Positions 1 to 64,000 of a stretch of 64,000 bases of DNA are shown here, one piece after another. Under the pieces are notes generated by a model. That model ran no database searches and was not told the origin of the DNA. It worked only from the letters and a program-made list of their open reading frames with translations. Numbering within the stretch: position 1 is the first letter of the stretch; each line of letters begins with the position of its first letter. This stretch comes from Capsaspora owczarzaki ATCC 30864 (taxonomy: Eukaryota; Opisthokonta; Filasterea), in assembly GCF_000151315.2 (NCBI RefSeq), contig NW_011887299.1:650894-714893 (forward strand), read 5' to 3'. The position numbers were made by a program, and so were the translations under genes.

Positions 1-409
1 CGCCTCCCGCCCCTCGCCCGACCCCATATATTGCTCGACTATTGCTAGCGTTCACATTGCAGGGGGGTTTGGGGCACTTGCGCACACTCACACGAACGAA
101 AATGTGACTTGCTGTATTCCATTTGCAGGACGGTTGCATGAAACTGATTCACTCATTTTTTTTATATTTTTTTCCTTCTTTTTTTATTTTTTCTTTTGTT
201 CTTTTTGGCGTTTCATCGCTCGCTTTCTCGCTCTCTCTCCTCGTCCCCTCGGCAGACTCGCGTCTGTGCACTGTGACAACACGAGCAACCTACTTCCAAG
301 GACGCCGACAAGCCCTTGGCAACGGACAGCCTGAGAAACCAAGCCAGCCGAAACCAAAAAAAAAACCAAAAAAAAAAAACGCGGGAAAACGCCAAACTCA
401 TTTTCTCTC
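1..409. other. Upstream region of the first gene
   Basis: No convincing coding sequence is seen here. The stretch holds T-rich runs around 158-215, a pyrimidine-rich segment and an A-rich run just before the ATG at 410. It is most likely promoter and 5' untranslated sequence, possibly with a 5' UTR intron, since T-runs of this kind sit inside introns elsewhere in the window. Confidence 0.4.
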
Positions 410-2743
410 ATGTCGTCGTGGCAGGCCTCCCCGTGCTTGCTCTCTCCAATGGCTGGCAGCCGTGCTGACTCTGCGAAGGCGCTCGTTTCTAACAGCACCA
501 GCAGCAGCAGCAGCAGCTCTGCAGCGAAGACGCGCTCGCCTCTCATCGTCTCGCTGGTGGACGACGACGACGACGAAGCGCTCGACGCCATCGTCCACCA
601 GCCTTCACGCTCGCCGCCGCAGCAGCAGCAGCCGCAGCAGCTGCCACACCAGCATCGGCGTCACACAGAGCCTTTGATGACGTCTACCACTGTTGCACCA
701 GCACTGCACACTCATCCAGAGCGCAGCTCGCAGTCTGTCTTGCTCTGGGACAACAAAGACGCCGCCATGCTGCTCAAGACGAATGCAGACGCTCCAGAGT
801 GCCCAAGCTCGCCACCATCGAGCTTTGAGGCGTTTCTGCGCTCTGCTGTGAAGAATCATGGGCAGAGCGAGGCCTCTTTGAAAGCGGGACAGACGGGCCT
901 TGAGCTGAACGATTTCTTGCTTTTGGACGAAGCGGCCGACTTTAACGACTTTGTCGATCTGGACCTCGCTTTCGACGACCATCTCGACCCCGAGCCTGAA
1001 TCACGGGTCGATGATGATTCGCGTGAGCGACGATCCCGGTGTGCTCCGTCGTCCAACCTGTCTGCCCTCTTTGAGAACCTCGAAGACGAAGGTTTGGACG
1101 CCGACGCGACCACGAACAACGACTCTGCCCAAGTGGACCTCGCTCTGAACGACACGACTCCCCTTGAGCAGCTGCCGCCGAGTCGTGGCCAGCTGCCGGA
1201 TTCGCACGCACCAATTCCGCAGCTTGCTTCCGCACTCCCAGAGCTTGACGCGGAATCGTCGTTCGCTCGCACGACACATCGGCAGCAAACGTTCTTGCAG
1301 GAGGAGCATCAACGGCTGGCACCGCAGAAGCGGCAAACCAAGCGCCGTCCGAAGCCAACAGTTCGTTTTCGGCAATCCACGCTTCACCAAGCGCTCTACA
1401 GCCAGCACGCCGCATCGACCATTCCGGCAACGCATTCTGTTGCTGCCTCTGCCGCTGCTTACCCAAGACGCTACGCGCATGCGTTTGCCAAGGCAACAAC
1501 GGTGGCTATGGAAGATCCCGAAGATCGTGATGATGGGCTGCTTGAGGCGGATGATCTCCGTGTTGATGGCCAAGAGCCCCTTGAGTCTTGGAAGTCGCAA
1601 GAGACGCACGAGACACACGACACGCACGAGCCACAAGAGCCACAAGAGCCACAAGAGCCACAAGAGCTTGAAGAACCTCAAGAACTAGAGTCTGCCTCTG
1701 CTCCGCTCAACCTAGCCGCTCACCGGCTCATCAACGTGCGGATTATGCCCACGTGTTCCCTCGCTTCCAACGGACATCACTCGACTCAGCGGGATATGAA
1801 AGAGGCGATTTTGCGCGCCAAGATGGAGAATCGGAGAATCATCAAACTCGCCAAACGCCGCTTTGAGGAAGAGAATGCTGCTCCTCCCAAAGCGCAGACG
1901 AAGCGCCCGCGCGAGCAAAATCAATCCTCGTCGAACGCTGAATCGGCCTGTGACCGCCTTGTTGATGATGTGAGCTCGCATCCCGCCGAGAGTTTTGCCA
2001 CGCCAAACCATTCACACCCGTCGAATCGCCCTGTTTCATCTGGGCCAGTGACACGACGAATGAGTTTGTCTGTTGCTGACGACGACGACAACGCGGCAAT
2101 CTCTCGCAAAAGTCGGATCACCCAGGTCGAGAAAATCCCACTCCCAATTGTCGAGGATGCCACTCGTGTGTACCGCAAAATGCCTGTGCTCATGAGCGCT
2201 CACCATGCCAGCTGCATCGATCAACTCGAGGCCTCTGTACCGGACGATCCAGAGCTTTTGCATGCCAATGCGTACGATTTGAGCAAAGTGGCTTCCGGTC
2301 GATCCCACCGGAAGAACGGCCCTGATTCTCATCGCCAAGCCGGCGATGCTGTGTTGTGTGTTGGGACTGTCACCGACCAGCAGCTTGTTTTGGCGTACGC
2401 ACCCCACTGGCAGAATTTTCGGGAGGCCTTGTTGAAGGAGCACGTTTCGCTGCCCGACTGCAAGCTCATGGGCCTCTCACGCCAGGCCGCCTGCAACCTC
2501 AGAAACTTTGACAACATCGCTGAAGCTGCGTACAAGCTTTCTGGCTCGCCGCTCTCGTACTTTCGGCTTGTCCTGAACGACCGCGGCAGTCTCTTTTGTC
2601 GGTACAAGTATCACAGCATCCGCTTCCAGTGCTGTGCATCCATTTACCATCGTGCATTCCAGTATACGACAAGTGGACTCGTCCCTTTCTTCATTGTCTA
2701 CGACTATTACGATCCTGCCCTCAAGCCCAGCGAGTCGATTTGA
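410..2743 (+). CDS. Orphan low-complexity protein with a conserved-looking C-terminal domain
   Basis: A single uninterrupted frame encodes 777 residues from the ATG at 410. I do not recognise it. The first 600 or so residues are low complexity: Ser runs near residue 32, a DDDDDE run near 51, a QQQQ run near 70, and EPQ triplet repeats near residue 405 (nucleotides 1630-1665). A basic segment around residues 465-510 (KRRF, TKRPRE) could be a nuclear localisation signal. The last 170 residues are ordinary globular sequence rich in Cys, Tyr and Phe (for example FRYKYHS-like and SIYHRAFQYTTSGLVPFFIV) and probably form the folded domain. It lies 265 bp upstream of PGM3 on the same strand. It could be a nuclear or regulatory protein, but no function is supported by the sequence. 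Confidence 0.75.
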   Translation: MSSWQASPCLLSPMAGSRADSAKALVSNSTSSSSSSSAAKTRSPLIVSLVDDDDDEALDAIVHQPSRSPPQQQQPQQLPHQHRRHTEPLMTSTTVAPALHTHPERSSQSVLLWDNKDAAMLLKTNADAPECPSSPPSSFEAFLRSAVKNHGQSEASLKAGQTGLELNDFLLLDEAADFNDFVDLDLAFDDHLDPEPESRVDDDSRERRSRCAPSSNLSALFENLEDEGLDADATTNNDSAQVDLALNDTTPLEQLPPSRGQLPDSHAPIPQLASALPELDAESSFARTTHRQQTFLQEEHQRLAPQKRQTKRRPKPTVRFRQSTLHQALYSQHAASTIPATHSVAASAAAYPRRYAHAFAKATTVAMEDPEDRDDGLLEADDLRVDGQEPLESWKSQETHETHDTHEPQEPQEPQEPQELEEPQELESASAPLNLAAHRLINVRIMPTCSLASNGHHSTQRDMKEAILRAKMENRRIIKLAKRRFEEENAAPPKAQTKRPREQNQSSSNAESACDRLVDDVSSHPAESFATPNHSHPSNRPVSSGPVTRRMSLSVADDDDNAAISRKSRITQVEKIPLPIVEDATRVYRKMPVLMSAHHASCIDQLEASVPDDPELLHANAYDLSKVASGRSHRKNGPDSHRQAGDAVLCVGTVTDQQLVLAYAPHWQNFREALLKEHVSLPDCKLMGLSRQAACNLRNFDNIAEAAYKLSGSPLSYFRLVLNDRGSLFCRYKYHSIRFQCCASIYHRAFQYTTSGLVPFFIVYDYYDPALKPSESI

Positions 2744-2936
2744 GCTTGAGCCGAACGTTGTTGTTGTTGTTGTTGGATCTTGTTAGATCTTGTTGGATGC
2801 TGTTGTTGTTGAAAGAAAAAAATTGTTGTCATCGTACAAACTCGTTTGCTCCTTACTGAAGATCATCAACAAACAAACTAAGCAGTGACTGCATTTTGAA
2901 ACGTTTTTGGATTGAGCGTGTTGTCAAACTCATTCA

Positions 2937-2967
<31 letters not shown>

Positions 2968-3008
2968 GTTTGCAGATTTCGATTGTTTCAAACGCAGCAA
3001 CAGACACA
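2744..3008 (+). promoter_or_regulatory. PGM3 upstream region with probable 5' UTR intron end
   Basis: A TTG repeat lies at 2757-2775. A run of about 27 T at 2940-2967 is followed by GTTTGCAG and then 31 bases to the PGM3 ATG. A long pyrimidine tract directly before an AG is how coding introns end in this window, so a short 5' UTR intron is plausible. No donor could be fixed. Confidence 0.35.
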
Positions 3009-5679
3009 ATGTCCCTCTCTCCCGTCGCAGCAGCAAGTGCACGCCATCCCAAGCCTGAGACTGCCGTCTTTGAGTATGGCACAGCTGGCTTCCGCATGAA
3101 GTGAGTTCGTTCTTGCCGAGTAGGAGCGCGCGATTTGTTCGTCCTCGCTTTGAGGGACGGCTTCCTTTCACACTCTGCTCCTCCTCCCTTTTTTTTTTGT
3201 TTGGCTCTGTTCATTATCGTCATCAATGTGCTGTTTGTCGTTTTCCTCTTGTGGTGCGGGACGGAGCACTCAAACCCGGTCGTGCGTTGCTGGTTATCGT
3301 TTGCCAATAGAGCCGCAATCATGGATCCAGTCGTGTTCCGCGTCGGCCTGGTCGCAGCCCTGCGTTCTCGCGCGCTTGGTGGCAAGATTGTTGGCACCAT
3401 GATCACAGCCTCGCACAATCCCGAGCCGGTGCGGTGTTTTTTGCTGGCGTGTTGTGTGGATGGCTGGCACTGAGGGCTGCTATTTGACTCGGTCTGGCTG
3501 CCACGCTCTCCTGCTTCTCACGTTCCGCTTGCGTTACCCGGTCAACACAGGACAATGGCGTCAAGATTGTTGAGCCGCTCGGTGAAATGCTCGTGCCGCA
3601 GTGGGAGAGCCTGGCCACGCGTGTCACCAACGCGGCCAACGGTGATTTGGACGCCGTTCTGGCTCAGATTGCGGCCGAACTCAAGATTGACATGAACATT
3701 GTGCCACGCGTTATTGTCGCTCGTGACACTCGGTATGAAAACGCCCGCGCAGTTGATCAGCAGGCAGGGGGGGGGGCGGGAATGATTCTGTGAGCGAGGA
3801 TGATTGACGAATTTCTTCCCGTTTCGCTTTTGTTTGCTTCAATGTGCGAACAGTCCAAGCGGCCCCGCACTGGTCGCCTCTCTTGTGGATGGCCTTCGAG
3901 CGCTGAACGCGGAGGTCATTGATGCAGGAGTGCTCACGACGCCCCAGCTGCATTACTTGACCCGTACTCGCAACGAGCAGCTTGCCAACACGCATCTCTA
4001 CGGTCAGCCCACAGAGGACGGCTACTTTGACAAGCTCGCCCATGCTTTTAACAAGCTGATTGCTTCCGTGCGTTTTGTTCATCTCTCTTTGTCGTTCTTT
4101 TGGTTTGTCATTTCGTTCTTCTCGTATTGACTTGTCATCCTGACCTCTCGGTCCTTGCTGCCTGTCAATGCCCCTCATAGGCGGCTTCTGGCAATCCAGA
4201 CTTCAAGCCAGCTTCGCTTTCCGTCGATGGTGCCAACGGAGTCGGAGCTGGCGCCTTCCGCACCCTCATTCCCCGCATCTCCTCGAGTCTTGCGGCCGAG
4301 GTGGTCAACGATGGCTCAGCTGGCGCTCTGAATGACAAGGTTGGATGTATTTCACAGAGATGCTGCTTTGTGGCTTTTGAAGGTGACCTGCAGCAATTGA
4401 GACTGATTCCGCCAGTTGTTTTTTTGTTGTTTTTTTTTTTTTTTTGTTTGAATTTTTTCTGTATCTGTGCGCAGTGCGGTGCAGACTTTGTCAAAGTTCA
4501 GCAGACCTTCCCATCTGGTGTGACTGTGCGTCCCGGTGGTCGCTACGCGTCGCTCGATGGTGATGCTGATCGTATCGTGTACTTTTACGCCGACCAAGGT
4601 GCGGAGTCTCACAGCGCTTTGGGATTGAAGCGACCCTGACATTGCATTGATCGCCTTGTGTTTCTTCTGGTGCTTACTTGGCGCACGCTTCTGTGTGAAC
4701 AGAGTCCAAGTTCCATCTGTTGGACGGTGACAAGATTGCCACTTTGGCCGCGGCGTTCTTGATCGATCGCCTCGAAGCTGCTGGCATCCGGCAGGGTATT
4801 ACCATTGGTGTTGTCCAAACTGCGTATGCCAATGGCAGCTCGACACAGTATCTGGAGAAGGTTTTGGTACGTTCGACTTTGCGCATTGTAACTCATCCCA
4901 TCATCACCATTCATATTGCGTCTTACTTCCTCCGTTGCGTGGGTCGATGTCGCATGGCTCTTGTGCGTGTAGGGTGTTCCTGCTCCCTGTGCCAAGACGG
5001 GTGTCAAGCATTTGCATCACGAAGCTCTTGCTTACGATATTGGTGTCTACTTTGAAGCAAACGGCCACGGCACGGTCATTTTCAGCGACCACATGATTCA
5101 GGTCCTTGATGCCGGCTTGGTCAGGTGAGCCTTTGCTTGCGACCAGGATTCGGTGATGGTTTGTGTGTCCTTGTATGTGTTGCTGATTTGTTTCTGGAAT
5201 TGTTTGTTGGTTGTTTTTGTTTCTTGTTGGGGTTTTTTTGCTCTTCATCCGCCTTCAGCGCCAATGCCAGCACTCGTCAGGCCCTCCAGGACTTGCGAAA
5301 CTTTGTGGACGTGATCAACGTGACTGTTGGCGATGCCATCTCCGACCTGCTGATGGTCGAGGCCATTTTGGCTTTCAAGCACTGGTCGCTCGATCAGTGG
5401 GACGCTCAGTACACTGACCTGCCGAACAAGCAGCTCAAGGTCGAAGTTCCAAACCGTGCCCTCTTCCAAACCACCAATGCCGAGCGCGAGCTGACCAGCC
5501 CCGCGGGCATGCAGGCTGAAATCAACAAGCTTGTTGCTGCAGTCCCGAAGGGTCGCTCGTTCGTTCGGCCCTCGGGCACCGAAGATGTTGTGCGTGTCTA
5601 CGCTGAGGCTGAGACACGAGAGCAGACCGATGCTCTTGGTCAGGCCGTCGTTGCCCTGGTCCGACAGTTTGCCAAGTAA
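3009..5679 (+). CDS. PGM3: Phosphoacetylglucosamine mutase (PGM3/AGM1)
   Basis: This enzyme converts GlcNAc-6-phosphate to GlcNAc-1-phosphate on the way to UDP-GlcNAc, the donor for N-glycans, GPI anchors and chitin. Nine exons (about 3009-3100, 3311-3428, 3551-3732, 3854-4067, 4181-4339, 4475-4598, 4703-4866, 4973-5124, 5259-5679) join in frame to 541 residues, almost exactly the length of the human enzyme. Family landmarks are in order: FEYGTAGFR at the start, the phosphoserine loop TASHNPE, the metal loop DGDADR, the sugar-specificity segment and the C-terminal phosphate-binding loop FVRPSGTED. All nine introns' ends are GT-AG. The gene looks complete and functional, with all catalytic motifs intact. 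A T27 tract lies just upstream of the start. Confidence 0.97.
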
Positions 5680-6244
5680 ACTGGTTTTGTTCCGATCTTT
5701 AAACTGCTTTTGTTCCGATCTTTAAACTGGGAAGAAATGACTAAAGAATATTAATTACTATGAAAAACAATAATAATGAGTCTCAGACTGCGGATGCTAT
5801 CAGACTGCGGATGCTATCGAGATGTGTTATCCGGCGCAAGCCGTGCGAACGCCGACACTCGTCCAGTCGTGTAGGTGCCGCGTCTGGGCGAGGATTCGAT
5901 TGAGTGGTCGGACGATGGCTCTGAAGAATACGTGCCGGTGGTGATGGTTTGCGGCTTGACGATGCTTCGAGTAAGTGCCACGAAGGGGTGGTGGGTTTGA
6001 ATGCTTGGCAGGTTTGGGACGAATGGCAGCCTCCGTGTATAGGGTTGAGCGCTCCTCGCTCTGTTACAGTTTCGAAGAGTTGGCAATTCAAAAAGAACGA
6101 AAGTCATTGCAGCTGGGGCAAACTGCGTACAGTGAGGTTGGCCAACTTGGTTTCCGCAATCTTTTCGGTTTCTCCCAGATCAAAGTGATGCAAAGTATTT
6201 GGCATGGTTTCTGTTTGGCAATGGTACAAATTGCGTCGTGAGAA
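5680..6244. other. Convergent 3' intergenic region
   Basis: This is the space between the 3' ends of PGM3 (+) and the DDX20-like gene (-). It contains two near copies of a GATCTTTAAACTG segment after the PGM3 stop (about 5692-5730), an A/T-rich patch and a perfect 17-bp tandem pair TCAGACTGCGGATGCTA at about 5782-5815. No gene is supported. Confidence 0.5.
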
Positions 6245-8164
<1,920 letters not shown>

Positions 8165-8638
8165 TGAAATTGGGAGTGTGCCGATCGTCGAGAGCTCCAG
8201 TCAACGTTGATCAAATTGCTTGAAATATGATTTAGTTTTGTAATTTCATGGTGGATTGGGCGAAACGTTGACTGGGAGCTGTGAAAATGGGATTTGAGGT
8301 CGGGAGCTGGTTGATCCAGTCGAGTTGGACCGATGCGAGTTGCTCGCTTGAGTGATAGAGAGTAGAAGAATGCTGTGTCAGAATTGAGTGTTGTGTGGTT
8401 TCTGGGGGTCGGTATTTGAATATTGGAAATGTGAGCAAATGCTGAATTGCGTTGCAAAAGTTATAGTTTGAAGCTCGGTGAACACATGAAATTGAACAAA
8501 ACCAGCAAACTCGAAAATTTCGCCCTCCAACTGCTCTACAAACCAAAACGCAACAAAAACCAGAGTATCATTAATACAAAAACACAAAAAAGAAACAAAG
8601 GATGACCCTCAAGTGCGCAGCAGGAACGAACCGAATCC

Positions 8639-8664
8639 AAAAAAAAAAAGCAAAAAAAAAAAAG
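8639..8664 (-). terminator. Pol III terminator of tRNA-Cys
   Basis: Directly downstream of the tRNA on the minus strand are two oligo-T runs of about ten residues each, split by a GC. This is a strong RNA polymerase III stop. Confidence 0.75.
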
Positions 8665-8668
8665 GTGA

Positions 8669-8739
8669 GGAGCCAACGAAAATCGAATTCGTGACCCGCT
8701 GATCTGCAGTCAGCTGCTCTACCGCTGAGCTATGGCTCC
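8669..8739 (-). tRNA. tRNA-Cys (anticodon GCA)
   Basis: The reverse complement folds into a complete 71-nt cloverleaf. The acceptor stem GGAGCCA pairs with TGGCTCC. The D arm is GCTC...GAGC with a 7-nt loop. The anticodon stem GCTGA/TCAGC closes a loop CTGCAGA, giving anticodon GCA for cysteine. The variable loop is 5 nt and the T arm is ACGAA/TTCGT with loop TTCGATT. There is no intron. CCA is not encoded. It sits between the divergent starts of the DDX20-like gene (8164) and the C45-like gene (8937). Confidence 0.96.
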
Positions 8740-8936
8740 ATATCAACATGTTGTCAATCTTGGGCACAGATGCTTACGAGTGATACTCCTGAGTGATCTG
8801 AGAATCATCGATCATTTTTCGCTGCAAGATTTTCGCTGCTGGCTCGATTTCATCACACCAACCCTCACCAAGCCGCCCCATCCCAAGGTTTCATTGCTCC
8901 AGTCCATCTTTTTTTTTTCTTCTTCAACCCTTTCTG

Positions 8937-11303
8937 ATGAAGCTTCTTCTCGTCGTTCTTGTCGCGCTGCTCGGCTGCGCAGCAATCCCAACAGCGTTCG
9001 GCGCCTACTGCAATGGCAAGGTACGACCCCAATCGCCGCACCCTTTCGCCCGCTCGTTTCGTTCTTTGTTCTCGCATCGTTGCTCGGGTCGGACAGCCTC
9101 GCTCGTTGTCTCGGAGAAGGAGTAGCGGAGCATTCGTCCAATTGGGGCACACAAACAAAATGGCTTGCGCAGCGAATGGCGCCATTTCGCCCTGTTTCTC
9201 CCCCCCCCTCACCACACTCTACACACAATCGTACCCCCATCAAACTCACTGCAGTGTTGCGTGATGAAAAGGATCTCGCTGCTCATCCGCCTTCAACAAG
9301 CATCCATTGGAACTGCTTTGTATTTTTATTTTTTATATTTTTGTTTTTTGTTTTGATCATCTTTGCCGCTCTCTTCGCGACTCTCTGCTCGCTCACCGTC
9401 CGCTCACATCTCCGCATCCCCTCAACCATGCTCATACAATGACAAAAACCCACTCAACACAACCCCCCCCCCCGACCACCCGCTGGAGACAATGGCGCGC
9501 CATGCTCACTTTCTCCTGATGTGGTTTTTTTTTTTGTGTTTTTTTTTGATCCATCCTCGCCTTCCTGCAGCCGAATCCTGACGCCCAGCCAAACACGCTG
9601 CCCATCACCACGAGCGCACCCGTGCTTGTCCGCTCAATCACAAACGCCAAGCTCTTCATTGCCGGCCAGGGCGACGACCAGTTCAACATTCTCCACGTCT
9701 GGGGTCGGTGAATCTTGACGCGATCGCTTTTTCGACCCGCTCCACATGCCGCTAACCTAACGCACATGCTGGATTTTGGCTTTGGCTTTTTGATGGTGCT
9801 ATTTTTTGGCGGCACCGATTTCTTTGTAACAAACAAACAAAACAAACAGGCTCTCCGTACGAGATGGGCTATGCTCATGGCTCGATTCTCAAGGAAGAGG
9901 CAAGCGAGTTTGTCCTCGCTGTTTGGGCGTACCTCGTTGGTCAGGCTGATTCCGCCATCAATGGCACCGCTCACAACCTGCGCCCATGGATGGTCGATCT
10001 CATTGCCAACTTTGGGTGCGTTGATTGTTGCTGCACGTTCAAATAGTTGCATTGTTTTTTTTGTTTGCACATTCTTGTTCACCGTGACTCGCATCTTTCC
10101 CCAGCCTGGACGCGGCTCTCGACCTGACGTTCGATGCCACCAACCCTTACACTGGCTCGTACTTTTTGGACGAGATGCACGGCCTCGCCGATGCCACCGG
10201 CTTGGACTACAAGATGATTCGTCGCGTTCACATGATTGGCGAGCTGACCAAGGGCGGCTGCTCCATGTATGGCGCCTGGGGCAAGGCCACTGCGTCGACA
10301 GGGAAGCTCTTCCAAATGCGCGCCCTCGATTGGGATGTTGACGGCCCGTTCAAGGATTACCCTCAAATTACCGTTTACCACCCCTCCAACTCGGACAATG
10401 GCCACGCATTTGCCAACATTGGCTGGACTGGCTGGCTTGGCTCTATTACTGGTACGTTTGGGGGGGGGAGGACGGGAGTAATTGGTCGTATCATGCAGTT
10501 TTCACAGCAAACTGACTTGTTTATGGCCCACAGGCTTCTCGTCCGTTCAGACGGCCATTTCCGAGATTGGTGCCACCTACTCTGATGCATCCTTTGGATC
10601 CGACTCTCGCTTTGGTGTTCCATTCACTGTAAGACCGTCCTGAGAAGAACTTGTGTGCTTGATGGTTTGTTTGTTTTCGAAAGTGTTTTGCTCACGATCG
10701 ACCATATGCCACAGTTCTTGCTCCGTGACATCCTTCAGTTTGACCAGACGATTGATGACGCGCTCAACCGCATCACCAACGCTCATCGCACCTGCTCCTT
10801 GATTCTCGGTGTCGGCGATGGCAAGGTACAAACAGTGTGCTGATCTTCCGTTTGAATACGTTCGCTCACCTGGCTTTGCTTTGCTTATTCTTTGACAGCT
10901 CAACGAGTTCCGCTCCGTCCAGTACTCGTATTCGGTTGCCAACATCTTTGACGACCAAAACATGCAGCCGTACAACGAGACCTGGCATCCGCGCATCGAA
11001 AACATTGTCTACTACGGCATGGACTGGCTCTGCCCGAACTATGACATTGTTCTCGCTCGTCAGCTGACCAAGCACTACGGCAACATTACGGCCGAGGTCA
11101 CCATCAACGACATTTTGCCGATCGTCCAGACGGGCGATCTCCACATTGCCGTCTACGACCTGACGGAGCAGCTGGTGCACGTTGCCGTTGCCAAGCGATC
11201 GACTGGCACCGGTGCCCCGCTTGCTTACAACCGTGCGTTCACTCGCTTGAGCATGACGGCGCTGTTCCAGGAGCCTGCACCGACCGCTGCGGAGCACCTT
11301 TGA
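8937..11303 (+). CDS. Secreted C45-family / acid-ceramidase-like Ntn hydrolase
   Basis: Seven exons (about 8937-9020, 9571-9703, 9850-10015, 10105-10451, 10534-10628, 10715-10825, 10899-11303) give 446 residues. The first 22 residues form a clear signal peptide (MKLLLVVLVALLGCAA...). The conserved opening SPYEMGYAHG and the segment KGGCSMYGAWGKA place it with the acyl-CoA:6-aminopenicillanate acyltransferase / C45 peptidase superfamily. In that family a Cys such as the one in GGCSMYG becomes the N-terminal nucleophile after self-cleavage. Secreted relatives include the Dictyostelium dcd3-type acid-ceramidase-like proteins. An FQMRALDWD motif and several N-glycosylation sites (NGT, NET, NIT) are consistent with a lysosomal or secreted amide hydrolase. 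The substrate cannot be told from the sequence. The 3' end faces AK6. Confidence 0.85.
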
Positions 11304-11654
11304 GGCGTTTTTTCAGTGTTTTGTCTTGCTCGCCCAGCAACCGCGGCGTCTGTTATCACTCAACAACAGATCATGTTTACTTTTCGATTTCCAAGCTAAA
11401 TGAGTTCCTTTTTGTTTTGGCGGTCGAGCGTTTCACTGGGCGACTAGGAAGTGTCGCTTCTGCATGAAATTCCTTTTGTTTCGACGATCGAGCGTTTCAA
11501 TGGGAGTGCAGATAGAGTGTCGCTTTCTATGCATGTCACTCTCATTTCATCAAGCAGGTACAGGAATGGCAAAGGGAATAACGCACCACCTTCTAGCTCT
11601 ATTTCAAGAAATACAAAATCAACTAACACAAGGACATGAGACTGTCGCTCGACT
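11304..11654. repeat. Convergent intergenic region with imperfect tandem repeat
   Basis: Two imperfect copies of a block of roughly 65 bp follow each other at about 11404-11530. Each contains TTCCTTTTTGTTT or a close match, then GGTCGAGCGTTTCA or GATCGAGCGTTTCA, then TGTCGCTT. No coding sequence is supported. It separates the 3' ends of the C45-like gene and AK6. Confidence 0.5.
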
Positions 11655-12634
11655 TTAAGCATGCTTGAGCTTGTACTGAGCAATCCATTCAGAAATGGTC
11701 TGCACATTCTGCTCCATCTGCTCTGTCGTGTCGTTCTCAAGGTGAAGAATGATTTCTGCATCGTACGACTCGTGCGCTTCTTGAAGAATAACCTGATGCA
11801 GCAACGACATTTTCATTTGTCAGCAAAAAGTTTGTCCATCCAATCACCCAACATATCAAGCCATCACCCAACGCCATGTACCTGCATAATCTCGCTCTCA
11901 ACGTTGTCGCTCAGCTTCTTGCCAGTATATCCACTGCACAAAAACAACCGAAATCGAGTCAGTATGCAAACCGATTTCTTGCTCTTTTGGTCGCTCAACT
12001 CGTGCAAAATCTCCATTCGGCATTACCGAGCAGACAGGCGATCATAGAGCACAGTGTTATCGGCACACAGGACGACGACGAGGTCAAACCATCGCTTTGG
12101 GAAGAGTTCGCAGCCGTGGTAATCAACAATCGCACCGCCGGGATGCACAAGCGGCTCGAGCTCGTCCAGCAACTGCGTGTCAGATCAAAAATGTTCCACC
12201 AAAGCACAAAAACATGTACACAACAGGATGAGTTCCAACAGCTCGACAATGGCAGACGAGTGCATGAGTGGGAGTGCAAGTTTGGACCATGTGTGTGCCG
12301 GATCCAACAGCGACCAAATCCCCAAAACTGCCTGCCCAGTCAGGTCCGGCTCGCCCCCACCCCCAGCACTTTGACGCTCTGGATACTCGAGTTAGTTCCC
12401 TCGTTGAGCGCGACAGAGCGAAAGCGTTGGTCGTTGCTTCCAAAAGCTTGCCTTGTCCTCGTTCAGCACATGCGTTTGGTACTCTTCGTCCCAGCCGTCC
12501 AGCATGTTGCCGTCCTTGGCCATCTGGCTGACATTGTAGTGCGGATAGCCAGTCGCTGCGGAAACCAGCTCACACAGAGTTGTTTTGCCAACGCCAGGAG
12601 TGCCGGTAATCAGAATGCTTGGTTGCGAGCGCAT
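11655..12634 (-). CDS. AK6: Adenylate kinase isoenzyme 6 (AK6/Fap7/CINAP)
   Basis: Four exons (12634-12452, 12172-12027, about 11933-11882, 11792-11655) give 172 residues, the same length as human AK6. The P-loop GTPGVGKTT is at residues 10-18. It is followed by the NMP-binding segment (DGNMLDGWDEEYQTHVLNEDK), the diagnostic VDYHGCELFPKRWFD, and the LID arginines RLSARGYTGKKLSDNVESEI. AK6 is a nuclear ATPase/adenylate kinase needed for late 18S rRNA maturation, where it acts with uS11. The first intron begins with GC rather than GT: the exon ends GAGGACAAG and the intron starts GCAAGC. No GT nearby preserves the conserved EDK/LLDELE junction. All other introns are GT-AG. Confidence 0.96.
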
Positions 12635-12821
12635 GTTGACAAAAAAAAGAGTGAGCAGAGAGGTCTGAGAGGATTAGGAAAAGGAGTTGGAACAAAGTAG
12701 TGCAAACAGTCATCGAGCACATAAATAGATAGAAAGCGAGCTGGAGAATCACATTACTGTGTATTTTGATCTGAAAACACGAATACTCAAGCACACAAAC
12801 ATTTTTTTACACAACCACGCT

Positions 12822-14688
12822 CTACGAAAAGTCGCGATTGGACAAGACCATGGGTGCAATCAGCGTCCAGAAGTACAGGACCAACACGCCCCAGCTGGAG
12901 CCCATCTTGGCCCAGACAGCCGCGGTCGACTGGCTGATGACAAAGCCGTTGTTGCCGCTCGAAATGTCATTCCACCCGGTCAGCACCTCAGCCATGTACA
13001 TGGCGGCAAGAGCAAAGCAGAGGTGGAAGGCAAAGTAGCTGTAGTTGACGCCGCCGCTTTCATCGTCATCGTCAGCGCCATCATCGCCCTGAGCGGCACG
13101 ACCAGATTTGTCGCCTTGCTCGGCAATGATGGCCGAGTTGCTGGAGGAAGGCACGTGCGTCATTTCAGAACTAGAGCCCGAGGAGCTCCCAGTGTGAACA
13201 GCGGCGTAGGCGACTGAAATAAACGTCAGAATAAAGCCAATGACGACAGCGACGTTCTGCGTCGAGTCGGTGGAGGTGAGCGAGTTGCAGGGATAGTCGC
13301 TCTCGGGCTCGCTCGAGACGGCGCTCCACACAAGGTAGGTCGAGTACAATGTGACCACGGACGACTGCAAGAGTCCCGACTTTGGGTTGTGCTCCTGCAC
13401 CTTGCCCGAGATGGACACGAGCGTCAGGACGATGCACACCAGAAAGTTGAACGTCACAAAGAACGTGTTGATGCGGCACGACGAGTCGCCAGGCAAAAAG
13501 TACGTCCACATGATCACAGTCAGCGCAAAGGCGGTGCCGTTGAACAGGAAGGTGAGTCCGATGAGAAGAACAAACCAGATGCGCGCCTGAGTGTCCTGGA
13601 ACTTGGCAACGAGCTTGTCGTTGAGCGAGTGGGCAAAGTCCACGAGCAGGACGAGCTGGATGAGGATGAACACAATCGCACCCGCCATGCTGGGGTACTG
13701 GAACTGCTCAATGTTGCTGCCCGGAATGAAAAAGCAGCCAATGATGGAGCCGAGCCAGAGCGCCAGCTTGAGCGGCCACCAGCTGTTTTGGATGGATGCG
13801 CGAGGGTCGCTGCTCGAGGAGACGCCATACATGATCAGCGCCATGAATGTGTGGAAGAGTACGAGGCCCAGACAGACCCGATACACTGCTACCGTGCCGT
13901 AACAGGAAGGGTCGTTGTCGTTGCAACCAAAATCGAGGTAGCTGGGCGCAGTGCTCTGCATCTTGTCCTCTGCCCACGACGAGCTCAGAATCCACGCCGC
14001 AATCGAGGCCGTCAAGAACATGATTGCGTATGTAACGCGCGTGCCGACCGAGCGGCTGACCAATCTGCAAAGTGCAAAAAAAGTATTGTAGTGAGTTGCA
14101 AAACAAGAAGCACGACGCAGTGCGTTGGGACAACATACCAAACAATAATTTCTGTTTTGTTTTTGTTTATAAAAATATCTCAACATGAGCTCTGAGTAAC
14201 TTCTCAACGTCTCAGAAAACGGGTCGGTCTCACTTTCCTCTTTTCCCCTCAGCCTGCGTCCTTGCTTTCCAGAGCAACTCGCCGTCGCTTTTACACACAG
14301 ATGCGCTCCGCATTGCAAGCCAGACGAGTTCAACAACAAAAGCGACACTCTCAATGGTAGGAAAGCAGATGGCTCGCGTTTTGGTGACGCCATCGTCGAA
14401 CACGTACAAAAACGCTTCAAGCAAACCGTACCAGACGCCCCAACGTCCTCATCCCCAGCGGCCAATGCGCAAAGCAAAGCCCCAAGCACAGACACCCAAA
14501 CAGCCAAAGGGTGGGAAGTTGGTCGAGAGTCGGTGGTTCCTCATGGAGCTCAGTCGCGGCTGCGAACGATACAGTCCCGCCAAATGCTGTCTCAATGGAC
14601 TAGCGTTGCTTTACCCGCAGCAGCTCGTCAGGGCACGGCAGGCACAGCACGCAGCCATTTCACCCGCACAACAGATCAGCGAAGCCAT
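12822..14688 (-). CDS. SERINC: Serine incorporator (SERINC/TDE1 family) membrane protein
   Basis: Two exons, 14688-14615 and 14064-12822, join in frame to 438 residues, the usual SERINC length. Exon 1 encodes the hallmark Cys-rich start MASLICCAGEMAACCACRA, which splices to LVSRSVGTRVTYAIMF. Eleven or so hydrophobic segments follow, with family motifs such as VYRVCLG, the WWPLK stretch, FFIPG, TYLVWSAVSSEP and the C-terminal WTLIAPMVLSNRDF. SERINCs are multi-pass scramblase-like proteins of ER, Golgi and plasma membrane, linked to serine and phospholipid handling. A longer open frame upstream of exon 2 runs through the intron and is not the real N-terminus. The acidic loop (GDDGADDDDESGG) before the last helices is poorly conserved, as in other members. 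Confidence 0.95.
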
Positions 14689-14874
14689 GCTGAACCAAAG
14701 CACCAGTAAACTCAAAAAAAAAAAAAAGTTGACTGGATTTGCATTGAGTTTTTCGATTTGTATTTTGGATTTGCATTGATGTTCATGTCAGACACACACA
14801 CTTTCATCAACAGCTCAGTCATTCATTCACTCTTCACACAATTCGCCACAAACTAAAAAAAAAAGAAGGGAGAA

Positions 14875-16573
14875 ATGACAGCGAAAGTCGATCTGAAGGT
14901 CGTTCTGCTCGGCCGCGAGGCGAGTGGCAAGACGTGCCTGGTCGATCGCTATCTGCATGACCGCTTCAACTTTGGCGTCAACCAAGCCGTGAGTGGTTTC
15001 GAGAGTTGTAACCAAGAGATAGAGAAAGAAGGGCAGAGTTGTTGGTTGGGGGGATGTCGGAGCGGAGTTGCGCAGAGTCCGGTGACGTCCACGGGAGCGA
15101 GCGAGCGAGCGAGCGGGGCGATCGAGTTCAACTCAGTTTGGCTTTGCAAGGTTCATCTCGACTTTTGGGGGTTGGTCAAGTGGGGTTGGGTTTCGGGCGT
15201 TTGACAAGGAGAGAGACGGAAGAAGAGGGAAGCGGGGAAAGAATCAACCCAGCCAAAGGACAAGTCAGCGTGACCACAACCGCGTGTGGACAGTGCTGAC
15301 ATTGAGTGGCTGTCACTGGTTGGTTGGTTGGTTGGTTTGGTGGTTGGTTGGGTGACGAAGAGGCAGAGCGGGGGACGTTTCCGAGGAGCAAATCGCCATT
15401 GCGCAGTCGCTTTGAGTTCCCCAATGGTCACTCTGCTGTCTGTGTTGGCCAGCCTTCATAGGGGGGGGGGATGCACATTCATATTGGCAAAATCTTTGAG
15501 GGGCTAGGTTTGAAGCGGTTTGTTTCGTTGTAGCGACGCTTTGCTTGAACCGAGGAGATTCTGAGATTTTGAGGCTTGGAGGCGGTTCCCATTGCCGTCA
15601 CTGCAAATCTAAAACCTCACAAACAACATCATGTTATGTTGCAATACCTCTGTGTGTTCCCGTGTTACTCACAATTTCCGACTCTTTGTGGATATTGTTC
15701 AGACTGTCGGAGCGGCGTTCGGCGCAAAGAAGCTGCAAATTGGCGGCCATACCATCACGATGGGCATATGGGTAAGTCAGTGGGTGGTGGTGGTATCCGA
15801 TATGTGTCTTTGATCCGATGTGTCTTTGATCCGATTTGTGCCTTGGATGTACATCTCGTTTTGACTTGTCTCCCGCTCACATTGTCCTCATCATCAGGAT
15901 ACCGCTGGCTCTGAACGATACGAGGCAATGAGTCGCATTTACTATCGTGGCGCCAAGGCAGCAATCACATGCTTTGGTAAGCGCCTTCCGAATCACAACG
16001 ACCGCTTTGGCGCAAACTATCAAGAAAGAAGTTTCTCACCCTCTCCCTCTCTCTATCTTTTTTTCCCTCCTCTTTGTTGGTCAGATGTCATGGACCCAAC
16101 ATCATTTGAACGGCTTAAATTCTGGGTGAACGAATTGCGAAACAACGAGGAGCATTGCAAGTTGTACATTTGCGGCACCAAGGTCGATATAGCGGAGGGC
16201 AATCGTAGTGGCCGTGTTGATGTCCACTCCGTGTCAGACTACGCCGACGAGGTGCACGCACGGTATTTTGACACATCAAGCAAGACGGGCCAAGGCATTC
16301 AGGAGCTCTTTACAGCGATTGCCGAGGATTTCATCCAAAGCGAGTCAAAGACACGAACACTTGCAGCTGGTATGTTTTGTGCTCGAGATCCTGTCGCGTG
16401 TTGTTGTGTTTGAGCTTTTTTTGTTTGTTTGTTTGTTTGTTTGTTTGGCGGAGTTGACGTGCTGACGGTTTATTCTGTGTACTTTGGTAGATGGCGCAAC
16501 CGTTCCTCTAGCACGACGAGACCCCGTTGGTTCTGGCCGTTCTGCGGAACCTGCAGGCGGATGTTGTGCATGA
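14875..16573 (+). CDS. RAB24: Small GTPase RAB24
   Basis: Five exons (14875-14988, 15703-15771, about 15898-15976, 16085-16369, 16491-16573) give about 209 residues. The order is: P-loop GREASGKT, switch I region ([13 protein letters not shown]), [23 protein letters not shown], the base-specificity motif CGTKVD, and TSSKTGQ. The match to RAB24 is specific: the switch II glutamine that helps GTP hydrolysis is Ser (DTAGSERYE), as in animal RAB24, so slow hydrolysis is expected. The C-terminus ends CCA, a probable geranylgeranylation site. RAB24 acts in late autophagy and membrane clearance. Intron 1 (15-15.7 kb) is unusually long for the window and carries GGTT repeats. Intron 4 contains a TTTG tetranucleotide run. 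It starts 186 bp from the divergent SERINC start. Confidence 0.95.
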
Positions 16574-16921
16574 GTGATATCCATTTTGCCGGAAGTTTTG
16601 ATGTTTTTTGTCGATCGTCTCAAAGTTCAACAGAGCTTTTTTTTCATTTTTGCAGTTGAATTGTTTTCGTTTTGTTGCTTGGGGTTTTCAACTGGACGCT
16701 CACTTTAGCAAAATTTGTCAGTGAATGTTTCACAACGGGGACTTTGAGAGACCTTTTCCTGAAGTCGGTGGATGATTTTCAGTGGAAGAGGTGATGAATG
16801 CTTTGAGACGAATTTCAACAGCGCAATCAATCCAACGCAAAACCAATTCCCATTCGCTTGGTCGTGCAGTGTTTGTTTGTTTGTTTAGTCTTTTTATTAT
16901 CTTGTCTGAGAGTTGAAGCAA
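16574..16921 (+). promoter_or_regulatory. Upstream region of NOP53
   Basis: This is T-rich intergenic sequence between the RAB24 stop and the NOP53 ATG at 16922, with a short TTTG repeat at about 16872-16888. No gene is supported. Confidence 0.4.
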
Positions 16922-19161
16922 ATGGTCAAAGCAAAGGCACCACCAGCACCAGCAGCAGCACCAGCACCAGCAGCAGCGCCTGAGCAGCCCAAGCGCAAGC
17001 GAGTGAGCAAGGCCGGCACCAAGAACATGCGCAAGAACATCCCGACGACCGAGTTTGACGACTACATCGAGACCATCCGTCACGACGAGCGCACGGGTGG
17101 CGCGATGGCTGAGCGGGACGACGCGGCGCTGTTCATGATTGATCGCGTGGCGACGCGCTCCAAGGCGGCCGCCAACAACAACGGCAAGACCGCCGCCGCC
17201 GTCAAGACCAGTCTCAGGCAAACCAGATCCGCAAAGATGTCGACGGGTGACGACAGTGAGGATGGGGCTGAGAGCGGCGAGGACGAGCCGGAAGAGGAGG
17301 AGCTCCAGCCAAAGCCTCGTGGCTCCCATGTGGATGGCCGATCAGCGTCGAAGGCGACCAAGGCGAAGGCGTCCGCGACCGCAGCCAAGCCAGCTGCCGG
17401 CACAAGCAAGAAGACCACTGCTGCGTCCAAAGCGGCGGCGGCGGCGGCAGAAGCAGCTGTGGCAATGGAAGTGGAGGAGGAAGAGGCTGAAGCAGAGCAG
17501 CCGCGCGCACTGATGATCGCTGTCGGTGGTCCGCCCAAGCGCACCCCGCGCCAGTCGCACGTCGACAAGGTGATTGCAGGCAACCAGTTCATCAAGGCGG
17601 TGGCGGGCGGTCGTGCTGCTCCCACGCGGAAACTGCGCGAAGTCAAGCTCAAGACGGCCAGGCCCAGCGGCAACGAATCCGATTCCGATGTCGGCGAGGA
17701 CTACTCGCACCCAGTCACAAAGTCGCTCGCGATTGCGGCCAAGAAGGACGCCTTTGTGCCGCCACCACCAGTCATTGGCCACCAGGTGGCCGGGTTTGAC
17801 TTGTGGTCGACTCCAGCGCTGAGTACCAGCGTCACAGACAACGTGCAAGCCCCGCCAGTCCCATGGAACAAGAAGGGCTTCACCTCAGACTATGTGCAGG
17901 CGACGCTGCCCGTGCCCAAGCGTATTCCAGTCACGATGCGTCAGGCGCCATCGGCGCTGCCGGCTGTGATGGCCGCGCATCCCGGTCAATCGTACAATCC
18001 CGACCAGGACGATCACGCTGACGCGCTCACCATTGCTGCTGCAGCAGAAGTCGCCAGGTTGGCTGAAGCCGAGCGCATCAAAAACCGCCTCAAGCCGTAC
18101 GTGTCCTCGGGCGCCAAAAAGAACGGCAAGGCCAACTACAAGTGGGAGGACGAGGTCCAGGATGCCTTCAACATCAACGGCACCCTTGTCGGTGGATGGA
18201 GCGACGATCGCGTTATGGACACCCCCTCCCTTGCTGCCAAGGACAGCCAGGCGTCCAAGAAGAATGCAGCGGCCCAGGCCAAGAGCGGGGCTGTGACTCA
18301 GGGCCTGAGCACGTCCGTGCCGATGGCGGTCGCACCAAAACAGTTAGCAGCTTCCAAGCAAACAGCTTCAGCAATATCCGCGTTCGTCGTGCAAGTAGTC
18401 GACGACGCTGATACTTCCGCAATGGACACTAACGACGCACAATCAGACGAGGAGAGCGAAGACGAGGACGAGGAAGACGAGGAAGACGAGGAAGACGAGG
18501 ACGAGGAAGACGAGGAAGACGATTCTGCCCCCTACCGCTCGGCCAACCCTGCCACTACCGATGACGCCCGCAAGACCAAGACCCAACGCAACCGCGAGCG
18601 ACGAGAGCGCGAGCGCGTGCGAGCGGCTGCCGACGCCAAGAAGGCGCGTGGTGTTCAGCAAGACATTTACCGTGCCAAGAGTATTGCGCAGGAGGTTGAG
18701 CGCGAGTTGGACGAGATTGAGGATCGCGCCGACGAGAAGGCCGCCGTGCAGGAGGCCACCGAGCCCTACGCGACCAAGCGTCTTGGCCGCAAGGCGTTCG
18801 TCGAGGAGCCCATGCAAGTCAAGCTCAGGCACGAGCTTCCCGACACGCTCCGTTCGCTGGTCCAAGAGGGCAATCTTCTCAAGGACCGCTTCCTTAGTCT
18901 GCAGCGACGCAACATGGTTGAAGCTCGCGATCGCGTCGCGTACGTTACTTGGCAGTTTCTGTGTTGTTTGTTGCGTGATGTTGTTCAGGTTCAGGTTTTG
19001 CTCATGGTTTTACATTCGTGCTTTTTTTTTCTTTGACACACAGACCCAAGCGTCGTTATAAGCTCAAGAATTACCGAACAGGTTCTCAAAAGAAGTTTGA
19101 TCATCAATTCGAGGCCAAGCTCAAGGTCGAGGCCAAGAAGCACGCGTCCGCGCGATCGTGA
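16922..19161 (+). CDS. NOP53: Ribosome biogenesis protein NOP53 (GLTSCR2/PICT1)
   Basis: Two exons, 16922-18939 and 19044-19161, give 711 residues. The N-terminal block KNMRKNIPTTEFDDYIE...ERTGG and the C-terminal block (FVEEPMQVKLRHELPDTLR, GNLLKDRFLSLQRRNMVEAR, then PKRRYKLKNYRTGSQKKFD) are the two conserved NOP53 regions. NOP53 is a nucleolar 60S assembly factor that recruits the exosome helicase Mtr4 for 5.8S/ITS2 processing. The middle is enlarged by Ala/Lys-rich sequence, an acidic run of Glu/Asp at about 18449-18523 and a basic Arg/Glu coiled segment. An arch-interaction-like motif could not be fixed by eye. The start is the first ATG; upstream in-frame sequence lacks one. Confidence 0.92.
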
Positions 19162-20401
19162 ATTCAAAATCGATTGATTCTTTGTTGAGCGACTGTTGTA
19201 TTTTTTTTTGTGCCTCTTCTTTTTGTTTAATCGAATCTGAGCTTCTTTTTTCATGCTCCTTGTTTTGTTTTTCTGTCGAACCGTTGAAACCGGATCATCG
19301 AAAACCAATGGGAAAGTCCCAAAAAAAAGAAAAAAAAGAAAAAAAAGGAAATCAGTCTTGCTTTTGATCCAGTAAGCGAAAACCAGTTGACTTTGCCACG
19401 CTCGCTTTCTGCGCATCAACTGCGGTTGAAATTTTGGTCTTCTTTCATGAGTCGCTGCTTTGGCGAATTCGGGAGGCGGCGTCGTGCTCATCGGACATGG
19501 GGGGGGCATTGTGTGGGTCATCAGCAGCACAATGCTGTATTCAAAATGAAAATGGAGTTTTTTTATTTTATTTTTTATTTTATTTGGGTTCGAGGTGACT
19601 GAGTCACTCCCACCCTTGGCTTGCCCAGCCTTGTTCATGACGCATCGTCAGCGGTGCTTCTCTCGTGTGGCATGCAGCCCCATGACTGACCCCTGGCCTG
19701 GTGTTCGTTCGTGTGTGAGTGAGTGAGTGGCCTTGTCCGCCACAGTTCGCTTCCTTGCGTCTCTTGCCGCTCAGTCCGCCACCCGGGGGTTGGCTTCCTC
19801 TCTTTGCGATGCGTCTCTGCTTGCTCTCCGTGTCTTGCTTTGTGGGGGGGGGGGCAGGGCTGGTGTCCGCCTGGGCTGCCCGCACTGCCATAGCATCGCG
19901 TTTGACGGGGGTGAGTTGCCGATTAAGGTTTATTCAGCCTCAAAGTTTTTTTTTTTTTTTTTTTTTTGGGTTTCTTTCCTTTTCCAATCCTTGCAGAGTG
20001 TTCCGCATCGCAAATCGCAAATCGCAAATCGCAGCGCTCGCGTCGGCCTTTTGATGTTGAAGTTTCTCGCTTCAACACAACAGCACTGTTTGCTCCACTG
20101 CTCTGTTTGTGCTTCAAAGTCGCGGCATTTCGCATTCAAAACGAACACTTTTTTTTTTTTTTTTTTTTTTTTTGCATCAAGGTTTCAGATTTTTCCTTAT
20201 TTGGTGAAATTTTGGTTTGAATTTTTCTCATGTCTTAATTTTTTCTCAGAATTCGGTTGCAATTCTGTGTCATGACAATGTTTATTGGGGAGTTTGGCTT
20301 GGGATTTTTGCACAATGGCTGACGTTTGTATTCTCTTTGATTTTGAACTCTGGTCAGATTTTGCAAGGCAACCTCAGCGTGGCAGTCCTGACACTACTGT
20401 G
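19162..20401. other. 1.2-kb intergenic region, no gene seen
   Basis: The region contains oligo-A and oligo-T tracts (19320-19350, 19557-19585, 19946-19968, 20150-20173), a G-run at 19843-19853, a short GAGT repeat near 19712 and a CAAATCG heptamer repeated three to four times at about 20010-20032. Open frames here are short and low complexity. It is probably the NOP53 3' end plus the promoter or 5' UTR of the downstream kinase. Confidence 0.5.
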
Positions 20402-22251
20402 ATGTCGGCCGATACACTTGCACCTGGCGCAAGTATGAGCATGAACAACTCAACCAAGCCTGGGTCAGTGATTTGCCATCAAAACTCATCGTTGGACTAT
20501 TTGATTTTTTTTTCTCTTGCGGCTGCAGAGCCAGTTCCTCCACCATCCAGACCATACAACCCCGCGACAGGTCTTGCTTCTCCTGTTGCACCACCACCCT
20601 CGCGTGCTGTTGTTGGCGCAACTCCCAACACCAATTCCTCGTTGGCACAGCCGCAATCTGCACCGCCAGCTGAAACAAAACCAGAGCCCACCGCGGCACC
20701 AATATCCACCACACCTGCCGTTTCCGCAGCACCAGAACCGAAAGGGCTTCTCCGGGAAGACGAAGAGGTTGAAGATCACAGTTTCGGTCAGTGTTGTCTC
20801 TTTGTGGCTGTTTCCATCCGTTGCTTTTTTCGATTCGTCGACCAGTTGCTCAATGCTGTGGTCCGTACAAACAGAGCTATACGGGTTTTCCGATACAATC
20901 TTGTCGCGATACAAGATAAAGCGAAAGCTGGGATCGTAAGTTCAACCGAGACGATGAGCTAGGCCTCGTTTGTGGCACCTTGCCATGCTCACTTCCTTCG
21001 GTCTGGGAATGCTGACAGGGGTGCCTTTGCCATGGTGTTTCTTGTTCAAAATCGCGAAACTGGCCTGGAGTTTGCCATGAAGGCAGTCATCAAGGCACGC
21101 GTGGTGGACAAAGTACGGCTGGAAAACGAGATTGCCGCGCTTCGCAAGGCACAGCATCGAAATGTGGTCGCATTCGAAGAAACCTCCGAAGATGACAAGT
21201 ACCTTTACGTGTTAATTGAGTTGTAAGCCACACTCCTCGTTTTTCTATCCGGCGTTCTTTGACTTTTGAAACTCACCACTGTTCTCTCATTGACAGCTGT
21301 CCCGGCGGCGAGCTGTTTGACGCCATCATTGAGCGCAACTCGTTTCCGGAAGCGACTGCAGCAATCATCATGAAGAATCTTGTGCAGGGTGTTGCCTATT
21401 TGCACAGTATTGGAGTTGTGCATCGCGATCTCAAGGTACGTTGTTTGTTCTGGTTTGATGGATAAGGCCGGGTGGTACCTTTCGTCGAATCAACTCACGA
21501 GTTTTGTGTGTGTTGCCTTTGGATTTATAGCCGGAGAATGTTTTGCTGATGGATCGCGAGAACTTTAGCAAGGGCGTGAAAATTTCAGATTTCGGCGTCG
21601 TGAGTTTGTTTGAGGAGACTGCCAAAAAGCGACAATTGCTGCAATCATCTTGCGGCACGATGCACTACATGGGTATGTCCTAAATTGCATGTGATCATCT
21701 CCAGGAAAAAAAAGCAAAACAAAACACAACTGGTCTTTGTGCACTCACTTTCACTGGGTGTTTGGGTTTTTGGGTTCCAGCGCCCGAAATCATCTCGGGG
21801 AAGCAGTACGACCACGCTTGCGACCTGTGGTCTTGTGGCGTCATTTTGTACAATCTCTTGTCGGGAGACTATCCGTTTGACGACGAGAGTGACTTTGAGT
21901 TGATGAAGAAGATTGTGCGGGCAGACGTACGGTTTGATCATCCTGGATGGCAGTCCATCTCTCCAGCAGGTAAGGATCGTGGAGCTATCCCATGCCAATG
22001 ATTATGGCGATAGGTCCCAATCTCTGACTGGTTCATTTGATTGACTTTTGTTTTCTTTATTTGTTTTGGCAGCTCGAAATTTGATAACACGACTTCTAAA
22101 GGCAGATCCTTTCGAACGCTTGAGTGCAAACGAAGCGCTACATCACTCATGGCTGAAGGTGTGTGATGGATTCATGAAATGGATTTTTTCTCGGTCAATT
22201 TTGACTCATGCTTTTTGTGTTTTCTTGTTGCAGCACGTCAAAGCAGATTGA
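20402..22251 (+). CDS. CAMK-type serine/threonine protein kinase without C-terminal regulatory region
   Basis: Nine exons can be joined (about 20402-20432, 20529-20786, 20875-20935, 21019-21222, 21297-21435, 21531-21672, 21781-21969, 22073-22158, 22234-22251) to give 375 residues. The first junction is the least certain: a donor at 20433 keeps frame, whereas one at 20464 does not. A Pro/Ala/Ser-rich N-terminus of about 100 residues precedes a complete kinase domain. It has the Gly loop GSGAFAMVF, the Lys in FAMKAV, HRDLKPEN, DFG (ISDFGVV), GTMHYMAPE and [19 protein letters not shown]. These features are those of the CAMK group. The protein ends (HSWLKHVKAD) right after the last kinase helix. 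It therefore lacks the autoinhibitory and calmodulin-binding tail of true CaMKs and may be controlled by its N-terminus or by partners. Confidence 0.88.
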
Positions 22252-22404
22252 AAGTCCTTTGCGCCTGTTGTGTGATTTTACAGCCATGTCTTATTATCGA
22301 TTTTTGATTTTTTATGCTTGTTATCGCTCTTATTTGTGACAATATGATTCATGTGCGTTTGTGTGCTTTGACAAAACCCCAACATTTGTGGCAGACCCTC
22401 TGCC

Positions 22405-25056
22405 CTAAGACCGGCTGAGGCACCACAGCAGGACAACGCCGACATTCTCCGCACCAACAGCGCGCGCCAGCACATGCTCGAAAAAGTTGTGCAAGTGCAG
22501 CTGGAGCATAGGACCCGGCAGCTCGGAGAGGGCGTCGCCGTAGACGCTCGCGGCATCAATGAGACGACGTTTTGTCACAATGTCGAGTGAAAACGGCTCC
22601 GACAGATCTAGCGAAGCGGATGTCGCCATGTCATCCATGTTTGTGTACTTTCGGGAGTGGGCGCGCTGCAAGTCACGGCGCAGAGTGGTCTTCTTGTCCT
22701 CCGGCAGGCGCATAAAATGGGAGAATATCGCACACTGACGCTTGATGGAGGCGATGGGGTGACCCGCCATGGCTTGGTAGAAATGGGCTCCTGGCGCGTA
22801 TCGCGACTTGGCCAGGGCACTTGTGATGGGGTTGGCGAGTTGCGGACGGGTGGTGACTGCGCGATACACTTGATCCAAGAAAAACTCTACTTCCAGTACG
22901 CCTCGCCAGCTGAAGACTGGGTTTTGTAGGCTCTCGAGAGTGAGGCGGTCTTTGGAAGTGAACGATTCTGCGGGAATGTGCGGCGAAAAGAGTGCATTGG
23001 TAATGTTGCCAAGCGGAAGATCGTCGGGGGCGTAGATGGCCTTCAGAGTTCGGTCATGTTGCGGTGAATGCAGCCCGACGCTGAGTACAATTGAGGTGGT
23101 GGCTGAGCTGTAGGTCGCTGGGTCGCTGTAACCGTTGGAGGGCGCTTCTTGTTTGGACGATGCATGCGTGCGCAAGCTCGGGGATGGGGCCGGAGTGATG
23201 GTATAGATCCAATGCGCAGGAACAAACACAACATCTCCTGGTGCCAGGTAGACCTGGGTTTGCCGAAGCGCCTCGGCTGTCGGGAAGACGGCACCGGAGA
23301 CTTTTTCGGCTGGGTAGGGCGGTAGCCCAACGGGCCCTGAGTGCTCGGAGGAAGATGCCTCTCCTTCCGGTTGGAGCATTGGTCCCGAAAGCTCAGGGCC
23401 AAGTGGCACTTGTACCGAGCCGTAATTCGGATGCAGGAAAGAGACTGGATGCGCGGCGGCCAGCTGCGCCCCTGCATAAATAGTGGCAACGCTGTAGCCC
23501 TGGATTTGAACGTGGAAGGTGGGGTCGAATGCAACCTGTCCAGGCAGGGCGACGCCGTGTGGAATGACAGAGACCGTGGGAAGGGCGACAACACGAGCGT
23601 TGTTCTCGGGCGGGACAAGATCGCCCAAGTAAATGTCAGCAGCTCGCTCCCGACCGAAAACTGTTTCAGGAGACCCTTGCACGATGCAGTACTTTGATTC
23701 GCCGCTGGAGGGTGCGGCTTGGTGAGAGTCGCTGTACTGATTGTGCGCGTCGGGTCCGGCCTTCTGCGGCAAGAGTGCTTTGCGCGGCACCTTGTCGGAA
23801 AAGGACGCTTGCAACGCCAGAGGGGCAAAGGAAGACGACCGTGCCGTCGCAAACGCTTGTCGGACAGCGGCGGCTGTGAGTCGTTCCGAGTGGATTGCAG
23901 GAGGGTTGAAAGAGGGCACGGGCACACGCGGATTGGTGGCACTACACACGGCGTCAAGCATGTCGTTTCGGTCGTGGACGATGGAGTCAACCGACCATGT
24001 ATCCAACGCCGCCCATTGATTGGTGCCGGACTCGCGAATGACGATGGGATGAGGCCGATCTGTCATGAAGATGGTCGCGTTCCAAACCAAGGCTGCTAGT
24101 GCTTCGACATCACGGGGATGTCTCCCAGTCATGGCGGACAACGCAGCAGAAGGCGAGGCAAAGCGAACCCGCCTCTTGGTTTGGTACTCGTGTGGAGCAG
24201 CGCTGGACGATCGATCCCACTCGCGCAGAGTGACAAGATTGTACTCTGGGACGAGCTCTGGCGTTCGCACGATCGGCAAGAGAATGATAAAGTGCACCAG
24301 TCGTCCCAGCAACATGGCGAGGGCAATCATGATGAGAATTCGGTCTCGCTTGCTCACGTTCGGAAACATGCTCCAAAAGCCGGTTGTTGGGTTGGCAGCC
24401 TCTGCAGCACGGTGCCTTCGCTCGCGCGCAGCCGCCGGGAAGGACGACGGTCGCGATTCGGCTCGACTTCGAGATGAAGCAGTGCCCGGCACGAACGCTT
24501 TGCGGTCATGATCGTGATGGTCATCGTCATCGTCTGAGCCGCCACGACCCCAGCGAGCCGGTCGCGTGCTCGCACCAAAGATAGAGCGCCGGGAGGACGA
24601 TGCACCGCTGGATGGATCACCATCTCCAACGCCTGCAGCGTCATCATAACTGTCGTTATCATAATCATGACGGTCGCTGCGTTTGGACCAGCTAGATGAT
24701 GTGGAGGACTTGGAGGATGACGCGCGCGCTACAATGGACTGCGCGCGAGCGAACGCGCCAGAGCCGGACGATGGCGCCTGGTCCTCCATTGCCGATGAAA
24801 ACCCTTTACCATGACGCAAGGATGATGATGAGGATGAGGATGAGGATGAGGATGAGGATGCGCCAGATCGACCACTGCCGCTGAGCTGGTTTAGCATTGA
24901 CTGCATCTGGCCAATCCGCGCTTCGGTGGCGGCCGCCCGTCCAGCCGAGCCGAAGGAGCCTGCAAGTCGCTTTGCAGAAAGGTCGCCGGATGCGTAGCTG
25001 TCGTGGTGGTCGTCGCTGTCTCGGTGTGAGGACGAGTAGCCAGGCGCACGTCTCAT
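22405..25056 (-). CDS. Large membrane-anchored cupin/JmjC-like protein
   Basis: A single exon of 883 residues starts at the ATG at 25056. The first 230 residues are disordered (Ser runs near residue 65, Asp/His-rich stretches). One hydrophobic segment near residues 240-262 (RILIMIALAMLLGRLVHF...) is flanked by basic residues, suggesting a type II membrane protein. The lumenal or external part looks like a cupin_8/JmjC fold: ALDTWSVDSIV, HVQIQGYSVATIYAGAQ, then LAPGDVVFVPAHWIYTITP and IVLSVGLHSPQ. In active JmjC oxygenases the HxD pair and a distal His bind iron. Here I see no HxD before HVQIQG, and the distal position reads Tyr/Thr (HWIYTI), so the fold may be catalytically dead. The gene is convergent with the CAMK-type kinase and divergent from NAA20. 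Confidence 0.7.
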   Translation of the reverse strand: MRRAPGYSSSHRDSDDHHDSYASGDLSAKRLAGSFGSAGRAAATEARIGQMQSMLNQLSGSGRSGASSSSSSSSSSSSSLRHGKGFSSAMEDQAPSSGSGAFARAQSIVARASSSKSSTSSSWSKRSDRHDYDNDSYDDAAGVGDGDPSSGASSSRRSIFGASTRPARWGRGGSDDDDDHHDHDRKAFVPGTASSRSRAESRPSSFPAAARERRHRAAEAANPTTGFWSMFPNVSKRDRILIMIALAMLLGRLVHFIILLPIVRTPELVPEYNLVTLREWDRSSSAAPHEYQTKRRVRFASPSAALSAMTGRHPRDVEALAALVWNATIFMTDRPHPIVIRESGTNQWAALDTWSVDSIVHDRNDMLDAVCSATNPRVPVPSFNPPAIHSERLTAAAVRQAFATARSSSFAPLALQASFSDKVPRKALLPQKAGPDAHNQYSDSHQAAPSSGESKYCIVQGSPETVFGRERAADIYLGDLVPPENNARVVALPTVSVIPHGVALPGQVAFDPTFHVQIQGYSVATIYAGAQLAAAHPVSFLHPNYGSVQVPLGPELSGPMLQPEGEASSSEHSGPVGLPPYPAEKVSGAVFPTAEALRQTQVYLAPGDVVFVPAHWIYTITPAPSPSLRTHASSKQEAPSNGYSDPATYSSATTSIVLSVGLHSPQHDRTLKAIYAPDDLPLGNITNALFSPHIPAESFTSKDRLTLESLQNPVFSWRGVLEVEFFLDQVYRAVTTRPQLANPITSALAKSRYAPGAHFYQAMAGHPIASIKRQCAIFSHFMRLPEDKKTTLRRDLQRAHSRKYTNMDDMATSASLDLSEPFSLDIVTKRRLIDAASVYGDALSELPGPMLQLHLHNFFEHVLARAVGAENVGVVLLWCLSRS

Positions 25057-25227
25057 CTCCGCTACACTTCCTCAACAACAAAAGGAGTGAAAAACAAACG
25101 AAACAAAGACACTAAGACAAAGAAAAGACAAAATCAAAAAAATAGAGCGAGTTGAAGCAGTAACTGCTTCAATCCATTTATGTCCGAATTCAGTCATTTT
25201 CACTTCTTCTTTTGTCTTGCTTCAATA
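25057..25227. promoter_or_regulatory. Compact bidirectional promoter
   Basis: Only 171 bp separate the start codons of the cupin-like gene (-) and NAA20 (+). The stretch is A-rich with AAACAAA-type runs. It must hold both promoters unless they lie within coding sequence. Confidence 0.5.
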
Positions 25228-26528
25228 ATGACGACGACGCGTCGCTTCGTGTGCGACGACTTGTTTCGCTTCAACAATGTGTAAGAACAAAAACAAAAAA
25301 ACCAACTTCAAACAAAAACTCGTTTCTCTGAGAACTTTTGGGATTGCGTTTTTTCCCCTTTGCTTTTTTGCGTTGTACTGATGTTGACTCAACTTTTACG
25401 ACTCTGGTGTGTTCTCTGTCTGATGTTGAACTCTATGAATGTGATGTTTAGTAACTTGGATCCGTTGACTGAGACGGTGAGTCACAAGCAAGCAAATGCA
25501 CATCCATGAGGCGCGAGTGATTGCAATGTTGCTCAACGAGCAGAGAGCGACCTCGTTGACCGTTGACCGTCGACCGTCGACCCTCAATTCTTGATCTTAT
25601 TGGACCAAGCTTGGTCCTTATTGATCCGTGGTGATCACCGGGAGGAGCAGCAGCCGCAGCAGCAGAGGAACTGACTGACTGACTGCCTGACTGACTGACT
25701 GGCTTCACTCACTTTGGTCTCTCTCTGCTTCACTTTCATTGTCACTGTGCGCATGTTGGGATGTAGTACAACCTGTCATTCTACTTGCAGTACCTCGCGC
25801 GCTGGCCAAACTACTGCGAAACGGCAGAGTCGACCACAGGACGCCTGATGGGCTACAGTACGAACAAACATCAATCCACAATGCACTGTGACTGCTAACT
25901 CATGCTCGTACTCATTCACAATGGCAAACATCACTTGTAATGCGTGTCTGTTGCTGCTTTTGCAGTTTTGGGAAAGGACGAGGGCAACAATTCCGACTAT
26001 CACGGACATGTTACCGCTCTGACCGTCTCACCCGAGTTCCGCCGTCTGGGTCTTGCAGACAAGTTCATGGCTCAGCTGGAGCGTCTCTCAGAGCAGTAAG
26101 TATCCATGAGCAGCGTTGGCAACAACAAAATCTAGGAAGCCCCGGCACGATTTTCTCAACATTTTGATGCTCGTTTGCAGAAACAAATGCTACTTTGTCG
26201 ACCTCTTTGTTCGCAAGTCGAATGAGGTTGCAATCAACATGTACCGCAAGTTTGGCTACATTGTGTACCGGACTGTACTCAATTACTATTCTGGCGTGGA
26301 AGAGGAAGATGCCTACGGTAAGTGTTTGGGGGTTTTTTTTTTGCAGTTTTGCCGCATTGCTGTCATTCTTGTGTTTGTCTCATCGTTGTCGATCTCCTGT
26401 TGTCTGGTTTTGTTATCCCCCCACTCTTTCACCCTTCAGATATGAGAAAGGCGCTATCTCGCGATGTGGACAAGTTATCCGTCATCCCGTTGACGCATCC
26501 AGTCAACCCGGAAGATGTGCTACCATAG
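25228..26528 (+). CDS. NAA20: NatB catalytic subunit, N-alpha-acetyltransferase 20
   Basis: Six exons (25228-25280, 25452-25476, 25767-25857, 25966-26095, 26181-26317, 26440-26528) give 174 residues, against 178 in human. The N-terminus MTTTRRFVCDDLFRFNNVN is nearly that of animal NAA20. The GNAT core includes GHVTALTVSPEFRRLGLADK (acetyl-CoA binding R/QxxGxG/A-type loop), FVDLFVRKSNEVAINMYRKFGY and YYSGVEEEDAYDMRKALSRD. NatB acetylates proteins starting Met-Asp, Met-Glu, Met-Asn and Met-Gln, working with the auxiliary subunit NAA25 at the ribosome. Exon 2 is only 25 nt long. Everything looks intact. The 3' end faces the RING gene, 185 bp away. Confidence 0.97.
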
Positions 26529-26713
26529 CGAGATCCTGGTTTATCGCACTTGGAAGAGAATTGCTCGATTCAAAAAGCCTTGTCAATGAATGCACAATTA
26601 AGAGCACAGCGTCCAATAATCCAGCAAGGACAATAAACCATCAATGAAGCGCACTTCGTGTTAACAAAAATGAACAACCAGCCGGGTAGCCGCTCGCACA
26701 GCAAGCATCCAAA

Positions 26714-28115
26714 CTACTGTGCCGTATTCTCCAAGTTCGACAATGCTCGCATGACGAAGAACGCCACCCAGAATATTATCAATACCTCGTCGTAAGAATC
26801 GAGAAGCAAATCGCACCACCAGGTGTGCCCGCAGAGCGTCTTCATATCGAAGGGATCCCAAATATGCAAGACTGTAAAAATAAACACAATGACCATCAAC
26901 GTCTCGGAGCCCGAACTTGGCTGGGATCGCTGCGAGCGGTTTTCGGGTGCTGGGGAGAAATGGCCTTCGTAGTTTCTGTCCATGTTGGCATTGTTATTGA
27001 CCAGCGAGTTTGGTGATGGGAAGACGGGTCCGGTTGACGAAAGGAGCTAAAACGCAAAGTAGAGCAAAATGTCAGCAAAAAAATCGGTCTCGATGGAGTT
27101 GAGCAATTCTCTCTCGTATGGCAAGCATGCAACTGGCAGTGACCGACCTGTTCTTGTGAAATGAGAGGCGAGAGTTGCGATGCTCTCTCTGGATTGGCTT
27201 CAATGTACGCATCCACGACGCGACGCAGCGAGTAGGACGGATGGATGGAGGTAACGGGTGTCCGGCAGATTGGGCAGCGTCGTTGATTGGGTTCCACTTG
27301 TTGTAGCTGCGTTGAGATGCAACTTGCTACGATCGTGAACAAAACAACACAAGGCAAACAATCCAGGCTCAGCGAACATGTTGAAAACATCCACACAACA
27401 CAAAAAGCAACAAAGGTGCAAAAAGCCGCTTACCACAGAAACTGTGACCACATGAAAGATCCGTTGCACTTCGAAATAGGCTCTGTTTACCAAACAGACG
27501 CAACGCAACACCACACCAGGATGATGAGTGAAATTGCACTTGGAACTTGAGTGACTTGGATTGAGCGTTTTGAAGCTCCGATAGCTTGTTGCCACTGTAT
27601 CTAAGCGCATCTCGCGGCTTCGTTTTGTGTGATGATCGCCTTACCATGCATATTGGGCACTCGAGATGCGACTCGCTCAATTGCTGGCTGTTTGTTCTTG
27701 GAGGTGGAGCAGCAGCAGCAGCATCGGCATTGGCATTGGCAGCAGGACGCCGACGCTCATCATTTCCATCATCATTGTCATCATGATCATGATTATTATC
27801 ACTATTGTTGTCTGGGGCGCGTTGGTCGTCCCATGCAGAAGACGTGCTTGTGCTTGCCGTGGCTGGGTTTCGGGCGTTACTAGTGCTGTTCACGCGTCGA
27901 GCACCGGACTCGGCGGCTGCGTCACTGAACGGCGATGATGATGATAATGATGATGATGATGATAATGGTAGCGATGGTCGTGATGGTGGGACGCGGGGAG
28001 TGAGCGAAGCCGCATTGTCAGCGGACGACGTGTCTGATCCAGAACGACCGCGCAATGCAGTAGTCGACGCTGAGCTGGCAACGTCGTCGTCAGACTGCTG
28101 GTCGGCAGCCATCAT
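26714..28115 (-). CDS. Membrane-anchored C3HC4 RING E3 ubiquitin ligase
   Basis: Four exons (28115-27645, 27482-27434, 27326-27148, 27046-26714) give 343 residues. The N-terminal 150 residues are disordered and rich in Ser, Asp, Asn and Ala. The RING finger is assembled across exons 1-3: CPIC, then CGHSFCASC, then CPIC, giving all eight zinc ligands in C3HC4 order. Exon 2 is a 49-nt micro-exon carrying the central zinc ligands. After a Ser/Pro linker the C-terminal 90 residues contain one or two hydrophobic segments (LMVIVFIFTVLHIWDPF and VLIIFWVAFFVMRAL), likely membrane anchors. The protein is probably an ER or endomembrane E3, but no orthologue can be named with confidence. Confidence 0.85.
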
Positions 28116-28458
28116 TGCGTGCGCACGTTGGATGAAAAACGGATAATAGAGACAGAGAGTGAAAGGAAGGGAGAGAATTGAGAACGCGAGAGAACTGAAC
28201 AATGCTGAGAGCGAACGCAATTCAAGAAACAAAAAAACTGAGAGTGAATGAGAATACCAAATCTGAGCGTGTTGAGAAAGACTAAAAAAGTGAAGTTGCA
28301 ACAGAAACAATCGCAACAAAAAAACAACGATGTTGCAACAGAAGGAACTTGAAACGGTCACAAAACCAAGATCGACCGCTGATACAAAGACAAAGACAAC
28401 ACAATGAAAGACCCATAGACAAAGCAGAAACACAAAGGAGGACAACCATCTGAAAACA
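28116..28458 (-). promoter_or_regulatory. Upstream region of the RING gene / 3' flank of the LRR receptor
   Basis: A-rich sequence on the plus strand, T-rich in the direction of transcription, with no coding potential. It lies between two minus-strand genes, so it holds the RING gene's promoter and may overlap the end of nothing else. Confidence 0.4.
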
Positions 28459-31400
28459 TCAATTGGCAAGCGATTCGTAATCACCGCTGGCAGCAGACGA
28501 CGGTGCTCCGGCTATCGTCGAGTACGTGGTGGCTGGGGTCGAGTTCGCCACACGAACAGTCGAAGGGCTTGGCAGTGAAGGATCGGCATACTCGACAGAA
28601 GCATGTTGGGCATCAATGGGCTCGCTGTACGTTGATTCGGCATACGGGTTGGAGGCAGCAGCAGTTCCCAGTTCATTCAGGCTCACCTCGCCAGACACTG
28701 CAGACACAGATGCATAGGTGGCGTCTAACGGACCCTCGGCCGTGCTAATCACCGTTGCGTAGGTTGTGCTGGTGGAGGCGGGCGCGTGGGAGCGGATTGT
28801 GGATGCAGCCGCCGATGTCTCAGCGTACACGAGTCCTGCGGAACCAGCCGGAGCTCGCGTGGCCGTTCCGACCTCTTCGTACAAGCCTTGATTCGCTTTC
28901 TCGGCAATGACCTCATAGGTCGGGTTGAGCATGGTCGTTGCTGGCAAGCTTGCATGATGGACAGGATCCGATTCAGTCGGCCCCTTGAGGAGCGTGCCGG
29001 CACCATCGGAGGTTGCCTTTGATACGTGACGGCGTCGCAGAGCCACAACTAGGACCAGCAGCAACAGAAGAGCCAAGCCGACAACGACGCCAACGATGAT
29101 TGGCAACGATGAAGCGGCATCGCTGCTGTTGTTCGGTCTGTGAGAGGCTGCCGACGCTGCGGATGTCTGCCACGCGGACGAAGCGGTTGCGGCAGATGCA
29201 GATGCACGAGACTCGATCGACGCAAGAGATGCCGACGAGGCGGATGCCGCAAGGGCAGAGACTGCAGACGCTTCGGAGGCAATCGATGCCGCGATCGTAG
29301 AAGCAACACTAGCAGACGCATCAGAGGCAATCGACGCCACCGATGCAGTTGCGATCGATGCGGACAAAGCAAAAGTGGCTGAAGCAAGCGACGCATCAGA
29401 TGCAACAGACGCATCAGATGCAACAGACGCGACAGACGCATCAGATGCAATAGACGCAACAGACGCGACAGACGCATCAGACGCAACAGACGCATCAGAC
29501 ACAACAGACACAACAGACGCAACGGACGCAGAAGCGGTGGATGCCGCCGAAGCAGACAAGGCGGATGTGACTGAAACAAGCGACGCGACAGATGCCGATG
29601 CGGTTGACGCAACCGACGCAATTGAAGCGTCTGAGGCGTTCGTGCTCGCCGACGCAACACAGTATCCACTCGCCATTTCATAACCGTCATAGCACTGAGT
29701 GCATGCATCGACCGAGCTGCAGGTCAGACAATTCGCTCCACAGCACGAGCTGTTTCCGGCGGCGTAGCAGGTGGCACAGGCTGTGTCGCACTCTACGGAG
29801 AAAAAAAAGATGTCAGTGAAATACAGTAGAGCCAAGAGGGAACAAACAAACACAACCACCAAAACCACCAAAAGCAAAGGCAAAACAACCGACAACCACT
29901 GTAGCTTACGGAATGGCTGGGTCGCAGTACCATAAGTGCTTGGCGGAGCAACAGTGTTTTCAGCAAAGCTAAAGTTGTTCGGCGCGAGTTTAGCGTTGGA
30001 GCTACTGAGGATGAGACCGTTTTTCAAGCCCTTGAACAAGCCAGGCGGCAGGGTTGTCATCGGATTCGCATTCAAAGGCCTGAGTCCTTCGCGTTAGAAT
30101 TCACACAGCATTGACGTACACTTTACAACAAGCGCTCTTGCATACAGGGAGGTCAGAGTAGTCATGGCAGTGAAAGCGTTGGGCGGAAGACTTGTGATCT
30201 GATTCTCATTCAACGTTCTAGTCACTCGTGCCACGAGTGAGATACTTGTGACAACTCCTATTGACGTCAGATCTTTTGCTTACAAGATCCGAATAGCGGG
30301 AAGCCCTGTGAATCCAGCTCGTGGAATGCTCGCAATCTGGTTTCGCTCCAGGGTTCTGCCATGCGACGACTGAGCTCAGGTTCTTGATCCTTATTACAAC
30401 TCAACTTCAAGTGCGTACGTACAAGTAGGTCAGTGCCGTCAGCCCTTCGAAAGCACGGCCGGAAACGCTCGTGATTGCATTGTTGTTAAGGAATCTAACA
30501 AAACGCGCACTGGATGAGGTCCCAGTACATGTCCGAGTGGTCATATCATCTTACAAACGAAATAGCTCTTTACAACGTCAGCAGCGAAGTCAGTCCTGGG
30601 AACGCATTGGCGGAAATACTGGTGATCTGGTTAATGTTGAAGGTGCTAGGATGTCGTTGTCGACGATTGAGCCGTTGTTCTTTCTGCCACCAGCGTCAGA
30701 TGAATTTCTTACAGGTGTTGTAGACTTGTGAGTCCGATGAAGGCATCCGCTGGAACGCTGGTCAGGCGATTGCTGTTCACCTGCCTGAATATGCAAGTTG
30801 TCGCGCAACAGGATGAGCTCGCATTCGGGTCTCCCAAGACAAAAGGATGAATGGCTCACAGTTTTGTCAGTGCAGTTAAGGTTGCAAAAGCACCAGGCAG
30901 AATGCTTGTGATTTGATTGCCGCCAACAGCCCTAGTCGTTGACAAACAAGTGAGCAAACCGTTCTTGTTTGTGTTCAAAGTACAACAACCATCGACACTG
31001 ACAGATCTGCCAACGCAACCATTCCAGCGAATGCGTTTGCCGAAATGCTGGTGATCAAATTGGAGGCCAGATTCCTAGGGACCGTGCGACACGTGAGATG
31101 CTTGCAAAAATCCCAAATTCTTCTCCAGGAAAGCAAGTGCGTACAGGTTGGAAAGCAAAGTCAGTCCCGCAAGTGCATCTGTAGGAATGCTGACCAGCTT
31201 GTTGTAGTGCATTATTCTGTAAACCGTGCGAAAGGTGAGCAGGCAAATCCTTGTTCCAAACAATACAACCTCTGCGACGTACATCTGAGTCAGCTGGCTC
31301 AGCCCGGCGAACGCGTCTGCGGCAATGCTAGTGATTTGGTTGTAGCTCACCGCACTGGACGCGAGTGAGTTTTCCAAGTCGTGTTCTATCATCCGCATGC

Positions 31401-31767
31401 TCCTTTTCTTACATGACTGCCAGCGCGGGTAGGTGAGCGAATGCGTTTGAGTCAAGGCTGGTGAGTAGGTTTCCGTAGAGAGATCTGGCAGTCGCGATCG
31501 AGGAGTGAGGTCCTCGACTCAAGCAATCTTTAGCAAAAAAAAGGGGGTTGGCAGTAGTGCGCATGGGTTCTGTCCTTACAAATATGTCGTGTTTGCAGGG
31601 ATGGCAGTTGGGATTGTTGTCAGACCCTTGTCTCCACAGGCAGCGGTCGTTCCTGTGCAGTCGCATATGTCTCCTGGACCACAAGGAACGGCCTGCGACC
31701 ACTCGACTTGCATTGTCATGAAGCATAGCACCAGCAACGGCAGCAGAGCGAAAGAGCGTGTCTTCAT
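28459..31767 (-). CDS. Single-pass LRR receptor with Ala/Ser/Asp stalk and multi-tyrosine tail
   Basis: From the ATG at 31767 the order is: signal peptide (MKTRSFALLPLLVLCFM...), a Cys-rich LRR N-cap (CGPGDICDCTGTTAACGDKGL), eleven LRRs, a Cys-rich module, a long Ala/Ser/Asp repeat stalk, one transmembrane helix and a cytoplasmic tail of about 200 residues. The LRRs are of the typical extracellular form (NQITSIxxxAFxGLxxLxxL), each in its own exon between about 31500 and 29910 and separated by short introns in the same phase. The Cys module (ECDTACATCY...CYDGYEMASGYC) begins at 29794. The helix reads IIVGVVVGLALLLLLVLVV, followed by RRRH. The tail has ten tyrosines, including an NPTY PTB-type site and six YxxV/I/L sites, but no kinase domain. 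I infer a receptor or adhesion protein that signals by recruiting SH2/PTB proteins. I found no named orthologue. Confidence 0.85.
29150..29690 (-). repeat. Minisatellite coding the Ala/Ser/Asp receptor stalk
   Basis: Degenerate tandem units of 9-21 bp (GACGCATCAGATGCAACA-like on the plus strand) encode ASDASVAS-type repeats for about 180 residues in the LRR receptor. Unit order is most regular at 29390-29525. The product would be an extended, probably O-glycosylated stalk holding the LRRs off the membrane. Confidence 0.85.
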
Positions 31768-33497
31768 TGTCTGTTTGCGTGAACAAGTGAGCCAGGGTCG
31801 AGACAAGTTTTGCATCTAGTTAATAAGCAAAATCGTGTGCGCATGCAACCGCGAGGTGCCCCCCCCCCAACGGTTTTGACTGAGAAAAGCGATTGCTGCT
31901 GAAGCGGGATGGTATGCAACAAAGAATAGGCCGAAGACTTCTCTGCTGGTTTCTCAAATAATGACAATGACTCGCTATTATGGCTGTAGACGGGACGCTC
32001 AACCCGCCCAAGACGAGCACGGTCGAGCGCGGCTGTATTGGATCTGAATTTGGGTGCGATCATGAGGCGATCTTTGCGGGGCTTTGTTCTCACAACCGCG
32101 CAGACGCTCCAGCGCATCTTTTCCCCGCACTCTACACTTGGTCTGCGATGTATTACTAGCCAAATGTTTAAACAGCGGAGATGCAGGGACAGGGAGGCTT
32201 CGGGGAGGGGGCAGGGAGCCCGGGGGGTGGTGGTGTTAAGTGGCACCGAGTCGAGACCTCAACGTCACGGGTCTCTTCCGGGTTCTCCTGCTCTCCCCTT
32301 CCGCCGAAGCTTGACCGAGTCCCAACCCACTTCAAATGGTGCGCTGTACTAGACTACCCCCCTCATCGTGCGTATCAGCCAAGCAAACAGCGGCGAGCAC
32401 CCAGGCCTGGGTTTCGCATTTGGTTGAATGGTATGCTTTTTTGTTTTGTTTACTTTTTGCATTTTGCCTTTTGTTTTGATTGAGGTTTCCCATCAGCCAC
32501 CAAAGCAAAGCGCAGGATAAGAGCAGTTGCAGTGGCGACAGCAAAGTTGCGTTGGAAGGGTGGCTGTTTGCTCTGGCAGAGGCGGAGCGTGCAGAGCAGG
32601 GGGCGGGCGCGGGAGAAGGGGGGTGTGAAGAATGAGGGGGAGGGAAGGGTTTGGCGCGAAAACGGAGCAACGGAAGCGCGGAAGACGGAAGCGCGGAAGC
32701 TTCCGATGGAAAAAGACAAAAACAACACAAAACAAACAGCAACCATGGCGCGACTGGAAATTCTCACACCAGAGAGAGAGGAAGAGGGGGAGGGGGAGAG
32801 ATGCGCGAACAGCGGCCTTGCACACCCACTTTGCTGAATTCCGCGCAGTTTGTTTGCAACGCTCCCAACAAAAACAAAACTCACACAAAGAGAAACAAGG
32901 AACAAACACGCCAAAACACAAACAAATAAAGCTTACGAGAGAAAAAACAAAAAACAAAAACTGATCGCAATTGGGTTATTTCCTAAAATTGAAGTGCATC
33001 CGACTCGATTTCCAGTGCATGGGCTAGGCAGCGGCAGCACAGTTCTATCCCGCGTAACCGTCACCATTGTGAAGCAGAGCCTTTATCAACGACCTCTACG
33101 GGGACTAATACTTGTTTGTCTTGTTCTGTCTGTTGTTGTCGCGATGCGTCTCGCAAAAAGCGAACACCAAAGTGAGCTGGATCCGGATTCTGCTCTGCCC
33201 CTGTCGGCCCTTCCCCTCATTCTTCATGATATTCTTGAGAACACGATAATTTTGTGTGTCCATACTAGCATGCTACAGTTTCCGGGTGAGGTCGTAAGAG
33301 AAGCAAGCCGACGATTAAAATCGAAAGAGTGCCATTTCGACCCGGTGCTTCAAACCCGAATGTACCACCGTCTGATAAGCCTTGCAACATGAACTACAAA
33401 CATAAATCCTCGATTGCAGCTCCGAGATCCGAAATCTGCAAGTCTGTTTCTCAGTCTCTGATCCAAACCACTCCTCCTTTGTGCAACTCTCCCGAAC
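31768..33497. other. 1.7-kb divergent intergenic region, no confident gene
   Basis: This separates the LRR receptor (-) from VTI1 (+). It contains a C-run at 31860-31868, a GC-rich patch at 32180-32240, a purine-rich segment on the plus strand at 32590-32800 (GGGAGGG and GGAAGCGCGGAA repeats), and an A-rich patch at 32850-32960. An open frame over 32850-33392 shows no recognisable protein. Most of this is probably promoter and 5' UTR sequence; a weakly conserved gene cannot be excluded. Confidence 0.45.
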
Positions 33498-35382
33498 ATG
33501 GCGTCCAGCGAGCTCTTTGAGAACTACGAGTTTGAGTTTACCAACATCTCGGCCAGCATCACCAAGAAGCTGAGCTCGCAAATCCCAAACTTTACCGGCG
33601 GTAAGGCTTCATGATTCTTTACATCTGTTGTTGGTGAGCTGTGGGGGGCTCACTGGAGCGTATTGCAGCCGCCCTTTATTTTCCTTGGCTCACACGCGCC
33701 GTTTAGTGAATCCCGTTCCTATCACTTTGCAATCTCGTCATCGTCGCTTTTTTTCCCCTTTATTTTTATTTTCCTCATTATTATTATTATTATTGCTTCC
33801 TTGCCCTTTCCCCCCTCTTCCCGCACTTCCATTGTCGCCTTTCCCCCTCCACTCTCTCTCACCAGCAGCACCTCGCTTTGATGGAGCTGCGCGGCCCAGG
33901 GGGGTGGGGGCCCGCCGTTGAAAGCATCGTCCAGTCGTTCAGCAGTCACACGCTTCTCCTTCTCCTCTTCACCTCTCCTCTCTTCCCACCTTCACCCTCC
34001 ACCCTCTTCTGTCCTCCCTCATTCATCACGCTGCTGCTGCTGCTACTGCTGCCAATGTGCTCAAAGCGCCAAAGCTCGAATGCTGGGGCCCCCAAACAAA
34101 CAGCCCATCCAACTCTACTCCATGGAGTTCTATGGAGTTTGCATTGGCTTTTCTTTCTACTCCACACTCGGCTGTCTTTGCAACACGCTGGGATGATCGC
34201 TGGGATGCTCACTTTTGTGTGCTGTTTTTGGTGCTTCATGCCACAGAGCAACGCAAGGCTGCGATCAAGGCGGTCGAGAAGGAAATCGTCCAGGCCGATG
34301 AGATTGTAAGCCAGAAGCCCTCTCTGGACCCTCGTCAATCACAGCACATCCAATCGAGAGACAGGATTGCATTGTGTTGGGGTTGGGGTTGGGGTTGGGG
34401 TTGGGGTTGGGGTTGGCGCAATGGCTCGGTTTTCGGGCGAGACACGAGCTCAGTCACAGTTCAACACCGTTCCTAACTTTGTTCTTCCGCTTCTCTCAGG
34501 TGCAAGGCATGGAGCTCGAGCTCAAGAACGCACCGGCACAGTTCCGCCCGCGTCTGCAAACAAAGCTGAAGACGTACCAGAACGAGCTTGCTCGCATCAA
34601 GAAGGAGCTGGTATGAATGCCGTTCCAACTTTTTCGTTTGTCTCCCCTCTCCCCTGTCCAGCAAACTCACATCCGTCGTTTTTCACAGCGTGGCTTGACA
34701 AATTCTGGCAATCGCGACGATCTTCTCGGCGGAGGCTCTGGCGCTGGATCCCCTGCTGGCTTTGGCGGCCGAAGTGCTTACCAAGATGTCGAGGCACAGT
34801 CCAACGACCAACGCTCGCGCATTCTCGACTCTCACGACCGTCTGAACCGCACTACCGGCCGGCTAGACAACGCACAGCGTGTTGCTGCCGAATCTGGTGA
34901 GTTTTTAATTTGGTGAATTGTTTATTTGTAGGGGGATTCATTTGTTCTCACATCGTCGTCGTCGCGTCGTAATCACAGAGGCCATTGGCCAGGACATTCT
35001 TGGCGAGCTTGGCACCCAGCGTGAGACCATTGTTCGCGTTCGAGGACGGGTGAGTTTATTATTTTCTGCCGGGCAGGTTTGGTCCACGCGCTTCCAATTT
35101 CTCACTGTGGTGCTTGAAACCCTTGTTCTTATAGTTGCACGAGACGGACGACAACCTGACTCGCAGTCGGCGTATTCTTAACGGCATGTATTACCGGTAA
35201 GGCGAGCAACAGCGTTTGTTTGTTTGATTTGTTTGATTTTTTTTTGGGGGAGCGGCTGGACTAACAGCTCCCTGCGCCCTGCCTACAGAATCATCCAAAA
35301 CCGCCTCATTATGTACATTATCGTCTTGGTTCTCATGGGCATTCTTGGTATCGTTGTGTACATGCGCTTCTTCAAGAAGTAA
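33498..35382 (+). CDS. VTI1: Qb-SNARE VTI1
   Basis: Seven exons (33498-33600, 34247-34305, 34500-34610, 34689-34896, 34979-35049, 35135-35196, 35289-35382) give 235 residues. The N-terminal Habc-type bundle begins FENYEFEFTNISASITKKL and includes the ARIKKEL segment. A Gly-rich linker leads to the Qb SNARE motif (SRILDSHDRLNRTTGRLDNAQRVAAES, EAIGQDILGELGTQRETI, RGRLHETDDNLTRSRRIL) with the central glutamine of the zero layer at GTQRE. The C-terminal anchor is LIMYIIVLVLMGILGIVVY. VTI1 pairs with other SNAREs in Golgi, endosome and vacuole fusion. Intron 1 is 646 bp. Intron 2 contains a (TTGGGG)n array. All introns are GT-AG. Confidence 0.94.
34376..34416 (+). repeat. (TTGGGG)n array in VTI1 intron 2
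   Basis: Six to seven uninterrupted TTGGGG units lie on the transcribed-sense strand. The unit equals a ciliate-type telomere repeat and can form a G-quadruplex in the pre-mRNA or DNA. It lies inside an intron, far from any chromosome end visible here. Confidence 0.9.
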
Positions 35383-35878
35383 TTTTTGAACAGCCGGTCG
35401 ATTGCTATTTTTTTTTCATTGTGCGGTTGTTGTCGGTCGCACCTGTTCTCTCTTGTTCTCTCTTGTGTTGTTGATTCTTGCCTTTGTCCTTTGTCTGTTT
35501 CTCTCACCACTTTGTCCAGCCGCCCGGTGATTTTGCAGTGTTTTTGTGTTTGTTCTTTGTTGTTGGTGTTTCTGTTTTGCTTCGTCGGTATTGCTGCAAT
35601 CTGGTATTCTCAAATTGAAATTGTTATTTTGATGCCATTGCCTCCATTGCACCTTGTATGCGTTGCACCCGGTCTTGCAGCGATGATCGACTTGTCCGAC
35701 CATTTTTGCCACCTGCACGATGTCCCTCTTCTTTTGCGTGGCTTCTTAATTCCCGTTACACGACTTGCATCTGCAGTCTTACTTTGGTTTGCGTGCATTT
35801 GCTTTTCCTTCGTTCTTCTGGCCAGTGTGGAACACGGCTTCGTTTCCTTCCTCGCCCGCTTCACCCCCTTTCTTCTCA
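35383..35878 (+). promoter_or_regulatory. Upstream region of the TBC gene
   Basis: T-rich sequence with several TTG runs between the VTI1 stop and the first plausible start (35879) of the TBC gene. Open frames here are hydrophobic readings of T-rich DNA and are not convincing. Confidence 0.4.
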
Positions 35879-38800
35879 ATGTGGAACTGGTTGTCGTCGC
35901 TCGTGGATTCGTCCGCGCCACAGCAGCACCAGCAGTCATCATCACAGTCATCATCGCTCTACCGCTCTGTTGCCGGGAATGAGGACGAGGACCACGAGGA
36001 CCACGACGACGACTGGGAGGACGGCGCTGAGAATGATGATGACGCGGATGAGCGTGCGCCCGTCCGCCGTCCTGCCAAGCACCGCCGCACCCACCACGGC
36101 AAGACAGATGTAGCAGCAGATACAACCACCACCACCACCACCACCACCACCACCACCACCATCAGCGACTCGATGTGCAACTACCTCGACGGGCTGGGCG
36201 ACGACATGCAGGTCCAACAACTCCGACAAGGTCCCTGAAGGTAACGCCATGACCCCGACTCCGACCCCGACTCCGTTTGGACGCAGTGTGTCGTCGGTAG
36301 TGCCTCAAGCAACGGCGCGGAGCTCGTCAGGCGGACCGACTGGCGCGAGGAGCGCGACAAAAGCCAGCCAAAGCAGTATTGCGGCACGGTCTGCAAGCGT
36401 GCCAACAACGACGTCTGTCAGTCTCCACTCTGCGCCCAATGCACGGCAGCAACAGGCACAACAGCACTCTAGTGGATCGCATCGCCTGTTGACTGGCAGC
36501 AGCACTGGTAGCTCAGCCATCCAAGCCAAGCCAATGGTCATGCCACACATCCAGTGGAATGCTCTGACACCGTCCGTCAACGCCCCAGCGACCAAGGCGA
36601 ACAACCCCAGCCAGGTAACTAAGCTTGGAAAGCGTCTCTTGAAAAAAAAAAAAAAAAGAAAGGCCGATCGAGTCACTTACTTTTTTATGATCAATTCTGT
36701 TGTTTTGGCAACATTTCACACAGCAGCTCATTGACGTCGTATCGTTGACATCGGAAGCTTCCACACCCGCGGATGGATCAAGCATGTCCCTGTCGTCGAC
36801 ATCCTTGTTTGAAGAAGGGGCCGAAATGGTGCGCAAGGAAGACGCGGATTCCGACGCGAGCAGCTTTGTCGAGAGTCTGGCAAGCGAGTCCGACTTGAGC
36901 GACATGGACGAGCCCACATCCTCCAGCAAGAAGAACGACAAGAGTACGACATCTCCGAGTTCCGAGGACGAGGCCGAGTCTGGGGGGTCGCCAGCACAGC
37001 GCGCACCTGCCCCTTCGGCGTCCATCTTCCCCGTCCTTTCTTCGGGATCGTCGTCCAACTTTCGTTCCTCGCTCAAGTACAAGCCGGTGGTACTTGCCGA
37101 CTTGGACGGCTCTGGAGACGAGAGCGACAGCCACCAGTCCTCGTTCAGTCTCGGTGTGCCCCATGCGTCGTTCATGCGCTCGCAATCAATCAACACTGTC
37201 ACCGAAAGCGACAGCGACGAGGCATCCAACCGACGCGCCGGCAAGCACTCACGCACTCATGCCACCGCGAGACCATCGCGCACGCAACCGGCGGCGACCG
37301 CGGCAGCGACCTTGTCCAGCAACGTCCGGGCGTATCGGTGCGTGATTCGTAGTCTACGCCCCACACCCGATGCTTGGGAAGCCGGTGGCTGGGCGAGCGA
37401 AACTCTGGCCACCTTGCAACGCCGGCAGGAGGAGCTGGAGAAGGAGCGTCAGACTGCCGCTGCAAGCAGGCAAAAAGGCTCTGCCGGCCAGGCGGAGGAC
37501 AGCGATGAGGATCTCTTCTCTGTCCCGCAAGGTCTCAAGGATTTGTTTTCTTCGATTTGGAGCAAGATTGGCAATGAAGCCACACCCTCGGCCGCCAGTC
37601 CAACATCAGGAAATGCGCGCAGCAGCAGCAATGAGTCGTCTTCTGCGGAAGCCACAGACAAAGCGACGGTCGTGGCCGCCAGTCCCTCGGTCGCTCCAAG
37701 CAAGGGCTCTGCCCGGCTGATGCCGGTGGACGAGTATGGTGTCGAGTTGAGCTCGGTCTGCTCGAGTTCCCGCGCGTTGGTGCCCGCTCCGCACCACCAT
37801 CACTCGCCCGAGCTCGATACAGCGCGCACAAGGCATCAAATTCGATGGCTTGCCTATCTTGAAAAGGTGTACAACGTGCGCAGCAAGGAGGTGCGGTGGG
37901 CGACTCTTGGCGCGACGCTTCCGCCTGCCGAGAATCTGACCCAGCTCATTCGCGGAGGCATCCCCAACAAGTTCCGGCGTCACGTAAGGAGGAGCTTGAG
38001 AGACAAGCAAGGAATGGATTCAAGGGATTTGTGTTGAGCATTGACGTTGTTTTTGTTTTCGATTTTCCTGTGCAGATTTGGTTGAGGGCCACCTCCGCCA
38101 TGAGCCAATGGAGGTCTCAGCCAGACATGTATGCATACTTGCAGCAACAATCCGGTGGTGATCATGGCGAGTACCATCGACAAATCGAAAAGGTAAGGCA
38201 GCATGGGCGACGTCACTTGCTTGTGTTTCTTTGTTATTGTTTGAAGTGGTTTAACCTGGGCCTCTGCTTGCCTCTCTTTCCAGGATCTTTTGCGAACCAT
38301 GCCGGATAACATTTTCTTTGCGTCTGCCAATGCCCCCGGCATTGCGCGACTCAGACGAGTCCTGCACGCGCTGTGCTGGCGGTTCCCCGAGGTCGGCTAC
38401 TGCCAAGGCATGGGCGTGATTGTCGCCAGCTTCTTGCTTCTGATGGAAGAAGAGGAAGCCTACTGGATGATGGAAACGTTGATGGCTCGAATGCTGCCCG
38501 ATCAGTACTATTCCAAGGTCCTTCTCGGCGCTCAAGCAGACCAGCGTGTGCTGAAGGAGCTTGTTGCGCAACGCCATCCTGATTTGCATGCCAAGCTGGA
38601 GGAGCACTGCGTCGATATCACGCTGATTTCGCTGAACTGGTTTTTGACTCTGTTTGCCAACGTTGTGCCGCTCAAGGTAGGTTTCGAGATGTTGGTTTGG
38701 TATTGTTGGCACAAGTTTTGGGTTGATCATCGTTGCTGATTCCTGTTTTGTTTTGTTTCTTCTTCTGAAGATTGCCCTTCGCATTTGGGACTGCATCCTC

Positions 38801-39223
38801 TTTGAGGGCACAAACCTGCTCTTCAACTTTGCCCTGGCAATGATCGGTCGCCACCACGACGAGCTGATGTCGCTGATGTCGCTGCATGACACTGGCGCCC
38901 TGTTCAAAATGTTAACCTCGCTGCCTTCTCGGGAAACCGATGCCGAGGCAACGCAGAAGCTTTACTGTTCTTTTTTTTTGAGACCAACTGTTGCTCGCCT
39001 CCTTTGGGTTTTCAAACAGAATGCTTTGAGTAAAATCACGCTCGATGCCAAGTGGATTGCAGAAAGGCACGAGCACCACCGCGTCGCCATCGGGCAGGAA
39101 TTGGCCGAGCTGGACGTTCTCCGTAAATCTTCCACGCACGAACGCCCGAAAGCAGTCACTTTGACGAGCAGCGAGGCTGAAAGCTCGGCCCCAAGCGAGG
39201 CTGATGTGACTGTTTCAGCATGA
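35879..39223 (+). CDS. TBC-domain Rab GTPase-activating protein, SGSM3-like
   Basis: The C-terminal half is clear. Exons at about ...-36615, 36723-37983, 38076-38192, 38284-38676 and 38771-39223 encode a TBC domain running from LIRGGIPNKFRRHIWLRATSAM through EKDLLRTMPDNIFFASA to WDCILFEGTNLLFNFALAMI. The catalytic arginine-finger region reads GIARLRRVLHAL...FPEVGYCQGMGV, with the YCQG glutamine-finger motif present. It matches SGSM3 (RUTBC3) best, but the SH3 and RUN domains that follow in animals are absent. The N-terminal 600 residues are Ser/Ala/Asp-rich. The N-terminus is uncertain: a frame from ATG 35879 (MWNWLSSLVDSS..., acidic run, poly-Thr) must change frame between about 36213 and 36300, and no intron there is clearly right. 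The TBC part should accelerate GTP hydrolysis on a Rab. Confidence 0.8.
36124..36162 (+). repeat. (ACC)n microsatellite coding poly-Thr
   Basis: About 13 ACC triplets encode a poly-threonine tract in the N-terminal frame of the TBC gene. It sits just before the point where the reading frame becomes ambiguous. Confidence 0.85.
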
Positions 39224-39520
39224 TAACGGCGATTGTCCGATGATCCTGCATGCTACGACTACCAAAAAACGAAACGTGTGTTGATATTTTTTTTACTGCT
39301 TTGTATTTTCTGCTTCTTTTCAGTGGTGGGTGCTTGTTTCTTCTTCTGAGCATCTGCTTTTGTACAAAACAAATTCTAAGAAAAGGAAACAATAATGAAC
39401 AGAACACAATCACGCAGTCTTCTTGATTCACTCGCTGCAATAGATCAAGCTCGAGTGATTTTATTCGACCACTCCCATCTCCCCATCTCCCTTCACAAAA
39501 TATCTCAGACACTGAGCACA
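39224..39520 (+). promoter_or_regulatory. Intergenic region between TBC and MFS genes
   Basis: T-rich then A-rich DNA with no supported gene. It carries the MFS promoter. Confidence 0.35.
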
Positions 39521-41092
39521 ATGGGTGTGGCGGCCATCTTAACGGATTTGCGTCCGCCACGCCGCCTGGTGCTCCCGTTCAGCTGCGGGACGCTCCTGCT
39601 GCTATGCATGGGCACCATCTACTCGTTCGGCGTGCTCGGCGTGCGCATCAAGTCGCGCCTGGAGCTGACCGAGCCCGAGATCACGGCCATCCAGACTGCG
39701 GGCCTGCTCGGGATGTACTTTGGCGTGACGTCGGGCCTGTTCTTTGACCGCTTTGGCCCGCGCCTGACCTGCCTGGTCTCTGCTGCAATCGCCAGCGGAT
39801 GCTACCTTGTGACGTACGCGAGCCTCGCGGGGACGTTCTGGGCGCCCACGGATACGCCGTACGAGCTGCTCGTCGCCCTCTTCTTTGGCATCGGACAGGC
39901 CTCCCACGGCTTTTACACGGCCGCGATGGCTGTCAATCTGCGCTGGTTGCCGTTCCACATCCGGGCCAAGGCGACCGGCGTGCTCGCGGCGTGCGTCGGG
40001 CTCTCGTCCGGCATCTTCACCCTCATCTACGAGGCGTTCAACGAGGCCAACAGCTACTACATTTTCGTCGCGGGCGCCTATACGTTCGTGGGTATCATTG
40101 GTGCAATATTCCTCAAGTTCCCTCCGTCGAGTGGCGACGGAGCAGCTGCTGCGCATTCGTCAACGTCGGCTGGCACGACTGAAATTGCCATGACACCACC
40201 AAAGCGGCAGCGATCGTCGCGGCGGTCGGCAAAGTACGCTCGCCTTCAAGAGGAGGAAGAAGCAGATGAAGACGACGACGACGAAGACCACGATGATGCT
40301 CAAGCAGAGAAGGAAGAAGCCGCCGCCGCCGCCGCCGACGACGACGAAGGCCAGAACGCACCTTCTGTCGACGAGGAGAGTCACAAGCAGCTCGCACAGC
40401 TCGCACAGACAGACCCGAATCTCGACATTACCGGCAAGCGCTTGCTGCTCAATTCAAACTTTTGGATTTTGTTTTTCGTCATGGCAATGCAAGATGGTGC
40501 TGGTGCCATGTTTATCAACAAGCTCGGCTCGATTATTGCGACAGAGCCAGACTGTGGCTGCAACAAGAGCACGCTCACGGTCGCGTTTGCCATTGCGAAC
40601 GCATGTGGTCGCATCTTCTGGGGCTCTGTTGCCGATGCCTACCGACGGGTCCTGTCGCCCGTTTTGGTACTGCTCCTCACGGTGGCCGGAATGGGTGGTG
40701 CAATGGTCTTTGTTGCAGCATTCCCAGCGCAGCTGGCGTTGGCGTCCATCATTGTAGCGCTGTGCTTTGGCGGCCTCATGGCGCTGGGCCCCGTCATTGT
40801 CGGCGAGCTGTTTGGCTTCAAGCATTTCGGTACCAACTGGGGAATGACAGTCTTGTCGCCTGCCGCGGGTACGATTCTGTTCAGCATCATGTACAGCCAA
40901 ATTTACGTGTCGCAGATTGCCGATCCCACCCAAACCAACTGCTACGGTGTCGCTTGCTTCCGGCTGTCCTTCATTCTGGCGGCCTTGGCGTGTGCAGTTG
41001 CGACTGTCGTTTGCTACTGGCTTCACCGACGAACGTATGCCAATCCTGCCTGCGTCATTGCGACAGGTTCGCGATCAGGCGCCATGCATTGA
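39521..41092 (+). CDS. Nodulin-like major facilitator superfamily transporter
   Basis: A single exon encodes 523 residues from the ATG at 39521 (an ATG 126 bp upstream is in frame but adds an unconserved leader). Twelve hydrophobic segments are visible in two halves, split by an acidic and Ala-rich loop (residues about 240-285, nucleotides 40250-40350). Family marks include YSFGVLGVRIKSRLELTE in helix 1, the DRFGPR loop between helices 2 and 3, NKLGSIIATEP before helix 8, and GRIFWGSVAD. This pattern is that of the nodulin-like/OFA branch of MFS carriers, which includes monocarboxylate and other organic-anion transporters. The substrate cannot be told. It is convergent with NOC4, 114 bp away. 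Confidence 0.85.
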   Translation: MGVAAILTDLRPPRRLVLPFSCGTLLLLCMGTIYSFGVLGVRIKSRLELTEPEITAIQTAGLLGMYFGVTSGLFFDRFGPRLTCLVSAAIASGCYLVTYASLAGTFWAPTDTPYELLVALFFGIGQASHGFYTAAMAVNLRWLPFHIRAKATGVLAACVGLSSGIFTLIYEAFNEANSYYIFVAGAYTFVGIIGAIFLKFPPSSGDGAAAAHSSTSAGTTEIAMTPPKRQRSSRRSAKYARLQEEEEADEDDDDEDHDDAQAEKEEAAAAAADDDEGQNAPSVDEESHKQLAQLAQTDPNLDITGKRLLLNSNFWILFFVMAMQDGAGAMFINKLGSIIATEPDCGCNKSTLTVAFAIANACGRIFWGSVADAYRRVLSPVLVLLLTVAGMGGAMVFVAAFPAQLALASIIVALCFGGLMALGPVIVGELFGFKHFGTNWGMTVLSPAAGTILFSIMYSQIYVSQIADPTQTNCYGVACFRLSFILAALACAVATVVCYWLHRRTYANPACVIATGSRSGAMH

Positions 41093-41206
41093 TATTTCCC
41101 CCACCAGCGAAACTCATCGTTATTGTTTTTTTTTTTGTTATTTTCACTTTATGTTAGTTTCATGTATTTTTGTCAACCCTGTTCGTAAACGACTTTGTAT
41201 TGCAAA

Positions 41207-44072
41207 TCAACTCATCTCCCACAACTGCGACAGTTCTTGAGAGTCTAGCAATGTTCCAACCGTGTCGAAGGACAACGGAACTTCTTTGAACTTGCGACCT
41301 GCGAGATTGGAAAACAGCTGGAAACAGAAGGAATGCGAGTGAGCGTTGGCGCGTTTCTCATTGGGGGTTCAAAGAGAACCAGTTGGTAGACTTACCGAAG
41401 CGTACGAATCCTCAACAATGTCGTTCACATCGTACTCAATCTTGGTAATCTTGCCTTCAAAGACGGCAGCCTGCTGCGTCACGTCGTGCGAAAAGTGGCT
41501 CTTGATTGCCTACAGAGTGTTTGAGAGGGGCCCCAACTGGGATGAGCACACGTGCAAAAGGATTCGAGCCAAACAGCACTGCACATATTGCAAGCAGCCC
41601 TTACATCAAGCTCCCAAAGCGAACTTTCAGCTGCACGGGTAGCAGCCGGGTTGGGCTCATCGGCATCGAAAGGATCTTCCTTGTAGGATGGAACAGACTC
41701 GGCAAGCTCGCCCAGCTTGCGTTCGAGATTGCGATGCACAAGAGCCATGCACGAAGGATGGCGAAGAATCAAGTTGAAGATTATTTGGAGAATCAACTTT
41801 TGTGCAGGCAGCGGTGCCGAAAGCCCCAGGCGACCCAATCGCTTGGCAAACGAGGCCACAAGGTAGGACGGCAAATGGCTCGAGCTCAGGAAGATATCAG
41901 CCAGGTGGAAGAACCGAGCACGGTACTTGACGTGGAAGATTTGGGGGTCCAGCAAGGCATACAGCTTGGCGTAGAATTCGGGATAGTCGCTGTGACACAA
42001 GAAGGGAGGGCGAGCAATGACAAGTGAACGTCGGATTGAGTCAAAGCGACCGTCATTCAAAAAGCAGTTCTGCTCAGATTGTGCTTGGTAATCAAGGTAA
42101 ACAGACTGCTCAAGGCAAGCACGCTGACCACACCACCTGGAACAAACAAACCTGAAACAAAACCAGCATGAAGACACGATCAGCGCGTCATAGAAACACA
42201 AATCAACCTTCAAAGACAAGCAGCAGACGTGCGCGACCGTACCAACGTTGTAAGATTCCGTCAAAAAGTCGATAAGCAACTTGGGCTTGTTTAGATGGGG
42301 AAGAATTTGCTCGTCCAAGATGATGAGCACGCGCTTGTAAATGTCAATCGGCAGTGGAAGACGCAGCAAGGCCAGCCAGCAGTCGGTAAAGACGGCGCGA
42401 TGCTCGGTCAGGTTTTTCAATGGGTGGAGTTGGAGGCTGTTGTCCTGGATGCCGAGGTCGCTCGTGTCCATGTCTTCGCCAACGAGATCCATGTCGTACA
42501 TTTCGTCGTCGTCGTCGTCGTCGTTATTGTACTTGTTTTGGCGCTGAGACTGGCGACCCTTGCCTTTGCGCTTGGGGGCATCATCGTCGTCGTCATCCGA
42601 TCCAGCGTTGTCCGCATCGGCTTCGCTGGCCGCTTGATTTCGCCTTCGTTTGCTGGGTCCGTCATGCTTGATTTCGGCGTGGGACAAGGCGACCTTCAAT
42701 CGGTTGTTGCGGGCGTCCTGGCGATTGCTTGCCTTGGCGATTTTGGAGGCTGCGGAACAGTGACGAGCAAAAATTGAGTTAGACAGGCACTTTACCCTCG
42801 CCCACTCTTTACAAATACCCCCCCACTACGGAAACCAACAGAAACAGTCATCATACCTCCCACAGGCTCGCCGCAGTGGAAGCCGTTCAAGTCCTCAGCA
42901 GTGTTGGCCATGTTGGCGCTGCTGAGCAGAAGGAAGATGTGCTGGATAAACTGGGCCATGGTGATGTTGGCCTGAGTGATTTGCGATTGGGGCGAGCCTT
43001 GGCGTGCGGATTCAACAGCAATCAGGCTGGCGAGATGCTTGTACGTGTAAAAGCGAACATCGTCAAACTTTTCGAGGTAGCCGGTGATGAACGCGCTCGC
43101 GAGTTGATCGCCAAAGTGGGCATTGCACACGAGAGCAGCGAGGATGCGCGAGAAGAGCTGCGATGGGAAGGGCGTCTTGGACTGAGCGTCGGCTTCCTGT
43201 GCGAGCTGCTCGGCTTCGGCGCTCAGCAGTTCCATCAGCACGCCGATGGACGTTGCCTGGATGACGCCGTTGCGATGCGCAAGCAGTCCGAGCGCGAGGC
43301 GCACAAACTCGAGGTAGCGCTCGTGCAGCCACGGCACAATGTCCAAGTCGTCCTGCTCGACGCGCGACTTTTTCGACTTGTGCGCAGCGGAGGTGTCTTT
43401 CGATGACGACGACGACGACGAAGCAGCATGTTCAGCATGCAGGAACTGTGTCATCACGCGCCGCAGAGCGAGCAATGCCGCGTGCACAGTGCGCTGGACG
43501 AGCTTTGGGTTTGCGTCCTTGGTTGCAGCGGATTGAGCAGCCTGGAAAGCAGACAGACACGAAACGATGAGTTCCAATGCAAGACGAGATTGTCAATAGT
43601 GGGTGATGAGCTGTGTGACTGTGACTGTGACTGTGACTGAGAGGGGGGTACTGGGGAGGAGTGGAGTCGGACCATGTGGAGCGCCAAAACGTCAGTCCCA
43701 CTGAAAGCAACACCCCCCCTGCGCTCCTCCCACCCCGACTTGGACATTCGACGCGAGATCTCGAAAATGAGCTCGTGTAGAAGGAGGGGAAAACGCCTAT
43801 GGCCGAGGGTGGCTTGCCTTGAGGACGGCGAGGAGATCACCGACAGCGTGGCGGAGCTGCTGCTGTGAGGCAGAGACCGACGCAGAGGTCGTCGACGACG
43901 CGCCCTTCTTGCTCGACGACGACGCTGGCTCTGTGGATGCGTTGTGGTGGAGCAGGAGGAGCGCGCTCAGAGCGTGGCCGGCCTGGGTCTCGAGCTGGTG
44001 CAGCCGCGCAACTTCGGCTTCAATCGCACGAGTGGCGGCAATGTCAGACCCTGATGACAGCTTCTTGATCAT
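41207..44072 (-). CDS. NOC4: Nucleolar complex protein 4 (NOC4/NOC4L)
   Basis: Seven exons (44072-43818, 43541-42857, 42749-42243, 42136-42073, 41989-41605, about 41510-41396, 41317-41207) give about 706 residues. The CBF/Mak21 domain is unmistakable: LPIDIYKRVLIILDEQILPHLNKPKLLIDFLTESYNVGG, then DYPEFYAKLYALLDPQIFHVKYRARFFHLADIFLSSSHLPSYLVASFAKRLGRL and ESSLWELD. NOC4 works with NOP14 in 40S subunit assembly and export. A basic and acidic low-complexity stretch (KRRRNQ, DDDDDDE) precedes it. Two introns are odd. Intron 1 starts GC (AAG then GCAAGC). The intron between 42073 and 41989 keeps the conserved KHNL/SDYPEF reading only with a junction that is neither GT-AG nor GC-AG. Confidence 0.93.
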
Positions 44073-44203
44073 TGTGTGAAAGTTGAGACTGAGCAACATA
44101 AACACGAAGAAGAACTTGGAAAGCAAGAAATGAAGAAATGAACATGAAATGTGAAAGCGAGCTGTTTGTTGCAAGGAAAAAAAAGGAAGATACACTCAAA
44201 CGC

Positions 44204-45811
44204 TCAGACGACTCGAGCAAGGATAAACGCGCGTGCGATGGCAATGTTGCCCGCGAGCATCACTAGGCCTGCAAGCCATATCCATAGGAAGGTATTCTGG
44301 CTCTGGAACTCGAGGAGATACGCAGGTGCCAACCAGAGGCCTTGCACAGCCATCCAGAGCGCAAACAGCCCTGCGCCTTGCTTCCAGGTGAGATTGGTCG
44401 ACCTGACTGCCAAGGGTAGTAGACAAACATACCAGACAAAGTACTGCTCCAAGAACAAAAGGTGCAGAAACACACAGAGGAGATATTGAAGAGAGAGTCA
44501 GGAGAACAAACACAAACGACCCAACAACATGCAACCGCTTTTCGCTGCTTACTTGCGATGTGCAGACCTTGTTAAACGCAACAAATAGAAATGTCTGCAA
44601 AAAGCAGCAAAACCCAAGGTCGCGATGAAACACGACGCCAACAATACCCACAAGAAGGGCTTGTGGCAAGAACGCGGCAAGACCGACAACACGCGCAAAC
44701 ACATCGCTCTCCCCATTCGTGAGATAGAGCATGTAAAAGTACGGCGAAAAGTTGTGCCGATGGTCTTTGCGGGTGATGTGATACAGAAATGTCTCGTGCA
44801 AGAACGGCCAACCGTAGCTGACAGCGGCACGCGAATCGATTAGTTTGAAAAGTCGAAAGCACGCATTTCGCATTTGCTGCCTTACATTGTCCACATCCAG
44901 AGACCGAGAGCCAGGAATGTACCAGCTGCGATGGCGCCAAACCAAAGCCGTTTCAACGAAAAGAACCTTCGCACAGACTGGATGATACGATCAAGGTACC
45001 CGGCTTGAGTTGTGAAAGTTGTGTCAGAGTCGCCATCAACATTCAGCCACAGGGGCAAGCTATACATGATTGGGAAAATCTTCATGTGCGCAGCAAAACC
45101 CAACAGCACGGCGGCCGTGGAGTGCCATTTACGCGAGGCGCAGTAGAGACAAGCAAGCACTAGCACCGATAACAGTGCTTCGGCATTGCCGCGCGTGCTC
45201 ACTGCAATCGGCAACGGATTGAGCAGGTATAGCCCGACCAAGAACCAGTGGTAATGGATCCTGCTTGATTGAGTTGCTGTGGGTGCAGGAGTTTCGGCCT
45301 TGGACGATCTCAGATTGCCAGAATTGTCAAATTGGTCAATCTTGGTTGAGGTGTCGTCACCCAGTCCATCCTTGACTGTGCGCTTTCGCAACGATCGCCG
45401 AGGTATGCCAGTCGCATCATTGCTATTCGGTGACCTTGGCGTCGCAGCGGTGGTTGTCGAGCGGCCGGACGCTTTGACGGCTGCTGCTGGCGACTGGGGC
45501 AGCGCGAGGATGGCCGCGATGAGCCAGCCAGCCAGCAGATCGGCCACGACAAAGACCATCTTGCCAAACGCAGGGTGGACGAGCACGTTCGGCACGAGCA
45601 TCCATGCGAGCAAGGGCGTGTAGCGGTACGTGTGGCGATCGTACGGCGACCCTCCGTCATGAGCAACGATCTGTGCCGCGTCTGTAAAGACATGGTAGTC
45701 GACGTCCGTGTACTTGACCTGGGAGTGAGCGTCGTGCCAGTCGCCGTAGACAACCAGGCACAATCGCACGGCGAGCGCTGCAGCAAACAGCAGCGCGAAT
45801 TGTGGCTGCAT
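44204..45811 (-). CDS. PIGM: GPI mannosyltransferase 1 (PIG-M)
   Basis: Three exons (45811-44886, 44817-44553, 44443-44204) give about 476 residues. PIG-M adds the first, alpha-1,4-linked mannose to GPI precursors in the ER lumen, using dolichol-P-mannose. Evidence includes the lumenal DxD motif [13 protein letters not shown] after helix 1, [91 protein letters not shown] and [24 protein letters not shown]. About ten membrane segments are visible. A poorly conserved hydrophilic insert (Ser/Arg/Asn-rich, roughly residues 115-185) interrupts the family pattern between helices. Otherwise it is complete. Confidence 0.96.
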
Positions 45812-46107
45812 TTTGGGGGAAATTTGCCAGAATCTGAGACAGGTGTAAAAGACTGGCTACCGTACCCCCCCATTCATGCACTGGTATAAATGGAACAGTT
45901 CACACAGATTTTCCAGACTGACTATCGGATTGAACAAAGTGATTCGGCAACACACAAAAACAACGCCGACGTTCCATCAAAAACACCAAACGACAATCAT
46001 GCAAGAGCACAATTCAACGAAATGCAGGCGGATTGCGTTCACGACAGAGCCCCAACTTTGCGGACCATCGCCCCATTCTCAAAGGGTTTCAGCGATCCGA
46101 TGGATCA
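45812..46107 (-). promoter_or_regulatory. PIGM upstream region / kinase 3' flank
   Basis: Just under 300 bp between two minus-strand genes. A TATA-like string (GTATAAA) occurs near 45885 but on the plus strand, so its role is unclear. No coding sequence is supported. Confidence 0.35.
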
Positions 46108-48351
46108 TCACGGATCCAACGAAACAAGGATGCTACCAAAGGACGGGCGATCGTCTGCAGCGTCGTCAAGACACTCCATCGCAAGCATGACAAGCTCGCT
46201 GATGCTCTGGAGCTCTGTCTCGCTTGGTTTGAGGGCCGAGTCCAGCATCTCAACGAATTTCTGGGTTTTCACAGCCTTGCGCATATCAGTTTTCAGTCTG
46301 GGCCCGGGCTTGGCGGCGGTCGCGAGCTCGAGCAGAATCATGCCAAAGGCGAAGACGTCCGTCTTGATGGTCATTCTGCCCTCGGCAAAGAACTCGGGGC
46401 ACATGTAAGCAGCTGTGCCTTGAACGTTTTGAGTACGCAGGTAGCTTTTATCATCGAGGTGTTGAGCAGCTCGGACGAGACCGAAATCAGACACTTTTGC
46501 GTTAAAGTACGCGTCCAGCAGAACATTGTCCGTCTTGAGGTCGAGGTGGAACAGGGCATGGTCAGGAAAGGCCGTTTGGACGTAGTGCATGCCGCGGGCG
46601 ACATCGGCCGCGATCTTATGGCGCTGGGCCCAGGTCAGCGGAGGGGTGTTGTTCTTCAGATTCAAGCGATCGCGAACTGAACCATTCGGCATGAATTCGT
46701 AGACCAGGCATCGCTCGTCACCTTCCTCTGCATACGACAGAATCGCAATGATGTTTGCGTGACGGAATTTGGACAAAGAGTCCAGTTCCGACTTGAATGC
46801 AACCGTGCCCTGCTTGGATTCGGCAGACAACTTCTTGATGGCAACGCGAGGGCCAGGCAAACTGGCGTCGTACACGCGACCAAATGCTCCTTCTCCAAGC
46901 AGAGAATCAGCGGCAAAGTTGTTCGTGGCGGCGACAAGAGTTGCGAGAGGAACTTGTGGGATGGGTCCGTCAAAGTTCGACGCGGATCCAGCAGCGGGCT
47001 GATTGCGCTCAAGGACGTCAATCCGATCAAGAGCTGACTTCAGTTCTTGATCTTTGGCAGCGAGCGCCTGATCTTTGGCAGCGAGACTTGAGCGCAGTTG
47101 TTGCAACTCCTGCACTTTGGTTGCGAGCTCTTGGTCTTTGGTAGCGAGCTCTTGGTCTTTGGTCCCGAGCGCCTCATTTCTGGAAGCGAGCTCCTGAACT
47201 TTTGCAGCGAGGACTTGCTCTTTGGTAGCGAGTTCGGAGCGCAATTGCTGATTCTCAACTGCAAGATTGACAGAAGGTTGGGGCTGAGGGGTTGCTGCGA
47301 CACTGCCTGTCATCTGAACCGATGCGGCAGGTGGTGGAACTTTTTGGTTTTCCAAACTTCCATCGAAGAAGCCCAAGTTCACAAAAACCATGTGAGTGAC
47401 ATACCGTTCGACTTTGTTTCTTCATAACCGAATGCAATAAACAAATGGTCTTACTTGAATTTACAAATGGTATTGCCTGTTTGTCTGAGAGCAGAAATTC
47501 CGACGTGGGTCAAGAAGTTATCATTCAAACTGACGTGGCATGTTTGTTAGAGCAAATTGGCATACGAGTCGATCGATATTCAAAGCATCTTGCTGCACTC
47601 AGTATTTACCGAACGGACGTCAGGGTCTTGTTCACTTTGAGTGTCTCAGCAATCGCCAGCGCTCCAACGTCGCCAATCTGGTTCAGACTCAGACTTTTTT
47701 TTTTCTTAGTGAGCACGTTTCAATCCTCTGCTGGATCACACCCTGTCCCCCGCCTCACAAGCATCAGATATTGTGAGATGACGTACTCGAGCTTGGTTAT
47801 CGTCGTGTTCGCTTTGAGCGCCTCAGCAATCGCCTGCGCTCCAACGTCGCCAATCTGGTTGCGGTGAGCACTGTCCGTTCCCTCAGCAGTGAGTACTTAG
47901 AATGCCCTCTGCTGGCATCCCCCACTCTCACGCATCCACGTTGTGAGATGCCTTACTGGAATCCAGTAACCGACGTGGTTACCTTGAGTGCGTCAGCAAT
48001 CGCCTGCGCTCCCGCTTCTCCAATTTGGTTACAGCCCAGACTGTCCATCCCCTCCATCAGTGAAAGCTCTTCATGCTCGGCAGGACCGCCCACTCCCATG
48101 CGTTAGTCAAAGTGAGATGACTTACTGGACCTCATGCAATGCCGCATTCTCTTTGATTGCCACAGCAATTGCTTGAGCTTCAGGTATGCCCAGCTTATTG
48201 TGTTGCAGCCTGTCTTTCATTTGATCAGCCCACGCGTTGTCACACTGTTCCAACAAACTCGGGCTTGCCTTACGAGAGGAATCCATTCGTATACTTGACT
48301 TTGTCATACAGCTCGTACTGTTTCGGGGTCATCAAATGAGGCGACAGCATT
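46108..48351 (-). CDS. LRR (ribonuclease-inhibitor type) - coiled-coil - TKL kinase
   Basis: From ATG 48351 the protein begins MLSPHLMTPKQYELYDKVKY. It continues through about five RI-type LRRs, one per short exon (near 48180, 48040, 47860, 47690 and 47520), with the repeat NQIGDVGAQAIAEALKxNTTI. A long last exon (about 47390-46108) encodes a coiled coil with heptads TKDQELA/AKVQELA and then a complete kinase domain. That domain has LGEGAFGRVY, the Lys in VAIKKL, HLDLKTDN, DFG (VSDFGLVR) and GTAAYMCPEFF. The kinase resembles the TKL/Pelle-IRAK type. The catalytic HRD is HLD, making it a non-RD kinase, and APE is CPE. The splice joining the last LRR to the coiled coil is not certain. A cytoplasmic NLR-like sensor kinase is one reading, by inference only. 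Confidence 0.82.
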
Positions 48352-48842
48352 TTGAGAAGATTTTGAACAAACAGCTAAACAAGCTGTGAGCTTTCCAAAC
48401 AGAAAAAAAATTAGAAGAAAAAGTGACTGACTTGCTCGCATCGACGCTTTCCAGAACTGTGCTAAGCATTTCCGTGTTTCACTGGAGGTGAGTAAATGAG
48501 TTAGAAACGCATGGACATGCATTGGATTTGTCTCGTTGTTTCACTCAATCTAGAGCGACTCGAAACGCACTTCTTCAGGCAGACTTGCCGAGCTTCTCAA
48601 CCCTCGCGCACTTGCACGAGTACTTTGTGTAAAGTGCAGTACTCGATAGCCAGATCAAGCATAATGTCAGAGGAGGTCTGTCAGGAAGTGCCTGCACAAA
48701 AGCCGCGCTTTCTGTTTCACGTCCCTTGTTTTTCTCAAATAACGGGAGATGTAAACATTGCACGCTCATCAGCAGTGCTTCAGGTGGTGTTGCAGATAGA
48801 TCAAAGTTTTTTGTGTTTACAGCACAGCCCATGTAAATTTCG
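48352..48842. promoter_or_regulatory. Divergent promoter region
   Basis: 491 bp between the start of the LRR-kinase (-) and the aminotransferase (+). No supported gene; short frames here are not conserved in appearance. Confidence 0.4.
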
Positions 48843-50866
48843 ATGGGAAGGACGATGCAAGCAAGCATCACTTCACTTCTCTCCTTCTGTGCTCGTCTGG
48901 GGGTCATGCTTTCGGTTGTTTCAGCCTCGCTCGTCCGCCTGACACCGCTGCTGACTGCCACCACAACTGCCACTGCCACTGCCACCATGGCCGTTCCGAT
49001 CCAGATCCAGATCCAGAACCAGCTACGCAGTCACCTCTCGACCTCGGCGACCTCCCTGACTGCCTCGGCTTCAGCTTCAGTTGCTGCTGCTGGTCCGCCT
49101 GCGACCCCAACCCCGCCGCTCGACTATGCGTCGTACCTGAGCCCTGCAAGCCGCGTGCGCCGCGAGTCTGCCATCCGCGCGCTCATGCCATTCGTCAAGC
49201 AGCCAGGCATGGTACGGTTCACCGCCACAGCCAGCCAGACCAGAGGGCACACGAATCGGGGAAGGGGGTTTGGCCGAGACGCGCAAAGAAGAAAAATCTC
49301 AGAAATGTCAAAAATCCCGAAATTCCCGTTTTGTCCTGTCCTGTTGGATTTCTAAACATCTCTAACTCAACAATTTCTTTTGCGTGTTGTCTCAAACTGG
49401 CAGATCTCGCTCGGAGGCGGAATGCCCAACCCAGCGACCTTCCCGTTCAAGGGCATGTCCTACACGCTCGCAGACGGAAGCACCATCCACTTGACGCCGG
49501 AAGAAACGAGCGCATCGCTGCAGTACTCGGCCACCCCGGGATTGCCCGAACTCGTTTCTGCTCTCAAGCAAATGCAGGTCGAGTATCACTACGGCGACCG
49601 AAAGCTCCGGGTTCCATCCTCCCTCTCGGTCACCGTCGGCTCGCAAGACGGTCTTGGCAAATGTTTCGAAATGCTTCTGGGTCCGGGCGACACGCTCCTC
49701 CTTGAAAACCCAACCTACAGCGGTTCGCTGTCGGCACTCCAACCGCTTTCAGTCAAGCTGCATGGATTGGCTACCGATGCCTTCGGTGAGTTCCTCTCTA
49801 TTCGCTGCTGTGTTGCCACGCTCACATCGCATATGATTGCTCACACACCCCTCTTCTCATGCACATCCAGGCTTGATCCCGGCATCGCTCGATTCGGCCC
49901 TCACGAACTGGAACGAGGCCACGCAAGGCCGCCGCCCGCGTGTCTTGTACACCATTCCGACCGGATCCAACCCAAGCGGGGGCTCCCAGACGCTCGAGCG
50001 CAAGCACCGCATCTACGACATTTGCCGCCGCCCTGAAAACAACATTGTGATTATCGAGGACGACCCATACTACTTTTTGCAATTTACCTCCCCTCGCGTG
50101 CCGTCGTACCTTTCGTTCGATATTGACGACCGCGTTCTCCGCTTTGACTCGCTGTCCAAGGTGTTGTCGGCCGGAATGCGCCTCGGCTATGTGACTGGAC
50201 CGACTCCTTTGGTCGAGCGCATCGACTTGCACTCGCAGGCGACCAACCTGCACGCGAGCGGCTCTTCCCAGGCACTCGCCGCTTCGCTGCTCAAGACGTG
50301 GAAGACGCAAATGCCCAAGCCCGAATTCCTTGCCGGCGACACCAGTGCCCCGTACGACTCTGGCTTGGATCTCGTCAAGCTGTCCATCCCTGGATTTGAG
50401 CTCCACGCGCGCCATGTCGCTCAATTCTACCGCACTCAACGCGACGCCTTCCTTGCAGCTGCCAATCGCCATCTCAAGGGCCTTGCCGAGTGGAACGAAC
50501 CGACGGCCGGCATGTTTGTGTGGTTTAAGCTGAACGGCATTGCGGACACGCGCGATCTCATTCTGCGACAGGCCGTTCAAAAGAATGTGCTGCTTGTGCC
50601 CGGCAATGCGTTTGTCCCTGGCGGTGGTCAATCGTCGTATGTGCGCGCCTCCTATTCGGTCGCCACTCCCGAGCAGATGGTAAAACCAAGCAGAGTTTCG
50701 GATGTGGTGGTGTATTTTTTTTTTTTTTTGTTTCATTGGTTTCCGGCTCTTGTGGCTTTGCCTGCTTACTCTAACTTGTGTGTGCACTGGGGTTGGCATT
50801 GCTGGCAAGCAGGACACAGCCCTTGGTCGTCTGGCAGCGCTTCTCAAGGACGTACAGAAGCAGTAA
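48843..50866 (+). CDS. PLP-dependent aminotransferase, AADAT/ARO8-like
   Basis: Four exons (48843-49211, 49404-49785, 49871-50679, 50813-50866) give 537 residues. A second in-frame ATG four codons later and one at 48987 are alternatives. The long Ala/Thr/Ser-rich, basic, acid-poor N-terminus suits mitochondrial import. The fold-type I class I/II aminotransferase core shows ISLGGGMPNPATFPF, the TVGSQDGLGKCFEMLL cofactor loop, ENPTYSG, YTIPTGSNPSGG, IIEDDPYYFLQF, the Schiff-base lysine in DSLSKVLSAGMRLGY, and the substrate arginine in YVRASYS. This set fits alpha-aminoadipate/kynurenine aminotransferase (AADAT) or fungal ARO8-type aromatic aminotransferases, which take part in lysine, tryptophan or aromatic amino-acid turnover. 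Which substrate dominates cannot be read from the sequence. Confidence 0.9.
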
Positions 50867-51022
50867 AACATTCACATGTTGGGATACAAGCATATTTCCC
50901 TTCCGCACTCCTTGGCCTGTGTTCACCTCGTCCTGGTTGTGTGTGTATTTCCGAGTTTCTTTTGTTCCCTAATACACAATCTCCTCCTCGTCCTCGTCCA
51001 GTCTTAGTATCTGCAAAACTCA

Positions 51023-52000
51023 ATGCAACCGACAACGGACAACGTTGCGTTCGGCATTGCCATCTACGTCCCGCCGACGGAATGGCGCTTCACGCTCGAC
51101 CATGCTCCAAGTGACGTTCCCTCATTGCAGAACGCGCAGATGATGCAACGCAGGACGAGCGCGCTCAAAATCCGCCTCGTTGCGAGCTACAAGGGCAGCA
51201 TTACCCTGCCAGGCGGGCGCTTTGACGTCCCGCCGGAGCTGCGCGCCCGAGCCGACCGGCCGGAGAGCCTTTTTGCGCCTGCGTTTGTGGCCGCAGCAGC
51301 GCAGCAGCTGAACGCCGAGTGGCGCGAGGAGGTCGATCACCAGAGCCCCGGCCTGTTCGCTGGAGCAGACTGCGCGTGCGGCACGCTCACCGATCGCCAA
51401 GCGTGCCTGTACTTTGTCAAGTTCTTCGATGAGCGCGAGTACAGTCCGGACGCGTTGACGCGGGGCTCGAACAGCATCATTGAGATTTTGGCCAACGGAC
51501 TCTTCCCGCTCTACCAGCAGTCTGCCGGCACCAAGTTTACAGACAGCTTTTGCACGATTGCGGACAAAATGGTCGAAGCAAGCGTTCAAGGAATCGGGTC
51601 TGCGCTCGGGAGCGTCCTGATCCCGCGGCTCGCTCAAAATCCCGTCGACCACAGCTGGGTGACGCACCATCTGCCGCACTACGTGGATCCAAGCCTGCCA
51701 TATGTGGCGCCGAGAAATCCGCGGCATCGTATTCCCAATTGTCTTCGTCGTGGAGATTTCCAAGTCCCGGCGTTTGTCATTGAGCGATATGCGCCGCGAC
51801 CAAGCACCCATTCCGCTGCGTCTCATCCGCCTCAGCCACATCCGCCTCAGCAATATCAACCACAGCAACATCCACTGCAGCATTATCCCCCACAGCATCA
51901 TCAGCCACAGCAGCATTCTCAGCCACAACAATCGCAACAGCAATCGCAACAGCGCCCGCAGCAGCACCAACCACAACGGTACCCTCCTCAGTCCCAATGA
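51023..52000 (+). CDS. Divergent Nudix hydrolase, NUDT16-like, with His/Gln/Pro tail
   Basis: A single exon encodes 325 residues. Residues 45-75 (SALKIRLVASYKGSITLPGGRFD) and the helix AAAQQLNAEWREEVD resemble the Nudix box, with a GG start and the REEV glutamates in place. A longer than usual insert (Pro/Arg-rich, about 20 residues) separates the two halves. The following CLYFVKFFDEREY, GLFPLYQ and FTDSFCTIADKMVEASVQGIGSALG resemble the order in NUDT16, the nuclear decapping and IDP-hydrolysing enzyme. The last 75 residues are almost only His, Gln, Pro and Ser. Assignment to NUDT16 is tentative; catalytic glutamates look present but the box is not canonical. It starts 157 bp after the aminotransferase stop. 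Confidence 0.6.
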   Translation: MQPTTDNVAFGIAIYVPPTEWRFTLDHAPSDVPSLQNAQMMQRRTSALKIRLVASYKGSITLPGGRFDVPPELRARADRPESLFAPAFVAAAAQQLNAEWREEVDHQSPGLFAGADCACGTLTDRQACLYFVKFFDEREYSPDALTRGSNSIIEILANGLFPLYQQSAGTKFTDSFCTIADKMVEASVQGIGSALGSVLIPRLAQNPVDHSWVTHHLPHYVDPSLPYVAPRNPRHRIPNCLRRGDFQVPAFVIERYAPRPSTHSAASHPPQPHPPQQYQPQQHPLQHYPPQHHQPQQHSQPQQSQQQSQQRPQQHQPQRYPPQSQ

Positions 52001-52187
52001 ATCACAGTTAAAGCGCGCGCTATTGCAATAGACGAACTAGTCAACAGCGAACAACACAGCATTGCGTATAAACATGAACGCTGTAGAGATTCAATCCTAG
52101 ATTTATTGACAAAGTGATAATTAAAAAAAAAAAAATCCATCAATCTATACAAACCCAAAATAGTAAAAAAATAAACAAGAAAAAAAA

Positions 52188-53630
52188 TCAATGCATCAGA
52201 GCCTGCTGGTGCGCTGGAAAGACTTGAATCATTTGAGGCTGGAAGGAAGGAGCAACCATATAGTACTGTTGCTGCGACACAACCACTGATTCCTGAACAA
52301 ACTGTTGCTGTTGCTGTTGTGGCTGGAAGAGCACAACTTGCCGAGGCTGCGCGTGGGTTTGCGGCTGGAACTGGTGAAAGTAGTACTGCGGCTGTGGCTG
52401 CGGCTGCATTTGCAACTGCTGCTGTTGCTGTTGCTGCTGCTTTTGCAGACGGGGACGAGCTGCAATCGAGTATGGGGCAATGCTGCGTTGTTGCTTCTTG
52501 GACTCGCGGATCTTGGGCGAGGAAGGGTACTCGCACTCAGATTCGGACGAAGGCTGCGGCGACCCGTAGCTGTAGGAGGCTGGCTCGTAGACGTCCGCGA
52601 CGAGCTGCATCTCGGGCGAGGAAGGTGTCTGCAAGGGCGCTGGAACGGGCGACGATGGCGCGGACAGGCTGGACGAGGAGACAGACACGGCAGGCGAGAG
52701 GCTGCGGACTTGTGCGGGTTGCTGCTGGAGCTCCAACTCGAGCAGTGCGCTGGCAGCCGAGGCGAGGAACTCGAGGCCACGGAAGGGGTTGCTCTTGACG
52801 GGCAACGATGCATCAACGGGCGCCTCGAGCGTTGGTTGATGCTGATGCTGTTGTTGTGGTTGCTGTTGTTGGCGCAAAACCATCATCGGAGCGGAGGGTT
52901 GCGGCCGGGGCATGGGTGCCTGTGCCACTGGAGCAACCACACCGCCAATGCGACGGAGTGCCGGGCAGAGGGTGCGCTTGTGAACGCCCCAGCAGCGATC
53001 GAGCGCCTCCTGGATGGCGCCAAAATCAGACTCGGGTGCGTCCAACTCGACGCGCGGGAGCGCTTCCGAGCAAGCCTCGGCGGAGCGGGCAGCAGCAGCT
53101 GTTGCGGCAGCAAACCATGCCTGTGTGACGGGGCAGTCGGGGTTGGGCATGCCACAGTGAGCCTGCTGCTGGGCGAAGGCCTGCTCTTGCTGCGAGGCGA
53201 CTGCTTGGGCGGCGGAAAAGTCACGGTCGTCACCGGACGCGTCTTCGTAGACGTACTCAAAGTCGGGCGCCAGAGCCGAGAAGAGCGCTCGGCGGTGCAT
53301 GTGAATGTGAGCAAAAACGGCAATAATGTCGGCGCGCTTTGGCTTCCACAGCTCAATCGTGTTGGCCGCGTCGTCCTTGATGGTAATGGTCATGCGGCCC
53401 CATGCAAAGAGGGATGACGGCTTGACGGCAGGCACAGATGATGCAGCAGCAGCAGCAGCAGCAGTAGCATTCGTAGCAGTGGCCAGGGCGGATGCGGCCA
53501 AGTGTTGCTGTGTTTGTTGCAAGGCGGGCGCGACCGTGTCCAAGATGCGTTTGACAACCGCCTTGACGCGGAGTTCGGCGTTGGGCACCTGGTCGATGGC
53601 TTGGTAGACGTGCTTCTTTGAGACGGTCAT
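52188..53630 (-). CDS. Orphan Gln/Ala-rich protein
   Basis: A single exon of 480 residues runs from the ATG at 53630 (MTVSKKHVYQAIDQVPNAEL). The reading frame extends further upstream through a TG repeat, but that is an unlikely start. Residues 1-220 include ordinary sequence: a helical start, then SLFAWGRMTITIKDDAANTIELWKPKRADIIAVFAHIHMHRRALF. A Cys/Trp-containing segment (LDRCWGVHKRTLCPALRRIGG) lies near residue 240. The rest is low complexity, with Gln runs (nucleotides 52290-52450 and 52840-52880), Pro and Ser. I do not recognise a domain. Poly-Q proteins of this type are often transcriptional or RNA-granule components, but nothing here shows that. It is convergent with the Nudix gene. 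Confidence 0.7.
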   Translation of the reverse strand: MTVSKKHVYQAIDQVPNAELRVKAVVKRILDTVAPALQQTQQHLAASALATATNATAAAAAAASSVPAVKPSSLFAWGRMTITIKDDAANTIELWKPKRADIIAVFAHIHMHRRALFSALAPDFEYVYEDASGDDRDFSAAQAVASQQEQAFAQQQAHCGMPNPDCPVTQAWFAAATAAAARSAEACSEALPRVELDAPESDFGAIQEALDRCWGVHKRTLCPALRRIGGVVAPVAQAPMPRPQPSAPMMVLRQQQQPQQQHQHQPTLEAPVDASLPVKSNPFRGLEFLASAASALLELELQQQPAQVRSLSPAVSVSSSSLSAPSSPVPAPLQTPSSPEMQLVADVYEPASYSYGSPQPSSESECEYPSSPKIRESKKQQRSIAPYSIAARPRLQKQQQQQQQQLQMQPQPQPQYYFHQFQPQTHAQPRQVVLFQPQQQQQQFVQESVVVSQQQYYMVAPSFQPQMIQVFPAHQQALMH

Positions 53631-53920
53631 TGTTGTGTCAAGTAGATGTGTGTGTGTGTGTGTGTGTGTGACTCTGTAACAAGAACAACAAGAACAACAA
53701 GCGGTTTGACAACTGTGGGTGAGAATATAAGCCATGTGTGACCCCAGTCCCACAGAAACTCCCCGCCACTCGCCAAATTCGCAATGGAATACAAACCAAA
53801 AGCCATTTCAACATCAAAACAGCAGAAGAACGAGACAAGCAAAAGAGAAGACAACACAAAGCAAAAACAAAAGAACGCTCGCAAAAACCCAATCACAAAA
53901 AAACCAATGGAAAATGGCTT

Positions 53921-53953
<33 letters not shown>

Positions 53954-56130
53954 AAGGTTTCGGATGGAGGTACAGAAAAACGCTTTTCACGTTCTTTTCA
54001 TTTGGTCATGTTTTCGGCCTCAATTTTAAATGCGGCTTTTTTTTTTTTTTTTTTTTTTTGCGTTTTCGTTCGTTTTTGCCTTCGTTTCGATTGCGCACCG
54101 CAGTGTGACTGATCAGCAAGGGAGAACAAGTGCACACGGTGACATCCTCCAAGCGGCGGAGCTGGATGTGCAAACGGACACACGCTAGCCAAGGAAGCAG
54201 TTTGCGCGGCTTTTTCTTTTTTTCGAGTGGAGGTAGCGGCAAAAATCGAAATAAAAGGAAAATAAAAGTGGCTGATGTCGTTCTGAGTGAGTCCACCGCC
54301 AGAAGCAGAACCGCATGTGCATAAAACGAGGGGACACGGAGGGGTGCTGTCACTGCCGCTGCAGCGCAGGGCATCGAAAGAGACGATGCAACCACCGGCG
54401 TCAAAGAGGAGGCGGGGAGGGCGGAATGGTGCAGAGTGGCAGCGCGGGAAAAGCACCGCTGAGCAGAAACCGGGTGAAAGGGTGAAAAAGGGGGTGGGCG
54501 ATTTTGAGTGGCTGGACATTTTCCAGCGCACGTTTGTCACACGGAGCAGGGGCAGGAGCAGGAGCACGAGTGCGCAAGTGCGTGAGATGGACAAGGAAAC
54601 ATACCAGAGAAACACCTCGGCGACAGTGGTCCAGAATTCACAAAAAAGCGAAAACAAGAAGCAGAAAATAAAGAACGGCGTTGAAAACGTGAAATAAGTT
54701 GGCGGCAAAAAAGCAAGACTGAGCAAAGCCAAATTTTGTGTGCATGATCTCAAACCAACACAGCCATGCATAACGAGTTGTGTGGCTGTTCGAGGAGGAA
54801 GGATGCTTCAGCAAGGTGCACTAAAGCACGAAAACAGCTCGAACGCAGGTCAAACACGGCACAAGGAGCAAACTTATACGAAAAAGAAAAGAAAAAAAAA
54901 AAGCCAAAAATCGCTACCACAGTGGGAAACAGCGAAAAAGCCAAAAAAGCCGACAATTACGCTGGCGGCCGCTGCGTCGGCCAGTTGGGCCTGAATTCAA
55001 TGCAGGTCGTTGCGTAGTGTGCGCGCGCACCCCATCCATGCATCTACGCAATCGCAGGGGGTGCTCCAGGCCTGCAGATTTGGAGCGCACACATGACAGG
55101 TAATTTTTTGTTTGCTTTTTATTTTTATTTTGGGGTTTTATTTTGGTGTTTTGTTCACGTTCCGCACAATTTTGCAGCAATTTCATTGGTCGAGGCGCAC
55201 ACTGTGAGACGCGGCTCGCTGGCGCTTTGCGTTGCGCTGAGCCAGCCGCGTTGATGCTTGTGACTTGTGGTAACAGAGTATTTTAAAATCCAACGGAATG
55301 GCTGAGCAGAGTAGCGGGGGGGGGGGAAAGGCGGGCGAGCAACCACATCAAAGTCACACGTGTGATTCTGGTCACTGTTGCTGGCTTGCTGGCTTTGCTG
55401 TCGGTGGAATCAGCGCGCTGATCTGCGTGCTGCGTGAGTAATGTTCACCTACCCCAGCCATGTTGATCGCTGCTTCGCAGACTGCTGCGCAATGATCTGC
55501 CAAGCTGTAAAATGAATTGCAAGAGCGAGGTGGAAGATTTTGTATTTTATGGTGGTTGTAAATCCGTTTAATAAGCCAAAAACGTGAAGCGAAAGCGTTA
55601 AGTAAATAGCCGCTCTTCCCACAAATCTCACCCCCGTTGGCTCACGCAGTTGTTTTTTCGTTGTAAGGTCGAGAATCAGGTGCGTAGCCCCCTTTGCAGA
55701 CAAGGTGCGCACGGGGGGAAGAATGCCTTCAGAGCAGACGAGCAGAGAGTAAAATGAGACAGAACAGCTGGGGCGAGACAGATGTTGCAGTTGGCGAGAT
55801 CATGTGCTCGACCTCGTTTGGATTTTCGGACACCTCAATGTCGCAGACACGACCATGATTGTTGCAGTCGATGATGAGATCAATGCGCATACGATTTAAC
55901 CATCGACCTCAAGTCAGTTGCGAAAACTCTGGCCACGACGAAGCTGCGACAGAATTTGACGTTTTGTTTGACTTTCGCGCCCAAACCAAAACTCGGCTGC
56001 GACACTACACGTATCCGGTACAACCCAACTCTTTGTGCAACGTCATTCATGCGGCACTGCGCGCCTTCTATTATTGATGGCACAAAAAGAAAAACAAAAA
56101 CAAAAACATGAACACACAAAAAAAGCACCC
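53631..56130. other. 2.5-kb gene desert with A/T tracts
   Basis: This is the longest stretch without a supported gene. It begins with a (TG)n run at about 53647-53669, the 5' flank of the orphan gene. An uninterrupted A-run of nearly 30 at about 53923-53951 and a T-run of about 23 at 54037-54059 follow, facing each other across about 85 bp. A purine-rich plus strand runs from 54500 to 54950, a G-run lies at 55316-55325, and the rest is mixed DNA to the GH18 3' end. Open frames on either strand are low complexity. I see no tRNA, transposase or LRR exon in it. Confidence 0.55.
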
Positions 56131-57244
56131 TCACAACTCGGGCATGGCCGTGCCCGCCATGTACGCATCAATGAAGGGCCAGAACTGATCGGGAATCGGC
56201 ATGCACCAAATGCCAATCACATTCACATTGGCGGCGACAATCGCATCAAACCGGAATTTGATATCAGCAGGCGACAGCGGTTGGTTGTTGTCGGCGTTCA
56301 CCGTCATGATGCCTGCGCCCAGCCGATGCGGCCCGAAGGCATCGAGCGCCTTCTGAAAGAGGTGGGTCCACGCCGTTTGGTTGTAGGTATACGTGTCCAT
56401 GGTCACGAACAGATCGACGCTCGTCTCGGCGAGCAGCGTAAAGTTCCAAACGGGCGTCCAGCTTGCAATATCGACCGTCACCGTCAATCCGTGCTGGTGC
56501 AACGCGCGGCTGAGCTTGTCCAGAAAGCCTGCATAGGCAACAGCATCTTGGTAGGTGCCAATGCCACCCGCGGGCTCAATGTCGACATTGACGCCAGTGT
56601 AGTTGAATTTGAGCAGGTTGAAGACCAAGTCGGCAATGAACGGATCGGGGTTTGCGCAAACCTCCCGCGTGTACTCGAGGTTTGGATTGGTATCGGGGAA
56701 GCTCGATATCATCGGGAAGGTACCTGTGATGACAAGTTGTCAAAGCGGATTGTGCGTTGTCAATGCGGAGCATTAACACAACACTGACAACGAAACATGT
56801 TGTTTACCAAAGCCCTCAGCAATCAGCGTCGGACCCACTTGCGTGAGTTCATTGATGACAAAAGTGCCATTGGGACCCTACCAAAGAAGCGCACGATACA
56901 GCCATGAGGAGAGAGAAGGAAAGCGAGGTTGAGCAAAGCCTGGTTTAGCGGCAAAAAAAGGCGGCCTCCCACTTCAACTCCAGTGCACACCAACTCAGCT
57001 CCAGGGCACTGCGTACCAAGTTGAATCGCTCGAAAGACACCCACGGGATGACATCCTTGTGCGCCTGGAGTGTGGCGAGGTCTTGCGGAATGTTCTCCTG
57101 CGTCCGCTCGAGACCCATCCACGGGAAGACGACGCGCTGAGGCGGTCTGGTCGAAGCGTCGTAGGCGACCGCCTGCACTGCCATGGCGAGCGCCAGAATA
57201 CTCGCACACACCAGCGCGGACTTGGTTGATGAGCGCGGAGGCAT
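56131..57244 (-). CDS. Secreted GH18 glycosidase, chitobiase-like
   Basis: Three exons (57244-57017, 56877-56808, 56723-56131) give 296 residues. The N-terminus (MPPRSSTKSALVCASILALA) is a signal peptide ending near the AVAYDAS segment. The GH18 barrel is recognised by strand-3 residues (GTFPMISSFPD), the catalytic strand TGVNVDIEP (the acid Glu of the DxxDxDxE motif is kept, with Asn at one earlier Asp position), VTVDIASWTPVWN, VTMDTYTYN, GAGIMTVNADN and the strand-8 Trp region NVIGIWCMPI. Such short GH18 proteins include lysosomal di-N-acetylchitobiase, which trims GlcNAc from N-glycan cores, and small chitinases. Two or three N-glycosylation sites (NGT, NYT, NFT, NQT) fit a lysosomal or secreted protein. 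Confidence 0.85.
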
Positions 57245-57432
57245 TTCAGCAGCCAAAACCCCCAATTCGAAGAAAAAAATGGACTGTCGATTCACGAAGA
57301 AAAAGTTCCAGCCAATCGCTCAAGTGCCAAGATTCATCTCTCAGGTTGTTGGCCCGAGGTGGACCTGTAACTAAAGCCGTATTGTTACAATGGTTGAGAA
57401 CTTGGCTTGTTTATTTGAGCTGGAGATTGCCA

Positions 57433-59998
57433 CTAGACATATCCGACATAAAGAGATTCAAACAAGAACTCGTCGGAAAACTCGCTGGGCACAAGTTGAA
57501 CTTTCCAACCTTCGCGCATCTCTCGGATGATGTGATGATCCGCACGCCAAATCGTCACAAACTCCAAGGTGGAATCGACCAAAGTCGGGTTCGCAACACA
57601 TTTGTATCGAACAGCACCTTGCTCATCTTGGACAGTCAACTCAACAACGCTGTCACCAGCATTGTGGGAAGGCTTCTTCCATTCACGAATCACGCGAATT
57701 GCTTTCACTTGGATCGGATTTTCATCGATGCTTCGAGGCACAGTGACTTTCAGCGGATGCTTGGGGAAAATGTCAGCAAAGTGCACTTGTTTGGTATCTT
57801 GCACGCCTTGCCAGTAATGCGCTTCGTCCATAATGGGCTCCGCAATCTCGAATGGTAATGCCGGTAGAGATGCGGGTTGAGCTTCCAACTCCGGTCCGCC
57901 TGTCAGCAGGTGAAACACGGCCTGAATGTCCTCAGCAGTTGCCAACCGTGGACGCAAGGAGAGTGTGAGAGGGTTGATCTGGCGGTCGATGCTGCGCGAA
58001 GAACAAGCAAGATGAATTAACAGTCACCAGCGCAAATCCATAGGTTGGGGGGGGGGAAGAAACAGTCCATGAGCATCACTCGGCTCCTTTTGACAAGGGC
58101 AACTTACTTAACGCGACATTCGTCGTTCACTTGCCGTGCCTCATCGATCGCTTGAGCACCAAGATTGCCAATGCAATTACCCGTTAGACTGTCGCTCAAC
58201 GAGAGTGAGGATGGCAACGCAACAAGGCCCTTGTTGACCTGGCTCAATATCCAAGGCGAGTCAAGCGCACCGCAACTTACTCGAGTCTTTGCACTGTCAT
58301 GTTGACTCTGAGTGCCTCAGCAAAGGCCTTCGCTCCAGCATCGCCAAGCTGATTCTCATGCAAACTGTCCGTTCCGTCCATCAATGAGCACTCGTGCTGA
58401 AACCAGCCACTCACATGCATCAGTTAGAGTGAGATGCCGTACTAGAGCACAGCCAGAGTCGCGTTCACTTTGAGCACCTCAGCTAACACTTGCGCTCCAG
58501 CATCGCCAAGCTGATTCTCACACAGACTGTCGGTCTCCTCCATCAGTGAGCACTCTCACTGTGCTCTGTTGGCACCCACTCACGTGCATCAGTGAACGTG
58601 AGATGACTTACGAGAGTGTAGTCACCGCCATGTTTGCTTCGAGTGCCTTAGCAATCACTCGAGCTCCAACATCGCCAATCTGATTCCGTTCCAAACTGTC
58701 CGTTCCGTCCATCAGTGAGCACGCTCAATGCCGTGCTGAAACCAGCCATTCGGATGCACCATTCAAAGTGAGATGTCTTACGAGAGCGTCTGCACCGTCA
58801 TGTTCCTTTTGAGTGCCTCTGCAATCGCCTCTGCTCCGGCAACGCCAATCTGATTACCAATCAAACTGTCCATCACCTCTATCAGTGAGCACTGAATTCC
58901 CTCTGCTGGATGACCCACTCGTGGATGCTTCAGTAACAGTGAGATGCCCTTACTTGAGCTTAGTCAGCGTCTTGTTCATTTTGAGTGCTTCAGCAATCGC
59001 TTTTGTGCCAGCATCGCCAATCTGATTTTTATCCAAACTGACCATGCCCTTCATCAGGAACCACTCTTCTGAATCACCCAGTCTCATGCATCAGTCAAAG
59101 TGGAATGGCTTACCGGAGCTCCTTCAGCGTCGTGTTCACTTTGAGTGCCTCTGCAATTGCCTGCGCTCCAGCGGAGCCAATCTGATTCTCACGCAGACTG
59201 TTCATCCCCTCCATCCTTGAGCACTCTGAATGCTCTCTGCTGGTGTCACTCACATGCATCAGTCAAAGGGAGATAACTTACATGAGCAGAGTCAGCGTCT
59301 TGTTCACTTTGAGCGCCTCAGCAATCGCCTGCGCTCCACCTTGGCCAATCTGATTCTGTGGCAGACTGTCCATCCCCTCTATCAGTGAGCACTCTTTTGA
59401 ATCACCCACCCACATGCATCATTCAAAGTGAGATGCCTTGCCTCAGAAATGTCAGAGTGTTGTTCACTTTGAGTGCTTCAGCAATCGCTTGCGCTCCAGC
59501 GTCTCCAATCTGATTCTGTGGCAGACTGTTCCCTCAGTGAGCACTCTTCTGATTCACCCACTCTCATGTATCAGTCAAAGTGAGATGCCTTACGAGAGCG
59601 TAGTCAGCGTCGTGTTCACTTTGAGTGCCTCAGCGAATGCCTTGGCGCCATCATTGCCAATATCATGCTCCATCAGTCTATCCATCCCTCCCATCAGTGA
59701 GCCACTCTCAATGCCCCTCCCCCCCACCTCCAAATGTTTCAGTATAAGCGAGATTCAGCTTACTCGAGCGAAGTCAACGTCGTGTTCACTTTGAGTCCCT
59801 CGGCAATGGCCTGCGCTCCTGCAACGCCAACTCGGCCCGGCAGCCTGTTCGTCCACTTCATCAGCACACTCACGCGCTGTCCCGCTGTCTCCAATACACT
59901 CGGGCTTTCTCTTACAGGAGGTCATAATATGCATTTGCACTCTTGGCTTGGTCATACAGCATGCGCTGTAGCTTAGTCATACTCTGATACGACAGCAT
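57433..59998 (-). CDS. Tandem RI-type LRR protein with unrecognised C-terminal domain
   Basis: From ATG 59998 (MLSYQSMTKLQRMLYDQAK) about eleven LRR exons follow, each about 84 nt with an intron of similar length. The encoded repeat is about 28 residues (SLHENQLGDAGAKAFAEALRVNMTVQRLE type), the ribonuclease-inhibitor/NLR class. The final exon (57990-57433) encodes about 185 residues without LRRs: MDEAHYWQGVQDTK, VHFADIFPKHPLKVTVPRS, VELTVQDEQGAVRYKCV and EFSDEFLFESLYVGYV. It alternates hydrophobic and charged residues as a beta-sandwich would. I do not recognise this domain. No signal peptide or membrane helix is seen, so a cytoplasmic or nuclear scaffold is likely. The N-terminus and LRR exons are related to those of the LRR kinase at 46-48 kb. 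Confidence 0.82.
58107..59870 (-). repeat. Array of about 11 exon+intron LRR units, period about 165 bp
   Basis: Unit boundaries fall near 58107, 58281, 58440, 58610, 58779, 58951, 59110, 59275, 59437, 59594 and 59759. On the plus strand each contains a near-identical core (TTCACTTTGAGTGCCTCAGC then AATCGCCTGCGCTCCA). The intron also repeats, with CATCAGTGAGCACTCT and CATGCATCAGTCAAAGTGAGATG strings. The duplicated unit is therefore exon plus intron. Confidence 0.9.
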
Positions 59999-60027
59999 TG
60001 TGAAAGCGCAAACAAGAACTGATCCAA

Positions 60028-60313
60028 AAAACCGAAACAGTCAAAATCAGTGCCGATTCTGAGAAAATCCAAGCGCTACTCTCCAAGCAACACTGTTACG
60101 GTTAAGACCCCTTGGGTCTAACCCACTCTTGTTATTTTGTATTAAATACGAGAATCCCATCATAACCCATCCATAACCGGCTGTGGGACCTGAGGTGCCA
60201 GGGTTTGCTCGTAACACACGATCAGATCCAACCCCCCCCCTCGAAACAGTCAAAATCAGCCATTGGGCGCTGGTGCTCCGATTCTGAGAAAATCGGAGCG
60301 CTACTCTCCAAGC
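60028..60313. repeat. Direct repeat of about 60 bp flanking a short insertion
   Basis: Copy A (about 60028-60090) and copy B (about 60241-60313) share AAACAGTCAAAATCAG, CGATTCTGAGAAAATC and GCGCTACTCTCCAAGCAAC. Both are followed, at different distances, by CACGATC and a C-rich string. Copy A is split from its CACGATC tail by a 123-bp insertion. Confidence 0.8.
60094..60216. mobile_element. Short element with TGTTACG...CGTAACA ends (MITE or solo-LTR-like)
   Basis: A 123-bp segment begins TGTTACG and ends CGTAACA, an exact 7-bp inverted repeat with TG/CA termini. It is flanked by CAC on both sides, a possible 3-bp target duplication. It interrupts copy A of a local direct repeat at a place where copy B is uninterrupted. 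Inside are a stem-loop (GGTTAAGACCC/GGGTCTAACC, 60099-60124) and a TATA-like GTATTAAATAC. It has no coding capacity. It could be a miniature inverted-repeat element or a very short solo LTR. Confidence 0.55.
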
Positions 60314-60435
60314 AACGCACACACGATCCAACCCATTGCATTTGTATTCCTCCTGGTCGTTCCAACCGACCGGTACATCCGGATTGTCTCTCTGTAATGT
60401 AGATGATCAGTCCTTCTTTTTTTTGCTCGCTCATA

Positions 60436-61725
60436 ATGGAAACCGTCACCCAATCCCTCGTCACTCTGCTCGGCGAGCACTGCTTCGATGAGCTTGTCGT
60501 CAAGCAAAACATTGCCAACTGTAAACTAGCTTGTCTATCGATCCATGGATATGAGCTGAACTGAACTGGGATGGACTGAACTGAGCTGAACTGAACTGAA
60601 CTGAACTCTTGCGGTTGAGCAGTCGACTGCCTGTCCCACCTGCTCGCCAAGATGCTCGGCTACGTCATCATCCTCGGCGCTGTCTTTGGTAAGCACCATG
60701 GATTGGAGAAGTCTGACGCGGCTGGCGATCGGAGCAGCAGTGCGCCCCAGATTCGAACGGAAAGCATCGATGTGTGGCCCGTGCCCCCATGCAGGACCGA
60801 CAAGAGAGAACCACCGATGCAGTATTGACTACTGGAAAGTATACCTTTTGTCTTACCGTTTTGCGTCTTGCTTTGCGGTGAACGTTGGACAGTCAAGATC
60901 CCGCAAATCCTCAAGATTGTCAAGGCTGGCAACGCCGAGGGCATCAGCATGATCTCCAACGTTCTTGAGCTCGCTGGTTACATTACCACCTTCGGCTACA
61001 ACGCTGTGCTCAACTATCCCTTCAGGTTTGTCTTCGAATTGAAGACCGATGGAGGAATGCGTGGACGCTTTATTTTTTATTTGGTTGCATCTCACTTTGC
61101 GTTGGATTTCGTGCAGCACCTGGGGCGAGTACCTCTTCTTGACCATCCAGTCGTTCGTTCTCCTGCTGCTCCTCGTTCACTTCTCGAAGGCCTACGTCCT
61201 TGGCGGCCTGGCCATCCTGTTCGAAGTTGCGCTTGCCTACTCGATCTTCTCTGGCCTTGTTTCTGGCGATCACCTCAAGTTCATGCTGCTGGCGACCATT
61301 CCCGTTTTCGCTGTTAGCAAGATTCCCCAGGTACAAAGTTGGTGGTGGCGCTCGCCTTATCGGCATTTCTTGTATTTTTTTTTTTTGTTATGTTTTTTTT
61401 TTTGGTTATGTTTTTTTTTTTTTGTTATGTTTTTTTTTGTTTGTTTCGCCACTCACACAATGGAAAACCCCGCCGATTGCGTTTTTAGATCCTCACCAAC
61501 TTCCGCAACGGTCACACGGGCCAGCTGTCGGCTGTCACTCTGTCCATGAATCTCGGTGGTTCGCTTGGACGCGTCTTTACTACTCTCAAGCAGGTCAGCG
61601 ACCCCATCGTCCTTGCCAGCTCGTTCTTCAACAGTGTCCTTGTTTTGCAGCTTGCGCTCTACTGGGGCAAGAAGCCTGCCGCCGCCGCCGCCGCCAAATC
61701 TACCGAGACGAAGAAGAACAAATAA
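60436..61725 (+). CDS. MPDU1: Mannose-P-dolichol utilization defect 1 protein (MPDU1)
   Basis: Five exons (60436-60520, 60623-60688, 60893-61025, 61117-61330, 61489-61725) give 244 residues, against 247 in human. This PQ-loop membrane protein of the ER is required for use of dolichol-P-mannose and dolichol-P-glucose by lumenal transferases. Both PQ-loops are visible: VKIPQILKIVKAGNAEGIS and SKIPQILTNFRNGHTGQLSAVT. The TWGEYLFLTIQ segment and the C-terminal KKPAAAAAAKSTETKKNK tail also match the family. Seven membrane segments are expected. Intron 1 carries a CTGAA pentamer repeat (about 60554-60606). Intron 4 holds several T-runs. It shares the dolichol-P-mannose pathway with PIGM 15 kb away. 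Confidence 0.95.
60554..60607 (+). repeat. (CTGAA)n pentamer repeat in MPDU1 intron 1
   Basis: About nine imperfect CTGAA or CTGGA units lie in a row inside the first intron of MPDU1. Confidence 0.8.
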
Positions 61726-62044
61726 CGCTGCTCGCTGCGCTTTCGGTGTTCACCCCCTTGATGATTGCTCAAAGTTGAGAAACATGAAAACACGATTATG
61801 GTGAAAGTGACAAAATTGCATATCCTTGCACGTACACATGGACAATTGCTCACAACACAGACGAAACGACAAGTAACCATGACAAAGCTTTTGCTCCTTA
61901 GTCTTCAACAAACGTCAAAGCAGAGCCAGGAGCGAACAAGAGAAGAAAAAGGAAAAAAAAAACGAAATAAGTAAAAGAACGGCGCACCAATGAAACGAGG
62001 AGAAGACCCCTCGGCCCCAAAACAAACCACAAACAAACAGCCCA
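61726..62044. other. Convergent intergenic region MPDU1 / Rh gene
   Basis: A-rich sequence holding the two 3' ends. No gene is supported. Confidence 0.45.
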
Positions 62045-63778
62045 TTAGTTGGCAGCTTCCATGTCTAGCTTGTAGTTTTGGGCAATGATATCATCGCTAG
62101 ACTCGACGATAATAGAAGGACCGCGTCCAGGGACGTCGAGACTGCCGCGGTTGAGCGGGTTGTCCCAGGCGGCATTTGCGGCCATAACGCGATCTGCGGC
62201 GGGGTCCTTGACTGGCTGGCTTGCTCCAAAGGTGGTGGCCGAGAGACGCATCGTGTTGTTGGATGCGCCAGGGCCCTTTCGTCGCATGGCGGTGTTGAAG
62301 TTGTTCGAGCGGGCGTTCATCTGCGGCTTGGCCAACTTCATCTCGCGAATCTTGGCAGGGTCCATCTCCGGGTCGTCATCTTCAGTACCAAGAGGCACGT
62401 GCCAGAACTCTTCGTCGTTGAAGTTGGTTTCCGGGGGCTCAAACCACGGGCGACGGATAATCCATCCAACAAACAGGCCGCACACGATGGCAATGCCGGC
62501 CGTGACAAACACGGAAAGCAGTTGGTAGCCGCCCTGCACATACTGGCTGCGATCGATCGGGTCTGGGAAGTTGGCAAGAATACCGCTGCAAGCAACAAAG
62601 GACAGAAACAGACAAAAAACAAACAACAACGCAAACCAAAACGCAAAAAGTGAGCTACCTGCTGACACATTCAAGCATCCATCAACCGATTGCAACAATC
62701 TAAAAACGTACCTAACAGTGTAGGTGGAAGTATCAGCGGCAGCGGCGGCGCAGGCAGAAGCAATACCACCGAGCAGACCGGGCATGCCGTGCAAGTTGTG
62801 CACACCGCAAGTGTCATGCAGGCCAATCTTCTCTTCAAGCATACCCTACCAAGCATCAAGCGAATTCGCATTGAGTTAAAACAACAAAAAGGCCCTCCAA
62901 AGCATCAAGGTCAAATCATCCAGCCAAAAACCACCAATTTTTCAATACCTGGATGCGAGTGTAGCCGAAAACGGAAACAAAGCCAGCGACAATGCCGATA
63001 AGAAGTGCGCCCCAAGGTTGAATAACAAGGTTGGCACAAGCGCCAACAGCAACACCGCCAGCCAGAGTGGCGTTTTGAATATCGACCTGCAATCGTGTGT
63101 GTGAAAAAAAAACCCCCAAGAAAAAAAGAAAAAGAAACCGGGGTGAGCAAATATGCCTCTACATCCATCGAAAACTAGCCCCGTGGTCGCCGCAATCCTG
63201 ACCATATCAAACTTGTGGCCTTGACGGAGGAGCATGGAGAAGATAAAAGTAGAGACGCAGCAGCCGCAGAGCGAGAGAAGGGTGTTGGTCATAACGCGGT
63301 GCTCGGCCGAGCCAGAGGCAAGGGCACCGTTGAAGCTGGGCCAGAACATCCACAAGAAGAGGGTGCCGATCATGGCGAACAGATCGTTGTAGTACATGGA
63401 ACCGTTGTTCTTGTTGTTTCGTGCCTTCGGGGTTGTAATCATGTACGAAACGGCCAGGCCAAAGTACGCGCCGAACGTGTGAATGGCAATGGAGCCACCA
63501 ATGTCGACAACGTTGAACTTGAAGATGCAAAGGATCTACGCAGAACAGAGATTGTGAGGAACAACCACGGTGAACAAACACACGAAAACACGCCAAGCGA
63601 CGCGAATCGCATTTTTCCGATTTTTTTTTTTTGGTCCCTCCGCCGCCTTACAATGTTGCCCGAGTAGAAAATGCACTCAAAGAAAGCCATGGTGACAAGC
63701 TGGAGCGGCGAAGCCTTGCCGATAACCGCACCGAACGAGATGAGCACGGCGGCGACACCAAAGTCCGAGTTGATCATT
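62045..63778 (-). CDS. Rh-type ammonium/CO2 channel (Rh glycoprotein), 5' partial
   Basis: Six exons are in the window (63778-63652, 63535-63203, 63086-62949, 62845-62712, and 62585-62045 as the last, with junctions approximate). The upstream exons lie beyond the right edge. The encoded part starts NSDFGVAAVLISFGAVIGK. It includes IAIHTFGAYFGLAVSY (pore His), YYNDLFAMIGTLFLWMFWPSFNGAL, VDIQNATLAGGVAVGACANLVI and the second pore His region HDTCGVHNLHGMPGLLGGI. The sequence is nearer to animal Rh glycoproteins than to plant or bacterial Amt proteins. The C-terminal cytoplasmic tail starts after WIIRRPWFEPPETNFNDEEFWHVP and runs about 110 residues, ending MEAAN. Function: facilitated NH3/NH4+ (and perhaps CO2) passage at the plasma membrane. 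The visible part shows no defect. Confidence 0.94.
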
Positions 63779-64000
63779 CTATTGTTGTTGTCGTGAGACC
63801 GACCGTCGGAACGTGAGCAAAATTGGTTGTTCGAAACATCATCACAAGCGCATGATTTTATGATTTTGGGGAACGTGGTAGAGTGTGAGTGTGAGTGAGT
63901 GAGAGAGGGGGGGGGGTCAGAGCCAGAGCGATTTCAGTGCTCCAATCACAGTCAAGCACCATGTTGTCACACTGACAATGTGACACCCACCATTTTCGGC
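63779..64000 (-). other. Intron or 5' flank of the Rh gene at the window edge
   Basis: No coding exon is visible here. A GTGA/GAGT repeat and a G-run occur at about 63880-63918. The acceptor of the 63778 exon (CAATAG) lies at its left edge, so this is intron sequence of the Rh gene continuing out of the window. Confidence 0.5.

Follow-up and report, generated by a model that had tools for sequence, protein, structure and literature searches.

Kinase-less leucine-rich repeat receptors of Capsaspora owczarzaki with conserved multi-tyrosine tails: candidate phosphotyrosine docking receptors

The 64,000-nucleotide stretch of the Capsaspora genome analysed here (the window; contig C8:650894-714893) encodes a predicted leucine-rich repeat (LRR) receptor whose short cytoplasmic tail carries ten tyrosines and ends without a kinase, which raises the question of what such a tail would be for and which enzyme would act on it. 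The original prediction, made from the letters of the DNA, was of a phosphotyrosine (pTyr) docking receptor dependent on a separate tyrosine kinase. The gene model, its relatives in the same genome, and the kinases and pTyr-binding domains encoded there each provide an opportunity to evaluate this reading.

The receptor gene and its family

The gene occupies positions 31767-28459 of the minus strand, and its spliced model predicts a protein of 803 aa. A signal peptide and N-terminal cap are followed by ten LRR exons, an exon that ends the LRR domain, and one last exon encoding a Cys-rich module, a Ser/Ala stalk, a transmembrane (TM) helix and the tail (Table 1). The start codon is inferred, as an ATG adjoining the hydrophobic stretch, with a further in-frame ATG upstream, and the junction of exons 12 and 13 is the least certain splice; the TM helix and tail were read in a minus-strand stop-to-stop frame (28459-30093). 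That the protein is an LRR receptor, as first proposed, is borne out by the ten 72-nt exons and by a match to Pfam LRR_8 (E = 1.1e-58). Only LRR families scored above the Pfam cut-off, and no Ig, lectin, TIR or 7TM part was found in that search. The best solved-structure relatives of the ectodomain include LGR4, the IGF-binding acid labile subunit, LRIG1, LRRTM and TLR3.

Table 1. Features of the receptor gene, in window positions
Feature	Position	Strand	Basis or remark
Exon 1: signal peptide and Cys-bearing N-terminal LRR cap, MKTRSFALLPLLVLCF...CGPGDICDCTG...	31580..31767	-	spliced model
Ten LRR exons	30146..31484	-	exon scan; each exactly 72 nt, phase-2 introns
LRR exons 1-5 of ten	31484-31413, 31354-31283, 31216-31145, 31074-31003, 30931-30860	-	
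LRR exons 6-10 of ten	30784-30713, 30645-30574, 30494-30423, 30355-30284, 30217-30146	-	
Exon 12: end of LRR domain	29910..30079	-	spliced model
Cys-rich module, CDTACATCYAAGNSSCCGANCLTCSSVDACTQCYDGYEMASGYCV	29656..29792	-	common to receptor tyrosine kinases of the Capsaspora genome
Ser/Ala/Val low-complexity extracellular stalk	29107..29655	-	SAWQTSAAS, the family signature, lies close to its end
Single transmembrane helix LPIIVGVVVGLALLLLLVLVVAL, then RRR	29038..29106	-	by eye
Kinase-less cytoplasmic tail, ten Tyr	28459..29037	-	RRR + 189 aa + stop
Tail Tyr codon starts	28915, 28879, 28825, 28759, 28714, 28642, 28627, 28588, 28522, 28477	-	

The single TM helix and ten-tyrosine tail anticipated within 28459-29110 are present on the minus strand. 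The expected scarcity of other aromatic residues is complete in this tail, which has zero Phe and zero Trp in the 189 aa after RRR, and every tyrosine context that had been quoted (LNPTYEVI, GLYEEV, TTYATV, ATYASV, TTYSTI and DYESL) is found, with Tyr codons between 28477 and 28917. The kinase-less character likewise holds: the final exon stops at 28459, and the window gene has no Pfam kinase match. A hidden kinase exon was ruled out, since the frame stops there and another same-strand frame follows ~350 bp on (by eye, its first ATG is near 28115), which is too little space for a kinase. This downstream frame looks RING-like by eye and has no Pfam match. Other neighbours in the window are ordinary, comprising Serinc (12822-14540, minus strand), Nop53 (16910-19036, plus) and an MFS/nodulin-like transporter (39380-41092, plus).

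A search for further LRR-TM-polytyrosine proteins, suggested with the original prediction, uncovered a large family in the same genome, and the window gene is one of its members rather than a lone odd protein. Across 27,456,641 bases, the window tail gave at least 114 matches and at least 36 distinct places at E<1e-4 (window included), a lower bound on family size given that the search scores only the best candidates. Among the matches listed, no kinase lay within 1.5 kb downstream of these 36 places. We read 37 tail frames, i.e. the 36 places and C12:728255 (E = 0.07), of which 34 were in frame (one, C12:424502, reaching the edge of the fetched sequence before its stop), two were frameshifted and one (C13:81263) had no TM helix in frame. 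The two apparently frameshifted tails, C13:859175 (L022) and C3:944416 (L024), may be pseudogenes, altered tails or assembly errors.

The 34 in-frame tails, of 84-212 aa with 4-13 tyrosines each, together amount to 5037 aa, among which are 279 Tyr, 23 Phe and 1 Trp. Position +3 is strongly biased: L, I, V, M or F follows at +3 in six of the ten tyrosines of the window tail (shuffle mean 1.6, P = 0.00125), and a hydrophobic +3 residue occurs at 170/276 tyrosines of the 34 tails, compared to 48.2 ± 6.1 in 2000 shuffles (maximum 72). The paralogues are related, so that the pooled tails are not independent, and the test was therefore repeated on low-identity representatives, giving 42/65 (11.4 expected) for eight tails below 50% identity and 31/46 (8.3 ± 2.6) for six tails below 40%. 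Proline at +3 shows a modest excess, with 41 sites compared to 27.3 ± 4.8 in shuffles (maximum 46), and acidic residues are overrepresented at –3, +1 and +2.

Among these tails, Yxx[VIL] occurs at 168 sites in 34/34, YxxP at 41 sites in 29/34, TxYxx[VI] at 42 sites in 32/34 (two sites in the window tail) and NPxY in 29/34. The related [SIVL]xYxx[VIL] is found in 17/34 tails and not in that of the window, and ITAM-like spacing, scored by regular expression, appears in 13/34 and is not general. Motifs that recur by eye are NPTYEAL, LYEDV, VYAEA, EYA[DN]P, TTYAT[IV] and a C-terminal DYASIAN. Even the divergent tail at C1:1651266 has all four of its tyrosines in YxxL (YDDL, YDTL, YDEL and YSEL), yet it also has four Phe.

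Tyrosine is the best-kept residue of the tail, conserved at 89% of aligned positions with Arg next at 60% (163 pairs, 60-97% identity). When Tyr was masked before alignment, 89.0% was still kept, compared to 42-57% for P, E, S, L, V and N masked in turn. Tyrosine codon comparisons comprised 877 identical, 253 synonymous and 139 non-synonymous cases. In the alignment of the 34 tails, Tyr makes up at least 80% of each of columns 68, 93, 113, 217, 274 and 347; the window tail places a tyrosine in every one of these, accounting for six of its ten. The tail tyrosines are evidently kept by selection. Homologues that fail to keep them had been named as the result that would speak against the docking reading, and the opposite was seen.

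Receptor tyrosine kinases with a related ectodomain

A composite-query search found the Cys-rich module at no fewer than 128 places in the genome; these are places rather than genes, as some genes have two. At at least 42 of the 128, a kinase among the matches listed lies downstream on the same strand at up to 4 kb, six of these places also having a weak tail match. A tail match (weak ones included) and no kinase among the matches listed characterizes 44 places, and the remaining 42 have neither a tail match nor a listed kinase; the latter may be secreted, other-tailed, or missed pieces. We fetched 24 receptor tyrosine kinase (RTK) loci, and 23 gave a frame (L046 gave none). In 22 of the 23, the Cys module is followed by stalk, TM helix, juxtamembrane and kinase, the exception being L052, which was mis-anchored by our script. 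The motif HRD[LI]AARN is present in 23/23, and the cytoplasmic juxtamembranes carry 1-9 Tyr. A kinase tblastn query against 70 loci matched 24/24 RTK loci and the CoSrc2 locus; its sole match among the tail loci was weak and on the opposite strand (L026), with L030-L041 having little downstream flank.

Among the RTK loci (L042-L065), the other kinase domains share 78-93% identity with that of L042 (51% for L045), and the ectodomains and juxtamembranes vary, a pattern that may reflect either a recent radiation of the kinase or its gene conversion. The window itself encodes a kinase frame with a coiled region at 46108-47421 (minus strand; PF07714, 3.3e-45). This candidate partner was set aside as TKL/IRAK- or RLK-like by eye, its HLDLKTDN catalytic loop being the reason that it was not taken as a tyrosine kinase.

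LRR exons also occur in both classes. Upstream 72-nt LRR exons are found in 20/20 large tail loci (L009-L028) and in three of the four RTK loci having upstream sequence (L045 is without), and reversed or complemented control sequences contained none. Each repeat corresponds to one 72-nt phase-2 exon (L009-L028, L042-L044), and the strict exon pattern matches 5 to 21 times per locus, some loci holding more than one gene. Repeat number could therefore shift as exons are gained, lost or skipped in frame. Passages of PMC3870316 describe an exon-skipping network in Capsaspora that is enriched in kinase genes. The 72-nt in-frame LRR exons would lend themselves as cassettes to such a network.

To ask whether kinase loss or kinase gain came first, a tree was built from 52 sequences of the Cys module, 30 of them from tail genes and 22 from kinase genes. 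It is poorly resolved, having 50 columns and at least two rows anchored on a different Cys repeat; 4/34 tail loci and 1/23 kinase frames were left out where the anchor motif was not found, as was L046, which has no frame. Tail and kinase labels are interleaved on this tree, with 14 label changes compared to a shuffled mean of 17.0 (44/500 shuffles as low), and the starred branches force at least three changes. One starred pair joins the tail gene C3:94685 with the RTK L049. Because the columns are too few, the 52 modules give interleaving but no direction, i.e. no order of kinase loss versus kinase gain. Separately, the stalk of the RTK L043 (C11:510300-515900) ends in SAWQTSAAS, a signature common in the kinase-less family, and this suggests recombination between the RTK and kinase-less classes.

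The genome may hold a paired repertoire, in which one diversifying LRR/Cys/stalk ectodomain has been joined interchangeably, via repeated recombination, to either a kinase or a poly-Tyr tail; we regard this as a tentative proposal, more doubtful than probable. If true, it would represent a system that took shape outside animals and pairs catalytic with substrate receptors, for the recognition of prey, host or self in aggregation.

Candidate readers and phosphorylation in trans

SH2 domains, which could read phosphorylated tails, and PTPs are encoded in the genome, with 34 exon matches to SH2 and 16 matches to PTP. Five SH2 loci were fetched, and three were searched and named. An SHP2-like SH2-SH2-PTP gene is present (SH2 pair versus SHP2, E = 8.4e-89), as are a Grb2-type SH2 (E = 2.9e-30) and a Crk-type SH2 (E = 1e-26). 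The SHP2-like gene lies at locus L066 (C13:292000-295000) and is a clear example of its type in a unicellular holozoan. SH2 preferences differ: YxxP suits Crk, YxN suits Grb2, YEEI and more generally Y[DE][DE][VIL] suit Src-type domains, and ITIM/ITSM motifs such as TxYxx[V/I] suit the tandem SH2 of SHP2. The 24-residue CoSrc2 peptide printed in PMC6001378, with a leading Met, matches 25/25 at C11:495106-495180, which identifies the genome as that of Capsaspora owczarzaki; the best SH2 match falls in the same open frame.

PTB-type readers are sparse. There was one marginal match to PID (PF00640, E = 0.0027), no genomic match to tensin-type PTB (PF08416) with a profile run without a positive control, and three matches to IRS-type PTB (PF02174), the best being talin (1.9e-153). 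The proposed NPxY-PTB branch is therefore the weakest part of the original prediction, in that NPxY sites are common in the tails but classical PTB domains hardly appeared in our searches. Its description of the system as independent of animal ones can apply at most to the receptor, because the proteins likely to read the tails are related to SHP2, Grb2, Crk, Src and talin of animals.

Read from sequence, these receptors combine an LRR/Cys/stalk ectodomain, one TM helix and no kinase with nearly Tyr-only aromatics, Tyr conservation and a +3 bias, and RTKs of the same genome share the Cys module, stalk and TM helix (and LRR exons where checked). At the level of sequence there is good support for the reading as a pTyr docking receptor that would need a separate kinase: the tyrosines are strongly conserved across an expanded family and lie in SH2-type contexts, and the genome encodes tyrosine kinases, SH2 domains and PTPs. 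The kinase partner would indeed be separate, as foreseen, but it may be a close relative, given that RTKs sharing this Cys module, stalk and TM helix, and having LRR exons where checked, are encoded too. We consider it probable that the Capsaspora single-pass LRR receptors use their tails as multi-site pTyr docking platforms, phosphorylated in trans and read by SH2 proteins.

Specifically, ligand or cell contact would cluster the kinase-less receptors with LRR-RTKs (or Src-type kinases), and the co-clustered kinases would phosphorylate the tail in trans. The resulting pTyr sites would recruit different SH2 proteins by motif, i.e. Crk at YxxP, Src-type SH2 at Y[DE][DE][VIL] and SHP2 at TxYxx[V/I], and a PTB-type domain, for example talin F3, could dock at NPxY. 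It is the shared ectodomain parts that point to RTKs as candidate kinases acting in trans. Proline at +3 is modestly above shuffles, and the putative Crk-type class therefore draws on column conservation rather than counts. The kinase-less family offers candidate substrates for the many RTKs of Capsaspora, and the model is testable in an organism that is transfectable and editable (according to passages of PMC6001378).

Other explanations of the tails were considered alongside docking. YxxPhi and NPxY double as clathrin-adaptor sorting signals, which depend on Tyr and need no kinase. The tails might accordingly belong to endocytic or phagocytic receptors for ligand or prey uptake, with tyrosines serving mainly as unphosphorylated YxxPhi (AP-2) and NPxY signals. 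The 168 Yxx[VIL] sites in 34/34 tails and the NPxY in 29/34 are in keeping with such a role; one or two sites are enough for sorting, however, and the tails have 4-13 tyrosines, among them the non-AP-2 motifs YxxP (41 sites, 29/34 tails) and the conserved VYAEA site, with an acidic enrichment at –3, +1 and +2 that fits kinase and SH2 sites. We judge a mainly endocytic function improbable; some tail motifs may be used in endocytosis alongside docking.

It is unlikely, to a slightly lesser degree, that the tails act mainly as inhibitory partners, recruiting SHP2 via ITIM/ITSM-like motifs and damping the LRR-RTKs that share their ectodomain parts, much as the inhibitory members do among the paired receptors of animals. 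The SHP2-like gene, TxYxx[VI] in 32/34 tails (42 sites) and the interleaving of tail-gene and RTK Cys modules are all consistent with this, but YxxP, Y[DE][DE][VIL] and NPxY in the same tails point to adaptor or activating readers; SHP2 binding is a prediction, and inhibition would in any case be a special case of docking. Incidental tyrosines, arising by chance or low-complexity drift in a Ser/Ala/Thr/Pro-biased tail, are barely credible: the tail and stalk are of low complexity and the whole tail evolves fairly fast (median dN/dS 0.41, 163 pairs), yet Tyr is its best-conserved residue, Tyr codon changes are mostly synonymous (253 versus 139), Phe and Trp are rare, and the +3 bias lies far outside shuffles. 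Chance composition was ruled out by the shuffles together with the Tyr-masked alignment.

Comparison with known systems

Our literature search found no description of kinase-less poly-Tyr LRR receptors in Capsaspora. The novelty of the family is provisional, because that search missed the kinome and phosphoproteome papers on this organism and the comparison covered Capsaspora alone among filastereans. The closest counterparts are the LRR-RTKs of the same genome, which are alike in Cys module, Ser/Ala stalk, TM helix and a cytoplasmic juxtamembrane bearing Tyr and, in three of four loci, in 72-nt LRR exons. The RTKs have an HRD[LI]AARN kinase, whereas the window family ends in a distinct tail with its own conserved motifs. 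The window receptor is no RTK: a kinase was looked for and is absent. Its ectodomain and single TM helix are of the type that RTKs of this organism have.

Among animal proteins, LRRTM, LRIG1, LGR4 and TLR3 also have an LRR solenoid on the outside of the cell and, at its N terminus, a Cys-bearing cap, but the Cys module, stalk and tail of the window gene differ from theirs, and TIR, Ig and 7TM parts were not found. Animal receptor signalling widely relies on receptors that have no kinase of their own, use that of another protein and recruit SH2 proteins. A large conserved family of this layout in a filasterean, with ectodomain parts in common with the RTKs of the same cell, suggests that a unicellular holozoan either had this strategy or evolved it separately. 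PD-1, SIRP, PECAM, LAT and p130Cas are tails or scaffolds that lack a kinase and in which SH2 proteins read several YxxL/V/I or YxxP sites. Unlike animal immunoreceptors, the window family has no Ig or lectin ectodomain and carries 4-13 sites of mixed class, and the likeness is one of layout, homology not being implied by any match here. Like the animal ITIM/ITSM/ITAM receptors and pTyr docking proteins, the family is kinase-less and has several YxxL/V/I or YxxP sites, and with several conserved tyrosines in SH2-type contexts the window receptor is, as judged from its sequence, laid out like a pTyr docking receptor.
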